Below, in pieces: positions 1 through 64,000 of a stretch of 64,000 nt of DNA; positions within the stretch are counted from its first letter, which is position 1, and every line of letters starts with the position of its first letter. The translations under genes were made by a program, and so were the position numbers. The notes under the pieces are model-generated. The model searched no databases and was not told the DNA's origin. It worked only from the letters and a program-made list of their open reading frames with translations. The stretch spans positions 1 to 64,000 of the forward strand of contig NZ_CP034442.1 in the NCBI RefSeq assembly GCF_007475365.1. The letters are read 5' to 3'. The stretch comes from Streptococcus oralis subsp. dentisani. GTDB taxonomy: Bacteria > Bacillota > Bacilli > Lactobacillales > Streptococcaceae.

Positions 1-342
1 TTTGCTATTGCAAATCTTGGTCTTGATGCAATCATTAAGTATTCAGTTCCAGTACTGGTAATCTTGTACCCAATCACCATCGCCATTGTGATGATTGTGA
101 TTGTTAATAAGTTTGTCGCCCTATCAAAACCAGGTATGCAGTTAACTATTGGGCTTGTTACAGCGATTGCTCTTGCAAGCGTCCTTGGAAGTTCTTTTAA
201 GATTGAGTTTCTAGCAAATCTCGTCAATGCTCTTCCATTTGCAGCTGCCTCTCTACCATGGCTAGTGCCAGCTATTATCGGAATCTTGCTTTCACTGGTT
301 CTACCAAACAAGCAAGAGAGTGATGTTTTTGAGATGGAATAA
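1..342 (+). CDS. brnQ: Branched-chain amino acid transport carrier, C-terminal part (BrnQ/LIVCS family)
   Basis: Frame 1 is open from the first base, so the gene begins upstream of the window and only the last 113 codons are present. The fragment holds three hydrophobic membrane segments separated by short loops and ends in a charged tail (NKQESDVFEME), as in the last helices of the LIVCS sodium-coupled leucine/isoleucine/valine symporter family. The segment IIKYSVPVLVILYP is typical of the family. It acts in the cytoplasmic membrane. A hairpin terminator follows directly. Family assignment is from recognition of the C-terminus only, because the N-terminal half cannot be seen. Confidence 0.8.
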   Translation, partial: FAIANLGLDAIIKYSVPVLVILYPITIAIVMIVIVNKFVALSKPGMQLTIGLVTAIALASVLGSSFKIEFLANLVNALPFAAASLPWLVPAIIGILLSLVLPNKQESDVFEME

Positions 343-350
343 AAAAATAG

Positions 351-392
351 AAATCACTTTTGTAAGTCAACTTTACAGGAGTGATTTTTCTT
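351..392 (+). terminator. Rho-independent terminator after brnQ
   Basis: Inverted repeat AAATCACT (351-358) / AGTGATTT (380-387) followed by a T-rich run. It closes the brnQ transcript. Confidence 0.8.
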
Positions 393-412
393 TTTTCCTC
401 TCTACTGAAATA

Positions 413-421
413 TGCTATAAT
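413..421 (+). promoter_or_regulatory. Extended -10 promoter for the M42 peptidase operon
   Basis: TGC-TATAAT at 413-421, about 22 bases before the ATG at 444. The -35 region is poor, which is common with an extended -10. The likely transcript covers the M42 peptidase, HIT protein and carboxypeptidase. Confidence 0.65.
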
Positions 422-443
422 AGGTAGCAAAAGAGGTGAAGAA

Positions 444-1481
444 ATGAATCAGACTATAAACTATATCAAAGAACTAACCGCTATTACATCTCCGACGGGC
501 TTTACTCGTGAGATTTCAGAATACCTAGTCCATACTTTAGAAGAGCTTGGTTACCAGCCGGTTCGTACAGCCAAGGGCGGTGTCAATGTGGCCATTAAAG
601 GTCAAAATGATGAACAACATCGCTATGTGACTGCCCATGTGGATACACTCGGAGCTATTGTCCGTGCTGTCAAACCAGACGGTCGTCTCAAAATGGACCG
701 TGTCGGTGGTTTCCCTTGGAACATGATTGAAGGGGAGAACTGTACGGTTCATGTGGCTAGCACAGGTAAAAAGGTATCTGGAACCATCCTCATCCACCAG
801 ACTTCTTGCCATGTCTACAAGGATGCAGGAACTGCAGAACGCACACAGGACAATATGGAAGTGCGTTTGGATGCAAAAGTGACCAATGAAAAAGAAACTC
901 GTGCTCTTGGAATTGAGGTCGGTGATTTTATCAGCTTTGACCCGCGAACTGTCGTGACAGAGACTGGTTTTATCAAGTCCCGTCACTTGGATGATAAAGT
1001 CAGCGCAGCGATTTTGCTCAATCTTCTTCGTGTTTATAAGGAAGAGGGGATTGCATTGCCAGTAACAACTCATTTTGCTTTTTCAGTCTTTGAAGAGGTG
1101 GGCCACGGTGCCAACTCCAATATTCCAGCTCAGGTAGTAGAATATCTGGCTGTCGATATGGGAGCTATGGGCGATGACCAGCAGACGGATGAGTATACAG
1201 TGTCTATCTGTGTCAAGGATGCTTCGGGTCCCTATCACTACGACTTCCGTCAACATTTAGTGGCTTTGGCAAAGGAGCAAGATATTCCATTTAAGCTCGA
1301 TATTTATCCATTTTACGGTTCGGATGCTTCCGCAGCTATGTCAGCAGGAGCAGAGGTCAAGCATGCCCTCCTTGGAGCTGGTATTGAGTCCAGTCACTCT
1401 TACGAACGAACACACATTGATTCGGTCGTGGCGACTGAGCGTATGGTAGACGCCTATCTCAAGAGTGCATTGGTAGACTAA
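444..1481 (+). CDS. M42 family metallopeptidase (FrvX/glutamyl aminopeptidase-like)
   Basis: A 345-residue cytosolic zinc/cobalt aminopeptidase of family M42, expected to trim N-terminal residues from peptides. Visible family marks are the first metal-binding motif AHVDTLG (His65, Asp67), the bridging aspartate region HLDDKVSA, the catalytic glutamate pair VFEEVGHG, a MGAMGDD metal segment and the C-terminal SSHSYERTH histidine motif. The length fits the family. An upstream TTG at 381 would add 21 residues, but it lies before the -10 box, so the ATG at 444 with AGAGGTG upstream is chosen. The gene for the HIT protein begins two bases after its stop, indicating an operon. Substrate specificity cannot be read from sequence. 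Confidence 0.88.
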   Translation: MNQTINYIKELTAITSPTGFTREISEYLVHTLEELGYQPVRTAKGGVNVAIKGQNDEQHRYVTAHVDTLGAIVRAVKPDGRLKMDRVGGFPWNMIEGENCTVHVASTGKKVSGTILIHQTSCHVYKDAGTAERTQDNMEVRLDAKVTNEKETRALGIEVGDFISFDPRTVVTETGFIKSRHLDDKVSAAILLNLLRVYKEEGIALPVTTHFAFSVFEEVGHGANSNIPAQVVEYLAVDMGAMGDDQQTDEYTVSICVKDASGPYHYDFRQHLVALAKEQDIPFKLDIYPFYGSDASAAMSAGAEVKHALLGAGIESSHSYERTHIDSVVATERMVDAYLKSALVD

Positions 1482-1482
1482 T

Positions 1483-1944
1483 ATGTGCTTGATTTGTCAA
1501 AGAATTGAATGGATAAAGGTAGGGAAGAATCCCTACTTTGTAAAAGAACTAGAAACAGGCTATGTTGTTATTGGAGACCACCAATACTTTAGGGGTTATA
1601 CCTTATTTCTAGCAAAGGAGCATGTCACAGAACTCTATCAGATGGAGAGTTCTGTGAAACTTCGTTTTCTAGAGGAAATGAGTTTGGTCCAAGAAGCTGT
1701 TGCCAAAGCGTTTAAAGCTGAAAAGATGAACATCGAACTTCTAGGAAATGGAGATGCCCACGCTCACTGGCACCTCTTTCCAAGACGATCAGGTGATATG
1801 AATGGTCATGGTCTTAATGGTCGTGGTCCAGTCTGGTGGGTGCCCTGGGAAGAAATGGCGGCAGAAGATTGCCAAGTGCAATCCCGTGAGTTGGAACAAA
1901 TGATTAAAACCTTATCCGATGAATTAGAGAAGCATGTGATTTAA
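1483..1944 (+). CDS. HIT family protein (nucleotide hydrolase/transferase fold)
   Basis: A 153-residue protein of the histidine triad superfamily, which hydrolyse or transfer nucleoside monophosphates from nucleotide conjugates. The triad HAHWHLF sits near residue 92, with the usual upstream glycine-rich strand. An N-terminal CLIC pair resembles the metal-binding cysteines of some HIT proteins. It starts one base after the M42 peptidase stop, so it is probably co-translated. The natural substrate is unknown. Confidence 0.85.
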   Translation: MCLICQRIEWIKVGKNPYFVKELETGYVVIGDHQYFRGYTLFLAKEHVTELYQMESSVKLRFLEEMSLVQEAVAKAFKAEKMNIELLGNGDAHAHWHLFPRRSGDMNGHGLNGRGPVWWVPWEEMAAEDCQVQSRELEQMIKTLSDELEKHVI

Positions 1945-1959
1945 GAGAGGAAGAAAAAA

Positions 1960-2676
1960 ATGAAAAAAAGATACATCGTTTTATCCGGTTTGCTAGCAGT
2001 AACCCTAGCAGCATGTTCTCAAGAAACACCTAAAAATGAAGAAAATACTCAAAAAACGGAACAAACTAGTCAACCTGAGGGTACTGTAGGGAGCAAATCT
2101 CAAGCTTCTAGTCAGAAGAAGGCAGAAGTTGTCAATAAGGGAGATCACTATAGTATACAAGGGAAATACGATGAAATCGTCGTAGCTAATAAGCACTATC
2201 CTTTGTCAAAAGACTACAATCCAGGAGAAAATCCAACAGCCAAGGCGGAGTTGCTGAAACTCATTGCAGCAATGCAAGCAGCTGGCTACCCAATCAGCGA
2301 TCACTACAGTGGTTTTAGAAGTTATGAAACTCAAACCAAACTTTATCAAGACTATGTGAATCAAGATGGTAAGGAAGAGGCAGATCGCTACTCAGCCCGC
2401 CCTGGATACAGTGAACACCAAACAGGTCTTGCTTTTGATTTGATTGGGACTAATGGAGAATTGGTTACAGAGGAGAAGGCGGCCCAGTGGCTCTTAGATC
2501 ATGCAGCTGACTATGGTTTTGTAGTTCGCTATCTCAAAGGCAAGGAAAAAGAGACTGGCTACATGGCGGAAGAATGGCATCTTCGCTACGTCGGAAAAGA
2601 AGCCAAAGAAATTGCTGCAAGTGGTCTCAGTTTGGAAGAGTACTATGGCTTTGAAGGCGGAGATTACGTCGATTAA
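1960..2676 (+). CDS. dacB: Lipoprotein L,D-carboxypeptidase of the VanY/M15B family (DacB/LdcB)
   Basis: A 238-residue surface lipoprotein. The signal peptide ends in a lipobox (LAVTLAAC, Cys19), followed by a Ser/Thr/Gln/Lys-rich linker to about residue 60 and a VanY-type peptidase domain. Zinc and catalytic residues are visible in SARPGYSEHQTGLAFDL (His, Asp) and EEWHLRY (Glu, His). The pneumococcal homologue removes the terminal D-Ala from tetrapeptide stems and helps to shape peptidoglycan during division. It is the last gene before the ribosomal operon and is preceded by AGAGAGGAAG. L,D rather than D,D specificity is inferred from that homologue. Confidence 0.87.
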   Translation: MKKRYIVLSGLLAVTLAACSQETPKNEENTQKTEQTSQPEGTVGSKSQASSQKKAEVVNKGDHYSIQGKYDEIVVANKHYPLSKDYNPGENPTAKAELLKLIAAMQAAGYPISDHYSGFRSYETQTKLYQDYVNQDGKEEADRYSARPGYSEHQTGLAFDLIGTNGELVTEEKAAQWLLDHAADYGFVVRYLKGKEKETGYMAEEWHLRYVGKEAKEIAASGLSLEEYYGFEGGDYVD

Positions 2677-2692
2677 AAAAGAAATTTTTCTC

Positions 2693-2720
2693 TTGCATTT
2701 TTAGATAAATAGTGTATAAT
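2693..2720 (+). promoter_or_regulatory. Promoter of rplK-rplA
   Basis: TTGCAT (2693-2698), 16-base spacer, TATAAT (2715-2720). The leader of about 70 bases before rplK can fold a small GTATG/CATAC stem and a longer GTGG/CCAC stem just before the AAAGGAGG ribosome binding site. Confidence 0.8.
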
Positions 2721-2798
2721 AGATGGGTATGTGTAAAGCATACTTGTGGGAGGTAAAAATCTTACATTACCGCCAAAACCACAAAGGAGGATTTAAAA

Positions 2799-3224
2799 AT
2801 GGCTAAAAAAGTCGAAAAACTTGTAAAATTGCAAATCCCTGCTGGTAAAGCTACACCAGCTCCACCGGTTGGACCTGCTCTTGGTCAAGCTGGTATCAAC
2901 ATCATGGGATTCACAAAAGAGTTCAACGCTCGTACAGCTGACCAAGCTGGTATGATCATTCCAGTTGTTATCTCAGTATACGAAGACAAATCATTTACTT
3001 TCGTTACAAAAACACCACCAGCTGCTGTTCTTTTGAAAAAAGCTGCAGGTGTTGAAAAAGGATCAGGTACACCTAACAAAACTAAAGTTGCTACAGTTAC
3101 TCGTGCACAAGTACAAGAAATTGCAGAAACTAAGATGCCAGATTTGAACGCGGCAAACATTGAGTCTGCAATGCGTATGATCGAAGGTACTGCTCGTTCT
3201 ATGGGATTCACTGTTGTTGACTAA
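2799..3224 (+). CDS. rplK: 50S ribosomal protein L11
   Basis: A 141-residue protein of exactly the expected length. The N-terminal [21 protein letters not shown] proline-rich segment and C-terminal GTARSMGF region are diagnostic. L11 binds the GTPase-associated centre of 23S rRNA and is needed for the RelA stringent response. It has a strong AAAGGAGG site and is rich in the codons used by highly expressed streptococcal genes. rplA follows in the same transcript. Confidence 0.98.
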
Positions 3225-3245
3225 TCAATAACACCCCCAATATAA

Positions 3246-3290
3246 CCCGCAAGACTTCATCATTTCGAGAAGTGACGTGGGAGATGAAAA
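3246..3290 (+). promoter_or_regulatory. Probable L1-binding mRNA leader between rplK and rplA
   Basis: A two-part stem, CCCGC (3246-3250) with GTGGG (3277-3281, one G-U pair) and ACTTC (3254-3258) with GAAGT (3269-3273), is followed by AGATGAAAAT. A GTGGGAGATGA-like strand next to an asymmetric stem resembles the L1 site on 23S rRNA and the mRNA mimics used in L1 autoregulation. The placement just before rplA fits feedback control. Binding itself is inferred. Confidence 0.55.
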
Positions 3291-3321
3291 TCGATTGAAC
3301 CACTTACAAGGAGAATAGAAA

Positions 3322-4011
3322 ATGGCTAAAAAAAGCAAACAACTTCGTGCTGCACTTGAGAAAATCGACAGCACAAAAGCGTACAGCGTAGAAGAAGCTG
3401 TAGCACTTGCAAAAGAAACTAACTTTGCAAAATTTGACGCAACTGTAGAAGTTGCTTACAACTTGAACATCGACGTTAAAAAAGCTGACCAACAAATCCG
3501 TGGCGCAATGGTATTGCCAAACGGTACTGGTAAAACTTCACGCGTTCTTGTTTTCGCACGTGGTGCAAAAGCTGAAGAAGCAAAAGCTGCTGGTGCAGAC
3601 TTCGTTGGTGAAGATGACCTTGTTGCGAAAATCAACGACGGTTGGTTGGACTTTGACGTAGTTATCGCTACACCTGACATGATGGCTCTTGTTGGACGTC
3701 TTGGACGTGTCCTTGGACCACGTAACTTGATGCCAAACCCTAAAACTGGTACTGTAACAATGGATGTTGCTAAAGCAGTTGAAGAGTCTAAAGGTGGTAA
3801 AATTACTTACCGTGCTGACCGTGCAGGTAACGTTCAAGCAATCATCGGTAAAGTATCATTTGAAGCTGAAAAATTGGTTGAAAACTTCAAAGCGTTCAAC
3901 GAAACAATCCAAAAAGCAAAACCAGCTACAGCTAAAGGAACTTACGTAACAAACTTGACAATCACAACTACTCAAGGTGTTGGTATCAAGGTTGACGTAA
4001 ACTCACTTTAA
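3322..4011 (+). CDS. rplA: 50S ribosomal protein L1
   Basis: A 229-residue protein of normal length for L1. Diagnostic segments include [17 protein letters not shown] and the C-terminal [16 protein letters not shown]1 forms the mobile stalk next to the ribosomal E site and in bacteria represses its own operon by binding the mRNA. It lies 97 bases after rplK with the candidate leader in between, and a clear terminator follows. Confidence 0.98.
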
Positions 4012-4022
4012 TCAACTAAAAT

Positions 4023-4047
4023 CTCTGGCTTCGGTCAGAGTTTTTTT
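4023..4047 (+). terminator. Terminator of rplK-rplA
   Basis: CTCTG (4023-4027) / CAGAG (4036-4040) stem with a GCTTCGGT loop followed by seven T. Confidence 0.88.
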
Positions 4048-4084
4048 ATTCAAATCTATCAACAAAGGATTGGAGGAAATAAAA

Positions 4085-4522
4085 TTGTTGAGAGAAGCTG
4101 TACAGGAGGATTTATTTGAGTTATTAAATCTCTACCTGTCCTTACATGAGAAAGAGATTCCAGAAGATAGTCTTCATTTGCAGCAAGTATGGAGTGAGAT
4201 GATTTCTGACCAGCGCCATCATGTTATCGTGAAAGAGGTGGAAGGAAGAATAGTCTCCTCCTGTATTTGTGTCATTATTCCCAATTTGACGAGAGGTGTG
4301 AGACCCTATGCTTTGATAGAAAATGTGGTGACTCGAGAAGAAGATAGAGGGAAAGGGTATGCAAGTTCCTGTCTTGAATATGCTAAACAAATAGCTAAAG
4401 AGGGAAATTGTTATAAGATGATGCTCCTGACAGGTTCTAAAAATGCCAGTACTCAGAATTTTTATAAGGGAGCTGGTTATAATAGTGAAGATAAAACAGC
4501 CTATATTCAGTGGTTGGATTAA
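4085..4522 (+). CDS. GNAT family N-acetyltransferase
   Basis: A predicted cytosolic acetyl-CoA-dependent acetyltransferase of about 145 residues. The central strand ENVVTREEDRGKGYASS carries the R/Q-x-x-G-x-G/A acetyl-CoA pyrophosphate loop (RGKGYA), and the C-terminal NFYKGAGY motif is typical of GNAT proteins. The start is set at the TTG at 4085 because GGAGG (4072-4076) sits 8 bases upstream, giving the N-terminus LREAVQEDL normal for this family. It is a single gene after the L1 terminator. Substrate unknown. Confidence 0.8.
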   Translation: MLREAVQEDLFELLNLYLSLHEKEIPEDSLHLQQVWSEMISDQRHHVIVKEVEGRIVSSCICVIIPNLTRGVRPYALIENVVTREEDRGKGYASSCLEYAKQIAKEGNCYKMMLLTGSKNASTQNFYKGAGYNSEDKTAYIQWLD

Positions 4523-4600
4523 AACTTGAATCTTAAATCAGCAGGACGAAATCTTGGATTAGCAAATAAAAATCTTCTATTTCTTCTTTCACAGAAAATA

Positions 4601-4609
4601 TGGTATAAT
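4601..4609 (+). promoter_or_regulatory. Extended -10 promoter of apt
   Basis: TGG-TATAAT at 4601-4609, 31 bases before the apt start; no convincing -35. Confidence 0.65.
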
Positions 4610-4640
4610 AGAGAGTAAAAACTTTGAAAGAAAGAAAAAG

Positions 4641-5153
4641 ATGAATTTAAAAGATTATATCGCAACGATTGAAAATTATCCTAAGGAAGGTATTACCTTC
4701 CGTGATATCAGCCCTTTGATGGCAGATGGAAATGCTTATAGCTATGCTGTTCGTGAAATCGTTCAGTATGCAACAGACAAGAAGATCGACATGATCGTGG
4801 GTCCAGAAGCTCGTGGATTTATTGTCGGCTGTCCCGTTGCCTTTGAGTTGGGGATTGGATTTGCTCCTGTTCGTAAACCAGGGAAATTGCCACGTGAAGT
4901 GATTTCTGCTGACTATGAAAAAGAGTACGGTATTGATACCTTGACCATGCACGCAGATGCCATCAAGCCAGGTCAACGCGTTCTCATTGTAGATGACCTC
5001 TTGGCGACAGGTGGAACTGTCAAGGCAACCATTGAAATGATCGAAAGACTTGGTGGAGTTGTGGCAGGTTGTGCTTTCTTGATTGAACTTGATGAACTTA
5101 AAGGCCGCGAAAAAATCGGTGATTACGATTACAAGGTACTTATGCATTATTAA
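4641..5153 (+). CDS. apt: Adenine phosphoribosyltransferase
   Basis: A 170-residue type I phosphoribosyltransferase that salvages adenine to AMP with PRPP. The PRPP loop [13 protein letters not shown] is present near residue 115, and the N-terminal segment [15 protein letters not shown] and the GPEARGF adenine-binding loop distinguish Apt from other PRTases. It is monocistronic between its own extended -10 promoter and a terminator, and has a weak ribosome binding site (GAAAGAAAAAG). Confidence 0.95.
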
Positions 5154-5156
5154 TGA

Positions 5157-5180
5157 AAAACAGTCCTTGGGGCTGTTTTC
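5157..5180 (+). terminator. Terminator of apt
   Basis: AAAACAG / CTGTTTT hairpin enclosing TCCTTGGGG, followed by a T/C-rich run. Confidence 0.75.
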
Positions 5181-5201
5181 TCTTCATCTGCTATATAAAC
5201 A

Positions 5202-5259
5202 AACTATAGCTAGTTAGAGAAAAACTATAATTGAAAACTATATCTTCTTGCAGTATAAT
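5202..5259 (+). promoter_or_regulatory. metA promoter with three AACTATA direct repeats
   Basis: TTGAAA (5231-5236), 17-base spacer, TATAAT (5254-5259). AACTATA occurs at 5202-5208, 5223-5229 and 5236-5242; the first lies in the palindrome AACTA-TAGC-TAGTT and the last begins on the final base of the -35. This resembles sites of the streptococcal LysR methionine regulators (MetR/MtaR type). The regulator assignment is inferred. Confidence 0.6.
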
Positions 5260-5334
5260 AAAAGGACTAAGTGTTTGAGATTTGACTTCAAACACATTCA
5301 ATTATTTCTAAAAGAGTACAGTTAGGAGAAGGTT

Positions 5335-6279
5335 ATGCCGATTAGAATTGATAAAAAATTGCCAGCTGTTGAGATTTTACGGACAGAGAATATCTTTGTC
5401 ATGGATGATCAACGTGCGGCCCACCAAGATATCCGTCCCTTGAAAATTTTGATTTTAAACCTAATGCCCAAAAAAGTGGTCACAGAGACCCAGTTGTTAC
5501 GGCATTTAGCAAATACTCCTTTGCAATTGGACATAGACTTTCTCTATATGGAGAGCCACCGTTCCAAGACGACTCGTGCAGAGCATATGGAGACTTTTTA
5601 TAAAACTTTTCCTGAAGTCAAGGACGAGTATTTTGATGGGATGATTATCACAGGGGCTCCGATTGAGCATTTACCATTTGAGGAAGTGGACTATTGGGAG
5701 GAATTCAGTCAGGTGCTTGAGTGGTCCAAGACCCATGTCTATTCGACCCTTCATATCTGCTGGGGTGCCCAAGCAGGTCTTTATGCTCGCTATGGAGTTG
5801 ATAAACACCAGATGGAGCAGAAATTGTCAGGCATTTACCCGCAGGATACCTTGAAAGAGGGCCATCTTCTCTTTCGTGGTTTTGATGATAGCTATGTAGC
5901 TCCCCATTCTCGTTATACAGAAATCTATAAGGAAGAGATATTAGGAAAAACCAATCTGGAAATCCTCTCTGAGGGAGAACAAGTCGGCGTTTCTATTTTA
6001 GCCAGTCGGGATCTTCGTGAGATTTATAGTTTTGGTCATTTAGAATATGACCGTGATACTCTAGCAAAAGAGTATTTTCGTGATTATGAGGCAGGGCTTA
6101 ATCCTCACATTCCGGAAAATTACTTCAAAAATGATGATGTGAATGAGACACCGTGTCTCTGTTGGTCTTCATCAGCTGCCCTCTTTTTCAGTAACTGGGT
6201 TAACTATGCCGTTTATCAGGAAACTCCTTTTGACTGGAAAAAGGTAGAGGATGACGCAGCTTCATTTGGATATTTATAA
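5335..6279 (+). CDS. metA: Homoserine O-acetyltransferase (MetA family)
   Basis: A 314-residue enzyme that acylates homoserine at the start of methionine synthesis. The nucleophile Cys142 (HICWGAQAG), His235 and Glu237 (GHLEYD) fall at the canonical MetA positions. Residue 111 is Glu ([10 protein letters not shown]); in MetA enzymes Glu here favours acetyl-CoA and Gly favours succinyl-CoA, so the product is predicted to be O-acetylhomoserine despite the frequent label succinyltransferase. AGGAGAAGG precedes the ATG. dnaD follows after 8 bases. The AACTATA boxes upstream suggest methionine-responsive control. Confidence 0.93.
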
Positions 6280-6287
6280 GAGGAATT

Positions 6288-6965
6288 ATGACATATTTTG
6301 ACGCTTTTAAATCAGGGAACTTGGTTTTGCCAAGTGCCCTGCTCTTGCATTTTAAGGAACTCTTTCCTTCTAGTGATGATTTTCTCGTCTGGCAATTTTT
6401 TTATCTACAAAACACATCTGCTTTGGATGAGCTGTCGCCAAGCCAAATCGCAGAAACCATTGGAAAAGAACTTGCAGATGTCAACCAATCCATTTCAAAC
6501 TTGACTGAAAATGGTTTGCTACAATATCGGACCATTGAACTAAATGGGGAAATTGAGCTGATTTTTGATGCTAGTTTGGCTTTTGAACGCTTGGATAGCT
6601 TGCTAGACAACCAAACTCCAGTTGCAACTACCCCAAACCCGCAAAACCAATTGAAGGATCTGGTTGAGACGTTTCAGCAGGAGTTAGGACGCTTGCTGAC
6701 GCCGTTTGAAATCGAAGATCTTTCCAAAACTGTCAAAGAAGATGGGATCAAGGCGGATTTGATTAAAGAAGCTCTCCGAGAGGCCGTTCTAAACGGTAAA
6801 CCAAACTGGAAATATATTCAGGCTATCCTTCGAAATTGGCGCCATGAAGGCATCCAGTCTGTGGCCCAAGTGGAGGCTAAAAGAGCAGAGAGAGAAGCAA
6901 ACAATCCTAAACAAGTTCAAGCTTCGGCTGATTTTCTCGATGCCATGAATTTGTGGCAAGATTAG
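6288..6965 (+). CDS. dnaD: Primosomal replication protein DnaD
   Basis: A 225-residue protein with the two DnaD parts: an N-terminal winged helix-turn-helix (residues about 1-105) and a C-terminal DnaB_2/DnaD domain ending in NWKYIQAILRNW, the YxxxILxxW motif used for DNA binding. In Firmicutes DnaD helps load the replicative helicase at the origin and at restart sites. It follows metA closely and is probably co-transcribed, though the two have no functional link. Confidence 0.9.
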   Translation: MTYFDAFKSGNLVLPSALLLHFKELFPSSDDFLVWQFFYLQNTSALDELSPSQIAETIGKELADVNQSISNLTENGLLQYRTIELNGEIELIFDASLAFERLDSLLDNQTPVATTPNPQNQLKDLVETFQQELGRLLTPFEIEDLSKTVKEDGIKADLIKEALREAVLNGKPNWKYIQAILRNWRHEGIQSVAQVEAKRAEREANNPKQVQASADFLDAMNLWQD

Positions 6966-6998
6966 TCGCTTGAAAAGTCTTGAAAATTAGAGTAAGGT

Positions 6999-7027
6999 TT
7001 GCAAGCTCCTTATAAATATGATAAAAT
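6999..7027 (+). promoter_or_regulatory. Promoter of tpiA
   Basis: TTGCAA (6999-7004), 17-base spacer, TAAAAT (7022-7027) with an extended TG at 7019-7020. Confidence 0.8.
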
Positions 7028-7061
7028 AATAGAAAATAAAATGAAAAAAGAGGTATGTGAA

Positions 7062-7820
7062 ATGTCACGTAAACCATTTATCGCTGGTAACTGGAAAATG
7101 AACAAAAATCCAGAAGAAGCAAAAGCATTCGTTGAAGCCGTTGCCTCAAAACTTCCTTCATCAGACCTTGTTGAAGCAGGTATCGCAGCTCCTGCAGTTG
7201 ATTTGACAGCTGTTCTTGCTGCTGCTAAAGGTTCAAACCTTAAAGTTGCTGCTCAAAACTGCTACTTTGAAAATGCAGGTGCTTTCACTGGTGAAACTAG
7301 CCCACAAGTTTTGAAAGAAATCGGTACAGACTACGTTGTTATCGGTCACTCAGAACGTCGTGACTACTTCCATGAAACTGACGAAGATATCAACAAAAAA
7401 GCAAAAGCAATCTTTGCAAACGGTATGCTTCCAATCATCTGTTGTGGTGAGTCACTTGAAACTTACGAAGCTGGTAAAGCGGCTGAATTCGTAGGTGCTC
7501 AAGTATCTGCTGCATTGGCTGGATTGACAGCTGAACAAGTTGCTGCATCAGTTATCGCTTATGAGCCAATCTGGGCTATCGGTACTGGTAAATCAGCTTC
7601 ACAAGACGATGCACAAAAAATGTGTAAAGTTGTTCGTGACGTTGTAGCTGCTGACTTTGGTCAAGAAGTTGCGGACAAAGTTCGTGTTCAATACGGTGGT
7701 TCAGTTAAACCTGAAAACGTTGCTTCATACATGGCTTGCCCAGACGTTGACGGTGCCCTTGTTGGTGGTGCGTCACTTGAAGCAGAAAGCTTCTTGGCTT
7801 TGCTTGACTTTGTAAAATAA
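7062..7820 (+). CDS. tpiA: Triosephosphate isomerase
   Basis: A 252-residue glycolytic enzyme interconverting dihydroxyacetone phosphate and glyceraldehyde 3-phosphate. Catalytic residues are visible: Lys in GNWKMNK, His in IGHSERR and Glu in [11 protein letters not shown], and the phosphate-binding YGGSVKPEN is present. The ATG at 7062 is used because earlier in-frame codons lie within or just after the promoter and the next segment [13 protein letters not shown] is the true N-terminus. Codon use is that of a highly expressed gene. It is monocistronic with a strong terminator. Confidence 0.98.
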
Positions 7821-7833
7821 TCTAGGTTTTTCC

Positions 7834-7883
7834 AGACAGACAGTCAAAAGTACTAGGTGACTTTGACTGCCTGTCTTGTTTTT
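7834..7883 (+). terminator. Terminator of tpiA
   Basis: A long stem from AGACAG at 7834 to CTGTCT ending at 7876, with CAGTCAAAAGT / ACTTTGACTG in the middle, followed by a T run. Confidence 0.9.
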
Positions 7884-8000
7884 ACTTGGAGTACTCTTGT
7901 GAAAGAGGAATTTTTTCTAGTTTAGTAAAGTTCCTTAGGGAAAGAAAGGCGTGCGGATGCGCGCTCTTTTCTGTATTAAAAAGTTATGAAAGGAGGAGTT

Positions 8001-9737
8001 ATGCTCTATATTTGGTCTTATTTGAAAAAATATCCCAAGTGGTTATTCCTGGATTTCTTTGGCGCGGTTTTCTTTGTTATCGTCAATCTTGGACTGCCAA
8101 CTGTTCTGGCTCGGATGATTGATGAAGGTGTGAATAAAGGAAATGAACATCAATTGTATGTTTGGGCCACTATCATGCTGGTGATTATCCTATGTGGAAC
8201 CTTGGGGCGTATAGTCTTGTCCTACGCAGCTAGTAAGCTGACGACCAATATGGTCAAGGATATGAGGGATGATCTCTATGCCAAATTACAAGAGTATTCT
8301 CATCATGAATATGAAAAGATAGGAGTATCTTCACTGGTTACTCGTATTACCAGTGATGCCTTTGTTCTCATGCAATTTGCAGAACAGACCTTAAAACTGG
8401 GTGTCATCACTCCCATGATGATGTTGTCTAGTATTTTAATGATCTTTTTGACCAGCCCGTCATTGGCTTGGATAGTAGCTTTTGCAGTACCTTTCTTGGC
8501 TGTGGTGGTTATTTATGTGGCTGTCAAGACTCGCCCTTTGTCAGAGAAACAGCAGAAAACTTTGGACAAAATCAATCAATACGCTCGTGAAAATCTGATG
8601 GGGCTTCGTGTCATTCGTGCCTTTGCTCGTGAGGAGTTTCAAGAAGAACGCTTTGCAGGACAAAATGCGGTCTATGCAGCTAATTCCAATCGTCTGTTTA
8701 AACTAACTGGCTTGACGGAACCCTTGTTTGTTCAGATTATCATTGCCATGATTGTGGCTATTGTCTGGTTTGCTCTGGATCCTATCAAACAAGGTAGTTT
8801 GCAAATTGGGGATCTAGTAGCCTTTATCGAATATAGTTTTCACGCCCTCTTGTCCTTCCTTTTCCTATCTAATCTCTTCACTATGTACCCTCGTACAGCT
8901 GTTTCGAGTGAACGGTTGAAAGAAGTCATGGATATGCCAATCTCTATTGATTCCAATGAAGGAGGCGTTAGAGAGACAGCAACCCACGGCTATTTGGAAT
9001 TTGAAAATGTCACCTTTGCCTATCCTGGTGAGACGGAAAATCCTGTTTTGCACAATATTTCTTTCAGTGCTAAACCAGGTGAAACCATTGCTTTTATCGG
9101 ATCGACCGGATCGGGCAAGTCCTCTCTTGTGCAATTGATTCCTCGTTTTTACGATGTCACGCTTGGGAAAATCAAAGTTGATGGTATCGATGTGAGAGAT
9201 TATCGCCTCAAGTCTCTCCGTCAAAAGATTGGTTTTATTCCGCAGAAGGCCTTGCTCTTTACCGGAACTATCGCTGAAAATATCCGCTATGGGAAGGAAG
9301 ATGCTAGTCACAAAGACCTACATCAGGCAGCAGATGTGGCGCAAGCCAAAGATTTTATCGAAAGCCGAGAAGAAGGCTTTGCGACCCATCTAGCTGAAGG
9401 TGGAAGCAATCTTTCTGGGGGACAGAAGCAACGTCTCTCAATTGCCCGAGCGGTTATAAAGAATCCTGATATCTATATTTTTGACGATTCTTTCTCAGCC
9501 TTGGACTATCGCACGGATGCCATTTTACGCCGTCGTCTCAAGGAAGTAACACAGAATGCTACGGTTTTAATCGTCGCTCAACGTGTCGGAACCATCATGG
9601 ATGCGGATCAGATCATCGTTCTTGATAAAGGGGAAATCGTGGGTCGCGGTCGACATGAGGAATTGATGGAAACCAATGACATCTATCGTGAAATTGCTGA
9701 GTCGCAGTTGAAAAACGCATCGCTAACAGAAGAATAG
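8001..9737 (+). CDS. ABC exporter half-transporter, subunit with non-canonical ATP site
   Basis: A 578-residue half-transporter: six membrane helices (residues about 15-300) followed by an ATPase domain. Walker A is GSTGSGKSS, the signature LSGGQKQRLS is intact, but the Walker B catalytic glutamate is Asp (IFDDSFSALD) and the switch histidine is Gln (VAQRVGT). That combination marks the non-canonical partner in heterodimeric exporters such as LmrC/LmrD. The start is ATG 8001, 4 bases after AGGAGG; the ATG at 7986 lies before that site. Its partner begins 8 bases downstream. The substrate, perhaps a drug or peptide, is not shown by the sequence. Confidence 0.88.
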   Translation: MLYIWSYLKKYPKWLFLDFFGAVFFVIVNLGLPTVLARMIDEGVNKGNEHQLYVWATIMLVIILCGTLGRIVLSYAASKLTTNMVKDMRDDLYAKLQEYSHHEYEKIGVSSLVTRITSDAFVLMQFAEQTLKLGVITPMMMLSSILMIFLTSPSLAWIVAFAVPFLAVVVIYVAVKTRPLSEKQQKTLDKINQYARENLMGLRVIRAFAREEFQEERFAGQNAVYAANSNRLFKLTGLTEPLFVQIIIAMIVAIVWFALDPIKQGSLQIGDLVAFIEYSFHALLSFLFLSNLFTMYPRTAVSSERLKEVMDMPISIDSNEGGVRETATHGYLEFENVTFAYPGETENPVLHNISFSAKPGETIAFIGSTGSGKSSLVQLIPRFYDVTLGKIKVDGIDVRDYRLKSLRQKIGFIPQKALLFTGTIAENIRYGKEDASHKDLHQAADVAQAKDFIESREEGFATHLAEGGSNLSGGQKQRLSIARAVIKNPDIYIFDDSFSALDYRTDAILRRRLKEVTQNATVLIVAQRVGTIMDADQIIVLDKGEIVGRGRHEELMETNDIYREIAESQLKNASLTEE

Positions 9738-9745
9738 GAGGAAAT

Positions 9746-11527
9746 ATGAAAACACAATCTAGTTTGGCTCGTTTGTGGAGCTATTTGAAAGCCTACCGTT
9801 TTTCTGTCTTTTTTGCAGTCTTTCTAAAAGTTTTAAGCGTAGTCATGAGTGTCTTGGAGCCTTTTGTATTGGGGTTAGCCATTACGGAGTTGACAAAGAA
9901 TCTCTTAGATATGGCTAATGGTCTTGCAGGCGCTCATATCAATACTGGCTACATCGGAACTGTTTTAATCATTTACCTCTTTAGAGGTCTCTTATATGAA
10001 CTTGGGTCTTATTATTCCAACTATTTCATGACCAATGCAGTCCAGTCTATGACTCAGGATCTGCGAAATGAAATGACTGAAAAGCTCAATCGTATCCCAG
10101 TATCTTTCTTTGATAAACACCAATTTGGTGATTTGTTGGGGCGCTTTACCAGTGATGTTGAGACAGTGTCCAACGCTCTTCAACAGTCTTTCCTCCAAAT
10201 TGTCAATGTCGTTCTGACGATTGTCCTTGTCATGGGAATGGTTTTATACTTGAACTTTCAACTGGCTATAGTGGTGATTCTATCCATTCCAGTGACCTAT
10301 TTCGGTGCCAGAAGCATCCTGAAACGTTCTCAGCCTTATTTTAAAGAACAGGCGGCTATTTTAGGACGGATGAATGGCTATGTGCAGGAAAATCTTACAG
10401 GTTTTAATGTCTTGAAACTCTACGGTCGTGAGGAATCCTCTCATAAAGAATTTTCTAAGATTACAGACGACCTCCAACGTGTTGGCTTTAAAGCCAGCTT
10501 TATCTCTGGGCTCATGATGCCAGCCCTTCATGCTGTATCGGACTTGACCTATCTGATCGTTGCAGTTCTTGGTGGTTTGCAAGTGATTGCGGGTCGCTTG
10601 ACAGTGGGGAATATGCAGGCCTTTGTTCAGTACGTTTGGCAGGTCAGCCAGCCTATCCAAAACATCACACAACTTGCGGGTCAAATGCAAAGTGCTAAGT
10701 CTTCGTTAGACCGCATCTTCGATATCTTGGATGAGACAGAGGAAGTCAAGGGAGAAGAACTCGAAATCCTTGAACCCTTAACAGGTCAGGTGACCTTCCA
10801 ACATGTTGACTTCCAGTATGTTGAAAACAAACCATTGATTCGAGACTTTAATCTGGAAGTTCAACCGGGAGAGATGGTGGCGATTGTTGGTCCTACTGGA
10901 GCTGGTAAGACGACCTTGATCAATCTGCTTATGCGCTTTTACGATGTCACAGCAGGCGCAATCTTGGTTGACGGGCAGGATATTCGCCAGTTGTCACGAC
11001 AAGACTACCGCCGTCAGTTTGGGATGGTCTTGCAGGATGCTTGGCTCTATGAAGGTACGATCAAAGAAAACCTACGTTTTGGAAATCTTGACGCCAGTGA
11101 CGAAGAAATAATAGAAGCTGCCAAAGCGGCAAATGTAGATCACTTTATCCGAACGCTTCCTAGTGGTTACAACATGGAGATGAACCAAGAGTCCAGCAAT
11201 ATTTCCCTCGGACAAAAACAACTTTTGACCATCGCGCGTGCTCTCCTAGCCAATCCTAAAATTCTTATTTTGGATGAAGCGACTTCCTCTGTTGACACCC
11301 GTTTGGAACTTTTGATTCAAAAAGCCATGAAACGCTTGATGAAGGGAAGAACAAGCTTTGTCATCGCCCACCGTCTCTCTACTATTCAAGAAGCGGATAA
11401 GATTCTCGTTCTTAAGGATGGACAGATTATTGAGCAGGGAAATCATGAAAGCTTGCTCCAAGAAAAAGGCTTTTATTATGATCTGTACCAAAGCCAATTT
11501 TCGAGCAAATCTGATCAAGTCAGCTAA
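9746..11527 (+). CDS. ABC exporter half-transporter, subunit with canonical Walker B
   Basis: A 593-residue half-transporter with six N-terminal membrane helices and an ATPase domain. Walker A GPTGAGKTT, catalytic glutamate LDEATSSVD and switch His (IAHRLST) are normal, while its signature is altered (ISLGQKQLL instead of LSGGQ). This is the exact complement of the subunit encoded just upstream, so together they should give one active and one degenerate ATP site. The ribosome binding site AGGAGG lies in the 8-base gap. Likely role: multidrug or peptide export; not determined by sequence. Confidence 0.88.
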   Translation: MKTQSSLARLWSYLKAYRFSVFFAVFLKVLSVVMSVLEPFVLGLAITELTKNLLDMANGLAGAHINTGYIGTVLIIYLFRGLLYELGSYYSNYFMTNAVQSMTQDLRNEMTEKLNRIPVSFFDKHQFGDLLGRFTSDVETVSNALQQSFLQIVNVVLTIVLVMGMVLYLNFQLAIVVILSIPVTYFGARSILKRSQPYFKEQAAILGRMNGYVQENLTGFNVLKLYGREESSHKEFSKITDDLQRVGFKASFISGLMMPALHAVSDLTYLIVAVLGGLQVIAGRLTVGNMQAFVQYVWQVSQPIQNITQLAGQMQSAKSSLDRIFDILDETEEVKGEELEILEPLTGQVTFQHVDFQYVENKPLIRDFNLEVQPGEMVAIVGPTGAGKTTLINLLMRFYDVTAGAILVDGQDIRQLSRQDYRRQFGMVLQDAWLYEGTIKENLRFGNLDASDEEIIEAAKAANVDHFIRTLPSGYNMEMNQESSNISLGQKQLLTIARALLANPKILILDEATSSVDTRLELLIQKAMKRLMKGRTSFVIAHRLSTIQEADKILVLKDGQIIEQGNHESLLQEKGFYYDLYQSQFSSKSDQVS

Positions 11528-11594
11528 TAAAATAAAGCTAAATTTTTCTTAAATTATCAGTCAATTACAACTTTTTTAATATGGGTTAATTTTC

Positions 11595-11623
11595 TTGCTT
11601 TTGTCTACTTGGAGTGGTATACT
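11595..11623 (+). promoter_or_regulatory. Promoter of dpr
   Basis: TTGCTT (11595-11600), 17-base spacer, TATACT (11618-11623) with TGG extended element. I could not make out a good PerR box. Confidence 0.75.
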
Positions 11624-11675
11624 GAGGTAGTAATCAATAATATGGTTACAAAAATAATTTTACGAGGTGAAAAAA

Positions 11676-12194
11676 ATGGTTGAATTGAAAAAAGATGCAT
11701 TAAAAGACGTAACAACATTATCTAAATCAGCGCCTGAAGCGCTAGCAAAAACAAAGGAAGTGCTTAACCAAGCAGTAGCAGACTTGTATGTGGCTCACAT
11801 TGCCCTTCACCAAGTACACTGGTACATGCGTGGTCGTGGTTTCCAAGTATGGCATCCTAAGATGGATGAATACATGGATAGCCTAGATGGTTACCTTGAT
11901 GAAGTCAGCGAACGCTTGATTACACTTGGTGGCAAACCTTATTCAACTTTGACAGAATTCCTTCAACACAGTGAAATCGAAGAAGAAGAAGGAGAATTCC
12001 GTAACGTTGAAGAAAGCTTGGAACGTGTTCTAGCGATTTACCGCTACCTCATCACTCTTTTCCAAAAGGCTTTGGATGTGACTGATGAAGAAGGTGACGA
12101 CGTTACAAACGATATCTTTGTTGGGGCTAAGGCTGAACTTGAGAAAACCGTTTGGATGCTTGCAGCAGAACTCGGACAAGCTCCTGGTTTGTAA
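11676..12194 (+). CDS. dpr: Dps-like peroxide resistance ferritin (Dpr)
   Basis: A 172-residue member of the Dps family, which forms a 12-subunit cage that oxidises and stores iron and protects DNA from Fenton chemistry. The ferroxidase ligands appear in [12 protein letters not shown] (His) and [22 protein letters not shown] (Asp, Glu), in the usual order. The ATG at 11676 is preceded by CGAGGTG; a GTG at 11667 lies inside that site. Catalase-negative streptococci rely on this protein for peroxide and oxygen tolerance. Monocistronic with its own terminator. Confidence 0.94.
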
Positions 12195-12261
12195 GATATA
12201 GTTGCTACCCCTTTTATCATTAGGTACTTGATAAGTGCCCATGACCAATCATCTTTTAAAA

Positions 12262-12296
12262 GTCATGTAACTGTAAAAAGTTGCATGATTTTTTTG
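12262..12296 (+). terminator. Terminator of dpr
   Basis: Stem TCATG-AACT / AGTT-CATGA (12263-12288) followed by a run of T. Confidence 0.85.
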
Positions 12297-12316
12297 TTTG
12301 CTGGACTTAGGACACA

Positions 12317-12345
12317 TTGTCAAAAGTAGGATTTTACGGTATAAT
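12317..12345 (+). promoter_or_regulatory. Promoter of the PhnA-like gene
   Basis: TTGTCA (12317-12322), 17-base spacer, TATAAT (12340-12345). Confidence 0.85.
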
Positions 12346-12404
12346 AGTTGCTGTTCGAGAAATTTTGATTTTCAAAAAATAGTGAAATGTTATAAGGAGA
12401 ACCC

Positions 12405-12743
12405 ATGAACAACTTACCAAATTGTCCAAAATGTAATTCAGAATATGTCTACGAAGATGGAAGTCTCTTGGTCTGTCCAGAGTGTGCCTATGAGTGGAAT
12501 CCTGCAGAAGTTGCAGAAGTAGAAGAAGGTGTTGTTGCTATCGATGCCAATGGAAATAAATTGGCTGACGGCGATACTGTAACTCTTATCAAGGATTTGA
12601 AAGTAAAAGGTGCGCCAAAGGATTTGAAACAAGGAACTCGTGTTAAAAATATCCGTATCGTAGAAGGTGACCACAACATCGATTGTAAGATTGATGGTTT
12701 TGGAGCTATGAAACTCAAATCAGAATTTGTTAAGAAAATCTAG
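12405..12743 (+). CDS. PhnA/YjdM family zinc-ribbon protein
   Basis: A 112-residue protein with an N-terminal zinc ribbon (CPKC near residue 6 and CPEC near 25) and a C-terminal SH3-like beta domain starting [20 protein letters not shown], the PhnA family arrangement. The old name alkylphosphonate uptake protein is misleading; no phosphonate genes are nearby and the function is unresolved. AAGGAGAA precedes the ATG. The membrane protein gene downstream starts 2 bases after its stop. Confidence 0.85.
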
Positions 12744-12745
12744 CC

Positions 12746-13369
12746 ATGAAACTGAATTATAAATTTATCTTTTATAGTCGTGTGCTCTTGTTCTTAGCGG
12801 CATTTACAGGAGTTTATTTGGAGATTACCAAGCACGGTGGTTTTGGTATGCTCCTTTACTACACTGTGTTGTCCAATCTTTTGGTAACGATTTTCACGGG
12901 TTATCTGCTCCGTGTGATGAGCCGTTCAGGTGAAAATTGGCAAAGTCCGACCTTGCTTCGTCTCAAGGGTGGTGTTACCATGAGTATCATGATTACCTGT
13001 GTGATTTACCATTTTATGCTTGCTCCGATTGCGACAGACTTTTACCGTGTGGAAAATTTCCTTTGCCACTATATCGTTCCACTCTGGTTTTTAGCCGACA
13101 CCCTCTTCTTTGATAAACAGTGTCGATACAAGATCTGGGATCCAGTCTTGTGGACCATCTTGCCCTTGGTTTATATGATTTTTGCCTTGTTTAACGGCCT
13201 GGTCTTAAAACTCAATATTCCGAATTCCAAGGACAATCCCTTCCCTTATTTCTTTTTAAATGTGAACAAGGGTTGGGACGTGGTTATCAAATGGTGTTTG
13301 ATCATTTTTGCGGCGTATATGGTTGCAGGCTTTATCTTCTATCTGATCAAGCAAATCAAGCGAAAATAG
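12746..13369 (+). CDS. Pr6Pr family integral membrane protein
   Basis: A 207-residue protein with about six hydrophobic helices and short charged loops. The segment HYIVPLWFLADTLFFD and the overall helix pattern match the Pr6Pr/FAR-17a-like family of unknown function. It has no visible ribosome binding site and begins two bases after the PhnA-like stop, so translation probably depends on coupling. Function not known. Confidence 0.7.
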   Translation: MKLNYKFIFYSRVLLFLAAFTGVYLEITKHGGFGMLLYYTVLSNLLVTIFTGYLLRVMSRSGENWQSPTLLRLKGGVTMSIMITCVIYHFMLAPIATDFYRVENFLCHYIVPLWFLADTLFFDKQCRYKIWDPVLWTILPLVYMIFALFNGLVLKLNIPNSKDNPFPYFFLNVNKGWDVVIKWCLIIFAAYMVAGFIFYLIKQIKRK

Positions 13370-13481
13370 TCTCCCTATGAGGAAAGTTAGGACGGAGTCT
13401 CTAGTTCAATCGGGCTCCTTCTTTTCTTGCCATCTTCCTTTTAAAAGGATCAACAGTGAGAAATATATAGAAAGAAAATCC

Positions 13482-14633
13482 ATGAAACAATTTTTAGAAC
13501 GGGCTAGTATTTTGGCCCTCTCCCTCGTTTTGATTACCTCCTTTTCCATCTCGAGTGCTTTACCAGCCATGTTTGACTACTATCAAGGCTACCCCAAAGA
13601 ACAAATCGAGCTCTTGGTCAGCCTTCCTTCTTTTGGAATCATGATCATGCTGATTTTAAATGGTTTTTTGGAACGTTTGTTTCCTGAGCGTCTTCAGATT
13701 AGTTTAGGGCTTCTCATCCTCTCTATCGGGGGAACAGCCCCCTTCTGGTATCAGGATTATAACTTTGTCTTTGCGATGCGGATTTTATTTGGTTTGGGTG
13801 TGGGGATGATCAATGCCAAGGCCATTTCTATTATCAGTGAACGCTATCATGGAAAGACACGGATCCAGATGCTGGGCCTTCGAGGATCGGCAGAAGTTGT
13901 CGGGGCGTCGATTTTGACTCTAGTGGTAGGTCAACTCTTATCCCTGGGATGGACAGTGACCTTCTTGGCCTACAGTGCGGGATTTTTAGTATTAATCCTT
14001 TATCTCCTATTTGTCCCTTATGGCAAAGAGAAGAAAGAGACTAAGAAAAAAGAGGTTGAAGCCGCTCGTCTCACAGGACAGATGAAAGGTTTGATTTTCC
14101 TTTTGGCTGTTGAAGCAGCAGTCGTTGTCTGCACCAACACAGCTATCACTATTCGTATCCCTAGTCTGATGGTTGAAAGAGGTCTAGGGGATGCTCAGAT
14201 ATATAGTTTGGTTCTGAGTGCCATGCAGTTAATTGGTATTTTGGCTGGTGTGAGTTTCTCATTCTTTATCTCGCTTTTCAAAGAAAGATTGCTCCTTTGG
14301 TCGGGTATCACCTTTGGATTGGGTCAGATTGTGATTGCCTGGTCTCAATCATTAGGGATGATGGTAATCGGTAGTATTGTCTCAGGTTTTGCCTACAGCG
14401 TAGCCTTGACCACTGTCTTTCAGATTTTATCGGAGAGAATTCCAGCCAAACTCCTTAATCAGGCAACTTCCTTAGCAGTATTAGGATGTAGCTTTGGTGC
14501 CTTTACCACACCATTCGTTCTGGGGGCTGTCGGTATGGTCACTCAAAACGGGATGCTGGTCTTCACCATTCTAGGATGCTGGTTAATAGTGACTTCCGTA
14601 TTTGTCATGTTTTCTCTTCGAAAGAAAGCTTAG
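13482..14633 (+). CDS. MFS transporter
   Basis: A 383-residue major facilitator protein with twelve predicted membrane helices and a charged central loop (KKETKKKEVEAARL) around residue 185. The N-terminal half has the short helix 2-3 loop FLERLFPERLQ. It resembles the CynX/NimT group of anion or small-molecule transporters, but the substrate cannot be assigned. The ATG at 13482 is chosen because the 35 upstream codons are polar and poorly conserved in type. A terminator overlaps the stop codon. Confidence 0.8.
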   Translation: MKQFLERASILALSLVLITSFSISSALPAMFDYYQGYPKEQIELLVSLPSFGIMIMLILNGFLERLFPERLQISLGLLILSIGGTAPFWYQDYNFVFAMRILFGLGVGMINAKAISIISERYHGKTRIQMLGLRGSAEVVGASILTLVVGQLLSLGWTVTFLAYSAGFLVLILYLLFVPYGKEKKETKKKEVEAARLTGQMKGLIFLLAVEAAVVVCTNTAITIRIPSLMVERGLGDAQIYSLVLSAMQLIGILAGVSFSFFISLFKERLLLWSGITFGLGQIVIAWSQSLGMMVIGSIVSGFAYSVALTTVFQILSERIPAKLLNQATSLAVLGCSFGAFTTPFVLGAVGMVTQNGMLVFTILGCWLIVTSVFVMFSLRKKA

Positions 14634-14655
14634 GATTGATTTCCTAAGTTTTTCT
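14629..14655 (+). terminator. Terminator overlapping the MFS gene stop
   Basis: CTTAGGA (14629-14635) / TCCTAAG (14642-14648) followed by a T-rich run; the TAG stop is inside the stem. Confidence 0.8.
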
Positions 14656-14694
14656 TTTTGGTTTTTGTCCCCAGACAATTATTGTTTTTTAAAC

Positions 14695-14723
14695 TTGTTT
14701 GTACTATTATTTCCTGATAAAAT
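14695..14723 (+). promoter_or_regulatory. Promoter of truA placing transcription start at the ATG
   Basis: TTGTTT (14695-14700), 17-base spacer, TGA-TAAAAT (-10 at 14718-14723). Only six bases separate the -10 from the ATG at 14730, and no Shine-Dalgarno is present. The mRNA is predicted to be leaderless. Confidence 0.75.
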
Positions 14724-14729
14724 AGACAC

Positions 14730-15479
14730 ATGACAAGATATAAAGCAATCATTTCTTATGACGGTTACGCTTTTGCTGGTTTTCAGCGCCAGCCTCATGC
14801 GCGGAGCGTTCAGGAGGAAATCGAAAAAACGTTAACCAGATTAAATAAGGGGCGAGCCATCACTGTTCACGGTGCTGGTAGGACTGATAGTGGGGTTCAT
14901 GCCCTGGGACAGGTTATTCATTTTGATCTGCCCTATCAGATGGATGAGGAAAAACTCCGTTTTGCTCTGGATACCCAGTCTCCAGAAGATATCGATGTGA
15001 TTTCGATTGAGATTGTGGCAGATGACTTTCATTGCCGTTATGCTAAGCATAGCAAGACCTATGAGTTTATCGTGGATAGGGGGCGTCCCAAAAATCCTAT
15101 GCGTCGTCACTATGCCACTCACTTTCCTTATCCACTCGATGTGGAACGGATGCAGGCGGCCATCAAAAAGCTAGAGGGAACCCATGATTTCACCGGTTTT
15201 ACCGCCTCTGGGACTAGTGTAGAGAACAAGGTTCGAACCATTACAGAAGCCAGCCTTAGTGTTGATGAGACAGGCCAATTTTTGACCTTTACCTTTTCAG
15301 GAAATGGTTTCTTGTATAAGCAGATTCGCAATATGGTGGGGACAATGCTCAAAATCGGAAATAATCGAATGCCAGTTGAGCAGATTGACCTCATCTTGGA
15401 GAAGAAGGACAGGCAACTTGCAGGTCCCACGGCTGCACCGAATGGCTTGTATTTAAAGGAGATTCGTTATGAAGAATAA
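14730..15479 (+). CDS. truA: tRNA pseudouridine synthase A
   Basis: A 249-residue enzyme that makes pseudouridine at positions 38-40 in the tRNA anticodon arm. The catalytic aspartate is in [15 protein letters not shown] (near residue 53), with the N-terminal [15 protein letters not shown] and C-terminal [11 protein letters not shown] motifs. It starts the operon with the PdxK-like kinase, whose start overlaps its last 11 bases. The start codon lies right at the predicted transcription start, so translation is probably leaderless for this first gene only. Confidence 0.95.
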
Positions 15480-16242
15480 TCGCATTTTAGCCCTTTCTGG
15501 GAATGATATTTTTAGTGGTGGCGGTTTGTCAGCTGATTTGGCTACCTATACTTTAAATGGTTTGCATGGCTTTGTAGCAGTGACTTGTTTGACGGCTGTG
15601 ACAGAAAAGGGTTTTGAAGTCTTTCCTACGGACGATACTATTTTTCAACATGAGTTGGATAGTTTGCGTGACGTGGACTTTGCGGGGATCAAGATTGGTC
15701 TTCTCCCTACTGTCAGTGTAGCTGAGAAGACACTGGACTTTATCAAGCAACGCCCAGGGGTGCCTGTAGTTCTAGATCCTGTCTTGGTCTGTAAGGAAAC
15801 GCACGACGTGGCTGTGAGTGAACTCTGTCAAGAATTGATCCGCTTTTTCCCTCATGTTAGCGTGATTACGCCAAATCTCCCTGAAGCAGAATTATTAGCT
15901 GGTCAGGAGATTAAAACCTTGGAAGATATGAAGGCTGCAGCGCAGAAATTGCATGAATTAGGAGCGCCAGCAGTTATTATCAAGGGAGGTAATCGCCTTA
16001 GTCAGGACAAGGCTGTGGATGTCTTTTATGATGGGCAAACCTTCACTGTCCTAGAAAATCCCGTTATCCAAGGTCAAAATGCTGGTGCAGGTTGTACCTT
16101 TGCCTCAAGCATTGCCAGTCACTTGGTTAAAGGTGATGAACTTTTACCAGCAGTAGAGAGCTCTAAGGCTTTCGTTTACCGTGCTATTGCACAAGCAGAT
16201 CAATATGGAGTAAGACAATATGAAGCAAACCAAAACAACTAA
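15469..16242 (+). CDS. pdxK: ThiD-like pyridoxal/pyridoxine kinase (PdxK, CC-PLK type)
   Basis: A 257-residue ribokinase-fold kinase. Sequence favours the dual-cysteine pyridoxal kinase group over true HMP kinase: Cys follows the DPVLV strand ([11 protein letters not shown]) and the active-site loop is GAGCTFASS, whereas ThiD normally has GTGCT and a different lid. It should phosphorylate B6 vitamers to supply pyridoxal phosphate. The gene overlaps truA and the downstream ECF component, so all three are probably translated together. HMP phosphorylation remains an alternative activity. Confidence 0.8.
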
Positions 16243-16681
16243 AATCGCCCTTGTATCTCTTTTGACAGCCCTTTCTGTGGTTCTAGGTTATTTCTTAAAA
16301 ATCCCAACACCAACAGGCATTCTAACTCTCTTAGATGCGGGTGTCTTCTTTGCAGCCTTCTACTTTGGTAGTCGTGAAGGGGCTGTCGTTGGAGGACTAG
16401 CAGGTTTCTTGATTGACCTCTTATCAGGCTATCCACAGTGGATGTTCTTTAGCTTGGTAAACCATGGCTTGCAGGGATTTTTCGCAGGATTTAAAGGGAA
16501 ATCTCAGTGGCTAGGCCTTATCTTAGCTACTATTGCGATGGTAGGAGGCTACGCCTTGGGTTCAACTTTGATGAATGGCTGGGCAGCAGCCCTACCAGAA
16601 ATCCTACCAAACTTCCTGCAAAATATCGTGGGAATGGTTGTAGGGTTTGTGCTTAGTCAAAGTATTAAGAAAATTAAGTAA
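16220..16681 (+). CDS. ECF transporter S-component, probably for vitamin B6 or a related pyrimidine
   Basis: A 153-residue protein with about five or six membrane helices, of the size of energy-coupling-factor substrate-binding subunits. It begins [19 protein letters not shown], the usual N-terminal helix with small residues. No ATPase or EcfT lies nearby, so it would use the shared ECF module. Overlap with the PdxK-like kinase suggests uptake of the kinase substrate (pyridoxine/pyridoxal, or HMP). GGAG is upstream of the ATG. Confidence 0.75.
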   Translation: MKQTKTTKIALVSLLTALSVVLGYFLKIPTPTGILTLLDAGVFFAAFYFGSREGAVVGGLAGFLIDLLSGYPQWMFFSLVNHGLQGFFAGFKGKSQWLGLILATIAMVGGYALGSTLMNGWAAALPEILPNFLQNIVGMVVGFVLSQSIKKIK

Positions 16682-16711
16682 AGCGGCTGGAGAAAAGTTC
16701 TAAAAATCAGA

Positions 16712-16758
16712 AAAACGCATAATATCAGGTGTTGAAAAACCTTGATATTATGCGTTTT
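16712..16758. repeat. Palindromic terminator-like repeat, copy 1
   Basis: AAAACGCATAATATCA (16712-16727) / TGATATTATGCGTTTT (16743-16758), perfect 16-base arms, lying between converging genes and usable as a terminator in both directions. The same 16-base arms recur at 45797-45843. Confidence 0.85.
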
Positions 16759-16783
16759 ATTGTGGGAAGATTTTCGAAAAATA

Positions 16784-17866
16784 TTAATCAAAATAAAGCA
16801 AATCTTTGCTGGTGCTTGTAAAGAGGTCAAATCCATCCTTAGTGACAACACCGCAGTCTTCGATACGAACACCGACTTTACCAGGGATATAGATACCAGG
16901 TTCAACAGAGAAGCACATGCCTTCTTCGATGACCATGTCATTTCCTTCCATGATAGATGGGAATTCGTGGACATCCATACCGATACCGTGACCGAGACGG
17001 TGGTTGAAGTACTCACCATAACCAGCTTTTTCGATGACTTCACGGGCAGCGCGGTCCACTTCATGTGCAGTCACACCTGGCTTGATGAAGTCAAGAGCAG
17101 CTTGTTGGGCTTCAAGGGTCAAGTTGTAGATATCTTTCTTGAATTGGTCTGGTTTGCCGACAGCGACCGTACGAGTCATATCTGAGGCATAGCCATTAAC
17201 CATAACCCCGAGGTCAAAGAGGAGAAGGGCGTCTTTTTCGACCTTGTTTGCATCAGGAATTCCGTGTGGATTTGCAGCATTATCGCCAGTCAAGACCATG
17301 GTATCAAAGCTCATTTCATAGCCTTCACCTTTCATAGCAAAGTCGATTTGGGCAATGATATCTGTTTCAGTCTTATCAAGAGAAATGTTGTCAAAACCAA
17401 CTTTGACAGCTTTATCAGCATAGAGACCTGCAACCATCATTTTTTGGACTTCGTCAGCTGATTTGATGAGGCGCATGCGTTGGATGCGAGGAGTGAGGTT
17501 TTCAAACTCAGCAGTTTCAAAGACAGTTTTCAATCCATGGTATTTGGTCAAGATGAGATTGTCAAACTCAACAGCGACACGTTTGAAGTCGTGCTGAGGC
17601 AAAGCGTTTTTGATTTTTTGCCATGGATTTTCAGAATCCACATAGCCCACAACTGGGAAAGCTACAGTGCTGCTTGCACGCTCCACTTCAAGGGCTGGGA
17701 CAAAAAGGAGAGGTTCCCGGTCCGCTAAGACAAAAAGGAACATTTGGCGTTCATGGGGATCACTGTAAAAGCCAGTGAGGTAATTAATAGTGACGGGATC
17801 AGATACGACAGCGACGTCTAGTTTTTCTGATTCAAGATATGTTACGATTTGTTGTAATTTAGACAT
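16784..17866 (-). CDS. pepQ: M24 family Xaa-Pro peptidase (prolidase/aminopeptidase P type)
   Basis: A 360-residue dimetal peptidase that cleaves Xaa-Pro bonds in the cytosol. An N-terminal creatinase-like domain (1-125) is followed by the pita-bread domain with metal ligands visible in FDLGVMVNGYASDMTR (two Asp), HRLGHGIGMDVHE (His), FSVEPGIY (Glu) and VRIEDCG (Glu). The length is that of PepQ-type dipeptidases. It is convergent with the pdxK operon. PepQ (dipeptidase) versus PepP (aminopeptidase) is uncertain. Confidence 0.88.
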   Translation of the reverse strand: MSKLQQIVTYLESEKLDVAVVSDPVTINYLTGFYSDPHERQMFLFVLADREPLLFVPALEVERASSTVAFPVVGYVDSENPWQKIKNALPQHDFKRVAVEFDNLILTKYHGLKTVFETAEFENLTPRIQRMRLIKSADEVQKMMVAGLYADKAVKVGFDNISLDKTETDIIAQIDFAMKGEGYEMSFDTMVLTGDNAANPHGIPDANKVEKDALLLFDLGVMVNGYASDMTRTVAVGKPDQFKKDIYNLTLEAQQAALDFIKPGVTAHEVDRAAREVIEKAGYGEYFNHRLGHGIGMDVHEFPSIMEGNDMVIEEGMCFSVEPGIYIPGKVGVRIEDCGVVTKDGFDLFTSTSKDLLYFD

Positions 17867-17943
17867 ATGCTACCTTCTTTCTATCCCTCTATTTTGGCAA
17901 AAAATGAGAGAAAATGCAAGAGAGAAGGGTAAAAGAGCAGGCA

Positions 17944-17972
17944 AAAAGAACTCCGATATGATAGCGGAGTTC
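17944..17972 (-). terminator. Terminator of murT-gatD
   Basis: GAACTCCG / CGGAGTTC stem read on the minus strand, followed by a T run (A run at 17943-17947 on plus). Confidence 0.82.
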
Positions 17973-17993
17973 TTTGATATAGTTTTCTTTAGT

Positions 17994-18776
17994 TTAAGAA
18001 AAGTCTGCCTTGCTTTTTACGTCGCTGTATTCTTCAGCGATTTCTTGGCTGAGAATATCTTCATAGGCAGGGAGTTGGATGTCCTGACCGTATTTTTTCC
18101 GGAGGGCAGTAGTGACTAGGCGATAAGCTAGATTGGCATTGCGAGAGAGGATAGGTCCGTGGAAGTAGGAACCAAAGACATTCTTATAATGAACCCCTTC
18201 GCCGACCTTTTCCTCGTTGTTTCCATTTCCATAGACCACCTGTCCCAGCGGTTTTTGGTCATCTGAGAGGAAGGTACGGCCTTGGTGATTTTCAAATCCA
18301 TAGTAGGTTTCATTGAATTCGTCATTATGGATCTTGATGTCACCGATAAAGCGATTATTGGTCTGGCTGAGGGTATAGTGGCCCATGACCCCGAGCCCTT
18401 CGATACGTTTACCTGAAGCTTCAACATAATATTGCCCCAATAGTTGGAAACCACCGCAGATAGCCAGAACTACACCGCCGTTCTGGATGTAGTTGTCAAT
18501 GCTCTCTTTTTTAGCAGGTAGGTCGTCTGCAATGATACTCTGTTCAAAGTCTTGACCACCGCCGAAAAAGGCGATATCGTAATGATTTTCATCAAAATCA
18601 TCATGGAGAGAAACGATATCAACCGTCACATGTGCCCCCAGTTTTTCAGCTACATACTTGAGCATGAGGATGTTTCCATTGTCCCCGTAGGTATTCATGA
18701 GGTTTCCATAGAGGTGGGCAATGTTGAGCTGATAAGGGTAGTTGCCATCTTTTGAGGAAAGTGAAGTATAAACCAT
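17994..18776 (-). CDS. gatD: Lipid II isoglutaminyl synthase, glutaminase subunit GatD
   Basis: A 260-residue class I glutamine amidotransferase of the CobB/CobQ type. The nucleophile Cys107 is in [11 protein letters not shown] and a candidate catalytic His206 in SYFHGPILS; the N-terminal [23 protein letters not shown] region is typical of the group. GatD supplies ammonia to MurT, which amidates the alpha-carboxylate of D-Glu in lipid II, a step needed for cross-linking by pneumococcal PBPs and important for beta-lactam resistance. The start overlaps the murT stop by one base (TAATG), as expected for a stoichiometric complex. Confidence 0.93.
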
Positions 18777-20119
18777 TAGTTCATCTCCTTTCTAACAATC
18801 TGACGACTAGCCAGTAGTTCACGGAATTCAAGCATAGCAGTATAGGTAGCCAGGATATAGGCATGTTTGCAGTCTTGGTTCTCAATGGTCTTGAGAACTT
18901 GCTCCAGACTACTTGTCTCAGTGATTTTCTCAGCTGGAAAACCCGTCACTCGTAGACGACGAGCGATTTCAGAATGACGGACACCGCCAGCGTTGATTTC
19001 TGGAATGTCCATGTCAGTGATTTGTTCAAAGTCAGCATCCCAGATCCAGCTGGTGTCAATCCCATCAGCATAGTTGGCATTAAGGAGGACAGATAGGCTA
19101 AATGGATAAGGTGCTAGTTTGATCATTTCAATAGCTTGGGTCGCTCCAACAGGATTTTTAATCAAGACAAGAGTACATTCCTTGTCACCGATATGGAAGG
19201 TTTCCTGGCGTCCAAAGACAGCGCGGCTCTTGTCAAATCCTTGCTTGATGAGTTGTGAATCAGCCCCGAGGAAACGGGCAATAGCAACCGCAGTAAGGGC
19301 ATTGTAGATATTATAGAGTCCACCGATTTGGATGCCGTATTCTTGTCCGTCAATGACAAAGCGGGAGCGATTGTTGGTCAACTCAACCAAGTCTGTTAGA
19401 CGGTAGTCCAAGTCAGGACGTTTGCAACCACAATTTTCACAGATATAGGCACCCAAGTTGGCATAGGTATTGTGCTCATATTTGAGGATGCCTTGACAGT
19501 CAGGGCAGAGGATTCCTTCGGTATTGTAGTGAGCCAGTTGGGCTGGCCCTTTTTCCAAATCAAAACCAAAATACTCTACAGGATTTGGAATAGCTGGCTT
19601 GTAGAAAAGCGGACTGTCACCATTGAGGAGGACAGTAGCCGTAGGCACCTTACGAATGGCATCCAAAATCATCTTATAAGTTGTGTAAATCTCACCGTAG
19701 CGGTCCATCTGGTCACGGAAAATGTTGGTGATGACAAAAAGACTAGGCTGGATATAGTCACAAATACGAGATAGGCTGGCTTCGTCAATTTCAAGGACGG
19801 CAATATTTTTCCCAGTTTTAGACGATTTGGCAGTCAAGAAGGTCGTTGCAATCCCTGTGATCATGTTGGCACCACTAGGATTGGTTAGAACCTGACCATA
19901 AACTTCTTTTAAAATGCCGACAGTGAGGGCAGTTGTCAGGGTTTTGCCATTGGTTCCAGTGACCACGACAATCTCGTAGTTCTTAGCTAGATTTTGTAAA
20001 ATATCTTTATCAAATTGAAGGGCGAGTTTTCCTGGGAGCGTACTTCCACGACCAAGACGGTTCAAGATGAAGTGAGAAGAACGCCCAGCAAGAAGGCCCA
20101 AAGTAGTTTTTAATTTCAT
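18776..20119 (-). CDS. murT: Lipid II isoglutaminyl synthase, Mur-ligase-like subunit MurT
   Basis: A 447-residue protein with the Mur ligase central domain (P-loop GTNGKT, residues 55-60) and the C-terminal DUF1727 domain. A zinc ribbon formed by Cys205, Cys208, Cys227 and Cys230 is inserted in the central domain, the hallmark of MurT. It activates the D-Glu carboxylate of lipid II with ATP for amidation by GatD-derived ammonia at the inner membrane face. No Shine-Dalgarno precedes the ATG, and the -10 ends six bases upstream, so the mRNA is predicted leaderless. Confidence 0.94.
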
Positions 20120-20125
20120 GTTTCT

Positions 20126-20154
20126 ATTATATCATACTGCGCCCAGCAGTCCAA
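20126..20154 (-). promoter_or_regulatory. Promoter of murT-gatD placing transcription start at the ATG
   Basis: On the minus strand TTGGAC (20154-20149), 17-base spacer, TGA-TATAAT (20131-20126). Six bases then lead to the ATG at 20119. Confidence 0.8.
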
Positions 20155-20215
20155 TAACTAAAGTAACCTCTAAGATCAACTAAAGAAGTAACCTTAGAAG
20201 TGCTTTTTAGGTTCT

Positions 20216-20361
20216 GATTAAACCAAACCAATCAAATACAATATCTTTGGATTTGATAACTTTGGCAACTTTAAGAAATAAATCTTTCTTACTCTGAACA
20301 TAAGAAAGGAGAGGACATCGATTATCCCCTACAGGTTTTAAAATTTCATTAATCCATTATA
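20216..20361 (-). other. Possible gene remnant in the murT upstream gap
   Basis: The 296-base gap between murT and the nucleotidyltransferase has no intact gene. On the minus strand a stop-bounded open stretch of about 48 codons (containing VGDNRCPLLSYVQSKKD) lacks a start and reads like decayed coding sequence. I do not recognise it. Confidence 0.3.
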
Positions 20362-20415
20362 ACTGACAAAGATACCTAACTTTTGGGATTTAGATCATTT
20401 TTTGGAAAGTCTCTT

Positions 20416-21170
20416 TTATAATAAATTACGAATTTTTTCTTTTATAAATGCGTTAAGAGGATAGTGTTTATCAAGATATTCTAGGAGTGCCTGAGCAGAT
20501 TCAGAAATTCGTTCGTAACCTTGCAAGAAGTGAGGCAATTGTTTGGCCTCATTTGGATAACCTTTTTCAAATCTTCTGTTGCTGTTAAAAATATCTATAA
20601 AATCAGATTTAGAAGTTTTTCCAAATTGATTAGTTCGGTCCAAAGCTTGACGGATCTGTTTTGGATGAAATCATAAGCAGCCAATTTTTCGCCTCGTTGA
20701 TAGCGACCTAGTCCTATATATAGATTGCATAAAATTTCTCCCAACAGCCATTCACGGTCTCTATTTTCTTTTGATGGCAATCTTTGTGGCTGGCAGATTG
20801 TTCCATCAAAACCGACCTCCTTCCAGATAATCTTGCCTTCAGCGAAGGGAATGTTTACTAGTTCATGAGCTTCAAAGACAGCAAATTCACAAAAAACATC
20901 ATCTTCAAATAGAACTTTATGTCCGTCCACTGTATTTTGGTAGTGAAATGCAATTGGTTCTAGATTACTTAACCAAGTTAGATCCTGTATATAGGCCTGC
21001 TTGTAGCCATCTTTTACAATAACAAAAAAATCCAAATCTGAGTATTGATCCAATCGGTCTCTTTCTACTCCGCAAGAACCAAGTGCCAGCAAAGCTAGTG
21101 CTTGTCTAGAATCTTTTAGAGACTGACCAATATCATCTAGTCTTTGTAACAGTAATTCTGTTTTATTCAT
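20416..21170 (-). pseudogene. Frameshifted nucleotidyltransferase (aminoglycoside adenylyltransferase-like)
   Basis: Two adjoining minus-strand frames form one protein of about 250 residues. The N-terminal part (from ATG 21170) carries a polymerase-beta type motif, GSCGVERDRLDQYSDLDFF, as in ANT/AadE-like enzymes. The frame breaks in an A4 run on the minus strand (TTTT at 20659-20662 on plus): one extra A would join DFIQ to KQIRQALDRTNQFGK and continue to the stop at 20416. The C-terminal part (LPHFLQGYERISESAQALLEYLDKHYP in two pieces) keeps good coding character, so the break is recent or a sequencing error. Its own promoter and an AGGTAA site are intact. Real substrate unknown. Confidence 0.75.
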
Positions 21171-21202
21171 AATCGTTACCTCATTATTTCTTGTTTACAG
21201 AC

Positions 21203-21231
21203 ATTATATAGTTAATGTTTTCGAAAGTCAA
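21203..21231 (-). promoter_or_regulatory. Promoter of the nucleotidyltransferase
   Basis: TTGACT (21231-21226), 17-base spacer, TATAAT (21208-21203), read on the minus strand. Confidence 0.75.
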
Positions 21232-21280
21232 TTTCATCCCATACCAAATATATACTAATGTAATATGGGATTTCTTTCGA
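21221..21280. repeat. 60-base imperfect inverted repeat
   Basis: Outer arms TCGAAAG (21221-21227) / CTTTCGA (21274-21280) and inner arms ATCCCATA (21236-21243) / TATGGGAT (21264-21271). It overlaps the -35 of the nucleotidyltransferase promoter. The shape is that of a small MITE-like or regulatory palindrome. Confidence 0.55.
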
Positions 21281-21727
21281 TATTTTTTACAATGATAAAG
21301 TTTAAACATTTTGCAGGGTATTGCTCATATTATCAAGAATGAAGAAATTTGAAGTATCCTTTGATTGATTAGAAAGTGATTCTTATCTTTAAAAAGATTA
21401 AATGATTTGGAAAATATTTGAGAAGAAAAAATATATCGACTTAGCCATCAATTTGCAAACGGTAAAACCTTTCCACAAACGATGAAAATACACATACGAC
21501 CCGCGCAAAGAGTGGATAATTTACTAATTAGGCATGAAACAATCATTGCAAAATATACTTTTTAAATTACCCATAAAACGATGAGCTGAAGCGAGTTATT
21601 CAAAGTCATATGTATTGCTGATATTTGAAAGAGTGACCTGAGACTCAATATATAATTAGGACTGCTAAGTAAAGTTTGGACATTATATCATAAAAGAGGG
21701 AAAAGACAGATTTGAGATTTCGCAGAA
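21281..21727. other. AT-rich gap without intact gene
   Basis: About 450 bases with stops in all frames. Short open pieces on the plus strand (for example around 21440-21560, containing FANGKTFPQTMKIHIRP) lack starts and look like degraded coding sequence; no family recognised. No RNA gene seen. Confidence 0.4.
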
Positions 21728-21752
21728 ACAAAAACAGCCCGATGAGGGCTGT
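21728..21752 (-). terminator. Terminator of the flavin reductase gene
   Basis: ACAGCCC (21734-21740) / GGGCTGT (21746-21752), with a T run on the minus strand. Confidence 0.85.
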
Positions 21753-21773
21753 GAGATACCAAGAAATCTCAAC

Positions 21774-23090
21774 TTAAATCGCAAACAAGTCATTCAAGTT
21801 CTCAGCCAAGGTTGGGTGAGTGAAGATTTGTTTTGTGAAGTAAGTGTAAGGAATCTTGTTGTCCATCGCAACAGTGATGATGTTGATGATTTCTTGAGAA
21901 CCTTCTGAGAAGATAGTTGCACCAATAATTTCTTTTGTTTCAGTATTCACAACAGCTTTGAAGGCTCCACGAAGGTCTCCATTTACGTGACCACGAGGCA
22001 TGGCAGCAACAGGGATTTCCTTCACTGCGTATGGAAGTTTCAAATCAGCTGCTTGGCTTTCAGTCAAACCAACTTGTGAAAGTGCAGGTGTGATGAACAT
22101 GGTGTTTGGTACATTGAGACGGTCTTCAAGTGTGTAGCTGCCATCTCCAGCAAGGTAGCTGTAGACAACGCGGAAGTCATCAAGTGAAATGTAGGTAAAT
22201 TGTGGTCCACCGTTGACGTCTCCGACTGCGAAGACACCAGAAACGTTTGTTTGACAATGTTTGTCTACTTTGATAGCACCACGCTCAGTTAGTTCAATAT
22301 CCGTATTTCCAAGTTGAAGTGGTTCGACATTTGGTTTACGTCCAGTTGCGTAGAGAAGAGCATCGAAACGGTAAGTTTCGTTTTCAGTTACGATGAGAAC
22401 TTGGTCACCGTCGTTTTTGATTTCAGTAGTACGGATGTTTTGAAGCAATTCAATGCCGTCTTCTTCCATGTATTGTTTAGCAAGAGCTGCGATGGAAGGT
22501 TCTGCACGAGGAAGGAAAGTATCCAAGGCATCTAGGACGGTAACCTTGCTTCCAAGTTTGTTGTAAAGACCAGCAAATTCAAGACCGATGTTTCCGCCAC
22601 CAAGGACTCCAAGTTTTTCAGGCAGTTTGTCCAAGTTTTGGATACCTGTTGAGTCAAAGACATTCTTACTTGTAGCAAGTCCAGGGATTGGCAAGACGTT
22701 TGAAACAGCACCAGTGTTGATGACGATAGTTTCAGCAGTCAGTTCTTGTTTTTCATCACCAGCTTGGATTTCGATGACTTTGTTTGAAAGGAAGTGAGCT
22801 TCCGCATCAAAGATATCCACGCCAGTACCAGCAACAGTAGCATAGTTTTTACCATTGAGGCGGCTAGTGATAGTATTTTTGGTAGCAATCACTTCTTCAA
22901 AAGACAAGTCTTTCTCAGCAGCAACTAGCAAGGTTTTAGTTGGGATACATCCGATGTTGATACAAGTTCCGCCGTACATAGCTTTGCTACGTTCAACGAG
23001 GGCAACTTTTTTGCCGGCTGAAGCTAATTTACCAGCTAGTGTTTTCCCAGCTTTACCAAATCCAATAACGATTAAATCATATGTTAACAT
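21774..23090 (-). CDS. har: Pyridine nucleotide-disulfide oxidoreductase, probable hypothiocyanous acid reductase
   Basis: A 438-residue FAD enzyme: N-terminal FAD Rossmann motif GFGKAGKTLAG, redox disulfide GGTCINIGCIPTK (CxxxxC), NAD(P)H motif GGGNIGLEFAG near residue 170, second FAD motif FAVGDVNGGPQF, and the C-terminal dimer domain. It lacks the N-terminal heavy-metal domain and C-terminal cysteine pair of MerA and is closer to RclA-like proteins. In pneumococcus the enzyme in this position next to the DEAD helicase and codY is, to my knowledge, the hypothiocyanous acid reductase Har that protects against the salivary peroxidase product HOSCN. Family certain; substrate inferred from that homologue. 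Confidence 0.8.
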   Translation of the reverse strand: MLTYDLIVIGFGKAGKTLAGKLASAGKKVALVERSKAMYGGTCINIGCIPTKTLLVAAEKDLSFEEVIATKNTITSRLNGKNYATVAGTGVDIFDAEAHFLSNKVIEIQAGDEKQELTAETIVINTGAVSNVLPIPGLATSKNVFDSTGIQNLDKLPEKLGVLGGGNIGLEFAGLYNKLGSKVTVLDALDTFLPRAEPSIAALAKQYMEEDGIELLQNIRTTEIKNDGDQVLIVTENETYRFDALLYATGRKPNVEPLQLGNTDIELTERGAIKVDKHCQTNVSGVFAVGDVNGGPQFTYISLDDFRVVYSYLAGDGSYTLEDRLNVPNTMFITPALSQVGLTESQAADLKLPYAVKEIPVAAMPRGHVNGDLRGAFKAVVNTETKEIIGATIFSEGSQEIINIITVAMDNKIPYTYFTKQIFTHPTLAENLNDLFAI

Positions 23091-23114
23091 TTATAGTCCT
23101 CCTATTCGATTTTC

Positions 23115-23123
23115 ATTCTAGCA
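23115..23123 (-). promoter_or_regulatory. Extended -10 promoter of the flavin reductase
   Basis: TGC-TAGAAT on the minus strand, 24 bases before the ATG, with AGGAGG between. Confidence 0.6.
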
Positions 23124-23271
23124 TAAGAAAACACTTTTTGCACAAATCTGCTACGGGAAATGATTTCCGGTCAAAAGGTCTATCAAAAACTTTTATAATT
23201 CTAGTTCAATAGATAATAAATCGTTTACATGATTTTCCTAATGGATTCTACTATCTTTTGCCTCACTCTTG

Positions 23272-23427
23272 TGTTATACTAGATAGGTTGCAAAGAACTA
23301 GTACTTTTCTTTCGTGGAAAAGAAGCAACACGGTATCTCATTTTTAGATGAAGATACATCATGAAAAGAAAAGTATATACTAAGCGCTATAGGATGGCTT
23401 CGCACCATCTTTAGAAAGAAGAAAAAC
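23272..23427 (+). promoter_or_regulatory. Promoter and long structured leader of cshA
   Basis: Extended -10 TGT-TATACT (23272-23280) is followed by a leader of about 140 bases. It holds an 11-base perfect pairing, TACTTTTCTTT (23302-23312) with AAAGAAAAGTA (23365-23375), enclosing a GTATCT/AGATAC hairpin (23333-23357), then a GATGG/CCATC hairpin (23393-23409) just before the start. Cold-responsive or autoregulated DEAD-helicase mRNAs often have such leaders; the function here is inferred. Confidence 0.6.
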
Positions 23428-25005
23428 GTGAAATTTAATGAATTTAACTTGTCTGCTGATTTGCTAGCAGAGATTGAAAAAGCTGGATTTGTAGAAGCAA
23501 GTCCCATCCAAGAACAGACCATTCCATTGGCTCTTGAGGGAAAAGACGTTATCGGTCAAGCCCAGACTGGTACAGGGAAAACCGCGGCCTTTGGCTTGCC
23601 AACCCTTGAAAAAATCCGTACAGAAGAAGCAACTATTCAAGCCTTGGTCATCGCTCCAACTCGTGAACTCGCTGTTCAAAGTCAAGAAGAACTCTTCCGC
23701 TTTGGTCGTAGCAAGGGAGTGAAAGTTCGCTCAGTTTACGGTGGTTCAAGCATTGAGAAACAAATCAAGGCCCTTAAATCTGGTGCCCATATCGTTGTAG
23801 GAACACCAGGCCGTCTCTTAGACTTGATCAAACGCAAGGCCTTGAAATTGCACGATATTGAAACCCTCATCCTTGATGAAGCGGACGAAATGCTCAACAT
23901 GGGCTTCCTAGAAGACATCGAAGCTATTATCTCTCGTGTCCCTGAAAGTCGTCAAACCTTACTCTTTTCAGCAACCATGCCAGATGCTATCAAACGTATC
24001 GGTGTTCAGTTTATGAAGGACCCTGAGCATGTCAAGATTGCTGCCAAGGAATTGACAACAGAGCTGGTGGACCAGTACTATATCCGTGTCAAGGAACAAG
24101 AAAAATTCGACACCATGACCCGTCTCATGGATGTAGAACAACCTGAACTTTCTATTGTATTTGGTCGTACCAAACGCCGTGTGGATGAATTGACTCGTGG
24201 ACTTAAAATCCGTGGCTTCCGTGCAGAAGGCATTCATGGTGATTTGGACCAAAACAAACGTCTTCGTGTCCTTCGTGATTTTAAAAATGGCAATCTTGAT
24301 GTCCTCGTTGCAACAGACGTAGCTGCTCGTGGTTTGGATATTTCAGGTGTGACTCATGTCTACAACTACGATATCCCACAAGACCCTGAGAGTTATGTTC
24401 ACCGTATTGGTCGTACAGGACGTGCAGGTAAGTCAGGTCAGTCTATTACTTTCGTTTCACCTAATGAAATGGGTTATCTCCAAATCATTGAGAACTTGAC
24501 TAAGAGACGCATGAAAGGTCTCAAACCTGCAAGTGCAGAGGAAGCCTTCCAAGCTAAAAAGCAAGTGGCGCTCAAGAAAATCGAACGAGACTTCGCAGAC
24601 GAAGCAATTCGTGGGAACTTTGAGAAATTTGCTAAAGATGCTCGTAAGTTAGCTGCTGAATTTAGTCCAGAAGAATTGGCTATGTATATCTTGAGTCTAA
24701 CAGTCCAAGATCCAGACAGTCTTCCTGAAGTGGAGATTGCGCGTGAAAAACCACTGCCATTTAAACCATCATGTAATGGCTTTGGTGGCAAAGGCAAGGG
24801 AGGTCGAGGAGGCCGTCGTGGGGACGACCGTCGAGACCGTGATCGCCGTGGCAATGGTCGCCGTGATGATTTCAAGAAAGGCAGTCGTGGGAATGACCGT
24901 TTTGATAAAGACAGACGTTACCGTAATAAAGACAATAAAAAACCTCGCAACACTTCAAGCGAAAAGAAAACAGGCTTTGTTATTCGTAACAAGGGCGATA
25001 AATAA
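23428..25005 (+). CDS. cshA: DEAD-box RNA helicase (CshA type)
   Basis: A 525-residue ATP-dependent RNA helicase. Motifs in order: Q motif (FVEASPIQEQTIP), I (AQTGTGKTAA), Ia (PTRELAVQ), II (DEADEML), III (SAT), IV-VI with VATDVAARGLDISGVTHV and HRIGRTGRAG. A C-terminal tail rich in Gly, Arg and Asp (from about residue 445) is the RNA-binding extension of CshA. It takes part in mRNA turnover with the degradosome and in ribosome assembly at low temperature. The start is GTG at 23428 with a weak purine-rich site. Confidence 0.93.
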   Translation: MKFNEFNLSADLLAEIEKAGFVEASPIQEQTIPLALEGKDVIGQAQTGTGKTAAFGLPTLEKIRTEEATIQALVIAPTRELAVQSQEELFRFGRSKGVKVRSVYGGSSIEKQIKALKSGAHIVVGTPGRLLDLIKRKALKLHDIETLILDEADEMLNMGFLEDIEAIISRVPESRQTLLFSATMPDAIKRIGVQFMKDPEHVKIAAKELTTELVDQYYIRVKEQEKFDTMTRLMDVEQPELSIVFGRTKRRVDELTRGLKIRGFRAEGIHGDLDQNKRLRVLRDFKNGNLDVLVATDVAARGLDISGVTHVYNYDIPQDPESYVHRIGRTGRAGKSGQSITFVSPNEMGYLQIIENLTKRRMKGLKPASAEEAFQAKKQVALKKIERDFADEAIRGNFEKFAKDARKLAAEFSPEELAMYILSLTVQDPDSLPEVEIAREKPLPFKPSCNGFGGKGKGGRGGRRGDDRRDRDRRGNGRRDDFKKGSRGNDRFDKDRRYRNKDNKKPRNTSSEKKTGFVIRNKGDK

Positions 25006-25007
25006 GA

Positions 25008-25036
25008 AAAAGCGATTCAAAATGAATCGCTTTTTT
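25008..25036 (+). terminator. Terminator of cshA
   Basis: AGCGATTC (25011-25018) / GAATCGCT (25024-25031) followed by T6. The next 170 bases to the codY control region hold no gene. Confidence 0.88.
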
Positions 25037-25214
25037 ATATAAGGAGACCGATAGTAAAAGAAGATGTATAAAAGTAAAGGAAAGGTGAGATGGGAAGGGG
25101 AACTTTAATCCATCTTCTTATAATATTATTATATAAAAACCAAAACAGAATGTCAATAAAAAATTGCTATTTTTATAAAATATTTTTGCTTTTAAAAATT
25201 GCAATTCAATAAGC

Positions 25215-25229
25215 AATTTTCAGATAATT
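25215..25229 (+). promoter_or_regulatory. CodY-binding box upstream of codY
   Basis: AATTTTCAGATAATT differs at one position from the CodY consensus AATTTTCWGAAAATT and ends one base before the -35 of codY. It suggests autoregulation by branched-chain amino acids. Confidence 0.8.
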
Positions 25230-25230
25230 A

Positions 25231-25259
25231 TTGAAATAAAGACTTTTCTATGTTATAAT
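25231..25259 (+). promoter_or_regulatory. Promoter of codY-pncA
   Basis: TTGAAA (25231-25236), 17-base spacer, TGT-TATAAT (-10 at 25254-25259). Confidence 0.85.
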
Positions 25260-25285
25260 GGAAGCGATTATATGCGAGGTAAAAA

Positions 25286-26074
25286 ATGGCACATTTATTA
25301 GAAAAAACAAGAAAAATTACATCAATTTTAAAACGCTCAGAAGAGCAAATGCAGGATGAACTTCCATACAATGCCATTACACGTCAACTAGCAGACATTA
25401 TTGATTGCAATGCCTGTATTGTCAATAGCAAGGGCCGTCTTTTGGGCTACTTTATGCGCTATAAAACTAATACAGACCGTGTAGAGCAGTTTTTCCAAAC
25501 CAAGACGTTCCCAGATGACTATGTACAAGGGGCAAACATGATCTATGATACAGAAGCCAATCTTCCTGTTGAACATGATTTGACCATTTTCCCAGTAGAG
25601 AGCCGTGCGGATTTTCCAGATGGTTTGACAACCATTGCTCCCATTCATGTATCAGGGATTCGCCTAGGTTCCTTGATTATTTGGCGTAATGACAAGAAAT
25701 TTGAAGATGAGGATTTGATTCTTGTTGAGATTGCGAGCACGGTTGTGGGGATTCAACTCTTGAACTTCCAACGTGAAGAAGATGAGAAAAATATCCGTCG
25801 TCGTACGGCTGTCACCATGGCAGTTAATACCCTTTCCTACTCAGAACTTCGTGCTGTTTCAGCTATTTTATCTGAGCTAAATGGAAATGAAGGACAATTA
25901 ACTGCATCGGTCATTGCAGACCGTATTGGTATTACGCGCTCAGTGATCGTCAATGCACTCCGTAAGCTAGAGTCGGCAGGAATTATTGAAAGCCGTTCAC
26001 TAGGAATGAAGGGAACTTATCTCAAAGTATTGATTTCAGATATCTTTGAGGAAGTGAAAAAGAGGGACTACTAA
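25286..26074 (+). CDS. codY: Global transcriptional regulator CodY
   Basis: A 262-residue repressor/activator that senses branched-chain amino acids. The N-terminal GAF-type ligand domain (residues 1-155, starting [18 protein letters not shown]) and the C-terminal winged helix ([24 protein letters not shown], near residue 205-230) are unmistakable. It controls amino acid uptake and synthesis; the brnQ fragment at the window start belongs to a commonly CodY-controlled family. A CodY box and strong promoter lie upstream, and pncA starts on the last base of its stop codon. Confidence 0.97.
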
Positions 26075-26649
26075 TGGCAAAGGCTTTAATCTCGATTGAT
26101 TATACAGAGGATTTTGTAGCAGATCATGGAAAATTGACAGCAGGTGCTCCTGCTCAAGCTATTTCTGAGGCGATTGCTCAGGTGACCAGACTGGCTTTTG
26201 ATCGTGGAGACTATGTTTTCTTCACTATTGATGCTCATGAGGAGAAGGATACATTCCACCCAGAAAGCAAGCTCTTTCCACCGCATAACATCATCGGAAC
26301 TAGTGGTCGTAATCTCTATGGTCCCCTAGCTGACTTTTATGCTGAACATGAGGGGGATAGCCGTGTCTTTTGGATGGACAAGCGTCACTATTCAGCATTT
26401 TCAGGTACGGACCTAGATATCCGCTTGCGAGAACGTCGAGTTGATACAGTCATCTTAACTGGTGTTTTGACAGATATTTGTGTTCTCCATACGGCTATTG
26501 ATGCCTATAATTTGGGTTATCAAATCGAGGTTGTCAAGCCTGCGGTTGCCTCCATCTGGCCAGAAAATCATCAGTTTGCTCTTGGACATTTTAAGAACAC
26601 TCTGGGAGCCAAATTGGTGGATGAAAATCTTGATGAAATTAAAGAATAA
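26074..26649 (+). CDS. pncA: Nicotinamidase (isochorismatase-fold)
   Basis: A 191-residue amidohydrolase that converts nicotinamide to nicotinate for NAD salvage. The catalytic Asp is in ISIDYTEDF near residue 9 and the nucleophilic Cys in GVLTDICVLHTA near residue 136; the metal-binding DAHEEKDTFHPES segment is present. Its ATG shares a base with the codY TAA, so expression is coupled to the regulator. Length is normal for PncA. Confidence 0.9.
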   Translation: MAKALISIDYTEDFVADHGKLTAGAPAQAISEAIAQVTRLAFDRGDYVFFTIDAHEEKDTFHPESKLFPPHNIIGTSGRNLYGPLADFYAEHEGDSRVFWMDKRHYSAFSGTDLDIRLRERRVDTVILTGVLTDICVLHTAIDAYNLGYQIEVVKPAVASIWPENHQFALGHFKNTLGAKLVDENLDEIKE

Positions 26650-26685
26650 TTCCCTTGGAAAAATGAAAAAAATCTGAAAAAAGTG

Positions 26686-26714
26686 TTGACAAAGATTTTG
26701 AAAGTTGATATACT
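26686..26714 (+). promoter_or_regulatory. Promoter of tRNA-Leu
   Basis: Near-consensus TTGACA (26686-26691), 17-base spacer, TATACT (26709-26714), 15 bases before the tRNA. Confidence 0.9.
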
Positions 26715-26729
26715 AGTAAAGTAATCGAC

Positions 26730-26815
26730 GCGGGGATGGCGGAATTGGCAGACGCGCAGGACTAAGGATCCTGTGACCGCTTTAGGTCGTGAGGGTTCAA
26801 GTCCCTCTCTCCGCA
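26730..26815 (+). tRNA. tRNA-Leu (anticodon AAG)
   Basis: An 86-base class II tRNA. The acceptor GCGGGGA pairs with TCTCCGC, the anticodon stem CAGGA/TCCTG encloses the loop CTAAGGA (anticodon AAG), a long variable arm follows, and GGTTCAAGTCC forms the T arm. Discriminator A; CCA is not encoded. Confidence 0.95.
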
Positions 26816-26823
26816 TAGGATAA

Positions 26824-26850
26824 GAGTTAGCTTTGGCTAGCTCTTTTTGT
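26824..26850 (+). terminator. Terminator of tRNA-Leu
   Basis: GAGTTAGC / GCTAGCTC stem followed by a T run. Confidence 0.8.
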
Positions 26851-26878
26851 TTTTCTAAAGAAGGCTAGAGGAGGCAGT

Positions 26879-26983
26879 TTGGATATCGGAAGGTATTGGC
26901 ATCAAGAACTATCATTTATGGCATGGAATCGATTTTTGATTGGTAAAACGTATTCTAATATGAAGAAAGTTAGCAGTTGCTAG
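26879..26983 (+). other. Possible 34-codon small ORF upstream of vex1
   Basis: TTG at 26879 has AGAGGAGG four bases upstream and is open for 34 codons, containing YWHQELSFMAWNRF, to a TAG at 26981. Its end overlaps the hairpin at 26962-26991. No promoter was identified. It could be a decayed gene start or a real small protein; the evidence is weak. Confidence 0.25.
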
Positions 26984-26997
26984 CTTTCTTCATTTTT
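26962..26997 (+). terminator. Terminator-like hairpin upstream of vex1
   Basis: GAAGAAAG-TTAGCA / TGCTAGC-TTTCTTC stem (26962-26991) followed by a T run. It isolates the vex transcript from upstream. Confidence 0.85.
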
Positions 26998-27052
26998 TCA
27001 AAAAATAAATCAAAAAATTTTTTCGATTTCATAAACATTTCATATTTGAATT

Positions 27053-27058
27053 TTATAA
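27053..27058 (+). promoter_or_regulatory. Candidate -10 of vex1
   Basis: TATAAT at 27053-27058, 26 bases before the vex1 ATG; no good -35. Confidence 0.5.
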
Positions 27059-27084
27059 TAGTCTTACAAATATGGAGGTGACAA

Positions 27085-28362
27085 ATGAATCCAATCCAAA
27101 GAGCTTGGGCTTATGTCAGCAGAAAACGACTGAGAAGTTTTATTTTATTTCTGATTTTATTTGTCCTTTTAGCAGGAATTTCAGCCTGTTTGACTCTGAT
27201 GAAGTCCAACAAAACAGTAGAAACAAATCTGTACAAATCTCTCAATACCTCTTTTTCTATTAAGAAGATAGAGAACGGTCAGACCTTCAAGTTATCGGAC
27301 CTAGCATCCGTGAGCAAGATTAAGGGACTGGAAAATGTCTCTCCTGAACTCGAAACGGTCGCAAAGCTGAAAGACAAGGAAGCGGTGAGTGGTGAGCAGA
27401 GCGTTGAACGTGATGATTTGTCGGCTGCGGACAAGAACTTGGTTAGCTTAATGGCTCTTGAGGATTCCTCCAAGGATGTCACCTTTACCAGTTCGGCTTT
27501 CAATCTAAAAGAAGGGCGACACCTTCAAAAAGGAGATTTCAAGAAAATCCTTATTCACGAAGAGTTGGCTAAGAAGAACGGTCTTTCGCTTCATGACAAG
27601 ATTCGCTTGGACGCTGGTCAGTCCGAAGCTGGAAAAGGACAAACAGTAGAGTTTGAGATTGTCGGCATTTTTTCTGGTAAAAAACAAGAAAAGTTCACAG
27701 GCTTATCTTCTGACTTCAGTGAAAACCAAGTCTTTACAGACTATGAAAGTAGCCAAACCCTTTTGGGAAATAGTGAACCTCAAGTCAGTGCAGCACGCTT
27801 CTATGTAGAAAATCCTAAGGAAATGGACGGACTCATGAAGCAGGTGGAAAACTTGGCTTTGGAAAGTCAAGGTTACCAAGTCGAGAAGGAAAACAAGGCC
27901 TTTGAACAAATCAAAGACTCAGTTGCAACCTTCCAAACCTTCCTCACCATCTTCCTTTATGGGATGTTGATAGCAGGAGCAGGGGCCTTAATTTTGGTCT
28001 TGTCCCTCTGGTTGAGAGAAAGGGTCTACGAAGTGGGGATTTTACTCGCACTTGGAAAAAGCAAGATCTCAATCTTCCTACAATTCTGTTTAGAGGTAGT
28101 TTTGGTATCTCTCGGAGCTTTGCTTCCAGCATTTGTTGCAGGAAACGCAATCACATCCTATCTGCTACAAACCGTACTAGCAAGCGGAGATCAGGCAACC
28201 TTACAAGACACGCTAGCTAAAGCAAGCGGTCTATCAACTAGTCTCCTATCCTTTGCAGAATCCTATGTCTTTCTGCTCCTGATTAGCTGCTTGTCTGTAG
28301 CCCTTTGTTTCCTATTCTTATTTAGAAAATCGCCAAAAGAAATTTTATCATCTATTAGTTAA
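27085..28362 (+). CDS. vex1: FtsX/MacB-type ABC exporter permease Vex1
   Basis: A 425-residue permease of the MacB/FtsX fold: one N-terminal membrane helix (about 18-40), a large extracellular domain (to about 285) and three C-terminal helices. The segment LWLRERVYEVGILLALGKSK is the typical coupling region. With Vex2 and Vex3 it forms the pneumococcal Vex exporter. The order vex1-vex2-vex3 followed by vncR-vncS is the known pneumococcal arrangement. GGAGGTG precedes the ATG. Cargo unknown from sequence. Confidence 0.88.
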   Translation: MNPIQRAWAYVSRKRLRSFILFLILFVLLAGISACLTLMKSNKTVETNLYKSLNTSFSIKKIENGQTFKLSDLASVSKIKGLENVSPELETVAKLKDKEAVSGEQSVERDDLSAADKNLVSLMALEDSSKDVTFTSSAFNLKEGRHLQKGDFKKILIHEELAKKNGLSLHDKIRLDAGQSEAGKGQTVEFEIVGIFSGKKQEKFTGLSSDFSENQVFTDYESSQTLLGNSEPQVSAARFYVENPKEMDGLMKQVENLALESQGYQVEKENKAFEQIKDSVATFQTFLTIFLYGMLIAGAGALILVLSLWLRERVYEVGILLALGKSKISIFLQFCLEVVLVSLGALLPAFVAGNAITSYLLQTVLASGDQATLQDTLAKASGLSTSLLSFAESYVFLLLISCLSVALCFLFLFRKSPKEILSSIS

Positions 28363-28374
28363 GAAGGAGAAATC

Positions 28375-29022
28375 ATGACTTTATTACAATTGCAAGATGT
28401 TACCTACCGTTATAAGAACACTGCTGAAGCAGTTTTATATCAGATCAAGTATAATTTTGAACCCGGGAAATTTTATAGTATCATTGGTGAGTCAGGAGCA
28501 GGAAAATCCACTCTCTTGTCCCTGCTTGCTGGTCTAGATAGTCCTGTCGAAGGTTCTATCCTTTTCCAAGGAGAGGACATTCGAAATAAGGGATATTCTT
28601 ATCACCGCATGCACCATATTTCTCTAGTCTTTCAAAATTATAATTTGATTGATTACCTTTCTCCACTGGAAAATATCCGCTTGGTCAACAAAAAGGCAAG
28701 CAAGGATACACTTCTTGATCTTGGTTTGGATGAAAGTCAGATCAAGCGGAACGTTCTCCAGTTATCAGGTGGGCAACAGCAACGTGTTGCCATCGCTCGC
28801 AGTTTGGTATCAGAAGCTCCAGTTATTCTAGCTGATGAGCCAACAGGAAATCTGGACCCTAAAACTGCTGGAGATATTATCGAACTACTCAAATCACTTG
28901 CTGAGAAAACAGGTAAATGTGTGATTGTCGTCACCCACAGTAAAGAAGTGGCACAAGCGTCAGATATTACACTTGAATTGAAGGATAAGAAACTGACTGA
29001 AACTCGCAATACTACAAAATAA
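28375..29022 (+). CDS. vex2: ABC exporter ATPase Vex2
   Basis: A 215-residue ATPase with Walker [12 protein letters not shown], signature [14 protein letters not shown], Walker [13 protein letters not shown] and switch His (VVTHSKE). It belongs to the MacB/LolD group that pairs with FtsX-type permeases. AAGGAG lies in the 12-base gap after vex1. It energises the Vex1/Vex3 permeases. Confidence 0.92.
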
Positions 29023-29077
29023 GATGAGCTTGTTTTGATAGAATGATAAAAACGAACAAAATCTAGAAAGGGAACCT

Positions 29078-30457
29078 ATGTTACACAACGCATTTGCCTA
29101 TGTTACAAGGAAGTTTTTCAAATCGATTGTTATCTTCCTGATTATTCTCCTCATGGCGAGCTTGAGTTTGGTCGGTTTATCGATCAAGGGAGCTACTGCC
29201 AAGGCTTCTCAGGAGACCTTTAAGAATATCACCAATAGCTTCTCCATGCAAATTAATCGTCGCGTCAATCAAGGGACGCCACGTGGTTCTGGGAATATCA
29301 AGGGTGAGGATATCAAAAAAATCACCGAAAACAAGGCCATCGAGTCTTATGTTAAACGCATCAACGCTATCGGAGATTTGACTGGATACGACCTCATTGA
29401 AACGCCAGAAACCAAGAAAAATCTCACTGCAGACCGTGCCAAACGGTTTGGAAGCAGCTTGATGCTTACAGGTGTCAATGACTCCTCTAAAGAAGATAAA
29501 TTTGTCTCTGGTTCATATAAGCTTGTTGAAGGTGAGCACCTAACCAACGACGACAAAGACAAAATCCTCATGCACAAGGACTTGGCAGCCAAACACGGCT
29601 GGAAGGTTGGGGACAAGGTTAAACTGGACTCTAATGTCTATGATGCAGACAATGAAAAAGGTGCTAAAGAAACAGTCGAAGTGACGATCAAGGGACTCTT
29701 TGATGGTCACAATAAGTCAGCAGTAACCTACTCACAAGAACTCTATGAAAACACAGCTATCACAGACATTCACACTGCTGCAAAACTTTATGGATACACA
29801 GAAGACACAGCTATTTATGGGGATGCAACCTTCTTTGTAACAGCAGACAAGAACTTGGATGACGTCATGAAAGAGTTGAATGGTATCAGTGGTATTAACT
29901 GGAAGAGCTACACACTTGTGAAGAGCTCCTCTAACTACCCAGCTCTAGAGCAATCCATCTCTGGTATGTACAAGATGGCCAACCTCCTTTTCTGGGGTAG
30001 CTTGAGCTTCTCAGTCCTTCTCCTTGCACTCTTGCTTAGTCTTTGGATCAACGCCCGTCGCAAGGAAGTGGGAATCCTCCTCTCTATCGGTCTCAAGCAG
30101 GCAAGTATCTTGGGGCAATTCATCACCGAATCGATCTTGATTGCCATCCCTGCTCTAGTTTCTGCTTACTTCCTAGCCAACTATACAGCTCGTGCAATCG
30201 GAAACACCGTCCTTGCCAATGTTACTTCAGGTGTTGCCAAGCAAGCCAGCAAGGCAGCTCAAGCTTCTAACCTTGGTGGTGGTGCAGAAGTAGATGGCTT
30301 TAGCAAGACCTTGTCGAGCCTAGACATTTCCATTCAGATATCAGACTTTATCATTGTCTTTGTCCTTGCCTTGGTTCTAGTGGTTCTCGTTATGGCTCTT
30401 GCCTCAAGCAATCTCCTCAGAAAACAACCAAAAGAGCTCTTGCTCGATAGCGAATAA
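29078..30457 (+). CDS. vex3: FtsX/MacB-type ABC exporter permease Vex3
   Basis: A 459-residue permease of the same fold as Vex1: N-terminal helix (about 14-35), extracellular domain, then three C-terminal helices with LWINARRKEVGILLSIGLKQ as coupling region. An insert rich in Ala, Ser and Lys (about 385-405) lies between the last two helices. AGAAAGGGA precedes the start. It ends just before a palindromic terminator that separates it from vncR. Confidence 0.88.
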   Translation: MLHNAFAYVTRKFFKSIVIFLIILLMASLSLVGLSIKGATAKASQETFKNITNSFSMQINRRVNQGTPRGSGNIKGEDIKKITENKAIESYVKRINAIGDLTGYDLIETPETKKNLTADRAKRFGSSLMLTGVNDSSKEDKFVSGSYKLVEGEHLTNDDKDKILMHKDLAAKHGWKVGDKVKLDSNVYDADNEKGAKETVEVTIKGLFDGHNKSAVTYSQELYENTAITDIHTAAKLYGYTEDTAIYGDATFFVTADKNLDDVMKELNGISGINWKSYTLVKSSSNYPALEQSISGMYKMANLLFWGSLSFSVLLLALLLSLWINARRKEVGILLSIGLKQASILGQFITESILIAIPALVSAYFLANYTARAIGNTVLANVTSGVAKQASKAAQASNLGGGAEVDGFSKTLSSLDISIQISDFIIVFVLALVLVVLVMALASSNLLRKQPKELLLDSE

Positions 30458-30464
30458 AAAACTT

Positions 30465-30510
30465 GCTACCTATTCTCCCCTAAATGGGGTATAATATAGG
30501 TAGCATTTTT
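30465..30510 (+). terminator. Palindromic terminator after vex3, containing a TATAAT
   Basis: GCTACCTAT (30465-30473) / ATAGGTAGC (30496-30504) and CCCC/GGGG inner pairs, followed by A then T5. A TATAAT (30490-30495) lies in the 3' arm and could serve as the vncR -10, though no spaced -35 is visible. Confidence 0.75.
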
Positions 30511-30597
30511 ATCTATTTCATCTTTATAAGGCCTCTTCCTATCAAGATGAAACAGAGAGATTAACAAGAAACTTAAAGGAATGTGAAACGTTTTTCT

Positions 30598-31254
30598 ATG
30601 AAAATTTTAATTGTAGAAGATGAGGAGATGATCCGTGAGGGGATCAGTGACTATTTGACGGATTGTGGTTATGAAACCATTGAAGCAGCAGATGGTCAGG
30701 AAGCTCTGGAAAAATTTTCCAGCTATGAAGTTGCTCTAGTACTGCTGGATATCCAGATGCCCAAACTAAATGGTTTAGAAGTTCTAGCTGAGATTCGTAA
30801 AACCAGTCAGGTTCCTGTCTTGATGTTGACAGCATTTCAGGATGAAGAATACAAGATGAGTGCCTTTGCTTCTCTGGCAGACGGCTATCTGGAAAAACCT
30901 TTCTCCCTCTCCCTCTTAAAAGTGAGGGTGGACGCGATTTTCAAGCGCTATTACGATACGGGACGAATCTTCTCCTATAAGGATACCAAGGTGGACTTTG
31001 AGAGCTACAGTGCAAGCCTAGCAGGTGAGGAAGTCGCTATCAATGCTAAAGAGCTGGAAATTTTGGACTATCTGGTGAAAAATGAAGGACGGGCCTTGAC
31101 TCGTTCTCAGATAATCGATGCTGTCTGGAAGGTGACAGATGAGGTTCCCTTTGACCGTGTCATTGATGTTTATATCAAGGAACTGCGGAAAAAGCTAGAC
31201 TTGGATTGTATCCTCACTGTGCGTAATGTTGGTTATAAATTGGAGCGAAAATGA
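30598..31254 (+). CDS. vncR: Response regulator VncR (OmpR family)
   Basis: A 218-residue response regulator with a receiver domain (KILIVEDEEM, phosphoacceptor Asp in LLDIQMPK, Lys in EKPFS) and a C-terminal winged helix with TVRNVGYKLE. An in-frame GTG at 30583 would add MKRFS but sits only two bases after AAAGGA, whereas the ATG at 30598 is rather far from it; the ATG gives the usual family N-terminus. Overlaps vncS by ATGA. In pneumococcus VncRS was first described in vancomycin tolerance, a role since debated. Confidence 0.9.
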   Translation: MKILIVEDEEMIREGISDYLTDCGYETIEAADGQEALEKFSSYEVALVLLDIQMPKLNGLEVLAEIRKTSQVPVLMLTAFQDEEYKMSAFASLADGYLEKPFSLSLLKVRVDAIFKRYYDTGRIFSYKDTKVDFESYSASLAGEEVAINAKELEILDYLVKNEGRALTRSQIIDAVWKVTDEVPFDRVIDVYIKELRKKLDLDCILTVRNVGYKLERK

Positions 31255-32579
31255 AACGAACAGGTTTGTTTACAAAGATATTTATCTATACCTTCTCGAT
31301 TTTTAGTGTTCTGGTCGTCTGTCTTCATTTAGCCATTTATTTTCTCTTTCCGTCAACTTATCTGAGTCATCGTCAGGAAAGCATTGGTCAGAAAGCGACA
31401 GCCATTTCCCAGTCCCTGGAAGGAAAGGATAGGCAGAGTATCGAGCAAGTATTAGACTTGTATTCCCAGACTAGTGATATCAAGGGGGCCGTCAAGGGAG
31501 AGATGACTGAGGACAAGTTAGAAGTCAAGGACAACCTTCCTTTGGATACGGACCGTCAAACTACTTCCCTCTTTATCGAAGAGCGTGAGGTGAAAACGCA
31601 AGATGGTAGCACCATGACTCTGCAATTTCTAGCTTCGATGGATTTGCAAAAGGAAGCAGAGCAGATTAGTCTACAATTTCTTCCCTATACCTTACTGGCA
31701 TCTTTTCTGATTTCCCTCTTGGTAGCCTACATCTATGCTCGAACCATTGTTGCCCCGATTTTGGAAATCAAGCGGGTGACCCGTCGGATGATGGAACTGG
31801 ATGCTCAAGTAAGGTTGCGCGTGGACTCTAAGGATGAGATAGGTGATCTCAAGGAACAAATCAATAGCCTCTACCAGCACCTTTTGACAGTTATTGCGGA
31901 CTTGCATGAGAAGAATGAAGCTATTCTCCAGCTTGAAAAGATGAAGGTTGAGTTCCTACGAGGGGCCTCTCATGAGCTGAAAACCCCTCTGGCTAGTCTC
32001 AAAATCCTAATCGAAAATATGAAAGAAAATATCGGTCGTTATAAGGATAGAGACCACTATCTGGGAGTTGCCTTGGGGATTGTGGACGACCTCAGTCACC
32101 ACGTTCTCCAGATACTTTCTCTCTCTTCTGTGCAGGAAATTCGAGAGGAGAAAGAAGAGGTTGACCTCCTTCAGATGACGCAAACTCTGGTTAAGGATTA
32201 TGCTTTACTAGCCAAGGAAAGAAAAGTTCAGATAGACAATAGCTTGATCCATCAGCAGGCTTACATAAACCCATCTGTGATGAAGTTGATCCTATCGAAT
32301 CTCATCAGCAATGCCATCAAGCACTCTACTCTAGGCGGCTTGGTCCGCATCGGGGAGAGAGAAGGGGAACTCTTTATCGAGAATAGCTGTAGTCCTGAAG
32401 AACAAGAAAAATTGGCCCAGTCTTTTTCTGAAAATGCTAGTCGCAAGGCCAAGGGTTCAGGAATGGGACTCTTTGTGGTCAAAAGTTTATTAGAACATGA
32501 GAAATTACCTTATCATTTTGAGATGCAAGATGATCGTTTGACCTTCTTCATGTCTTATCCTAAAATAGCCCAAGACTAA
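31251..32579 (+). CDS. vncS: Sensor histidine kinase VncS
   Basis: A 442-residue membrane kinase with helices near residues 8-30 and 145-165 flanking an extracellular sensor region, a HAMP segment, HisKA with the phosphoacceptor in GASHELKTPLASLK (near residue 242) and a HATPase domain (SNLISNAIKHS, GSGMGLFVVKSLL). It overlaps vncR by four bases, so the pair is co-translated. The neighbouring Vex exporter is the presumed partner system. Confidence 0.92.
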   Translation: MKRTGLFTKIFIYTFSIFSVLVVCLHLAIYFLFPSTYLSHRQESIGQKATAISQSLEGKDRQSIEQVLDLYSQTSDIKGAVKGEMTEDKLEVKDNLPLDTDRQTTSLFIEEREVKTQDGSTMTLQFLASMDLQKEAEQISLQFLPYTLLASFLISLLVAYIYARTIVAPILEIKRVTRRMMELDAQVRLRVDSKDEIGDLKEQINSLYQHLLTVIADLHEKNEAILQLEKMKVEFLRGASHELKTPLASLKILIENMKENIGRYKDRDHYLGVALGIVDDLSHHVLQILSLSSVQEIREEKEEVDLLQMTQTLVKDYALLAKERKVQIDNSLIHQQAYINPSVMKLILSNLISNAIKHSTLGGLVRIGEREGELFIENSCSPEEQEKLAQSFSENASRKAKGSGMGLFVVKSLLEHEKLPYHFEMQDDRLTFFMSYPKIAQD

Positions 32580-32660
32580 GAGAAGAAAGGGTTTGCATAG
32601 ATTGAGCTATAAGAAATTCAATCTAAAGTATGGGAAAAACTAGCTTTTTTTGTCAAAAAG

Positions 32661-32669
32661 TGATAAAAT
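32661..32669 (+). promoter_or_regulatory. Extended -10 promoter of fba
   Basis: TGA-TAAAAT at 32661-32669; the -35 is weak (TAGCTT at 32641-32646). Confidence 0.6.
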
Positions 32670-32717
32670 GAACAATGTAAATGGGATGTCCCAAAAAATA
32701 TATAGGAGGCCTGACAA

Positions 32718-33599
32718 ATGGCAATCGTTTCAGCAGAAAAATTTGTCCAAGCAGCTCGTGACAACGGTTATGCAGTTGGTGGATTTAACACAAACAACCT
32801 TGAGTGGACTCAAGCTATCTTGCGCGCAGCAGAAGCTAAAAAAGCTCCAGTTTTGATCCAAACTTCAATGGGTGCTGCTAAATACATGGGTGGTTACAAA
32901 GTTGCTCGCAACTTGATCGCTAACCTTGTTGAGTCAATGGGTATCACTGTACCAGTAGCTATCCACCTTGACCACGGTCACTACGAAGATGCACTTGAGT
33001 GTATTCAAGTTGGTTATACTTCAGTTATGTTTGACGGTTCACACCTTCCAGTTGAAGAAAACCTTGAAAAAGCTCGTAAAGTTGTAGAATTTGCTCACGC
33101 AAATGGTGTATCAGTAGAAGCTGAAGTTGGTACTATCGGTGGTGAAGAAGACGGAATCATTGGTGATGGCGAATTGGCTCCAATCGAAGATGCTAAAGCA
33201 ATGGTTGCAACTGGTATCGACTTCTTGGCAGCTGGTATCGGTAACATCCACGGTCCATACCCTGCAAACTGGAAAGGTCTTCACCTTGACCACTTGCAAA
33301 AATTGACTGAAGCTGTACCAGGATTCCCAATTGTATTGCACGGTGGTTCAGGTATCCCTGATGACCAAATCCAAGCAGCTATCAAACTTGGTGTTGCAAA
33401 AGTTAACGTTAACACTGAATGCCAAATCGCATTCGCTAACGCAACTCGTAAATTTGCTCGTGACTACGAAGCTAACGAAGCAGAATACGACAAGAAAAAA
33501 CTCTTCGACCCACGTAAATTCTTGGCTGACGGTGTAAAAGCTATCCAAGCATCAGTTGAAGAACGTATCGACGTATTCGGTTCAGAAGGTAAAGCTTAA
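32718..33599 (+). CDS. fba: Class II fructose-bisphosphate aldolase
   Basis: A 293-residue zinc aldolase of glycolysis. The metal and catalytic residues are visible in HLDHGHYED (His, Asp, His), EAEVGTIGGEEDG, GIGNIHGPY (His) and LHGGSGIPDDQ (His). The length and codon use match the strongly expressed streptococcal enzyme. AGGAGGCC precedes the ATG. Monocistronic, closed by a strong terminator. Confidence 0.97.
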   Translation: MAIVSAEKFVQAARDNGYAVGGFNTNNLEWTQAILRAAEAKKAPVLIQTSMGAAKYMGGYKVARNLIANLVESMGITVPVAIHLDHGHYEDALECIQVGYTSVMFDGSHLPVEENLEKARKVVEFAHANGVSVEAEVGTIGGEEDGIIGDGELAPIEDAKAMVATGIDFLAAGIGNIHGPYPANWKGLHLDHLQKLTEAVPGFPIVLHGGSGIPDDQIQAAIKLGVAKVNVNTECQIAFANATRKFARDYEANEAEYDKKKLFDPRKFLADGVKAIQASVEERIDVFGSEGKA

Positions 33600-33622
33600 T
33601 CTAGCTGAACTAAACAAAACAG

Positions 33623-33648
33623 AAACCTGCCCATTGGGTGGGTTTTTT
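33623..33648 (+). terminator. Terminator of fba
   Basis: AAACCTGCCC (33623-33632) pairs with GGGTGGGTTT (33636-33645, two wobble pairs), then T run. Nearly identical to the terminator at 35316-35340. Confidence 0.9.
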
Positions 33649-33694
33649 GTGTGTGAATATATAGCGAATATACTGTAGAAGAACCAATCTTAAG

Positions 33695-33723
33695 TTGCTA
33701 AAAGGTTCTATTTTTTGTACAAT
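33695..33723 (+). promoter_or_regulatory. Promoter of the alpha/beta hydrolase placing transcription start at the ATG
   Basis: TTGCTA (33695-33700), 17-base spacer, TACAAT (33718-33723), then six bases to the ATG at 33730. No Shine-Dalgarno. Confidence 0.7.
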
Positions 33724-33729
33724 AATGCT

Positions 33730-34662
33730 ATGAAAAAACTAAAACAATGTAGTCTTGGCTTTCTTAGTTTCATTCTTTTGTTTTTGCTAGCTACATTCAT
33801 CTTTCACCGTATCAGTTTAGAAAAGGAACAAGCCTCACTGACACCTATGGGGCAACAAGTTCTCGTCAATGGACATCAAATAAATATTTACGTTGAAGGG
33901 GATGGTCCTGAGACTATAGTAGTTCTCTCAGGTGCTGGTATTGCTTCTCCTATCTTGGACTTTAAAGAAGTATTGGAATCCTTATCGAAACGGTATAAGG
34001 TAGTTATCGTGGAGCGGGCGGGATATGGTTATAGTGATGATAGTAATCATTCAAGAGATGTGATGGAGGTTTTGTCTGAGACTCGCCAAGCTCTTTCGCA
34101 AGCAAATATCACAGGGCCGTTTATTATTCTGTCTCATTCCATGGCTAGTCTAGAGAGTCTGGCTTGGCAGGAGAAGTTTCCTGATGAAGTGAAAGCTTTG
34201 GTTGGTTTAGATTGGGCATTGCCATCAAGTTATGAAGATTTAAAGGAGAATCAGTCCTTGCTCACTGTGGCATATTGGAGCAGCAAGATTGGTTTATTAC
34301 GCTACTTCCCTGAGTCTTTTTATATAAAAAATCAAACTCTGACCGAAAATGAACGAAAACAATATAAACTTCTAGCTTATAAGCAGTTGATGTCACAAGC
34401 CATGCTTCATGAATCCCAAACGGTGAAGGAAAATGCCAAGAAAGTTCCCTCAAACATCAATCCGAAAATTCCCACCTTACTAATGGTTTCTAATGGTGAT
34501 GGTACTAGCTTTAGCCAATTTGAGTGGCAACGTTATGCAGAGAGATTTGCAAGCGACCAGTCTAATGTTCAAGTCGTCTATATGGATGCGCCTCACGACC
34601 TCTATCATTATCAAAGCGATGCTATTGTTTCTCGCATTAAAGAATTTTTAGAGAATAATTGA
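33730..34662 (+). CDS. Membrane-anchored alpha/beta hydrolase
   Basis: A 310-residue alpha/beta hydrolase with an N-terminal signal-anchor helix (about 8-28), so the enzyme part is probably outside the membrane. The oxyanion strand VVLSGAGI, the nucleophile elbow FIILSHSMASLES (a Ser replaces the usual Gly before His-Ser) and a late His in APHDLYHY form the expected triad. The ATG at 33730 is chosen because the TTG at 33715 lies upstream of the -10. It and the next gene sit between two matching terminators. Substrate unknown. Confidence 0.8.
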   Translation: MKKLKQCSLGFLSFILLFLLATFIFHRISLEKEQASLTPMGQQVLVNGHQINIYVEGDGPETIVVLSGAGIASPILDFKEVLESLSKRYKVVIVERAGYGYSDDSNHSRDVMEVLSETRQALSQANITGPFIILSHSMASLESLAWQEKFPDEVKALVGLDWALPSSYEDLKENQSLLTVAYWSSKIGLLRYFPESFYIKNQTLTENERKQYKLLAYKQLMSQAMLHESQTVKENAKKVPSNINPKIPTLLMVSNGDGTSFSQFEWQRYAERFASDQSNVQVVYMDAPHDLYHYQSDAIVSRIKEFLENN

Positions 34663-34712
34663 GGGCTTAAAAATCCATTGAGACTGATGATAATAATTGA
34701 AAGGAATGACTT

Positions 34713-35258
34713 ATGAATAATTCTTATATTTTACTTAGACATGCTCATTCAAGATTTTCAAGTGATGATTTTAATAGAACTTTGTCAGAAAAAGGATTTT
34801 CATCTCTTGACCAGTTAGAGTTTTTGAATTCTTTTAATATTGATTATTATTTTTCTAGTCCTTATAAACGAGCATTTGAAACAATTAATAGCTCGCCAAT
34901 TCAATTTGATAAAATAGTTCTTGATAATCGGTTACGAGAGCGAAAATTATCTTCAACCTTTATAAAAGATTCTGAGTTTGAAGACAGTATTAAATATTTA
35001 TGGCAAAATCCCAGTGAATCTCTTTCAGAAGGGGAATCAAATCAAGATGCACTAGCTAGAGTACTAAATTTTTTAATGGAATTGGAAGAGAGATACTCAG
35101 AAAAAATGATTTTACTTAGTTCACACGGGAATTTGATAGGAATACTACTACATCACTTTGATTCCAGTTTTGATTATGAAAAATGGGAGCAGATGACCTT
35201 TCCAGATTGTTTTCTAATTGATAGAAATGGGATTGTGAAAAGAATTATGAAAGATTAG
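34713..35258 (+). CDS. Histidine phosphatase superfamily protein
   Basis: A 181-residue phosphoglycerate-mutase-like phosphatase. The RHG motif is LLRHAHSRF, with the second catalytic His in LLSSHGNLIGI and the Glu in LRERKLSS. It is more AT-rich than its neighbours and uses AT-rich codons throughout, which suggests acquisition from another source. AAAGGAAT precedes the ATG. No specific substrate is apparent. Confidence 0.82.
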   Translation: MNNSYILLRHAHSRFSSDDFNRTLSEKGFSSLDQLEFLNSFNIDYYFSSPYKRAFETINSSPIQFDKIVLDNRLRERKLSSTFIKDSEFEDSIKYLWQNPSESLSEGESNQDALARVLNFLMELEERYSEKMILLSSHGNLIGILLHHFDSSFDYEKWEQMTFPDCFLIDRNGIVKRIMKD

Positions 35259-35315
35259 TTCTTTGATTAAATAGTGAATCATATTGATCAAAATAGTTTG
35301 CTTTTTACAATTCGT

Positions 35316-35340
35316 AACCTGCCCAATGGGCAGGTTTTTT
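35316..35340 (+). terminator. Terminator after the histidine phosphatase
   Basis: AACCTGCCC (35316-35324) / GGGCAGGTT (35328-35336) and T6. Confidence 0.9.
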
Positions 35341-35422
35341 GGTGTTTTAAGGAAACTATGAAACCAGAATTTTTGATTAAAAGTATTTTTTTAAGAGAGA
35401 AATCTCTAATTTCATAATCTAT

Positions 35423-35437
35423 AGGCAAACGCTTGCA
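35423..35437 (+). promoter_or_regulatory. cre-like CcpA site over the -35 of the ABC-2 operon
   Basis: AGGCAAACGCTTGCA matches the catabolite-responsive consensus WTGNAANCGNNNNCA except for one base and overlaps the -35 at 35433. Repression by CcpA on good sugars would be expected; inferred. Confidence 0.5.
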
Positions 35438-35461
35438 TTCTAGTTTTTATTGGACTATAAT
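35433..35461 (+). promoter_or_regulatory. Promoter of the ABC-2 exporter operon
   Basis: TTGCAT (35433-35438), 17-base spacer, TATAAT (35456-35461). Leader about 115 bases. Confidence 0.85.
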
Positions 35462-35494
35462 AGGTTGGTATAAAGCCTTCTGTAGTAATAAAAT

Positions 35495-35519
35495 GTAGAA
35501 GGTGTAGAAGGTGTAGAAA
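35495..35519 (+). repeat. Three tandem GTAGAAGGT-like units in the leader
   Basis: GTAGAAGGT at 35495-35503 and 35504-35512, then GTAGAAA. CCTTCT at 35477-35482 can pair with any AGAAGG unit, so alternative hairpins are possible. Confidence 0.65.
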
Positions 35520-35584
35520 GTAAGGATTTAGATATTTGTAGCCAAAAATACAATGTTGCTATTCCTTGCTATAGGGAGAGATTT

Positions 35585-36577
35585 ATGGCAATGATAGAAG
35601 TGGAACATCTTCAGAAAAATTTTGTGAAGACAGTGAAGGAACCAGGTTTGAAGGGAGCTTTGCGCTCCTTTATTCATCCTGAAAAGCAGACATTTGAAGC
35701 GGTCAAGGATTTGACTTTTGAGGTTCCAAAAGGGCAGATTTTAGGATTTATCGGGGCCAATGGTGCTGGGAAGTCGACAACCATAAAAATGCTGACAGGG
35801 ATTTTAAAGCCGACATCTGGTTTTTGTCGTATTAACGGTAAGATTCCTCAGGACAATCGTCAGGATTATGTCAAGGATATTGGAGTGGTCTTTGGGCAAC
35901 GCACCCAGCTATGGTGGGATTTGGCACTGCAAGAGACCTACACGGTTTTGAAGGAGATTTACGATGTGCCGGACTCGCTCTTCCACAAGCGTATGGACTT
36001 TTTGAATGAAGTCTTGGATTTGAAGGACTTTATCAATGATCCTGTGCGGACTCTTTCACTGGGTCAACGGATGCGGGCGGATATTGCGGCTTCCTTGCTT
36101 CACAATCCCAAGGTTCTCTTTTTAGATGAGCCGACCATAGGGTTGGATGTTTCGGTCAAGGATAACATTCGTCGGGCCATTACTCAGATCAATCAGGAGG
36201 AAGAGACTACCATTCTCTTGACCACTCACGACTTGAGTGATATTGAGCAACTCTGTGATCGAATTTTTATGATTGATAAGGGGCAGGAGATTTTTGATGG
36301 AACGGTTAGCCAGCTCAAGGAAACATTTGGCAAGATGAAGACTCTTTCTTTTGAACTGGTGTCAGGTCAAAGTCATCTCCTTTCTCACTATGAAGGTTTT
36401 TCGGATATGACCATTGATAGACAAGGAAACAGCCTCAATATAGAATTCGACAGTTCCCGCTACCAGTCGGCTGATATTATCAAGCAAACCCTGTCTGATT
36501 TTGAAGTCCGTGATTTGAAGATGATGGATACGGATATTGAGGATATTATCCGTCGCTTCTATCGGAAGGAGCTCTAA
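35585..36577 (+). CDS. ABC-2 type exporter ATPase
   Basis: A 330-residue ATPase with Walker A GANGAGKSTT, signature LSLGQRMRADIA (a common ABC-2 variant), Walker B VLFLDEPTIGLD and switch His in LLTTHDLSD. The C-terminal extension after about residue 240 is typical of the DUF4162-bearing group. It pairs with the two permeases directly downstream. AGGGAGAG precedes the start. The substrate is not known; related operons are often annotated as antibiotic or viologen exporters. Confidence 0.88.
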   Translation: MAMIEVEHLQKNFVKTVKEPGLKGALRSFIHPEKQTFEAVKDLTFEVPKGQILGFIGANGAGKSTTIKMLTGILKPTSGFCRINGKIPQDNRQDYVKDIGVVFGQRTQLWWDLALQETYTVLKEIYDVPDSLFHKRMDFLNEVLDLKDFINDPVRTLSLGQRMRADIAASLLHNPKVLFLDEPTIGLDVSVKDNIRRAITQINQEEETTILLTTHDLSDIEQLCDRIFMIDKGQEIFDGTVSQLKETFGKMKTLSFELVSGQSHLLSHYEGFSDMTIDRQGNSLNIEFDSSRYQSADIIKQTLSDFEVRDLKMMDTDIEDIIRRFYRKEL

Positions 36578-36578
36578 G

Positions 36579-37397
36579 ATGGTCAAATTGTGGAGACGTT
36601 ATAAACCCTTTATCAATGCGGGCATTCAGGAGTTGATTACCTATCGAGTCAATTTTATTCTCTATCGGATTGGCGATGTCATGGGAGCCTTTGTCGCTTT
36701 CTATCTTTGGAAGGCAGTCTTTGATTCGTCGCAAGAGTCTTTGATTCAGGGCTTCAGTATGGCAGATATCACCCTTTATATCATCATGAGTTTTGTGACT
36801 AATCTTCTGACCAGGTCGGATTCGTCCTTTATGATTGGAGAGGAGGTCAAGGATGGCTCCATTATCATGCGCTTGCTGCGACCAGTGCATTTTGCGGCCT
36901 CTTATCTCTTCACCGAGCTTGGCTCCAAGTGGTTGATTTTTATCTCTGTTGGACTGCCATTTTTAAGTGTTATTGTCTTGATGAAAATTTTATCAGGGCA
37001 AGGCATTTTAGAAGTGCTGGGGTTAACTGTCCTTTATCTCTTTAGCTTAACGCTCGCTTATCTGATTAACTTTTTCTTTAATATCTGCTTTGGATTTTCA
37101 GCCTTTGTGTTTAAAAATCTATGGGGTTCCAATCTACTCAAGACTTCCATAGTGGCCTTTATGTCTGGAAGTTTGATTCCCTTGGCTTTCTTTCCCAAGG
37201 TGGTTTCAGATATTCTCTCCTTCTTGCCTTTTTCATCTTTGATCTATACTCCGGTCATGATCATTGTTGGAAAATACGATGCTAGTCAGATTCTTCAGGC
37301 GTTTTTACTCCAGCTTTTCTGGCTCTTAGTGATGGTGGGCTTGTCTCAGTTGATTTGGAAACGAGTCCAGTCATTTATCACCATTCAAGGAGGTTAG
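36579..37397 (+). CDS. ABC-2 exporter permease (DUF990/ABC2 family), first subunit
   Basis: A 272-residue permease with six predicted membrane helices. The N-terminal RRYKPFINAGIQELITYRVNFILYRIGD-type region (in short pieces) and the central ESLIQGFSMADITLYIIMSF are typical of the DUF990 permeases. The ATG at 36579 begins one base after the ATPase stop; an earlier in-frame start would overlap the ATPase by 40 bases. Confidence 0.85.
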   Translation: MVKLWRRYKPFINAGIQELITYRVNFILYRIGDVMGAFVAFYLWKAVFDSSQESLIQGFSMADITLYIIMSFVTNLLTRSDSSFMIGEEVKDGSIIMRLLRPVHFAASYLFTELGSKWLIFISVGLPFLSVIVLMKILSGQGILEVLGLTVLYLFSLTLAYLINFFFNICFGFSAFVFKNLWGSNLLKTSIVAFMSGSLIPLAFFPKVVSDILSFLPFSSLIYTPVMIIVGKYDASQILQAFLLQLFWLLVMVGLSQLIWKRVQSFITIQGG

Positions 37398-37398
37398 T

Positions 37399-38184
37399 AT
37401 GAAAAAATATCAACGCATGCATCTGATTTTTATCAGACAATACATCAAGCAAATCATGGAATACAAGGTAGATTTTGTGGTTGGTGTTTTGGGAGTGTTT
37501 CTGACCCAAGGCTTGAACCTCTTGTTTCTCAATGTCATCTTTCAACACATCCCCTCGCTAGAGGGTTGGACCTTTCAAGAGATTGCTTTTATTTATGGCT
37601 TTTCCTTGATTCCAAAGGGCCTGGATCACCTCTTTTTTGACAATCTCTGGGCACTGGGGCAACGCTTGGTGCGAAAGGGAGAATTTGACAAATACCTGAC
37701 TCGTCCTATCAATCCTCTCTTTCACATCCTAGTCGAGACCTTTCAGATTGATGCCTTGGGCGAACTTTTGGTTGGTGGAATTTTACTAGCGACAACAGTA
37801 TCAAGCATTGCTTGGACTCTTCCTAAATTTCTACTTTTCCTAGTTTGTATTCCCTTTGCGACCTTGATCTATACTTCCTTGAAAATCGCGACAGCCAGTA
37901 TCGCTTTTTGGACCAAGCAGTCAGGAGCTATGATCTACATTTTCTATATGTTCAATGATTTTGCCAAGTATCCTATTTCTATTTACAATTCGCTTCTTCG
38001 TTGGTTGATTAGCTTTATCGTGCCTTTCGCTTTTACGGCCTACTATCCTGCCAGCTATTTCTTACAGGACAAGGATGTCTTCTTTAATATCGGTGGTTTG
38101 ATTCTAATTTCCCTTGTCTTCTTTGTCATTTCTTTGAAACTATGGGACAGGGGCTTAGACGCCTACGAAAGTGCAGGATCCTAA
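37399..38184 (+). CDS. ABC-2 exporter permease (DUF990/ABC2 family), second subunit
   Basis: A 261-residue permease with six predicted helices, paralogous to the subunit just upstream (shared start QRMHLIFIRQYIKQIMEYKVDF in shorter pieces, and the FDKYLTRPINPLFHIL segment). AGGAGG overlaps the end of the previous gene. The two permeases and the ATPase should form a heteromeric exporter. A terminator follows at 38198. Confidence 0.85.
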   Translation: MKKYQRMHLIFIRQYIKQIMEYKVDFVVGVLGVFLTQGLNLLFLNVIFQHIPSLEGWTFQEIAFIYGFSLIPKGLDHLFFDNLWALGQRLVRKGEFDKYLTRPINPLFHILVETFQIDALGELLVGGILLATTVSSIAWTLPKFLLFLVCIPFATLIYTSLKIATASIAFWTKQSGAMIYIFYMFNDFAKYPISIYNSLLRWLISFIVPFAFTAYYPASYFLQDKDVFFNIGGLILISLVFFVISLKLWDRGLDAYESAGS

Positions 38185-38197
38185 GAGGAAGAAACTC

Positions 38198-38225
38198 AAA
38201 GCCTCGTCTCAGGACAGGCTTTTTC
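38198..38225 (+). terminator. Terminator of the ABC-2 operon
   Basis: AAAGCCTCGTC / GACAGGCTTT stem followed by a T run. Confidence 0.82.
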
Positions 38226-38244
38226 TAATGGAGAAGAAAATTTC

Positions 38245-38272
38245 TTGACATCTATTCTCAGAGTGCTATACT
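38245..38272 (+). promoter_or_regulatory. Promoter of tRNA-Thr
   Basis: TTGACA (38245-38250), 16-base spacer, TGC-TATACT (-10 at 38267-38272). Confidence 0.88.
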
Positions 38273-38284
38273 AAAAAGGTAGCC

Positions 38285-38357
38285 GCCGATTTAGCTCAGT
38301 TGGTAGAGCAACGCACTCGTAACGCGTAGGTCACAGGTTCGATCCCTGCAATCGGCA
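38285..38357 (+). tRNA. tRNA-Thr (anticodon CGT)
   Basis: A 73-base tRNA. Acceptor GCCGATT pairs with AATCGGC, D arm GCTC/GAGC, anticodon loop CTCGTAA (CGT), T arm CAGGTTCGATCCCTG. Discriminator A, no encoded CCA. A hairpin terminator follows. Confidence 0.95.
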
Positions 38358-38362
38358 GAATC

Positions 38363-38388
38363 AAGAAGCCCATTAGGGCTTCTTTTTC
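38363..38388 (+). terminator. Terminator of tRNA-Thr
   Basis: AAGAAGCCC (38363-38371) / GGGCTTCTT (38376-38384) and T run. Confidence 0.88.
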
Positions 38389-38446
38389 TTTTGTTACAAA
38401 TACTCAACCACTTAGACAGAGATATTGACCAGATAGGCAAAAGGGC

Positions 38447-38475
38447 TTGTTCTTGAAAAATTCCTCTGCTATAAT
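38447..38475 (+). promoter_or_regulatory. Promoter of the small membrane protein
   Basis: TTGTTC (38447-38452), 17-base spacer, TGC-TATAAT (-10 at 38470-38475). Confidence 0.75.
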
Positions 38476-38548
38476 GATTCATGTAAGGGACGTGAGGGGT
38501 CAGTATCAGACAACTCAAGAACCAAAAAAAGAAAATGGAGACAAAAAA

Positions 38549-38866
38549 ATGAAAAAATTATTGGGACTTGTATTCTTAGCAGCTGCTGCGCTAGTATTGT
38601 ATTTCGGGTTTGTTGGATGGCCAAGTTTGGATGTCAACCTCTGGTCGCTCATTCCGGTAGGATTGTTCCTCTATTTCACACTAGAAAACTTTTTGAAAAA
38701 AGATTATAAGGCTAGTCTCATGTGCTTGATTATTGCCTTTATCATTGCAAATGCTATTTTGGACCTTTTGCCAATTTCAAGTGGTTTGGTGATTGGTGCA
38801 GGAGTGCTAGCTTGTGTAGGACTTGGCTACCTCTTTCCTGATAAGGATAAAAAAGAAGATAAATAG
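38549..38866 (+). CDS. Small integral membrane protein, function unknown
   Basis: A 105-residue protein with four closely packed hydrophobic helices and a charged tail (PDKDKKEDK). The layout resembles the DUF5668/LiaF-type membrane domain, but I do not recognise it firmly. The ATG at 38549 has ATGGAGAC upstream; the long upstream extension in frame begins inside the promoter. Monocistronic. Confidence 0.75.
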   Translation: MKKLLGLVFLAAAALVLYFGFVGWPSLDVNLWSLIPVGLFLYFTLENFLKKDYKASLMCLIIAFIIANAILDLLPISSGLVIGAGVLACVGLGYLFPDKDKKEDK

Positions 38867-38893
38867 AAAAGTCTCGAGGTTTCTCGAGACTTT
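38867..38893. terminator. Bidirectional terminator between converging genes
   Basis: AAAAGTCTCGAG / CTCGAGACTTT stem with A-rich and T-rich flanks, serving the membrane protein (plus) and the amidase (minus). Confidence 0.88.
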
Positions 38894-38897
38894 GTTT

Positions 38898-40697
38898 TTA
38901 TTTACCAGCGTAGTATTTTTGGATGCCTTTCACAATACCTGCGACTAGTCTATCTTGGTATCGATCGTCACGAATCTGTTGATTCTCAGTGAAATTATCC
39001 ATATAACCGAGTTCTAGGAGGACGGCTGGTTTGGCAGTTTCGCGTAGAACGGCAAAACTGCTTTCCAATAAGCCAGCGTCCTTGGCACCTGTTTCTGCAA
39101 GGAGAGAGGAGTGGATAGCAGCAGCGAGGCGTTTGCTTTCACTCATACGATCAGGGTGATTGTGCCAGTATTTATTAATCTTACTTGGATAATCAGGTTC
39201 ATCGCTATAGGAGTAGGTTTGAATACCGCTCGCTTTTGAGTGAATGTTTCCAGTAGCATTGAAATGGATACTGATAAAGATATCAGAGTTGGTTTTATTT
39301 ACCATTCTTGAACGCTCAGTCTTAAAATCAACGTCGATATCACTGTCACGTGATGTGAGGACCTTGTAGCCTAGTTCTTCTAGCTTAGCGCGCAGTTTGC
39401 GATAGACTTGCATGTTGAGATCTTTTTCGGCTACATTGTAGTAAAAGGCGCCGGAATCTCGACCGCCATGTCCGGGATCTAGGAAAATGGTATTGCTGTA
39501 TTGACCTTTTACAAATCCACCTTCTGTTGAAACTTCAGAAATCCATTGGCCGTATTTTTGGAACAGGTGTTCCTTGCCGTCTATCTTGTAGGTTCCTGAT
39601 ACATAATGTCCGCTATCGTCCAAATAGTAACGAGCCTTGTAATAGTCGTCATAAATCCACTCATTTTTGGCCATATAGCCACCAGACTTGAGATAGTAGG
39701 CTCCAATCCATTCACGAGCCGCATAGGTTCCATTCGCTTTTAGATAGAACCAACTGTTGTAGGCCTTGTCAAAGATCCACTCTTTTTCAGCCATGGCTCC
39801 ACTAGATTTGAGGTAGTAGCTTCCTTTCCATTTATTGGAAAGCATGACTCCATTTTGTTCAAAGGCGTACCAAGTTCCCTTGATTTTCTCCCATTTGTCT
39901 CGGCTGTATTTCCCATATTCATTAGCGTAATACCAATTTTGGTCAATCTTCACCCAGGAGTTTTCCGCCATAGCCCCGCTACTGCCGAGCAGGTAAGCAC
40001 CAACGGTCGTTTTGCTGAGCATCACGCCGTTTTTGTCAAAATAATACCATGAACCATTAATTTTCTCCCATTTGTCTTGCGAGATTCTGCCAGATGGTGT
40101 GACATAATACCAATTTTGGTCAACCTTTACCCAGCCATTCTCCGCCATAGCCCCGCTTTTGGTAAGGAGATAACCATCAACGATTGTCTGAGTGAGCATG
40201 ACACCATCTTTGTCAAAGTAGTACCAAACTCCTCCGATTTTTTCCCATTTTTGTTGGATGATTTTTCCAGACTCACTGGCGTAGTACCATTTACCCTCAA
40301 GAGCTACCCAGCCATTTTCTACCATGACCCCGTCTTTATTGAGAACATAGCCATCAAAAATGGTATCATTGAGTCGGTTTCCATCGTTGTCAAAATAGTA
40401 CCACTTATCTTGAATTTTTTTCCATTTGAGGACAGGCTGATTGTTTTCATAGAAACGCCACTGTTTGTTTTCTTCCTGCCATCCTTCTTTTTTAGGAGCT
40501 TCTTCTTTTGCCTTGTCTTTTGGAAGTGTTGCAACCTCCTCTTCAGTTTTAGTTGAAAGATCTTTCTTATCTTCCTTAGAGTTGCTTTGTTCGGTGGTAG
40601 CAGGAGGATTAGCATTGCTTTCCTCTGCGTAGATAGGTGCTTGGGCAAATCCTGCCATTGAAAGGACAACAGCACTTGCCAATATAAACTTTTTCAA
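38898..40697 (-). CDS. Choline-binding N-acetylmuramoyl-L-alanine amidase (Amidase_3 domain)
   Basis: A 599-residue secreted cell-wall hydrolase. Signal peptide (residues 1-25, cut after APIYA), a Glu/Lys/Thr-rich linker to about 70, then about 14 choline-binding repeats of roughly 20 residues (for example GWVKVDQNWYYVTPSGRIS) to about 395, and a C-terminal Amidase_3 domain. Zinc and catalytic residues are in LDPGHGG, NVAEKDLN, SIHFNA and LLELGYMDN. Repeats would anchor it to phosphocholine on teichoic acids. The start is TTG with GGAGAA upstream. The order repeats-then-catalytic domain is as in LytB and LytC and opposite to LytA, which also uses an Amidase_2 domain. Confidence 0.9.
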   Translation of the reverse strand: MKKFILASAVVLSMAGFAQAPIYAEESNANPPATTEQSNSKEDKKDLSTKTEEEVATLPKDKAKEEAPKKEGWQEENKQWRFYENNQPVLKWKKIQDKWYYFDNDGNRLNDTIFDGYVLNKDGVMVENGWVALEGKWYYASESGKIIQQKWEKIGGVWYYFDKDGVMLTQTIVDGYLLTKSGAMAENGWVKVDQNWYYVTPSGRISQDKWEKINGSWYYFDKNGVMLSKTTVGAYLLGSSGAMAENSWVKIDQNWYYANEYGKYSRDKWEKIKGTWYAFEQNGVMLSNKWKGSYYLKSSGAMAEKEWIFDKAYNSWFYLKANGTYAAREWIGAYYLKSGGYMAKNEWIYDDYYKARYYLDDSGHYVSGTYKIDGKEHLFQKYGQWISEVSTEGGFVKGQYSNTIFLDPGHGGRDSGAFYYNVAEKDLNMQVYRKLRAKLEELGYKVLTSRDSDIDVDFKTERSRMVNKTNSDIFISIHFNATGNIHSKASGIQTYSYSDEPDYPSKINKYWHNHPDRMSESKRLAAAIHSSLLAETGAKDAGLLESSFAVLRETAKPAVLLELGYMDNFTENQQIRDDRYQDRLVAGIVKGIQKYYAGK

Positions 40698-40729
40698 CGA
40701 TATTCTCCAATCATTATTTTCTAAGAAAT

Positions 40730-40758
40730 ATTATAAAATATGTCTGACGGCTTATCAA
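40730..40758 (-). promoter_or_regulatory. Promoter of the choline-binding amidase
   Basis: TTGATA (40758-40753), 17-base spacer, TATAAT (40735-40730) on the minus strand; the -35 lies in the last codons of the LysR gene. Confidence 0.75.
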
Positions 40759-41663
40759 CTATCAAACTGAACTTCTTCTAGTAAGTATTCGATAAAGCGT
40801 TCGCCCATCTTAGACAGGCTGGTTTTTTCATGCTGGATATAGACTAGTTCAATCGGATCGTCAATGTCCAGTGGAATAGAAACGATATTGTCTCCATTGA
40901 GGTTACTGTTCAAAATCCCTGTTGCGATCGTGTATCCGTCCAAACCAATCAAGAGGTTAAAGAGGGTGGCACGGTCACTGACTACAATGGATTTCTTGTG
41001 GTGCTCTTGTGAAAGAATCTCTTCTGAAAAGTAGAAGGAGTTGTGCGTCCCCTGATCATAACTCAGATAAGGGAAGTCTTCCAAATCAGCCAGTTTGACC
41101 TTGTCTTTTTTAGCTAGAGGGTTGGTCTTGCTGACAAAGATATGAGGCTGGGCGGTAAAGAGGTGGTGGGCCAAGAGGTGGTTGTCGTCCAGCATTTTCG
41201 TTAAAACATCACGGTTGTAACTGTTCAAAAAGAGGACACCAACCTCACTACGGAAGTTCTTGACGTCATCGATAATCTCCCAAGTCCGAGTTTCACGAAG
41301 GAAAAGCTCGTATTTTTCCATATCACTTTTCTTGAGCAGGGAGACAAAGGCATTGACTACAAAGGCGTAGTGTTGAGACGACACGCTAAAGAGTTCGCGG
41401 TGGGCGACAGGATTTTTATAGCGTTCCTCCAGAAGTTGGGTTTGCTCGACAACTTGACGAGCGTAGGAGAGAAACTCCATCCCATCACGGGTCAAGGTAA
41501 TGCCCTTGGGATTGCGGATAAAGATTTCAATGCCCATTTCATTTTCCAAGTCTCGAACTGCATTAGAGAGACTGGGTTGGGTGATAAAGAGTTGCTTAGC
41601 TGCCTCATTCATAGAGCCAGTTTCGACGATTTTGATAATATAGTGTAGTTGTTGAATTCTCAT
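40755..41663 (-). CDS. cpsY: LysR family regulator, CpsY/MtaR type
   Basis: A 302-residue LysR protein: N-terminal helix-turn-helix (MNEAAKQLFITQPSLSNAVRDLE, in the first 40 residues) and a substrate-binding domain. The sequence resembles streptococcal CpsY/MtaR, which governs methionine uptake and cell-wall or immune-related traits in group B streptococci. The true start is the ATG at 41663; upstream in-frame codons lie beyond the -10. No Shine-Dalgarno: the -10 TACAAT ends six bases before the ATG, so a leaderless mRNA is predicted. The AACTATA sites at metA are a possible target. Confidence 0.82.
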   Translation of the reverse strand: MRIQQLHYIIKIVETGSMNEAAKQLFITQPSLSNAVRDLENEMGIEIFIRNPKGITLTRDGMEFLSYARQVVEQTQLLEERYKNPVAHRELFSVSSQHYAFVVNAFVSLLKKSDMEKYELFLRETRTWEIIDDVKNFRSEVGVLFLNSYNRDVLTKMLDDNHLLAHHLFTAQPHIFVSKTNPLAKKDKVKLADLEDFPYLSYDQGTHNSFYFSEEILSQEHHKKSIVVSDRATLFNLLIGLDGYTIATGILNSNLNGDNIVSIPLDIDDPIELVYIQHEKTSLSKMGERFIEYLLEEVQFDS

Positions 41664-41669
41664 GTTTTT

Positions 41670-41699
41670 ATTGTACCACACTTGCGGAAGATTGGGCAA
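41670..41699 (-). promoter_or_regulatory. Promoter of cpsY placing transcription start at the ATG
   Basis: TGG-TACAAT (41678-41670) on the minus strand with a weak TTGCCC 18 bases upstream (41699-41694). Confidence 0.65.
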
Positions 41700-41738
41700 T
41701 GAAGACGAAGAAAATAGGGGGAAAGAGCCGGTCCAGTA

Positions 41739-41767
41739 TTGAAAAAAAGTATAAAATCTGTTAGAAT
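41739..41767 (+). promoter_or_regulatory. Promoter of yqgQ placing transcription start at the ATG
   Basis: TTGAAA (41739-41744), 17-base spacer, TGT-TAGAAT (-10 at 41762-41767), seven bases before the ATG at 41775. The in-frame ATG at 41766 overlaps the -10 and cannot be in the transcript. Confidence 0.78.
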
Positions 41768-41774
41768 GAAAGCT

Positions 41775-41999
41775 ATGAAAACATTCTATGATGTGCAGCA
41801 ATTTCTCAAACAGTTTGGCATTATTGTTTACATGGGGAAACGCTTGTATGATATTGAACTGATGAAGCTCGAACTCTCTCGGATCTATGATGCAGGTCTG
41901 ATGGACAAGCTAGACTATCTAGAGGCGGAAGCTGTTCTTCGTAGAGAGCACAAGATAGAATTAGACTACATAGAGAAAAATGGAGATAAGAACTTATGA
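41775..41999 (+). CDS. YqgQ family protein (DUF910)
   Basis: A 74-residue cytosolic protein, almost all helical, of the YqgQ family (YDVQQFLKQFGIIVYMGKR; DYLEAEAVLRREH). Some YqgQ structures suggest single-stranded nucleic-acid binding, but the role is unsettled. Its stop overlaps the start of the rhodanese-like gene. Predicted leaderless from the promoter position. Confidence 0.82.
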   Translation: MKTFYDVQQFLKQFGIIVYMGKRLYDIELMKLELSRIYDAGLMDKLDYLEAEAVLRREHKIELDYIEKNGDKNL

Positions 42000-42376
42000 C
42001 AATTTGGATTGTTTGGGGAATCGTTCTGGCGATGGCGGCATGGATGGGTTATAACTACCTTCGTATTCGTCGTGCGGCTAAGATTGTGGACAATGCAGAA
42101 TTTGAAGCCTTGATTCGGAAAGGGCAGTTGATTGATGTCCGTGAACCAGCAGAATTTCACAGAAAACATATCCTCGGAGCCCGCAATATTCCTTCAAATC
42201 AGTTGAAGTCAAGCCTTGCAGCCCTTCGCAAGGATAAACCTGTCCTTCTCTACGAAAACCAACGCGGACAACGAGTGACCAATGCAGCACTTTATTTGAA
42301 GAAACAAGGTTTCTCTGAGATTTATATCCTCTCTTATGGATTGGATTCTTGGATTGGTAAGGTCAAGACTAGCTAA
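41996..42376 (+). CDS. Membrane-anchored rhodanese-like protein without the active-site Cys
   Basis: A 126-residue protein: N-terminal membrane helix (about 3-20), then a rhodanese domain with IDVREPAEFHRKHILGARNIP. The active-site loop, normally CxxGxR, reads YENQRGQR, so the catalytic cysteine is missing and sulfur transfer is unlikely. Such YibN-like membrane forms are frequent in Firmicutes. It overlaps yqgQ by four bases and is co-translated with it. Confidence 0.82.
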   Translation: MTIWIVWGIVLAMAAWMGYNYLRIRRAAKIVDNAEFEALIRKGQLIDVREPAEFHRKHILGARNIPSNQLKSSLAALRKDKPVLLYENQRGQRVTNAALYLKKQGFSEIYILSYGLDSWIGKVKTS

Positions 42377-42462
42377 TATTTTATTAAAAACTGTTGAATG
42401 GTAGATAAAGCTAGTATCTTAAGGTATCATCATTTATATTAAATTTAAGGAGATTTTATAAT

Positions 42463-42696
42463 ATGAATTCACAACAAAAGAAAAAACCTTCACTTATTTT
42501 AGGTATCCTATCTATTGTGCTCGGTTTGCTATCTCCAATAGTAGGTCTGGTTTTGGGTATCATAGGATTGGTCTTGGCTATTTCATATCAAAAAGAATCT
42601 GGACTGGACTATAAAACAGAAAAAATTCTCAATATTGTAGGACTTGTAGTTTCTGTCCTTAACTGGATATTAGCCATTGCAATAGTTTTTAGATAA
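42463..42696 (+). CDS. Small DUF4190-like membrane protein
   Basis: A 77-residue protein with a lysine-rich start (QQKKKPS) and two long hydrophobic helices, LILGILSIVLGLLSPIVG and VGLVVSVLNWILAIAI, resembling DUF4190 family proteins of unknown function. AAGGAG lies 12 bases before the ATG. No clear promoter found in the 86-base gap upstream. Confidence 0.7.
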   Translation: MNSQQKKKPSLILGILSIVLGLLSPIVGLVLGIIGLVLAISYQKESGLDYKTEKILNIVGLVVSVLNWILAIAIVFR

Positions 42697-42702
42697 GCAA
42701 AA

Positions 42703-42737
42703 ACAAAAAAAGCTTCAAACATAAAGCTTTTTTTGTT
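42703..42737. terminator. Bidirectional terminator
   Basis: ACAAAAAAAGCTT / AAGCTTTTTTTGT between converging genes (plus DUF4190-like, minus rsuA). Confidence 0.85.
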
Positions 42738-43463
42738 TTATCGACTTATCTCTAAATAGTTTTTAATAATTTGTAACTCTTTCTGGTTCAAGGGACGGTA
42801 TTGCCCTTCTGCTAGCTCTGAATCTAATGTAAAATCGCCGAACTGGACGCGTTTTAGTGCAGTCACCTTGACACTAACTGATAGAAACATCTTCTTGACC
42901 TGATGAAATTTTCCCTCTGAGATGGTGATAGAGGCACGGCTCTCGGTTGGACTTGCGGACAGAATGTCTAGTTTTGCTGGTTTACAAGTGATCTCATCTA
43001 AAAAGACGATTCCTTCCTTAAACTGCTGGATATGGTCTGACGTGAGCGGTCCGTTTACTACCACTTGATAGGATTTATCGACATGGTACTGGGGATGAAG
43101 GAGTTGAAAACCAAGCGGTCCATTGTCTGTCAAAAGCAGTAGTCCTGTCGTATCGCGGTCTAATCTGCCGACGGCATAGAGACTGTCAGACTGGATGTCA
43201 GGTGGAAGGAGGTCCATAACGGTTGGTAGTTCCTTGTCTTTATTAGCTGTGACGACACCAGCAGGTTTATGAAGCATAAGGTAGGTGTGCTCATAGCCTC
43301 GAATGATACGGCCCTGAAAAAGGAGTTCTTGTAGCCCTGTATCGATATTCTGAGCTAGGGAGCTGGCTGGACAATCGTCCACCAGGATTTCTTTTTTTAA
43401 TAGAGCCTGTTTCATAGCCTTGCGACTGACCTTTTCTTGGGCTAATAATCTATCTAAACGCAT
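42738..43463 (-). CDS. rsuA: 16S rRNA pseudouridine synthase (RsuA family)
   Basis: A 241-residue enzyme with an N-terminal S4 RNA-binding domain (MRLDRLLAQEKVSRKAMKQ) and the catalytic motif GRLDRDTTGLLLLTDNG, in which Asp is the nucleophile. RsuA isomerises U516 of 16S rRNA. No Shine-Dalgarno is visible; an extended -10 TGA-TAAGAT ends eight bases before the ATG, so the leader is nearly absent. Confidence 0.88.
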   Translation of the reverse strand: MRLDRLLAQEKVSRKAMKQALLKKEILVDDCPASSLAQNIDTGLQELLFQGRIIRGYEHTYLMLHKPAGVVTANKDKELPTVMDLLPPDIQSDSLYAVGRLDRDTTGLLLLTDNGPLGFQLLHPQYHVDKSYQVVVNGPLTSDHIQQFKEGIVFLDEITCKPAKLDILSASPTESRASITISEGKFHQVKKMFLSVSVKVTALKRVQFGDFTLDSELAEGQYRPLNQKELQIIKNYLEISR

Positions 43464-43471
43464 ACTAGCTT

Positions 43472-43480
43472 ATCTTATCA
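43472..43480 (-). promoter_or_regulatory. Extended -10 of rsuA
   Basis: TGA-TAAGAT on the minus strand, eight bases before the ATG; -35 weak. Confidence 0.55.
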
Positions 43481-43572
43481 TAAGTCTCTGACTTTGAAAA
43501 GAGTTGCCTTGCTTAGAAAAGGAGAGTGAAAACATTTACACTTAGCTGAACTGTGATTTTTGAATGAGACTG

Positions 43573-43581
43573 TGGTATAAT
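43573..43581 (+). promoter_or_regulatory. Extended -10 promoter of typA
   Basis: TGG-TATAAT at 43573-43581, 40 bases before the start. Confidence 0.65.
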
Positions 43582-43621
43582 TGTTCAGTTAGAAATAAAA
43601 ATTTAAATATTAGAGGAAATC

Positions 43622-45463
43622 ATGACAAAATTAAGAGAAGATATCCGTAACATTGCGATTATCGCCCACGTTGACCACGGTAAAACAACCCTCGTTGACG
43701 AATTATTGAAACAATCAGAAACTCTTGATGCACGTACTGAATTAGCAGAGCGCGCTATGGACTCAAACGATATCGAAAAAGAGCGTGGAATTACCATCCT
43801 TGCTAAAAATACAGCCGTTGCCTACAACGGAACTCGCATCAATATCATGGACACACCAGGACACGCGGACTTCGGTGGAGAAGTTGAGCGTATCATGAAA
43901 ATGGTTGACGGTGTTGTTTTGGTCGTAGATGCCTATGAAGGAACCATGCCCCAAACTCGTTTCGTATTGAAAAAAGCCTTGGAACAAGACCTCGTCCCAA
44001 TCGTGGTTGTCAATAAAATCGATAAACCATCAGCTCGTCCAGCAGAAGTAGTGGATGAAGTATTGGAACTTTTTATTGAGCTTGGTGCAGATGATGACCA
44101 GCTTGACTTCCCAGTGGTGTATGCTTCAGCTATCAACGGAACCTCTTCCTTGTCAGATGATCCAGCTGATCAAGAAAAAACAATGGCACCAATCTTTGAT
44201 ACGATTATCGACCATATCCCAGCTCCAGTCGACAATTCAGATGAGCCTTTGCAGTTCCAAGTTTCACTTTTGGACTACAATGACTTCGTTGGTCGTATCG
44301 GTATCGGTCGTGTCTTCCGTGGTAGTGTAAAAGTTGGGGATCAAGTTACCCTTTCTAAACTAGATGGTACAACGAAGAACTTCCGTGTTACAAAACTCTT
44401 CGGTTTCTTTGGTTTGGAACGTCGTGAAATCCAAGAAGCCAAAGCAGGTGACTTGATTGCCGTTTCCGGTATGGAAGACATCTTTGTCGGTGAAACCATT
44501 ACTCCAACAGACGCTGTTGAACCACTTCCAATCCTTCACATCGATGAACCAACACTTCAAATGACTTTCTTAGTCAACAATTCACCATTTGCTGGTAAAG
44601 AAGGTAAATGGGTGACTTCTCGTAAGGTGGAAGAACGCTTGCAAGCAGAATTGCAAACAGACGTTTCCCTTCGTGTTGACCCAACGGACTCACCAGATAA
44701 ATGGACTGTTTCAGGTCGTGGAGAATTGCACTTGTCAATCCTGATCGAAACCATGCGTCGCGAAGGCTATGAGCTTCAAGTGTCTCGTCCAGAAGTTATC
44801 GTAAAAGAGATTGACGGTGTTAAATGTGAGCCATTTGAACGTGTTCAAATCGATACTCCAGAAGAATACCAAGGTTCTGTTATCCAAAGCCTTTCTGAAC
44901 GTAAGGGTGAAATGTTGGATATGATTTCAACTGGTAATGGTCAAACTCGTTTGGTCTTCCTTGTTCCAGCGCGTGGTTTGATCGGATATTCAACTGAGTT
45001 CTTGTCAATGACTCGTGGTTACGGTATCATGAACCATACCTTCGACCAATACTTGCCACTCATTCCAGGTGAAATCGGTGGACGTCACCGTGGTGCCCTT
45101 GTTTCGATCGATGCTGGTAAGGCTACAACTTATTCAATCATGTCTATCGAAGAACGTGGTACCATCTTTGTCAATCCAGGTACTGAGGTTTACGAAGGAA
45201 TGATCATCGGTGAAAACTCTCGTGAGAATGACTTGACAGTGAATATCACCAAGGCTAAACAAATGACCAACGTCCGTTCAGCTACTAAGGACCAAACAGC
45301 GGTTATCAAGACACCTCGTATCTTGACCCTTGAAGAGTCTCTTGAGTTCTTGAATGACGATGAGTACATGGAAGTAACGCCTGAGTCTATCCGTTTGCGT
45401 AAGCAAATCCTCAACAAGGCAGAGCGCGAGAAAGCCAACAAAAAGAAAAAATCAGCTGAATAA
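43622..45463 (+). CDS. typA: Ribosome-associated GTPase TypA/BipA
   Basis: A 613-residue translational GTPase. G motifs are visible: G1 [11 protein letters not shown]2 RGITI, G3 [12 protein letters not shown]4 NKIDKPSA, G5 near SAINGT; domain II follows, and the C-terminal BipA domain ends in a lysine-rich tail. It binds the ribosome and helps 50S assembly and stress adaptation. AGAGGAAAT precedes the ATG. The small membrane protein gene 19 bases downstream is probably co-transcribed. Confidence 0.97.
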
Positions 45464-45482
45464 GAGCTAGAAAGAGATAAAG

Positions 45483-45737
45483 ATGGTCTATTTAATCATA
45501 GGGATACTCTTATTACTACTCTATGTATTTGCGACACCCCAAAGTATCAAAGGAACAGTCAACATCGTTATCTTGGTCTTTGTAGTTGTTGCTCTCTTGA
45601 TTTTGCTGATGTTGTCCATCTTGCAAATCTTCCAATTACCGACAGAATTCTTTGTCACAATCGCCATGCTGGCTCTAGCCTACTTTAGCTTGAGAGACAT
45701 TACGCTCATGCCTGTAAAAAAGGGTAAAAGAAGATAA
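45483..45737 (+). CDS. DUF3165 family small membrane protein
   Basis: An 84-residue protein with three hydrophobic helices and a basic tail (KKGKRR), a streptococcal family usually found directly after typA. Function unknown. AGAGATAAAG lies upstream of the ATG. Confidence 0.75.
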   Translation: MVYLIIGILLLLLYVFATPQSIKGTVNIVILVFVVVALLILLMLSILQIFQLPTEFFVTIAMLALAYFSLRDITLMPVKKGKRR

Positions 45738-45796
45738 TAGAAGAGGCTGGGTAATGACTCAATTTGAGGAGAAAATCTAGCAAATTTTTCCCTGAT

Positions 45797-45844
45797 AAAA
45801 CGCATAATATCAAGGTTTTTGAATGCCTGATATTATGCGTTTTT
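45797..45844. repeat. Palindromic terminator-like repeat, copy 2
   Basis: AAAACGCATAATATCA (45797-45812) / TGATATTATGCGTTTT (45828-45843), the same arms as at 16712-16758, also preceded by a GGCTGG-like sequence (45745). It probably terminates typA-DUF3165. The next 130 bases have no gene. Confidence 0.85.
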
Positions 45845-45979
45845 ATGATTTTTAAAACTTTTTGAGCGACCTATTAGAAAGTGGATACTCTTACAATTAT
45901 TTTGGAAATAATTTAATTTCTGATTTAACGTATATTTTCTCAGAAGGGCTATTATTCCAACTTTTTCAAGGGTAGTCTT

Positions 45980-46056
45980 ATTTTGGACCGAAAGAAAAAG
46001 ATTGAAGAGATCGTCCAAAATGAACTTTTCTTCAATCTGGAGGTTCGTACCTCTTT
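45980..46056 (-). terminator. pbuX terminator with interleaved inverted repeats
   Basis: On the minus strand AGATTGAAGA (46038-46029) pairs with TCTTCAATCT (46008-45999), followed by a T-rich run: the xpt-pbuX terminator. A second perfect pair, ATTTTGGAC (45980-45988) / GTCCAAAAT (46013-46021), is interleaved with it. On the plus strand GAGG/CCTC and T7 end at 46060. Confidence 0.7.
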
Positions 46057-46058
46057 TT

Positions 46059-47321
46059 TTATTTCTTTTTCCGATTTAATACGGCATTGAGTACAATGGC
46101 GAGGAGGCTTGCCACGACGATTCCGTTTGAGAAGAACATTTGGAAGGCTGTTGGCATGCTGACAAAGAGATTACTATTGTTGAGTCCGACACCTGCAGCG
46201 ATGGATACAGCTGCGATAAGGAAGTTGTGTTCATTGTTAGCAAAGTCAACGCGCGCTAGGATTTGCATTCCTTGAAGGGAAACAAAACCAAACATCACCA
46301 GCATGGCACCTCCAAGGACAGGACTTGGAATGATTTGGGCGAGGGCACCAAACTTAGGAAGGAGTCCAAGGAGGATTAGGAAACCAGCTGCGTAGTAGAT
46401 TGGCAGGCGAGTCTTGATACCTGACAATTTAACCAAACCAACGTTTTGTGAAAATCCTGTGTAAGGGAAGGTGTTAAAGATTCCTCCGAGAAGTACGGCC
46501 AGACCTTCTGCGCGGTAACCGTTGCGCAGGCGCGTGCTGTCGATTGGGTCATTGGTAATATCTGACAAGGCCAGATAAACACCAGTTGACTCCACCATGG
46601 AAACTGTTGCGATGATGCACATCATGACAATAGAGGAGATTTCAAAAGTCGGTACACCAAAATAGAGGGGAGTTGGGACATGGACAAGCGGTGCTGCTGC
46701 AACAGGTGAGAAATCTACCAAGCCCATAGTAGCAGCAATGGCAGTTCCAACAACCAGACCAATCAAAATGGAGATAGACTTGATAAATCCTTTGGTAAAG
46801 ATGTTGATCAAGAGGATAATCAGAACAGTGATAGCAGCAAGTAGGAGACTTTGACCAGTTGGCTCTGGAACGTTATTTCCCATATTACCAATAGCGACAG
46901 GAATCAAGGTCAATCCAATTGTGGTAATGACAGAGCCCGTTACGATAGATGGGAAAAGATTGGCAACTTTTGAGAAAATGCCTGAAATCAGAACTACATA
47001 AATCCCAGAAACGATAAGGGCACCAAACATAGCACCGCTACCGTGACTTTGACCAATCATAATCAAAGGAGCGACGGATTGGAAGGCAACTCCGAGAACG
47101 ACTGGTAGTCCAATCCCAAAGTATTTGTTGAGTTGGAGTTGGAGGAAGGTAGCCACCCCACACATGAAGATATCTGTGGAAATTAAGTAGGTCAACTGTT
47201 CAGCTGAATAGCCAAGAGCTGTCGCAATCATAATAGGAACTAGGATAGAGCCTGAGTACATGGCTAGTAAGTGCTGTAAGCCAAGAACGGCTGCTTGCGA
47301 GTGTTTTTCTTGTTTTTGCAT
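46059..47321 (-). CDS. pbuX: Xanthine permease (NCS2 family)
   Basis: A 420-residue permease with about 14 membrane segments, of the nucleobase-cation symport 2 family. The helix motif SVESTGVYLALSDITN-like region (MVESTGVYLALSDI) and the SGIKTRLPIYYAAG segment are typical of xanthine/uric acid permeases. It overlaps xpt by one base. The guanine riboswitch upstream controls both. Confidence 0.92.
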   Translation of the reverse strand: MQKQEKHSQAAVLGLQHLLAMYSGSILVPIMIATALGYSAEQLTYLISTDIFMCGVATFLQLQLNKYFGIGLPVVLGVAFQSVAPLIMIGQSHGSGAMFGALIVSGIYVVLISGIFSKVANLFPSIVTGSVITTIGLTLIPVAIGNMGNNVPEPTGQSLLLAAITVLIILLINIFTKGFIKSISILIGLVVGTAIAATMGLVDFSPVAAAPLVHVPTPLYFGVPTFEISSIVMMCIIATVSMVESTGVYLALSDITNDPIDSTRLRNGYRAEGLAVLLGGIFNTFPYTGFSQNVGLVKLSGIKTRLPIYYAAGFLILLGLLPKFGALAQIIPSPVLGGAMLVMFGFVSLQGMQILARVDFANNEHNFLIAAVSIAAGVGLNNSNLFVSMPTAFQMFFSNGIVVASLLAIVLNAVLNRKKK

Positions 47322-47902
47322 TAGAGATCTGCCTCCTTAAATACGACCTGACCATTTTCAAAACGTTCCAAACGAGCGAGTGATAGAACTGGATAGCCGG
47401 CTTTCTCGAGCAAGTCACGACCATCTTGGAAGGATTTTTCGATAACAATACCGATAGCTTCGATTTTTGCGCCAGCTTGTTCGATGATGTGGATCAAGCC
47501 TTTGGCAGCTTGTCCATTAGCAAGGAAATCGTCAATAATCAAGACCTTGTCCTCTTGTGAGAGGAATTTTCCAGCGATGGAAACCGTGCTGGTCACCTGC
47601 TTGGTAAAGGAGTAGACTTCGGCAGTTAAGATGCCTTCGTTCATGGTGATGTTTTTAGCTTTTTTGGCGAAAATCATGGGAACGTCTAAGGCTTCAGCTG
47701 TAAAAACAGCTGGGACAATGCCTGACGCTTCAATGGTCACGACCTTGGTAATGCCAGCAGAAGCAAATTTTTCCGCAAAAACTTTACCAATCTCTCGCAT
47801 CAAACGATAGTCAACCTGGTGGGTTAAAAAGGAATCTACCTTGAGAATGTTGTCACCCAAGATATGCCCATCCTGAAGGATGCGTTCTTCTAATAATTTC
47901 AT
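47321..47902 (-). CDS. xpt: Xanthine phosphoribosyltransferase
   Basis: A 193-residue PRTase that turns xanthine into XMP. The PRPP loop is [13 protein letters not shown], with the N-terminal [22 protein letters not shown] in shorter form typical of Xpt. First gene of the xpt-pbuX operon, with AGGAGGT upstream and a guanine riboswitch in the leader. Confidence 0.94.
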
Positions 47903-47968
47903 AAGACCTCCTAAAGTCTAAAAGATGCTTCATTTGCTTGTCTAGAGTTTCTAGTATGTAATAGAAAA

Positions 47969-47998
47969 AGGACCTACTTAATTCCCTAAGTAAGTCCC
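47969..47998 (-). terminator. Riboswitch expression-platform terminator
   Basis: On the minus strand GGACTTACTT (near 47997) pairs with AAGTAGGTCC (ending 47970), then T5. A GGTATGG/GCCATGCC hairpin lies between it and the aptamer. Confidence 0.8.
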
Positions 47999-48035
47999 CA
48001 AAATAGGCATGGCAACACCATACCTTCAGCTGACA

Positions 48036-48101
48036 TACTCATTGTTAGGTGTTCCGGCACCTTGTAGAAACGTCGTGCCAATTCACGACATAAACAAGTA
48101 A
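48036..48101 (-). promoter_or_regulatory. Guanine-type purine riboswitch
   Basis: Read on minus: P1 strands TACTTGTT / AACAATGAGTA, P2 CGTGAATTGGCACG, the conserved J2/3 GTTTCTAC and P3 AGGTG-CCGGAA-CACCT. The J3/1 specificity base is C (CTAACAAT), predicting guanine/hypoxanthine rather than adenine. It sits between the promoter and a terminator, so purine binding should switch off xpt-pbuX. Confidence 0.9.
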
Positions 48102-48110
48102 AATGATACT

Positions 48111-48139
48111 ATAATAGAACGTCAAAGCGTTAATGTCAT
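48111..48139 (-). promoter_or_regulatory. Promoter of xpt-pbuX
   Basis: ATGACA (48139-48134), 17-base spacer, TATTAT (48116-48111) on the minus strand, just before the riboswitch. Confidence 0.65.
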
Positions 48140-48209
48140 TATTTTACACTAAATAGCTTTAGAAATCAAATGTTTTGTTAGTGTTTCAATGAAAAAAACG
48201 AACAAAAAA

Positions 48210-48243
48210 GAAACCTACAACGAGCCACAGTATTGTAGGTTTC
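48210..48243. terminator. Terminator of the VOC gene
   Basis: GAAACCTACAA (48210-48220) / TTGTAGGTTTC (48233-48243), with an A run before it that gives a T run on the minus strand. Confidence 0.85.
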
Positions 48244-48250
48244 TATTATT

Positions 48251-48637
48251 TTATTCGCTAAATCTTAAAAAATAGCCATCTGGATCCAAAATCGCAAATT
48301 CATGGGGATATATAAAGCTATCTCCTACTCGAAATTCTCTTTTTGTCAGGGGACGATGGATGGGATAGTTAGCTGCCAGCAGTTTTTGGTGGAGCTGAGG
48401 AACATCCGCAATGCCAAAGGAAATATTGACACCGCGCTCGAAAGGATAGGTCAGCTGAGCTAATTCTTCTGCGCTGCCTTCTTCTAGCATAAGTTGGCAG
48501 TCTTCAAGCGAGAGGAAGAGAAATTTCTCCTCTGGACGCTCGTATTCGACAGAGAATCCTAGCAGGTCGCAGTAGAAGTGGCGTGATTTTTCTATGTCAG
48601 ATACTACAAATTCAGGAATGACAGCTTGATAGTCCAT
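48251..48637 (-). CDS. VOC superfamily protein (glyoxalase/bleomycin-resistance fold)
   Basis: A 128-residue protein with two beta-alpha-beta-beta-beta modules of the vicinal oxygen chelate fold (IPEFVVSDIEKSRHFYCDLLGF; FAILDPDGYFLRFSE). It resembles the bleomycin-binding protein group, which sequesters drug without catalysis, but the family is broad and no substrate can be given. AAGGAGAAA precedes the ATG; exoA ends 11 bases upstream, so both are on one transcript. Confidence 0.8.
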   Translation of the reverse strand: MDYQAVIPEFVVSDIEKSRHFYCDLLGFSVEYERPEEKFLFLSLEDCQLMLEEGSAEELAQLTYPFERGVNISFGIADVPQLHQKLLAANYPIHRPLTKREFRVGDSFIYPHEFAILDPDGYFLRFSE

Positions 48638-48648
48638 TCGTTTTCTCC

Positions 48649-49476
48649 TTAGAGTTCAATCTCCATGACAATGGGTGTGTGGTCTTGGCGCGCACCGGAG
48701 TCAATCATATCAGACTTAGTCACCTTGTCAGCCACTCGGTTGCTGGTCAGCCAGTAGTCGATTCTCCAGCCTGTATTGTTGATTTTAGAAGTCTTGCTGC
48801 GTTGCGCCCACCAAGTGTATTGGTTAGGGATATCGCCGTGCAAGTGGCGGAAGGTGTCGGTAAATCCTGTTGCCAAGAGATTGGTAAATCCAGCACGTTC
48901 CTCGTCGGTAAATCCTGGTGAACGGCGGTTGCTGGCAGGATTTGCAAGGTCGATTTCATTGTGGGCCACGTTGTAGTCACCGGTCGCAAGGACTGGTTTT
49001 TCTTTGTCCAGTTCAGCTAAGTATTCTGCATATTTGACATCCCAGACTTGGCGTTCTTCCAAACGTTTGAGGCCGTCGCCAGCGTTTGGAGTGTAAACTT
49101 GGGTCACGAAAAATTCATCAAATTCTAGAGTGATGATACGACCTTCCAAGTCCATGGTAGAAGGGGCACCGATTTCTGGGAAAGTGACAGTGGGTGTGAG
49201 TTCTTTCTTATAGAGGAACATAGTACCAGCATAGCCTTTACGGGCAGGTTCTTGGGAAGAGCGCCACGTGTTTTCGTAGCCTGGGAAGAGTTCTTCTAAA
49301 ATTTCCAAGTGTTTCTTTGTAGGGCCTTTGGCAGAAAGCTTGGTTTCTTGGATAGCAATGATATCAGCATTTTCAGCGACCAAGGTTTGTAGGACTTCTT
49401 GGGACAATTTGGCACGAGCTGAGTCACTAGTTAGGGCTGCATTGAGGGAATCAATATTCCATGAGATAAGTTTCAT
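48649..49476 (-). CDS. exoA: Exodeoxyribonuclease III family AP endonuclease
   Basis: A 275-residue base-excision repair nuclease. Motifs in order: ISWNIDSLN, IQETKLS (Glu), TGDYNVAHNEID (Asp, Asn), WRIDYWL (Asp) and DHTPIV (His). It cuts at abasic sites. AAAGGTAAC precedes the ATG. Likely first gene of exoA-VOC. Confidence 0.95.
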   Translation of the reverse strand: MKLISWNIDSLNAALTSDSARAKLSQEVLQTLVAENADIIAIQETKLSAKGPTKKHLEILEELFPGYENTWRSSQEPARKGYAGTMFLYKKELTPTVTFPEIGAPSTMDLEGRIITLEFDEFFVTQVYTPNAGDGLKRLEERQVWDVKYAEYLAELDKEKPVLATGDYNVAHNEIDLANPASNRRSPGFTDEERAGFTNLLATGFTDTFRHLHGDIPNQYTWWAQRSKTSKINNTGWRIDYWLTSNRVADKVTKSDMIDSGARQDHTPIVMEIEL

Positions 49477-49509
49477 AAAGTTACCTTTTTCATTCAGATT
49501 ATAGATTTT

Positions 49510-49518
49510 ATTATACCA
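49510..49518 (-). promoter_or_regulatory. Extended -10 promoter of exoA
   Basis: TGG-TATAAT on the minus strand, 33 bases before the ATG. Confidence 0.65.
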
Positions 49519-49547
49519 AAAAAAGGTCTATTTCCCCAACGTATGGT

Positions 49548-49576
49548 TTGAAAAATCACCCTCTTTCGTTTATAAT
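49548..49576 (+). promoter_or_regulatory. Promoter of DUF3290-DUF421
   Basis: TTGAAA (49548-49553), 17-base spacer, TATAAT (49571-49576). Divergent from exoA. Confidence 0.82.
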
Positions 49577-49609
49577 AAAGAATGATTTTATGAAAGGGAG
49601 TGAAAATAA

Positions 49610-50065
49610 ATGAAATTTTACTCATATGACTATGTGCTTAGCCAAATCAGTCAACAAAATGGAATCATGATTGGCTTTGGGATTGTGCTCCTAGCTATCA
49701 CAGGATTTTTTGCTTTTAAGGCTTATCGAGATAAAAAGGGGACTAAGTTTCGGGAATTGGTCATGATTTTGGCCTTGACCTTGGTAGCCATGCTTTTGGT
49801 AACAATCTCAAAATACCAGACCAATCAAGCCTCTAACAATCAATTTCAAACCTCACTTCATTTCATAGAGGTTGTTTCCAAAGACTTGGGGGTGGATAAA
49901 TCAGAAGTTTACGTTAATACTTCAGCTGCCACTGATGGAGCGCTTGTCAAGGTAGGTCCAAATTTCTACCGCGCTATGAACGGGAGCCAACCAGACAAGT
50001 ATCTTTTAGAGAAATTAGAATTGAATCAAACAGACGCTATTGAATTGGTGGAGGTAAACAAATGA
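49610..50065 (+). CDS. DUF3290 family membrane protein
   Basis: A 151-residue protein with two N-terminal membrane helices (about 18-38 and 52-70) and an outside or cytosolic alpha/beta domain. DUF3290 proteins are regularly encoded with DUF421 partners, as here, with a four-base overlap. AAAGGGAGTG precedes the ATG. Function unknown. Confidence 0.8.
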   Translation: MKFYSYDYVLSQISQQNGIMIGFGIVLLAITGFFAFKAYRDKKGTKFRELVMILALTLVAMLLVTISKYQTNQASNNQFQTSLHFIEVVSKDLGVDKSEVYVNTSAATDGALVKVGPNFYRAMNGSQPDKYLLEKLELNQTDAIELVEVNK

Positions 50066-50697
50066 CACTCAACTATATGGAAATTTTAATCAAACTGGCC
50101 TTGGGTCTTTTCTCTCTTGTTTTTGTTATTAATGTGACAGGAAAGGGGAATCTAGCACCTAACTCTGCTACAGACCAAATTCAGAACTATGTTCTTGGTG
50201 GTATCATCGGTGGGGTAATTTACAATAGTTCAATCAGTATCCTGCAATACACAGTGATTTTGATGATGTGGACGATTTTGGTTTTGACCCTAAAGTGGCT
50301 CAATAACAATGTTCGCTTTGTCAAACGCTTGATTGATGGGAAACCAACTCTCCTCATCAAAAATGGGCAGATTGACCCAGAAGCCTGTCGTTCAGTTGGT
50401 TTGTCTGCAGCAGAAGTTGCTCTCAAACTTCGTAGCCAAGGGATTTTCCAGATGAAACAGGTCAAATGCGCTGTGCAGGAGCAAAATGGCCAACTCATCG
50501 TGGTCCAAATAGGAGATGAAAATCCTAAGTATCCAGTTGTGACTGACGGTGTGATCCAAGTCGATGTTTTGGAATCGATTGGTCGTAGCGAAGAGTGGTT
50601 GCTTGATAACCTCAGCAAACAAGGATATGACAATGTGGCCAATATCTTTATCGCTGAGTATGACAAGGGTGTCGTCTCAGTCGTAACCTATGAATAA
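50062..50697 (+). CDS. DUF421 (YetF family) membrane protein
   Basis: A 211-residue protein with three N-terminal membrane helices and a C-terminal alpha/beta domain (PTLLIKNGQIDPEACRSVGLSAAEV), the YetF/DUF421 arrangement. Probably forms a membrane complex with the DUF3290 protein. Related YetF proteins have been linked to spore or membrane stress, but no role is known here. Confidence 0.85.
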   Translation: MTLNYMEILIKLALGLFSLVFVINVTGKGNLAPNSATDQIQNYVLGGIIGGVIYNSSISILQYTVILMMWTILVLTLKWLNNNVRFVKRLIDGKPTLLIKNGQIDPEACRSVGLSAAEVALKLRSQGIFQMKQVKCAVQEQNGQLIVVQIGDENPKYPVVTDGVIQVDVLESIGRSEEWLLDNLSKQGYDNVANIFIAEYDKGVVSVVTYE

Positions 50698-50716
50698 GAA
50701 AAACCTGGGGTCTTGT

Positions 50717-50816
50717 ACTCTTCGAAAATCAAATTCAAACCGCGTCAACGTCGCCTTGCCGTACTCAAGTACAGCCTGCGGCTAGTTTCCTAGTTTGCTC
50801 TTTGATTTTCATTGAG
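50717..50816 (+). repeat. BOX element (boxA-boxC, no boxB)
   Basis: CTCTTCGAAAATC at the left, CGTCGCCTTGCCGTA in the middle (the stretch targeted by the classical BOX-A typing primer) and CCTGCGGCTAG then TTTGATTTTCATTGAG at the right: boxA joined to boxC without a boxB. The ends AAAATCAAA / TTTGATTTT are inverted repeats. It lies between DUF421 and the ABC exporter. Confidence 0.92.
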
Positions 50817-50857
50817 TCTTGGCCTCAGGTTTCCATTTGCAATCAGAAAGGGATTTT

Positions 50858-52603
50858 ATGTCCATTATTCAAAAACTCTGGTGGTTTTTCAAGTTAGAAA
50901 AACGCCGTTATCTAGTCGGGATTGTGGCCTTGGTCTTGGTTTCCGTCCTCAATCTCATTCCCCCCATGGTCATGGGGCGAGTAATTGACGCCATAACTGG
51001 GGGACAATTAACCCAGCAGGACCTCCTTCTTAATCTATTTTATCTGCTGCTGGCAGCCTTTGGGATGTACTATCTGCGCTATGTTTGGCGCATGTATATC
51101 CTTGGAACTTCCTACCGTTTGGGGCAGATCATGCGCTCTCGCTTGTTTGAGCATTTTACTAAGATGTCGCCAGCCTTTTATCAGACCTATCGGACGGGGG
51201 ATTTGATGGCACACGCAACCAATGATATCAATGCTTTAACTCGTCTCGCAGGTGGCGGTGTTATGTCTGCGGTGGATGCCTCTATAACAGCTCTGGTGAC
51301 CTTGCTGACCATGCTTTTTAGCATTTCTTGGCAGATGACCTTGGTTGCCATTCTTCCCCTGCCTTTCATGGCTTATGCGACCAGTCGTCTAGGGAGAAAG
51401 ACCCACAAAGCCTTTGGCGAATCTCAAGCTGCCTTTTCCGAACTCAATAACAAGGTACAGGAGTCTGTATCAGGTATCAAGGTGACCAAGTCTTTCGGTT
51501 ATCAGGCGGATGAGTTGAAGTCCTTTCAAGCGGTCAATGAATTGACCTTCCAAAAGAATCTCCAAACCATGAAATACGACAGTCTCTTTGACCCCATGGT
51601 TCTCTTGTTTGTTGGCTCGTCCTATGTCTTAACTCTTTTGGTCGGCTCTTTGATGGTTCAGAAAGGGCAGATCACGGTTGGAAATCTAGTTACCTTTATC
51701 AGCTACTTGGATATGCTGGTCTGGCCTCTTATGGCCATTGGTTTCCTCTTTAATATCACTCAGCGAGGAAAGGTTTCTTATCAGCGAATTGAGGAACTCT
51801 TGTCTCAGGAATCACCTGTACAAGATCCAGAGTTTCCTTTAGATGGTATTGAAAATGGGCGCTTGGAGTACGATATTGACAGCTTTGCATTTGAAAACGA
51901 GGAAACACTGACGGACATTCGCTTTAGTTTGAAAAAAGGGCAAACACTGGGCTTGGTTGGGCAGACAGGCTCTGGGAAAACGTCCTTGATTAAGCTCCTC
52001 TTGCGTGAATACGATGTGGATAAGGGAGCCATTTACCTAAACGGTCATGATATTCGGGACTATCGTCTGACAGACCTTCGCAGTCTCATGGGCTATGTCC
52101 CTCAGGATCAATTTCTCTTTGCGGCTTCAATCTTAGACAATATCCGCTTTGGCAATCCTAACTTGCCCCTTTCAACAGTTGAGGGAGCGACTAAGCTAGC
52201 CCAAGTTTACCAAGATATTGTAGATATGCCTCAGGGATTTGATACGCTAATCGGTGAAAAAGGAGTCAGTCTTTCAGGTGGTCAAAAGCAACGTCTGGCA
52301 ATGAGTCGGGCTATGATTCTAGACCCTGATATCTTGATTCTAGATGATTCCTTGTCCGCCGTGGATGCCAAGACAGAGTATGCCATCATCGACAATCTCA
52401 AGGAGACGCGTAAGGACAAGACAACTATTATCACGGCCCATCGCCTCAGTGCAGTTGTCCATGCAGATCTGATTTTGGTTCTGCAAAATGGCCAAATCAT
52501 CGAACGGGGCTCGCACGAAGACCTGCTAGCCCTGGATGGCTGGTATGCCCAAACCTACCAGTCTCAGCAGTTGGAAATGAAAGGAGAAGAAGATGCAGAA
52601 TAA
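50858..52603 (+). CDS. ABC exporter half-transporter, subunit with non-canonical Walker B
   Basis: A 581-residue half-transporter with six N-terminal helices and an ATPase domain: Walker A GQTGSGKTS, signature LSGGQKQRLA, Walker B LILDDSLSAVD with Asp instead of the catalytic Glu, and a normal switch His (TAHRLSA). It is the non-canonical half of a heterodimeric exporter with the next gene, whose start overlaps its end. The ATG at 50858 (AGAAAGGGA upstream) is preferred over one in the BOX-proximal sequence at 50819. Substrate unknown. Confidence 0.88.
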   Translation: MSIIQKLWWFFKLEKRRYLVGIVALVLVSVLNLIPPMVMGRVIDAITGGQLTQQDLLLNLFYLLLAAFGMYYLRYVWRMYILGTSYRLGQIMRSRLFEHFTKMSPAFYQTYRTGDLMAHATNDINALTRLAGGGVMSAVDASITALVTLLTMLFSISWQMTLVAILPLPFMAYATSRLGRKTHKAFGESQAAFSELNNKVQESVSGIKVTKSFGYQADELKSFQAVNELTFQKNLQTMKYDSLFDPMVLLFVGSSYVLTLLVGSLMVQKGQITVGNLVTFISYLDMLVWPLMAIGFLFNITQRGKVSYQRIEELLSQESPVQDPEFPLDGIENGRLEYDIDSFAFENEETLTDIRFSLKKGQTLGLVGQTGSGKTSLIKLLLREYDVDKGAIYLNGHDIRDYRLTDLRSLMGYVPQDQFLFAASILDNIRFGNPNLPLSTVEGATKLAQVYQDIVDMPQGFDTLIGEKGVSLSGGQKQRLAMSRAMILDPDILILDDSLSAVDAKTEYAIIDNLKETRKDKTTIITAHRLSAVVHADLILVLQNGQIIERGSHEDLLALDGWYAQTYQSQQLEMKGEEDAE

Positions 52604-54335
52604 ACAAGAACAATGGGCTGTATTGAAGCGCTTGATGTCCTATCTTAAGCCCTATGGACTCCTGACCTTTTTGGCACTCAGTTTTCTCCTAGCGACTACG
52701 GTCATTAAAAGTGTCATTCCCCTTGTGGCCTCCCACTTTATCGACCAGTATCTCAGTAATCTTAACCAAATCGCTGTTACCGTTTTGCTGGCCTACTATG
52801 GTCTTTATCTCCTACAAACTCTAGTTCAGTATGTCGGCAATCTTCTCTTTGCGCGGGTGTCCTACAGTATTGTCAGAGATATTCGTCGGGATGCCTTTGC
52901 CAATATGGAGAAACTGGGCATGTCTTATTTTGATAAGACGCCAGCAGGTTCCATCGTCTCTCGTTTGACAAATGATACCGAGACCATCAGTGATATGTTT
53001 TCAGGGATTTTATCCAGCTTTATTTCAGCAGTTTTCATCTTTCTGACCACTCTTTATACCATGTTGGTGCTGGATTTTCGTTTGACAGCTTTAGTCTTGC
53101 TCTTTCTCCCCTTGATTTTCCTTTTGGTCAATCTCTATCGGAAAAAATCAGTGAAAATCATCGAAAAAACCAGAAGTCTCTTGTCGGATATCAATAGTAA
53201 GCTGGCAGAGAATATCGAAGGAATCAGGATTATCCAGGCCTTTAATCAAGAGAAGCGCCTGCAGGCAGAATTTGATGAGATTAACCAAGAACACTTGGTC
53301 TATGCCAACCGTTCTGTGGCCTTGGATGCCCTCTTTTTGAGACCTGCCATGAGTTTGCTGAAACTCCTAGGCTACGCCGTTTTGATGGCCTACTTTGGTT
53401 ATCGTGGTCTTTCTATCGGGATAACAGCCGGAACCATGTATGCCTTTATCCAGTACATCAATCGTCTGTTTGATCCTTTGATTGAGGTGACGCAAAACTT
53501 TTCAACCCTTCAAACGTCTATGGTGTCTGCAGGTCGTGTCTTTGCCTTGATTGACGAGAAGACCTATGAGCCTCTTCAAGAAAATGGGCAAGCCAAAATC
53601 AAAGAGGGCAATATCCGTTTTGAACATGTGTGTTTTTCTTATGATGGCAAGCACCAGATTCTGGATGACATTTCCTTTTCAGTTAAGAAGGGTGAAACCA
53701 TTGCCTTTGTGGGGCATACAGGTTCAGGAAAATCTTCCATTATCAATGTCCTCATGCGTTTTTATGAATTTCAGTCAGGGAGAGTTCTCTTGGATGATGT
53801 GGATATCCGAAACTACAGCCAGGAAGAACTGAGAAGAAATATTGGTCTGGTCTTGCAGGATCCCTTCCTTTATCACGGGACTATCAAGTCCAATATCGCC
53901 ATGTACCAAGATCTTAGTGATGAAGAGGTCCAGAATGCGGCTGCCTTTGTCGATGCAGATTCCTTTATTCAGGACCTTCCTCTGGGCTATGATGCACCTG
54001 TGTCTGAGCGTGGCTCGAGCTTTTCTACTGGACAGCGTCAGCTTCTTGCCTTTGCTAGAACAGTCGCCAGTCAGCCTAAAATCCTGATTTTGGATGAAGC
54101 GACAGCCAATATTGACTCTGAAACAGAAAGTTTGGTTCAAGATTCCCTAGCTAAGATGAGACAGGGGCGGACGACTATTGCTATTGCTCATCGCCTTTCG
54201 ACCATCCAGGACGCCAACTGCATTTATGTCTTGGACAAGGGGCGCATCATCGAGAGTGGAACCCATGAGGAACTCTTGGCCTTAGGAGGAACCTATCACA
54301 AGATGTATAGCTTGCAGGCTGGAGCCATGTCCTAA
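52593..54335 (+). CDS. ABC exporter half-transporter, subunit with canonical Walker B
   Basis: A 580-residue half-transporter. Walker A GHTGSGKSS, catalytic Glu in LILDEATANID, switch His in AIAHRLST, but an altered signature FSTGQRQLLA. It complements the upstream subunit, giving one degenerate and one active site. AAAGGAGAAG precedes the ATG inside the upstream gene. Likely drug or peptide exporter; no substrate evidence in sequence. Confidence 0.88.
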   Translation: MQNKQEQWAVLKRLMSYLKPYGLLTFLALSFLLATTVIKSVIPLVASHFIDQYLSNLNQIAVTVLLAYYGLYLLQTLVQYVGNLLFARVSYSIVRDIRRDAFANMEKLGMSYFDKTPAGSIVSRLTNDTETISDMFSGILSSFISAVFIFLTTLYTMLVLDFRLTALVLLFLPLIFLLVNLYRKKSVKIIEKTRSLLSDINSKLAENIEGIRIIQAFNQEKRLQAEFDEINQEHLVYANRSVALDALFLRPAMSLLKLLGYAVLMAYFGYRGLSIGITAGTMYAFIQYINRLFDPLIEVTQNFSTLQTSMVSAGRVFALIDEKTYEPLQENGQAKIKEGNIRFEHVCFSYDGKHQILDDISFSVKKGETIAFVGHTGSGKSSIINVLMRFYEFQSGRVLLDDVDIRNYSQEELRRNIGLVLQDPFLYHGTIKSNIAMYQDLSDEEVQNAAAFVDADSFIQDLPLGYDAPVSERGSSFSTGQRQLLAFARTVASQPKILILDEATANIDSETESLVQDSLAKMRQGRTTIAIAHRLSTIQDANCIYVLDKGRIIESGTHEELLALGGTYHKMYSLQAGAMS

Positions 54336-54337
54336 TC

Positions 54338-54409
54338 TTTTTTGAAAATCTCTTCAAACCACGTTAGTTTTATCTGTGACCTCAAAGCTGTACTTTGATT
54401 TTCATTGAG
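54338..54409 (+). repeat. Shortened BOX element
   Basis: TTGAAAATCTCTTCAAACCA (boxA start), then ATCTGTGACCTCAAAGC (boxB-like) and TTTGATTTTCATTGAG (boxC end). A degenerate copy in the same orientation as the one at 50717. Confidence 0.85.
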
Positions 54410-54464
54410 CGCCATAAGGAAATTCATCAAATCACAGATTTCTTGCACCGCCTTTTCCATTTTG

Positions 54465-54473
54465 TGGTATAAT
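54465..54473 (+). promoter_or_regulatory. Extended -10 promoter of the sugar transferase operon
   Basis: TGG-TATAAT at 54465-54473; a second TATAAT at 54493-54498 also lies upstream, but its only -35-like element (TTGACA, 54482) is too close. Confidence 0.6.
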
Positions 54474-54518
54474 GAAAAATGTTGACAAATAGTATAATAA
54501 AAACAAAGGAGAAACAGC

Positions 54519-55211
54519 ATGCTGAAATGGGAAGACTTGCCCGTGGAAATGCAATCAAGCGAGGTTGAGTCTTACTACCAGCTTGTCTCTAAAAGGAAAG
54601 GTTCGCTGATTTTCAAGCGTTGCCTGGACTGGGTTCTGGCCTTGGTTTTACTGATTTTGACTTCCCCAATCTTTCTTGTCTTGAGCATTTGGATCAAGTT
54701 GGATAGCAAGGGACCCGTCATTTACAAGCAAGAGCGCGTGACCCAGTACAACCGTCCTTTCAAGATTTGGAAGTTCCGTACTATGGTAACGGATGCGGAT
54801 AAAAAAGGAAGTCTGGTGACTTCTGCTAACGATAGCCGCATTACCAAGGTTGGAAATTTCATCCGCCGTGTGCGCTTGGACGAACTGCCTCAGCTGGTCA
54901 ATGTCCTTAAAGGCGAGATGTCCTTTGTAGGCACAAGACCTGAGGTGCCACGTTACACCGAGCAGTATAGTCCTGAAATGATGGCGACCTTGCTCTTGCC
55001 AGCAGGAATCACCTCTCCAGCCAGCATCAACTACAAGGATGAGGATACGATCATCAGTCAAATGACGGAGAAAGGTCTATCAGTTGACCAGGCCTATGTC
55101 GAACACGTCCTTCCTGAAAAGATGCGCTATAACCTCGCCTATCTCCGAGAGTTTAGTTTCCTTGGAGACATCAAAATCATGTTTCAAACCGTGTTTGAGG
55201 TACTAAAATAA
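54519..55211 (+). CDS. Undecaprenyl-phosphate sugar phosphotransferase, probably for teichoic acid
   Basis: A 230-residue member of the bacterial sugar transferase family (PF02397). A membrane helix lies near residues 34-56; family motifs IWKFRTMV, RLDELPQLVNVLKGEMSFVGTRPEVPRY (in two parts) follow. It would transfer a sugar phosphate to undecaprenyl phosphate. With the aminotransferase next door it matches the pneumococcal pair proposed to make and attach the AATGal residue that starts the teichoic-acid repeat. AAAGGAGAAA precedes the ATG. Confidence 0.87.
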   Translation: MLKWEDLPVEMQSSEVESYYQLVSKRKGSLIFKRCLDWVLALVLLILTSPIFLVLSIWIKLDSKGPVIYKQERVTQYNRPFKIWKFRTMVTDADKKGSLVTSANDSRITKVGNFIRRVRLDELPQLVNVLKGEMSFVGTRPEVPRYTEQYSPEMMATLLLPAGITSPASINYKDEDTIISQMTEKGLSVDQAYVEHVLPEKMRYNLAYLREFSFLGDIKIMFQTVFEVLK

Positions 55212-55253
55212 AGTAGTCATGAGAAAATGAGTACAGATAAAAGGAGCAAATCA

Positions 55254-56483
55254 ATGCCAAATTACAATATTCCATTTTCACCACCCGATATTACCGAAGC
55301 TGAAATTGCTGAAGTAGCGGATACCCTTCGTTCTGGCTGGATCACAACAGGTCCTAAGACAAAAGAACTGGAGCGTCGCTTGTCTCAATACACACAGACA
55401 CCTAAGACTGTCTGCCTCAACTCTGCGACTGCCGCTCTTGAGTTGATTTTACGTGTCTTGGAAGTGGGACCTGGTGATGAAGTCATCGTTCCAGCTATGA
55501 CTTATACAGCTTCATGTAGTGTCATCACTCACGTAGGAGCAACACCTGTCATGGTGGATATCCAAGCAGATACTTTTGAGATGGACTATGACTTGCTTGA
55601 GCAAGCCATTACTGAAAAGACTAAGGTGATCATCCCAGTAGACCTTGCAGGGATTGTTTGCAACTATGACCGTTTGTTCCAAATTGTGGAGAAGAAACGC
55701 GACCTCTTTACTGCTTCAAGTAAGTGGCAAAATGCCTTTAACCGTATCGTGATTGTCTCTGATAGTGCCCATGCTTTGGGATCTACTTATAAAGGGCAAC
55801 CAGCTGGTTCTATCGCTGACTTTACTTCCTTCTCATTCCATGCCGTTAAGAACTTTACAACGGCTGAGGGAGGAAGTGCGACTTGGAAAGCCAATCCAGC
55901 GATTGATGACGAAGAGATGTACAAGGAATTCCAAATCCTTTCCCTTCATGGTCAAACCAAAGACGCTCTTGCCAAGATGCAACTGGGTTCATGGGAGTAC
56001 GATATCGTAACACCAGCCTACAAGTGTAACATGACGGATATCATGGCTTCGATTGGTTTGGTACAATTGGACCGTTACCCAGCTTTGCTACAACGTCGTA
56101 AGGACATCGTGGGCCGCTATGATCGTGGTTTTGCGGGTACTCGTATTCACCCATTGGCACACAAGACTGATACTGTTGAATCTTGTCGTCACCTCTACAT
56201 CACCCATGTAGAAGGAGCAAGTCTAGAAGAACGCAACCTCATCATTCAAGAATTGGCCAAAGCAGGAATTGCAAGTAATGTACACTACAAACCGCTTCCT
56301 CTCTTGACAGCCTATAAGAATCTTGGTTTTGATATGGCAGATTATCCAAGAGCCTATGCCTTCTTTGAAAATGAAATTACACTCCCTCTTCATACAAAAT
56401 TAAGCGATGAAGAAGTTGATTACATCGTTCAGACTTTGGTGAGTATTTCCGAAGAAATACTCGGTTCAGGAAAAAAACCATAA
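55254..56483 (+). CDS. DegT/DnrJ/EryC1/StrS family sugar aminotransferase
   Basis: A 409-residue PLP enzyme. The catalytic lysine is in SFHAVKNFTTAEGG near residue 205, with N-terminal GWITTGPKTKELE and the substrate loop NMTDIMASIGLVQLD typical of the family. It should aminate a UDP-4-keto-hexose, consistent with AATGal synthesis for phosphocholine teichoic acids. ATG 55254 follows AAAGGAG; an earlier ATG at 55227 lacks a good site. Linked with the transferase upstream. Confidence 0.87.
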   Translation: MPNYNIPFSPPDITEAEIAEVADTLRSGWITTGPKTKELERRLSQYTQTPKTVCLNSATAALELILRVLEVGPGDEVIVPAMTYTASCSVITHVGATPVMVDIQADTFEMDYDLLEQAITEKTKVIIPVDLAGIVCNYDRLFQIVEKKRDLFTASSKWQNAFNRIVIVSDSAHALGSTYKGQPAGSIADFTSFSFHAVKNFTTAEGGSATWKANPAIDDEEMYKEFQILSLHGQTKDALAKMQLGSWEYDIVTPAYKCNMTDIMASIGLVQLDRYPALLQRRKDIVGRYDRGFAGTRIHPLAHKTDTVESCRHLYITHVEGASLEERNLIIQELAKAGIASNVHYKPLPLLTAYKNLGFDMADYPRAYAFFENEITLPLHTKLSDEEVDYIVQTLVSISEEILGSGKKP

Positions 56484-56491
56484 AAAAAATC

Positions 56492-56520
56492 TTGACAAAG
56501 ATAGAACAATAACATATAAT
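56492..56520 (+). promoter_or_regulatory. Strong promoter of the tryptophan region
   Basis: Consensus TTGACA (56492-56497), 17-base spacer, consensus TATAAT (56515-56520). Confidence 0.92.
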
Positions 56521-56530
56521 ATTCTCAATA

Positions 56531-56779
56531 AATCAGAAAAGTAACTATTTTTGATCTTCAGGGAGCCTGTGGTGATTGTGAACAGGTGGTTGGAAGTAGT
56601 GAAAGTGGGCTGATTTTAAAAATGAATTTGAAACAATGAAAATTCGGTACGCACACCTTACAGTGCAACTTGTTGTTAGACAAGGCAGAGATGTAAAGGG
56701 GAATAGTCTCTTTATAATTGAGGTGGCACCGCGTTACAAACGCCCTCACACAGATTATTTTCTGTGTGTGGGCTTTTTT
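56531..56779 (+). promoter_or_regulatory. Trp-specific T-box riboswitch 1, upstream of the extra trpB
   Basis: Stem I base AATCAG (56531-56536) / CTGATT (56610-56615); specifier TGG (56606-56608) followed by G in the loop next to the base helix, pairing with tRNA-Trp. T-box motif TGGCACCGCG (56724-56733): UGGC accepts discriminator G, as in tRNA-Trp. Terminator CCCTCACACAGA / TCTGTGTGTGGG with T6 (to 56779). Uncharged tRNA-Trp should permit read-through. Confidence 0.92.
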
Positions 56780-56912
56780 CTTTCGGTCATTTTGTTTATC
56801 TTTTATTAGGGCCTTAAGTCGCTTTGATGAACTAGACTTCTATCTACAGTTCCTTGCCTACTACTAAAAGCAAACAAAACGGCCGGATTAATATGGAAAG
56901 AGGAAAAATTTT

Positions 56913-58091
56913 ATGACAACTAAAGGTTATTTTGGACAATTTGGTGGTAGTTTTGTACCGGAGCCGATTCAGGCTTTGTTGGATGAGCTAGAAGTGACAT
57001 TTGACAAGTACAAGGATGATCCAGAGTTTTTGGCAGAATTTCGTCATTACTTAAAAGACTATTCAGGTCGCGAAACACCGCTCTATTTTGCGGAAAGTTT
57101 GACAGACTACCTAGGTGGGGCTAAGATTTATCTCAAGCGAGAAGATCTTAACCATCTGGGTTCTCACAAGCTCAACAACGTTTTAGGGCAAATTCTTCTG
57201 GCAAAACGTATGGGCAAAAAACGAGTGATCGCAGAAACAGGGGCTGGTCAGCACGGGGTTGCGACAGCAGCTGCAGCAGCCAAGTTTGGTATGGCTTGTG
57301 ATGTCTACATGGGAGCAGAAGATGTGGAGCGTCAACGTCTCAATGTTTTCCGCATGAAGATGATGGGAGCAACTGTTCACGCAGTTGAAACAGGGACACG
57401 AACTCTCAAGGATGCGGTTGATGCAGCCTTTGGAGCATGGATGAATGACCTTGAAGCCTTCTACGTTTTGGGATCTGCTGTAGGCCCTCATCCTTATCCT
57501 ACCATTGTTCATGAGTTTCAAAAGGTTATCAGTGAAGAATCTCGCCGTCAAATCTTAGAAAAAGAAGGACGCTTGCCAGATTACGTTATTGCCTGTGTAG
57601 GTGGTGGTTCCAATGCCATCGGTGCTTTTTCACAGTATGTAGCTGATGAAGAAGTCAAACTGGTTGGGGTCGAAGCTGCCGGTCATGGACTTGACACAGA
57701 CAAGCACGCAGCCACTATGACAAAAGGTAGTGTCGGAATTGTCGATGGTATGAAGACTTATGCAGTCTTTAAGGAAGACGGAGAGCTGGCTCCAGTTTAC
57801 TCTATCTCTGCTGGTTTGGACTATCCAGGGGTTGGCCCAGAACACGCCTACTTTAAAGATTCAGGTCGCGTGGAATATGTGGCAGCGACAGACGAAGAAG
57901 CTGTTCAAGCCTTGCTCCTCCTCAGCAAGACAGAAGGGATTATCCCAGCGATCGAAAGTTCACATGCCATCGCAGAAGCGGTTAAACGTGCATCGAAACT
58001 AAGTAAAGATGAGATTATTATCATCAATGTCTCTGGTCGTGGAGACAAGGACGTAGCTGCGATTGCAGACTACCTAGAAGCTAAAAAATAA
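56913..58091 (+). CDS. trpB2: Extra tryptophan synthase beta chain (TrpB paralogue)
   Basis: A 392-residue PLP enzyme with all beta-chain marks: the PLP lysine in [11 protein letters not shown], catalytic Glu in AETGAGQHG, phosphate loop [21 protein letters not shown] and GRGDKD at the end. It is clearly different from the operonic TrpB (62652): it has a longer [13 protein letters not shown] link and a [14 protein letters not shown] segment that recalls enterobacterial TrpB. Alone it can join indole to serine. It is TrpB1-like in type, so it might bind TrpA. It has its own T-box and promoter, suggesting use in indole salvage. trpB2 here means a second copy, not the TrpB2 subfamily. Confidence 0.92.
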
Positions 58092-58093
58092 AA

Positions 58094-58338
58094 GATGGAA
58101 AAATTACAGTACTTTCTTTCCCAGAGAGCTTGTGGTTGCTGGAAACAAGCAGAGAAAGCTGTAAGGTTGGGTCCATCTGAAACGAGAGAAGAAAACATAA
58201 TTCTCAAGGGAGTGCCCTTTATCGCACAGCCTGTTACAGGAGCTTTCTGAGACAGGAATGAGAGATAGGAGAAATCCTATAATTGAGGTGGCACCGCGAA
58301 TTTCGTCCTCACGCAAGTTATTTTGCGTGGGGATTTTT
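58094..58338 (+). promoter_or_regulatory. Trp-specific T-box riboswitch 2, upstream of trpE
   Basis: Stem I base GATGGA (58094-58099) / TCCATC (58172-58177), second helix TTACAG (58104-58109) / CTGTAA (58159-58164); specifier TGG (58168-58170) in the loop. The AGAGAG distal element is present at 58122. T-box TGGCACCGCG (58289-58298), terminator CCTCACGCAA / TTGCGTGGGG and T5. It starts two bases after the extra trpB stop, with no visible promoter of its own. Confidence 0.92.
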
Positions 58339-58384
58339 CATACAATCGCCACGGACTAGAAGTAGAACTGAAAGGGAAATTACA

Positions 58385-59746
58385 ATGGAACGAATTATTC
58401 ATGGTGATGTCTTATCACCAATCTTGGCTTATATGCGCCTAAAGGGACAACACAAGGTGATCCTAGAGAGTATTCCTAGAGACAAGGAAACCGCTCGTTT
58501 TTCTATCCTAGCTTATAATCCTGTTTTTGAGATTCAGTTTGAAAATGGGGTCCTTTATCAAAATGGTCAAGTGATTGATCGGGATCCCTTGGATTTCCTT
58601 TATGAAGTGACTCATAAGAGCCAGCACCATTCAGATCTACCTTTTGGTGGAGGAGCTATTGGCTTTGTTGGTTACGATATGATTTCGCTCTATGAAGAAA
58701 TTGGTCAAATCCCTCAAGATACCATTGGGACGCCAGACATGCATTTCTTTCTCTATGAGAGTTACATGGTCTTTGACCACAAGAAGGAAAAAATCCATGT
58801 CATCGAAGATGCTCTTTACAGCGAGCGCAGTCAAGAGGATTTGGAAAAAGCCTTGAATCAAGTGCTTGAGGAATTACGCATTCCTGCTCCAAATGAATTT
58901 GAAGATTTGGATTTATCTCCTCTCGACTTCAAACCGCATATCGCTCCTCAGAAGTTTGAGCAAATGGTGGAAACAGCTCGTGATTTGATTCGTAATGGTG
59001 ATATGTTCCAATGCGTGCTCAGCCAGCGTTTCTCAGCAGAAGTTACTGGAAATCCATTTGACTTCTACAGAAATCTCCGCGTGACCAATCCATCTAATTA
59101 TCTCTATTTCTATGATTTTGGTGATTATCAAATCATCGGTGCTAGTCCTGAAAGTTTGGTTTCTGTTAAAAATGGCATCGTGACGACCAACCCGATTGCA
59201 GGTACGCGACCAAGAGGGGCTACGGATGAAGAGGACAAGGCTTTGGCGACTGACCTGCTTTCTGATGAGAAGGAAACAGCAGAACATCGGATGTTGGTAG
59301 ACTTGGGGCGTAACGATATTGGTCGCATCTCTGAAACTGCTAGTGTTCAAGTCACCAAGTATATGGAAGTGGAGCTCTTCCGCTATGTCATGCATTTGAC
59401 CAGCGTGGTCAAGGGACGTTTGCTTCCAGAACTCACTGCCATGGATGCATTGAAAGCTACACTTCCAGCTGGAACAGTGTCAGGAGCTCCAAAGATTCGA
59501 GCTATGAGACGCATCTATGAACTGGAGACGGAAAAACGAGGCGTATACGCAGGAGCAATCGGCTACTTGTCTGCGACGGGTGATATGGATTTGGCCATTG
59601 CCATCCGAACCATGATTCTTAAAGATCAAACAGCCTATGTGCAGGCTGGGGCAGGGATTGTCTATGACTCTATTGCCCAAAACGAATACCAAGAAACCAT
59701 TAACAAGGCTAAATCTATGACTAGAATTGGAGAACTAAGACCATGA
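58385..59746 (+). CDS. trpE: Anthranilate synthase component I
   Basis: A 453-residue subunit converting chorismate to anthranilate. The Trp feedback site ILESIPRDKE near residue 24 is preserved, and the chorismate-binding domain shows FQCVLSQRFS, GASPESLV, IAGTRPRGA and GAPKIRAMRR. ATG 58385 follows AAAGGGAAA; codons upstream in frame lie in the T-box. It overlaps trpG by four bases. First gene of trpEGDCFBA. Confidence 0.96.
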   Translation: MERIIHGDVLSPILAYMRLKGQHKVILESIPRDKETARFSILAYNPVFEIQFENGVLYQNGQVIDRDPLDFLYEVTHKSQHHSDLPFGGGAIGFVGYDMISLYEEIGQIPQDTIGTPDMHFFLYESYMVFDHKKEKIHVIEDALYSERSQEDLEKALNQVLEELRIPAPNEFEDLDLSPLDFKPHIAPQKFEQMVETARDLIRNGDMFQCVLSQRFSAEVTGNPFDFYRNLRVTNPSNYLYFYDFGDYQIIGASPESLVSVKNGIVTTNPIAGTRPRGATDEEDKALATDLLSDEKETAEHRMLVDLGRNDIGRISETASVQVTKYMEVELFRYVMHLTSVVKGRLLPELTAMDALKATLPAGTVSGAPKIRAMRRIYELETEKRGVYAGAIGYLSATGDMDLAIAIRTMILKDQTAYVQAGAGIVYDSIAQNEYQETINKAKSMTRIGELRP

Positions 59747-60309
59747 TTTTATTGATTGACAACTATGATTCTTTTACCTATAACTTGGCGCAGTACATTG
59801 GGAATTTTACAGAAGTGCAGGTCTTGAGAAATGATGATCCCAAGCTGTATGAAGAAGCTGAAAAAGCAGATGGTCTGGTCTTTTCTCCCGGTCCTGGTTG
59901 GCCGGTTGATGCTGGAAAGATGGAAGACATGATTCGTGACTTTGCAGGTAAGAAGCCGATTCTAGGGATTTGTTTGGGTCACCAAGCTATCGCAGAAGTC
60001 TTTGGTGGGAAGCTAGGTTTGGCTCCAAAAGTCATGCATGGGAAACAGAGCCATATCAGCTTTGAAGCGCCATCTGTTTTGTATCAAGGTATTGAGGATG
60101 GTCGTCCAGTCATGCGTTATCACAGCATTTTGATTGAAGAAATGCCAGAAGACTTTGAAGTGACAGCTCGTTCAACTGATGACCAAGCTATTATGGGAAT
60201 TCAACACAAAAATCTTCCAATTTATGGCTTCCAGTACCATCCAGAGAGTATCGGAACGCCAGATGGCTTGTCTTCTATTCGGAATTTTATCGAAAAGGTT
60301 GTAAAGTGA
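59743..60309 (+). CDS. trpG: Anthranilate synthase component II (glutamine amidotransferase)
   Basis: A 188-residue class I amidotransferase supplying ammonia to TrpE. Nucleophile Cys in [11 protein letters not shown], His and Glu in [11 protein letters not shown]-terminal [13 protein letters not shown]. Overlaps trpE by ATGA. In many Firmicutes this subunit also serves p-aminobenzoate synthesis; here it is tied to the trp operon. Confidence 0.95.
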
Positions 60310-60319
60310 GGAAACTAGG

Positions 60320-61324
60320 ATGAAAGAGATTATTGAAAAATTAGCAAAATTTGAAAATTTATCAGGTGTGGAAATGACGGATGTCATCGAGCGTATCGTA
60401 ACTGGGCGTGTAACCGAAGCGCAGATTGCTTCTCTCCTCTTGGCCCTTAAGATGAAGGGGGAAACACCTGAAGAGCGCACAGCCATTGCACAAGTTATGA
60501 GAGGGCATGCCCAACACATTCCAACTGAAATTCATGATGCCATGGACAACTGCGGTACAGGTGGAGACAAGTCCTTCAGCTTTAACATTTCGACAACTGC
60601 AGCCTTTGTCTTGGCTGGTGGTGGCATTCATATGGCTAAGCACGGTAACCGTTCGATTTCTTCTAAATCAGGTTCGGCAGATGTCCTTCAAGCATTGGGC
60701 ATCAATCTGGATCTCAAACCAGCTGAACTAGGTAAGGTTTTCGATAAAACTGGAATCGTCTTTCTCTTTGCTAAAAATATGCACCCAGCAATGAAATACA
60801 TCATGCCAGCTCGTTTGGAACTAGGAATTCCAACAATCATGAACTTGACTGGTCCACTGATTCACCCAATGGCCTTGGAAACACAGTTGCTTGGCATTAG
60901 TCGTCCAGAACTGCTAGAAAGTACCGCTCAGGTTTTGAAAAATATGGGCCGCAAACGTGCCATCGTGGTTGCTGGACCAGAAGGGCTAGATGAAGCTGGC
61001 TTGAACGGAACAACCAAGATTGCTCTTCTTGAAAATGGCGAAATCACCTTGTCAAGCTTCACTCCAGAGGATTTGGGGATGGAAGGCTACGCTATCGAAG
61101 ATATTCGTGGAGGCAATGCTCAGGAAAATGCAGAAATTTTGCTCAGCGTTCTTCAAAACGAACCAAGTCCATTCTTGGAAACGACAGTTTTAAATGCTGG
61201 TCTTGGTTTCTATGCTAATGGTAAGGTAGCTAGTATCAAGGAAGGAGTTGCCTTGGCTCGTCAAGTAATTGCTAGTGGCAAGGCCCTTGAAAAACTCAGA
61301 CTATTACAGGAGTACCAAAAATGA
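60320..61324 (+). CDS. trpD: Anthranilate phosphoribosyltransferase
   Basis: A 334-residue enzyme joining anthranilate to PRPP. The PRPP-binding [15 protein letters not shown] (near residue 77) and [18 protein letters not shown] motifs are diagnostic. Preceded by AGGA and separated from trpG by 10 bases; overlaps trpC by ATGA. Confidence 0.96.
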
Positions 61325-62088
61325 GTCAGGAATTTTTAGCACGAATCTTAGAGCAGAAGGGGCGTGAGGTCGAGCAAATGGAGCTGGAGCAAATCCAGCC
61401 CTTGCGCCAGACATATCGCTTGGCAGAATTTTTGAAGAATCACCGTGACCGTTTGCAGGTAATCGCTGAGGTCAAGAAAGCTAGCCCTAGTCTGGGAGAT
61501 ATCAATCTCGATGTGGATATTGTGCAACAGGCCCAGACTTATGAAGCAAACGGCGCAGTAATGATTTCTGTTTTGACAGATGAGGTTTTCTTTAAGGGGC
61601 ATTTGGATTATCTACGGGAGATTTCCAGTCAGGTAGAGATTCCAACGCTCAACAAGGACTTTATCATCGATGAAAAGCAAATCATCCGAGCTCGCAATGC
61701 AGGTGCGACAGTCATCTTGCTCATCGTGGCTGCCTTGTCAGAAGAACGCCTCAAGGAACTCTATGACTACGCGACAGAGCTTGGTCTGGAAGTCTTGGTG
61801 GAGACCCACAATCTAGCTGAACTAGAAGTGGCCCACAGGCTTGGTGCTGAGATTATTGGGGTTAACAACCGCAACTTGACCACCTTTGAGGTCGACTTAC
61901 AGACCAGTGTAGACTTGGCCCAGCACTTTAAGAAAGGTCACTATTACATTTCTGAATCTGCTATTTTCACAGGGCAGGATGCGGAACGAGTAGCACCGTA
62001 CTTTAACGGAATTTTGGTAGGGACAGCTCTTATGCAGGCAGAGGATGTGGCTCAAAGAGTCAAGGAGTTGCAGATTGACAAAGGTTAA
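61321..62088 (+). CDS. trpC: Indole-3-glycerol phosphate synthase
   Basis: A 255-residue TIM barrel that makes indole-3-glycerol phosphate. Catalytic residues appear in [21 protein letters not shown] and [10 protein letters not shown], with SESAIF and ILVGTALM near the end. It is a separate protein from TrpF, unlike the E. coli fusion. Overlaps trpD by four bases and trpF by fourteen. Confidence 0.95.
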
Positions 62089-62674
62089 GATTTGTGGACT
62101 ATCGACCAAAGAAGCGGTAGAAACAGCCGTATCAGCAGGGGCGGATTACATCGGTTTTGTCTTCTCACCTAGTAAAAGGCAGGTGACCTTGGAAGAGGCT
62201 ACTGAGCTGGCAAAGCTCATTCCTGCTAATGTTAAAAATGTTGGTGTATTTGTTTCACCAAGTCGGGCAGAACTGCTAGAAGCGATTGACAAGGTTGGCT
62301 TGGACTTGGTTCAAGTTCATGGTCAGGTAGGGGATGATTTGTTTGAGGATTTACCTTGTGCCAGTATTCAGGCTGTGCAGGTGGATGGAGAGGGTCATGT
62401 GCCCAATTCTCAGGCAGACTATCTACTCTTTGATGCCCCTGTGGCTGGGAGTGGCCAGACCTTTGACTGGGGTCAACTGGATACGACAGGATTAACTCAG
62501 CCTTTCTTTATCGCAGGTGGGCTTAATGAAGACAATGTAGTAAAAGCAATTCAACACTTTACTCCCTATGCAGTAGATGTATCGAGCGGAGTGGAGACAG
62601 ATGGACAAAAAGATCATGAAAAGATTAGAAGATTTATAGAGAGGGTAAAGCATGGCATATCAAGAACCAAATAA
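62075..62674 (+). CDS. trpF: Phosphoribosylanthranilate isomerase
   Basis: A 199-residue TIM barrel. The start is a TTG at 62075, giving [11 protein letters not shown] with the catalytic Cys7; the catalytic Asp is in AVDVSSGVE and the phosphate loops IAGGL and GVE are present. A start at 62045 would add ten residues encoded in trpC and is not needed. Purine-rich AAGGAG at 62060 serves as site. Overlaps trpC and trpB. Confidence 0.93.
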
Positions 62675-63875
62675 AGATGGATTTTACGGAAAATTCGGCG
62701 GACATTTTGTCCCAGAAACATTGATGACAGCAGTTTTGGAGTTGGAGAAGGCTTACCGTGAAAGTCAGGCAGACCCCAGTTTCCAAGAGGAATTAAATCA
62801 ACTTTTGCTCCAGTATGTAGGACGTGAAACGCCTCTTTACTACGCAAAAAACTTGACCCAGCATATCGGCGGAGCCAAGATTTACCTCAAACGGGAAGAC
62901 CTTAACCATACAGGGGCCCACAAGATTAACAATGCCTTGGGACAAGTTTTGCTTGCTAAACGCATGGGTAAAAAGAAAATTATCGCAGAAACAGGTGCTG
63001 GTCAACATGGTGTAGCAACTGCAACAGCTGCAGCCCTCTTTAACATGGAATGTACCATCTATATGGGTGAAGAGGATGTCAAACGCCAAGCCCTCAATGT
63101 CTTTCGTATGGAGCTTTTGGGAGCAAAGGTTGAGGCCGTGACAGATGGTTCGCGAGTGCTTAAGGATGCGGTCAATGCAGCCCTTCGTTCATGGGTAGCT
63201 AATATCGATGACACCCACTATATTCTTGGTTCTGCCTTGGGACCTCATCCTTTCCCAGAAATTGTTCGTGACTTCCAAAGTGTCATCGGTCGAGAGGCTA
63301 AACAACAGTACCGTGACTTGACAGGCCAAGACCTGCCAGATGCCCTAGTCGCTTGTGTTGGTGGTGGTTCAAATGCCATCGGCCTTTTCCATCCATTTGT
63401 AGAAGATGAGTCAGTAGCCATGTATGGGGCCGAAGCAGCAGGACTTGGTGTGGATACAGAGCACCATGCAGCTACCCTGACCAAGGGTCGTCCAGGTGTC
63501 CTCCACGGTTCCCTCATGGATGTGCTCCAAGATGCCCATGGTCAAATTCTTGAAGCCTTCTCTATCTCAGCAGGTTTGGACTACCCTGGTATCGGTCCAG
63601 AACATTCTCACTATCATGATATCAAACGTGCCAGCTATGTTCCTGTGACTGACGAAGAAGCCTTGGAAGGATTCCAACTCTTGTCTCGTGTGGAAGGAAT
63701 TATCCCAGCCTTGGAATCAAGCCACGCCATTGCCTTTGCAGTGAAATTGGCCAAAGAACTTGGTCCAGACAAGTCTATAATTGTCTGCCTATCCGGTCGT
63801 GGGGACAAGGATGTAGTTCAAGTCAAAGACCGCTTAGAAGCAGATGCAGCAAAGAAGGGAGAAGCCCATGCCTAA
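62652..63875 (+). CDS. trpB: Tryptophan synthase beta chain (operonic)
   Basis: A 407-residue PLP enzyme completing tryptophan from indole and serine as partner of TrpA. PLP lysine in [11 protein letters not shown], catalytic Glu in [30 protein letters not shown] and GRGDKD. It differs from the solitary copy at 56913 by a [12 protein letters not shown] link and a [12 protein letters not shown] segment. Start overlaps trpF by 23 bases with AGAGGG upstream; end overlaps trpA by eight. Confidence 0.97.
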
Positions 63876-64000
63876 GACTTTAACAGAAAAATTGAACGCT
63901 ATCAAAGCAGCTGGAAAAGGAATTTTCGTTCCCTATATCATGGCTGGAGACCATGAGAAAGGTTTGGATGGTCTCGCTGAAACAATCCACTTTTTAGAAG
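63868..64000 (+). CDS. trpA: Tryptophan synthase alpha chain, N-terminal part
   Basis: Only the first 44 codons are inside the window. The start [20 protein letters not shown] and [26 protein letters not shown] sequence (in shorter pieces) is the normal TrpA N-terminus; the catalytic Glu region (usually ELGVPFSDP) lies beyond the edge. AAGGGAG upstream, overlapping trpB. Confidence 0.93.

Follow-up and report, generated by a model that had tools for sequence, protein, structure and literature searches.

The region analyzed here raises the question of why a streptococcus with a complete tryptophan operon should carry, directly ahead of that operon, another gene for the β chain of tryptophan synthase (TrpB) under a leader of its own. 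The window is a stretch of 64,000 nucleotides, positions 1 to 64,000 of contig NZ_CP034442.1 of Streptococcus oralis subsp. dentisani, and its relevant features are collected in Table 1. The solitary gene opens with an ATG, is free of internal stops in the ORF list of the window, and scores 612 bits with TIGR00263 against a cut-off of 392, which identifies its product as a TrpB1; identity as TrpB2 was rejected, the score with TIGR01415 being 186 bits against a cut-off of 519. All nine catalytic positions are present, and the initial annotation was right in describing a full-length trpB with intact catalytic motifs and its own T-box, standing 5′ of a complete trpEGDCFBA that has a trpB already. 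Both T-boxes in the window exceed the Rfam gathering score of 93, and a Trp (UGG) specifier, predicted from a loose sequence pattern, can be seen by eye in both leaders. Promoter-like sites around 56492–56520 number 8 against 6.9 expected, and since this count is close to expectation, only the perfect match was taken as a promoter. Of the 5′ neighbors at 54519–56483, one resembles a sugar-phosphate transferase by eye and another a DegT-type aminotransferase; they probably belong to glycan-precursor synthesis and have no connection with the trp unit.

Table 1. Features of the solitary trpB and the trp operon in the window
Feature	Position	Strand	Basis
σ70 promoter of the trpB unit, TTGACA-17-TATAAT	56492–56520	+	12/12 consensus match
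T-box 1, leader of solitary trpB; T-box core at 56722	56519–56750	+	Rfam RF00230, 97.6 bits
Terminator-like hairpin and T run ending T-box 1	56747–56776	+	pattern scan, consensus match only
Solitary trpB, 392 aa, TrpB1 type, putatively TrpA-independent	56913–58091	+	TIGR00263, 612 bits; residues; tree
T-box 2, leader of trpEGDCFBA; T-box core at 58287	58088–58313	+	Rfam RF00230, 96.3 bits
Terminator-like hairpin and T run ending T-box 2	58305–58338	+	pattern scan
trpE (start set at an ATG)	58385–59746	+	ORF; assigned by eye on sequence and gene order
trpG	59743–60309	+	ORF, named by eye
trpD	60320–61324	+	ORF, named by eye
trpC	61321–62088	+	ORF, named by eye
trpF (listed ORF; actual start probably more internal)	62045–62674	+	ORF, named by eye
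Operonic trpB, 407 aa	62652–63875	+	TIGR00263, 635 bits
trpA, running past the window end	63898–64596		match in the window's genome

The reading that we favor, with a probability of about 80%, is that the solitary TrpB represents an old lineage of Lactobacillales that works without TrpA and would make tryptophan from outside indole and serine under T-box control. A fall in charged tRNA-Trp would let transcription through the T-box, indole would diffuse in from outside, and the solitary TrpB, in the window's own strain as elsewhere, would join indole to serine to give tryptophan without TrpA. The anatomy of gene and T-box, the separateness of the lineage from the operonic TrpB, purifying selection, presence without trpA and trpC, and the alteration of TrpA-contact residues next to constant catalytic ones are established directly.

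In terms of distribution, the solitary lineage is found in 83 of 147 Streptococcus genomes (one of them, G098, counted despite a gene split into two frames), and the survey of the T-box–trpB unit that the initial annotation had proposed returns a T-box core at 80 of 80 named loci. The lineage occurs together with trpA in 67 of the 147 genomes and without it in 16, whereas 36 have trpA without the lineage and 28 have neither. Among the matches listed in Streptococcus genomes, orthologues are 81–99% identical to the query and operonic copies 57–59%. Sampling of 345 Lactobacillales genomes placed the lineage in 8 genomes outside Streptococcus (G253, G245, G308, G436, G186, G183, G439, and G173) at 69–83% identity; altogether it spans five family codes of the order (f1, f3, f4, f6, and f8) and is thus not peculiar to oral species. 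Fusobacterium and Porphyromonas of oral biofilms, named in the initial annotation, would be possible suppliers of the indole.

The partners of the enzyme are missing from many of these genomes. In a trpA search of 23 genomes, the 13 in which the solitary lineage is the only matched TrpB (5 Streptococcus and 8 others) had no trpA, and the remaining 10 all had it. Together with the 16 genomes of the Streptococcus survey, these 13 make up 29 solo-only genomes, among which family searches detected trpA in none and trpC in none (PF00218; control 14/14). Tryptophanase was likewise found in none of 30 genomes, namely these 29 and the window's own (TIGR02617, for which the control gave a match in 3 of 14 genomes, Escherichia coli, Deinobacterium, and Haloferax, one of them above the cut-off). 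Genome-wide family searches for partners covered trpA, trpC, and tryptophanase. Where trpB is found alone, the lack of all three searched families (0/29 each) leaves the condensation of indole with serine, as initially proposed, as the best-fitting reading. TrpA independence is, however, not forced in the 67 genomes in which trpA coexists. A precedent is provided by a bifidobacterial trpB described as converting outside indole to tryptophan (PMC11085991); as a counterpoint, the oral streptococcal trp cluster has been suggested to make indole rather than to use it (PMC8552878).

The solitary gene is under purifying selection. Values of dN/dS between the window gene and five relatives (L033, L042, L086, L103, and L106) are 0.020–0.037 (dS approaches saturation against L086, L103, and L106), and the value between two solo-only genomes is 0.024; the out-of-frame row of G069 was left out of this comparison. 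Residues were tabulated in E. coli numbering for 20 rows of the solitary lineage, 26 TrpA-linked rows, and 9 rows of a second stand-alone clade described below. The nine catalytic positions (H86, K87, E109, Q114, H115, S235, N236, D305, and S377) are invariant in all three groups. Arg175, present in 23/26 TrpA-linked rows, occurs in 0/20 solitary rows (G in 12, A in 5, E in 2, and D in 1) and in 0/9 of the second clade, and Asn171 (21/26 TrpA-linked) is Asp in 20/20 and 9/9, respectively. Among the solitary rows, Leu174 is replaced by Phe in 20/20, His280 (25/26 TrpA-linked) by Asp in 19/20, Gln288 (26/26 TrpA-linked) by Phe in 18/20, and Met22 (24/26 TrpA-linked) by Gln or Lys in 17/20. Equivalents of Lys167 and Arg175 are described as TrpA contacts and positions 174 and 280 as the entry point of indole into TrpB, although in the Streptococcus pneumoniae enzyme the residue corresponding to Arg175, Arg179, is too distant to interact in the solved state (PMC6608616). 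We infer an interface role for positions 22, 288, and 293. TrpA-contact and tunnel residues have thus been altered while catalytic residues stay, partly in parallel with the second clade. The six-residue stand-alone signature Res6 is matched by the solitary copy at 3/6 positions and by the operonic copy at 2/6, and Res6 was rejected as the basis of stand-alone function.

The second stand-alone clade comprises nine rows from other Bacillota (L229, L233, L234, L236, L239, L240, L246, L247, and L253, within L225–L253), with support of 100/99 and no trpA adjacent. The trpA search around it covered 12 genomes, 9 of them without trpA; within the clade, trpA is absent from 6/9 genomes, and the other three (G569, G516, and G649) have trpA beside another TrpB. 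TrpB1 thus appears to have left its partner on two or more separate occasions.

The alternative that survives best is that the solitary TrpB acts as a second β chain that pairs with TrpA of the operon and raises or tunes tryptophan synthase activity when tryptophan is short. The co-occurrence with trpA in 67 of the 147 streptococci and the retention of Lys167, a known TrpA contact, in 19/20 solitary rows would suit such a role. The 29 genomes with the lineage and no trpA, the changes at Arg175, Asn171, Leu174, His280, and Gln288 across the lineage, and the full TrpB that S. oralis-type genomes already own along with trpA argue against it, and we regard it as unlikely.

The favored reading also calls on tryptophan-dependent control. 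A T-box core with the loose Trp pattern precedes the gene at 80/80 named loci and a promoter pattern at 78/80; Rfam T-box scores lie above gathering in some relatives and reach only 71–83 bits at four solo-only Streptococcus loci. Of the 80 loci, 61 have a T-box–trpE unit 3′ of the solitary trpB, and at none of these 61 does a promoter pattern fall between trpB and trpE. Where trpE is located elsewhere (L303, L304, L305, L309, and L312), a promoter pattern is found upstream in 5/5 genomes. Because no promoter-like site separates trpB from trpE, T-boxes 1 and 2 may control a single transcript one after the other, which would allow salvage to be switched on before full synthesis; weak promoter-like matches inside the solitary trpB make such series control possible rather than proven.

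The surroundings of the gene vary. An rlmN-like gene lies just 5′ in 27/80 named loci and is absent there in 53/80; it and a downstream prepilin-peptidase-like gene, the latter lacking an NCBIfam match, were named from sequence, and a vanZ-like gene nearby scores far below the cut-off of the vanZ model. On the 3′ side, trpG alone follows in 6/80 (L062, L066, L067, L076, L080, and L107), and no operon follows in 13/80, of which 12 are of the parasanguinis/australis type and one (L037) is a stretch ending 224 nt past the gene. The solitary trpB of G069 ends 36 nt before the trpE ORF, and a single T-box was found there. In G195 and G130 (L191 and L146), trpB is followed by TrpX (NF041285) and permease- and ATPase-like ORFs, an arrangement that would join tryptophan salvage and tryptophan import in one place.

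The loss of these units is reciprocal: either the operon has been lost with trpB kept, or trpB has been lost with the operon kept. In G076, G103, and G171 the locus reads T-box–trpB–trpG, and a second TrpB, trpA, and trpC are all absent. Retention of trpG beside the solitary trpB after loss of the operon was seen at L139, L140, and L190; presumably the remaining trpG may supply the amidotransferase needed to make folate. The opposite case is seen in five trpA-only genomes of the mitis group (G038, G094, G025, G066, and G019; loci L306, L307, L308, L310, and L311), where the leaders of T-box 1 and T-box 2 flank a gap at the trpB position and no promoter pattern occurs within 650 nt upstream of trpE. 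Two of them keep C-terminal scraps of trpB (35 aa at 74% and 68 aa at 34% identity). Seven trpA-only genomes were fetched, and five of them entered this comparison of scars; the remaining two, G074 and G036 (trpE about 72% identical), have a single T-box core. Tandem T-boxes at trp operons are already known (PMC12452182), and in the accessible part of that paper they are not traced to the loss of a stand-alone trpB; deletion of the solitary trpB supplies a concrete origin for those found at some trp operons of streptococci. Decaying copies were observed as well, with a stop inside the match in G013 (L135) and G120 (L144), both solo-only genomes, and a split frame in G098 (L149). At the G013 locus, repeated transposase-like ORFs were noticed by eye just 5′ of the gene, and a T-box core was not found. 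These broken copies and the loss in five relatives indicate that the solitary trpB is dispensable.

At several orthologues the T-box is replaced by RF04312, above the cut-off in G130, G308, G245, and G183 and below it in G439, G436, and G253; the leader in G186 resembles it. RF04312 has been described as a strong riboswitch candidate located mostly before amino-acid-type ABC transporters, with classic attenuation left open (PMC11109978). Matches at E ≤ 0.01 occur in 206 of 345 genomes, 55 of them above the cut-off. We analyzed 69 loci (L195–L224, L262–L280, and L282–L301), consisting of the 30 best and 39 weaker ones hand-picked among the matches listed for spread over scores and family codes; 40 stretches were fetched for the latter test, and L281 (G253) was left out. 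At the 30 best loci, a short Trp-containing ORF ends 9–27 nt before the motif start in 30/30, and the next gene matches TrpX in 24, TrpB in 3, and neither reference in 3. At the weaker loci (next gene TrpX in 37 and TrpB in 2), a Trp within the last nine residues is found in 37/39, compared with 11.5% of letter-shuffled sequences and 3/39 on the antisense strand, and two Trp close together in 14/39, compared with 0.1% and 0, respectively. A widened rule yields a putative leader ORF at 69/69 loci, including L267 and L279, which the first rule had missed (67/69). These ORFs start with ATG in 66/69 and have a Shine-Dalgarno word in 66/69 (background 10%, though starts with such a word were preferred).

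The leaders are also predicted to adopt alternative folds. With segments placed after the Rfam structure line, in which P1 of RF04312 is C:D, the mutually exclusive pairings B:C, C:D, A:D, D:E5, and E5:E3 beat partners taken from other sequences (0/1000 permutations for each, uncorrected for kinship), whereas the non-model pairings A:C and A:B show no such fit (606/1000 and 924/1000). In the cases of A:D and D:E5, no more than 47/69 and 50/69 sequences, respectively, fit their own partner better. When tryptophan is short, a ribosome would stall on the leader Trp codons and B would pair with C, leaving D free to pair with E5, and termination would be avoided. When tryptophan suffices, the ribosome would reach the stop and cover B, C would pair with D, and the terminator E5:E3 would form. 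The leader ORF with Trp near its end and the mutually exclusive pairings make RF04312 most likely a ribosome-mediated Trp leader-peptide attenuator. At 35.9 bits, the window's own genome gives a weak match that lacks a leader ORF and is followed by neither a trpX nor a trpB match; it was taken as chance.

We consider it a good bet that a TrpA-free TrpB1 forms a one-gene indole module, able to outlive the trp operon, under either of two unrelated Trp-starvation RNA switches, and that RF04312 is an attenuator rather than a ligand-binding riboswitch and controls mostly trpX and sometimes a stand-alone trpB. A TrpB-type enzyme could instead use another nucleophile or make another product, such as a tryptophan analogue, or detoxify indole; TrpB enzymes accept many nucleophiles, and the tunnel-gate residues of the lineage differ. 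Both kinds of leader found upstream are, however, of the Trp-starvation type, a tryptophan importer gene follows the solitary trpB in G195 and G130, and the catalytic residues are unchanged, so that this alternative is quite improbable. Most likely, the chemistry is ordinary and the setting unusual, in that a conserved, partner-free TrpB would make tryptophan from outside indole under Trp-starvation control.

As for the origin of the gene, the phylogeny that the initial annotation had suggested was run on 58 TrpB sequences, with E. coli as the one Gram-negative row. Streptococcal operonic TrpBs fall in another clade than the solitary lineage, of which 19 of 20 rows form one clade with support of 100/99 that also includes the long-branched L185, a second TrpB from G231; the twentieth row (L182 of G173) joins with support of 83/77 only. 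A constraint uniting all streptococcal TrpBs is rejected (p-AU 2e-5). On this tree the solitary trpB is a member of a separate TrpB1 lineage of Lactobacillales, and the two copies, 57% identical over 388 aa, are deeply diverged, as had been claimed, with no recent tandem copying. The proposed gain from enterobacteria did not hold up, since E. coli TrpB is 54% identical to the solitary and to the operonic copy alike and the gene sits in the Lactobacillales clade. The resemblance to enterobacterial TrpB claimed for two segments is borne out only in part, E. coli reading QILEREGRLPD and FGMKAPMMQTEDGQ there; the first segment of the solitary copy is also present in the reconstructed ancestor LBCA (PDB 5ey5) and hence ancestral rather than enterobacterial. 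Recent gain of the solitary trpB, by tandem duplication or from Gram-negative bacteria, is suggested by its position directly adjoining the operon in the window and is nevertheless highly improbable given the low identity between the two copies, their separate clades (in a tree with one Gram-negative TrpB), the equal distance of E. coli TrpB from both, and the spread of orthologues through the genus and four further family codes.

Within the order, the gene of G253 (L175), a member of another family, nests among the streptococcal sequences of the tree, a sign that the gene may have moved between members of the order; L175 has an RF04312-like leader (35.6 bits), suggesting that the gene was transferred with a different switch. 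The copy of G231, also of another family, is more distant (61% identity) and is placed with the solitary lineage by the tree. This genome (L185/L277 and L186) has both an operonic and a solitary trpB, as does the window, and its solitary trpB sits under an RF04312-type leader.

Comparison with known systems sets the lineage apart. It shares family, full length, and catalytic residues with TrpB1 (TIGR00263) and differs in having no TrpA in 29 genomes and changed TrpA-contact and tunnel-gate residues. The Thermococcus TrpB2, a second TrpB likewise thought to use free indole (cited in PMC11085991), is of another family, as the TIGR01415 score indicates. The stand-alone TrpB of Pelodictyon luteolum and the ancestral LBCA-TrpB are reported to be highly active alone, a property that the solitary TrpB may share, but both carry Res6, and Pelodictyon has TrpA (PMC11917138). 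Chlamydia trachomatis rescues itself with neighbors' indole through a similarly cut-down pathway, trpRBA (PMC4042155, PMC6302012), which keeps trpA, whereas the solo-only relatives here have trpB alone under a T-box. In Streptococcus suis, a reporter-tested Trp-starvation T-box also precedes a Trp-supply locus, trpXYZ, which encodes a transporter rather than an enzyme (PMC9382623). The trpB motif published as RF04312, a riboswitch candidate with attenuation open (PMC11109978), is the same Rfam family as that found here before trpX and stand-alone trpB, where a Trp-containing leader ORF was found. Among the matches listed in openly licensed literature, neither a stand-alone streptococcal trpB nor an RF04312 leader peptide appears; new here are the operon-independent lineage, the scars left where it was lost, and the interpretation proposed for RF04312.

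With this reading, the orphan regulatory RNA RF04312 becomes directly testable, and the two clades that have changed in parallel at positions contacting TrpA offer test material for the escape of TrpB from its partner. Lactic acid bacteria and streptococci without a trp operon, which would be counted as tryptophan auxotrophs, may make tryptophan from their neighbors' indole, which alters the interpretation of tryptophan cross-feeding and of tryptophan depletion by the host.
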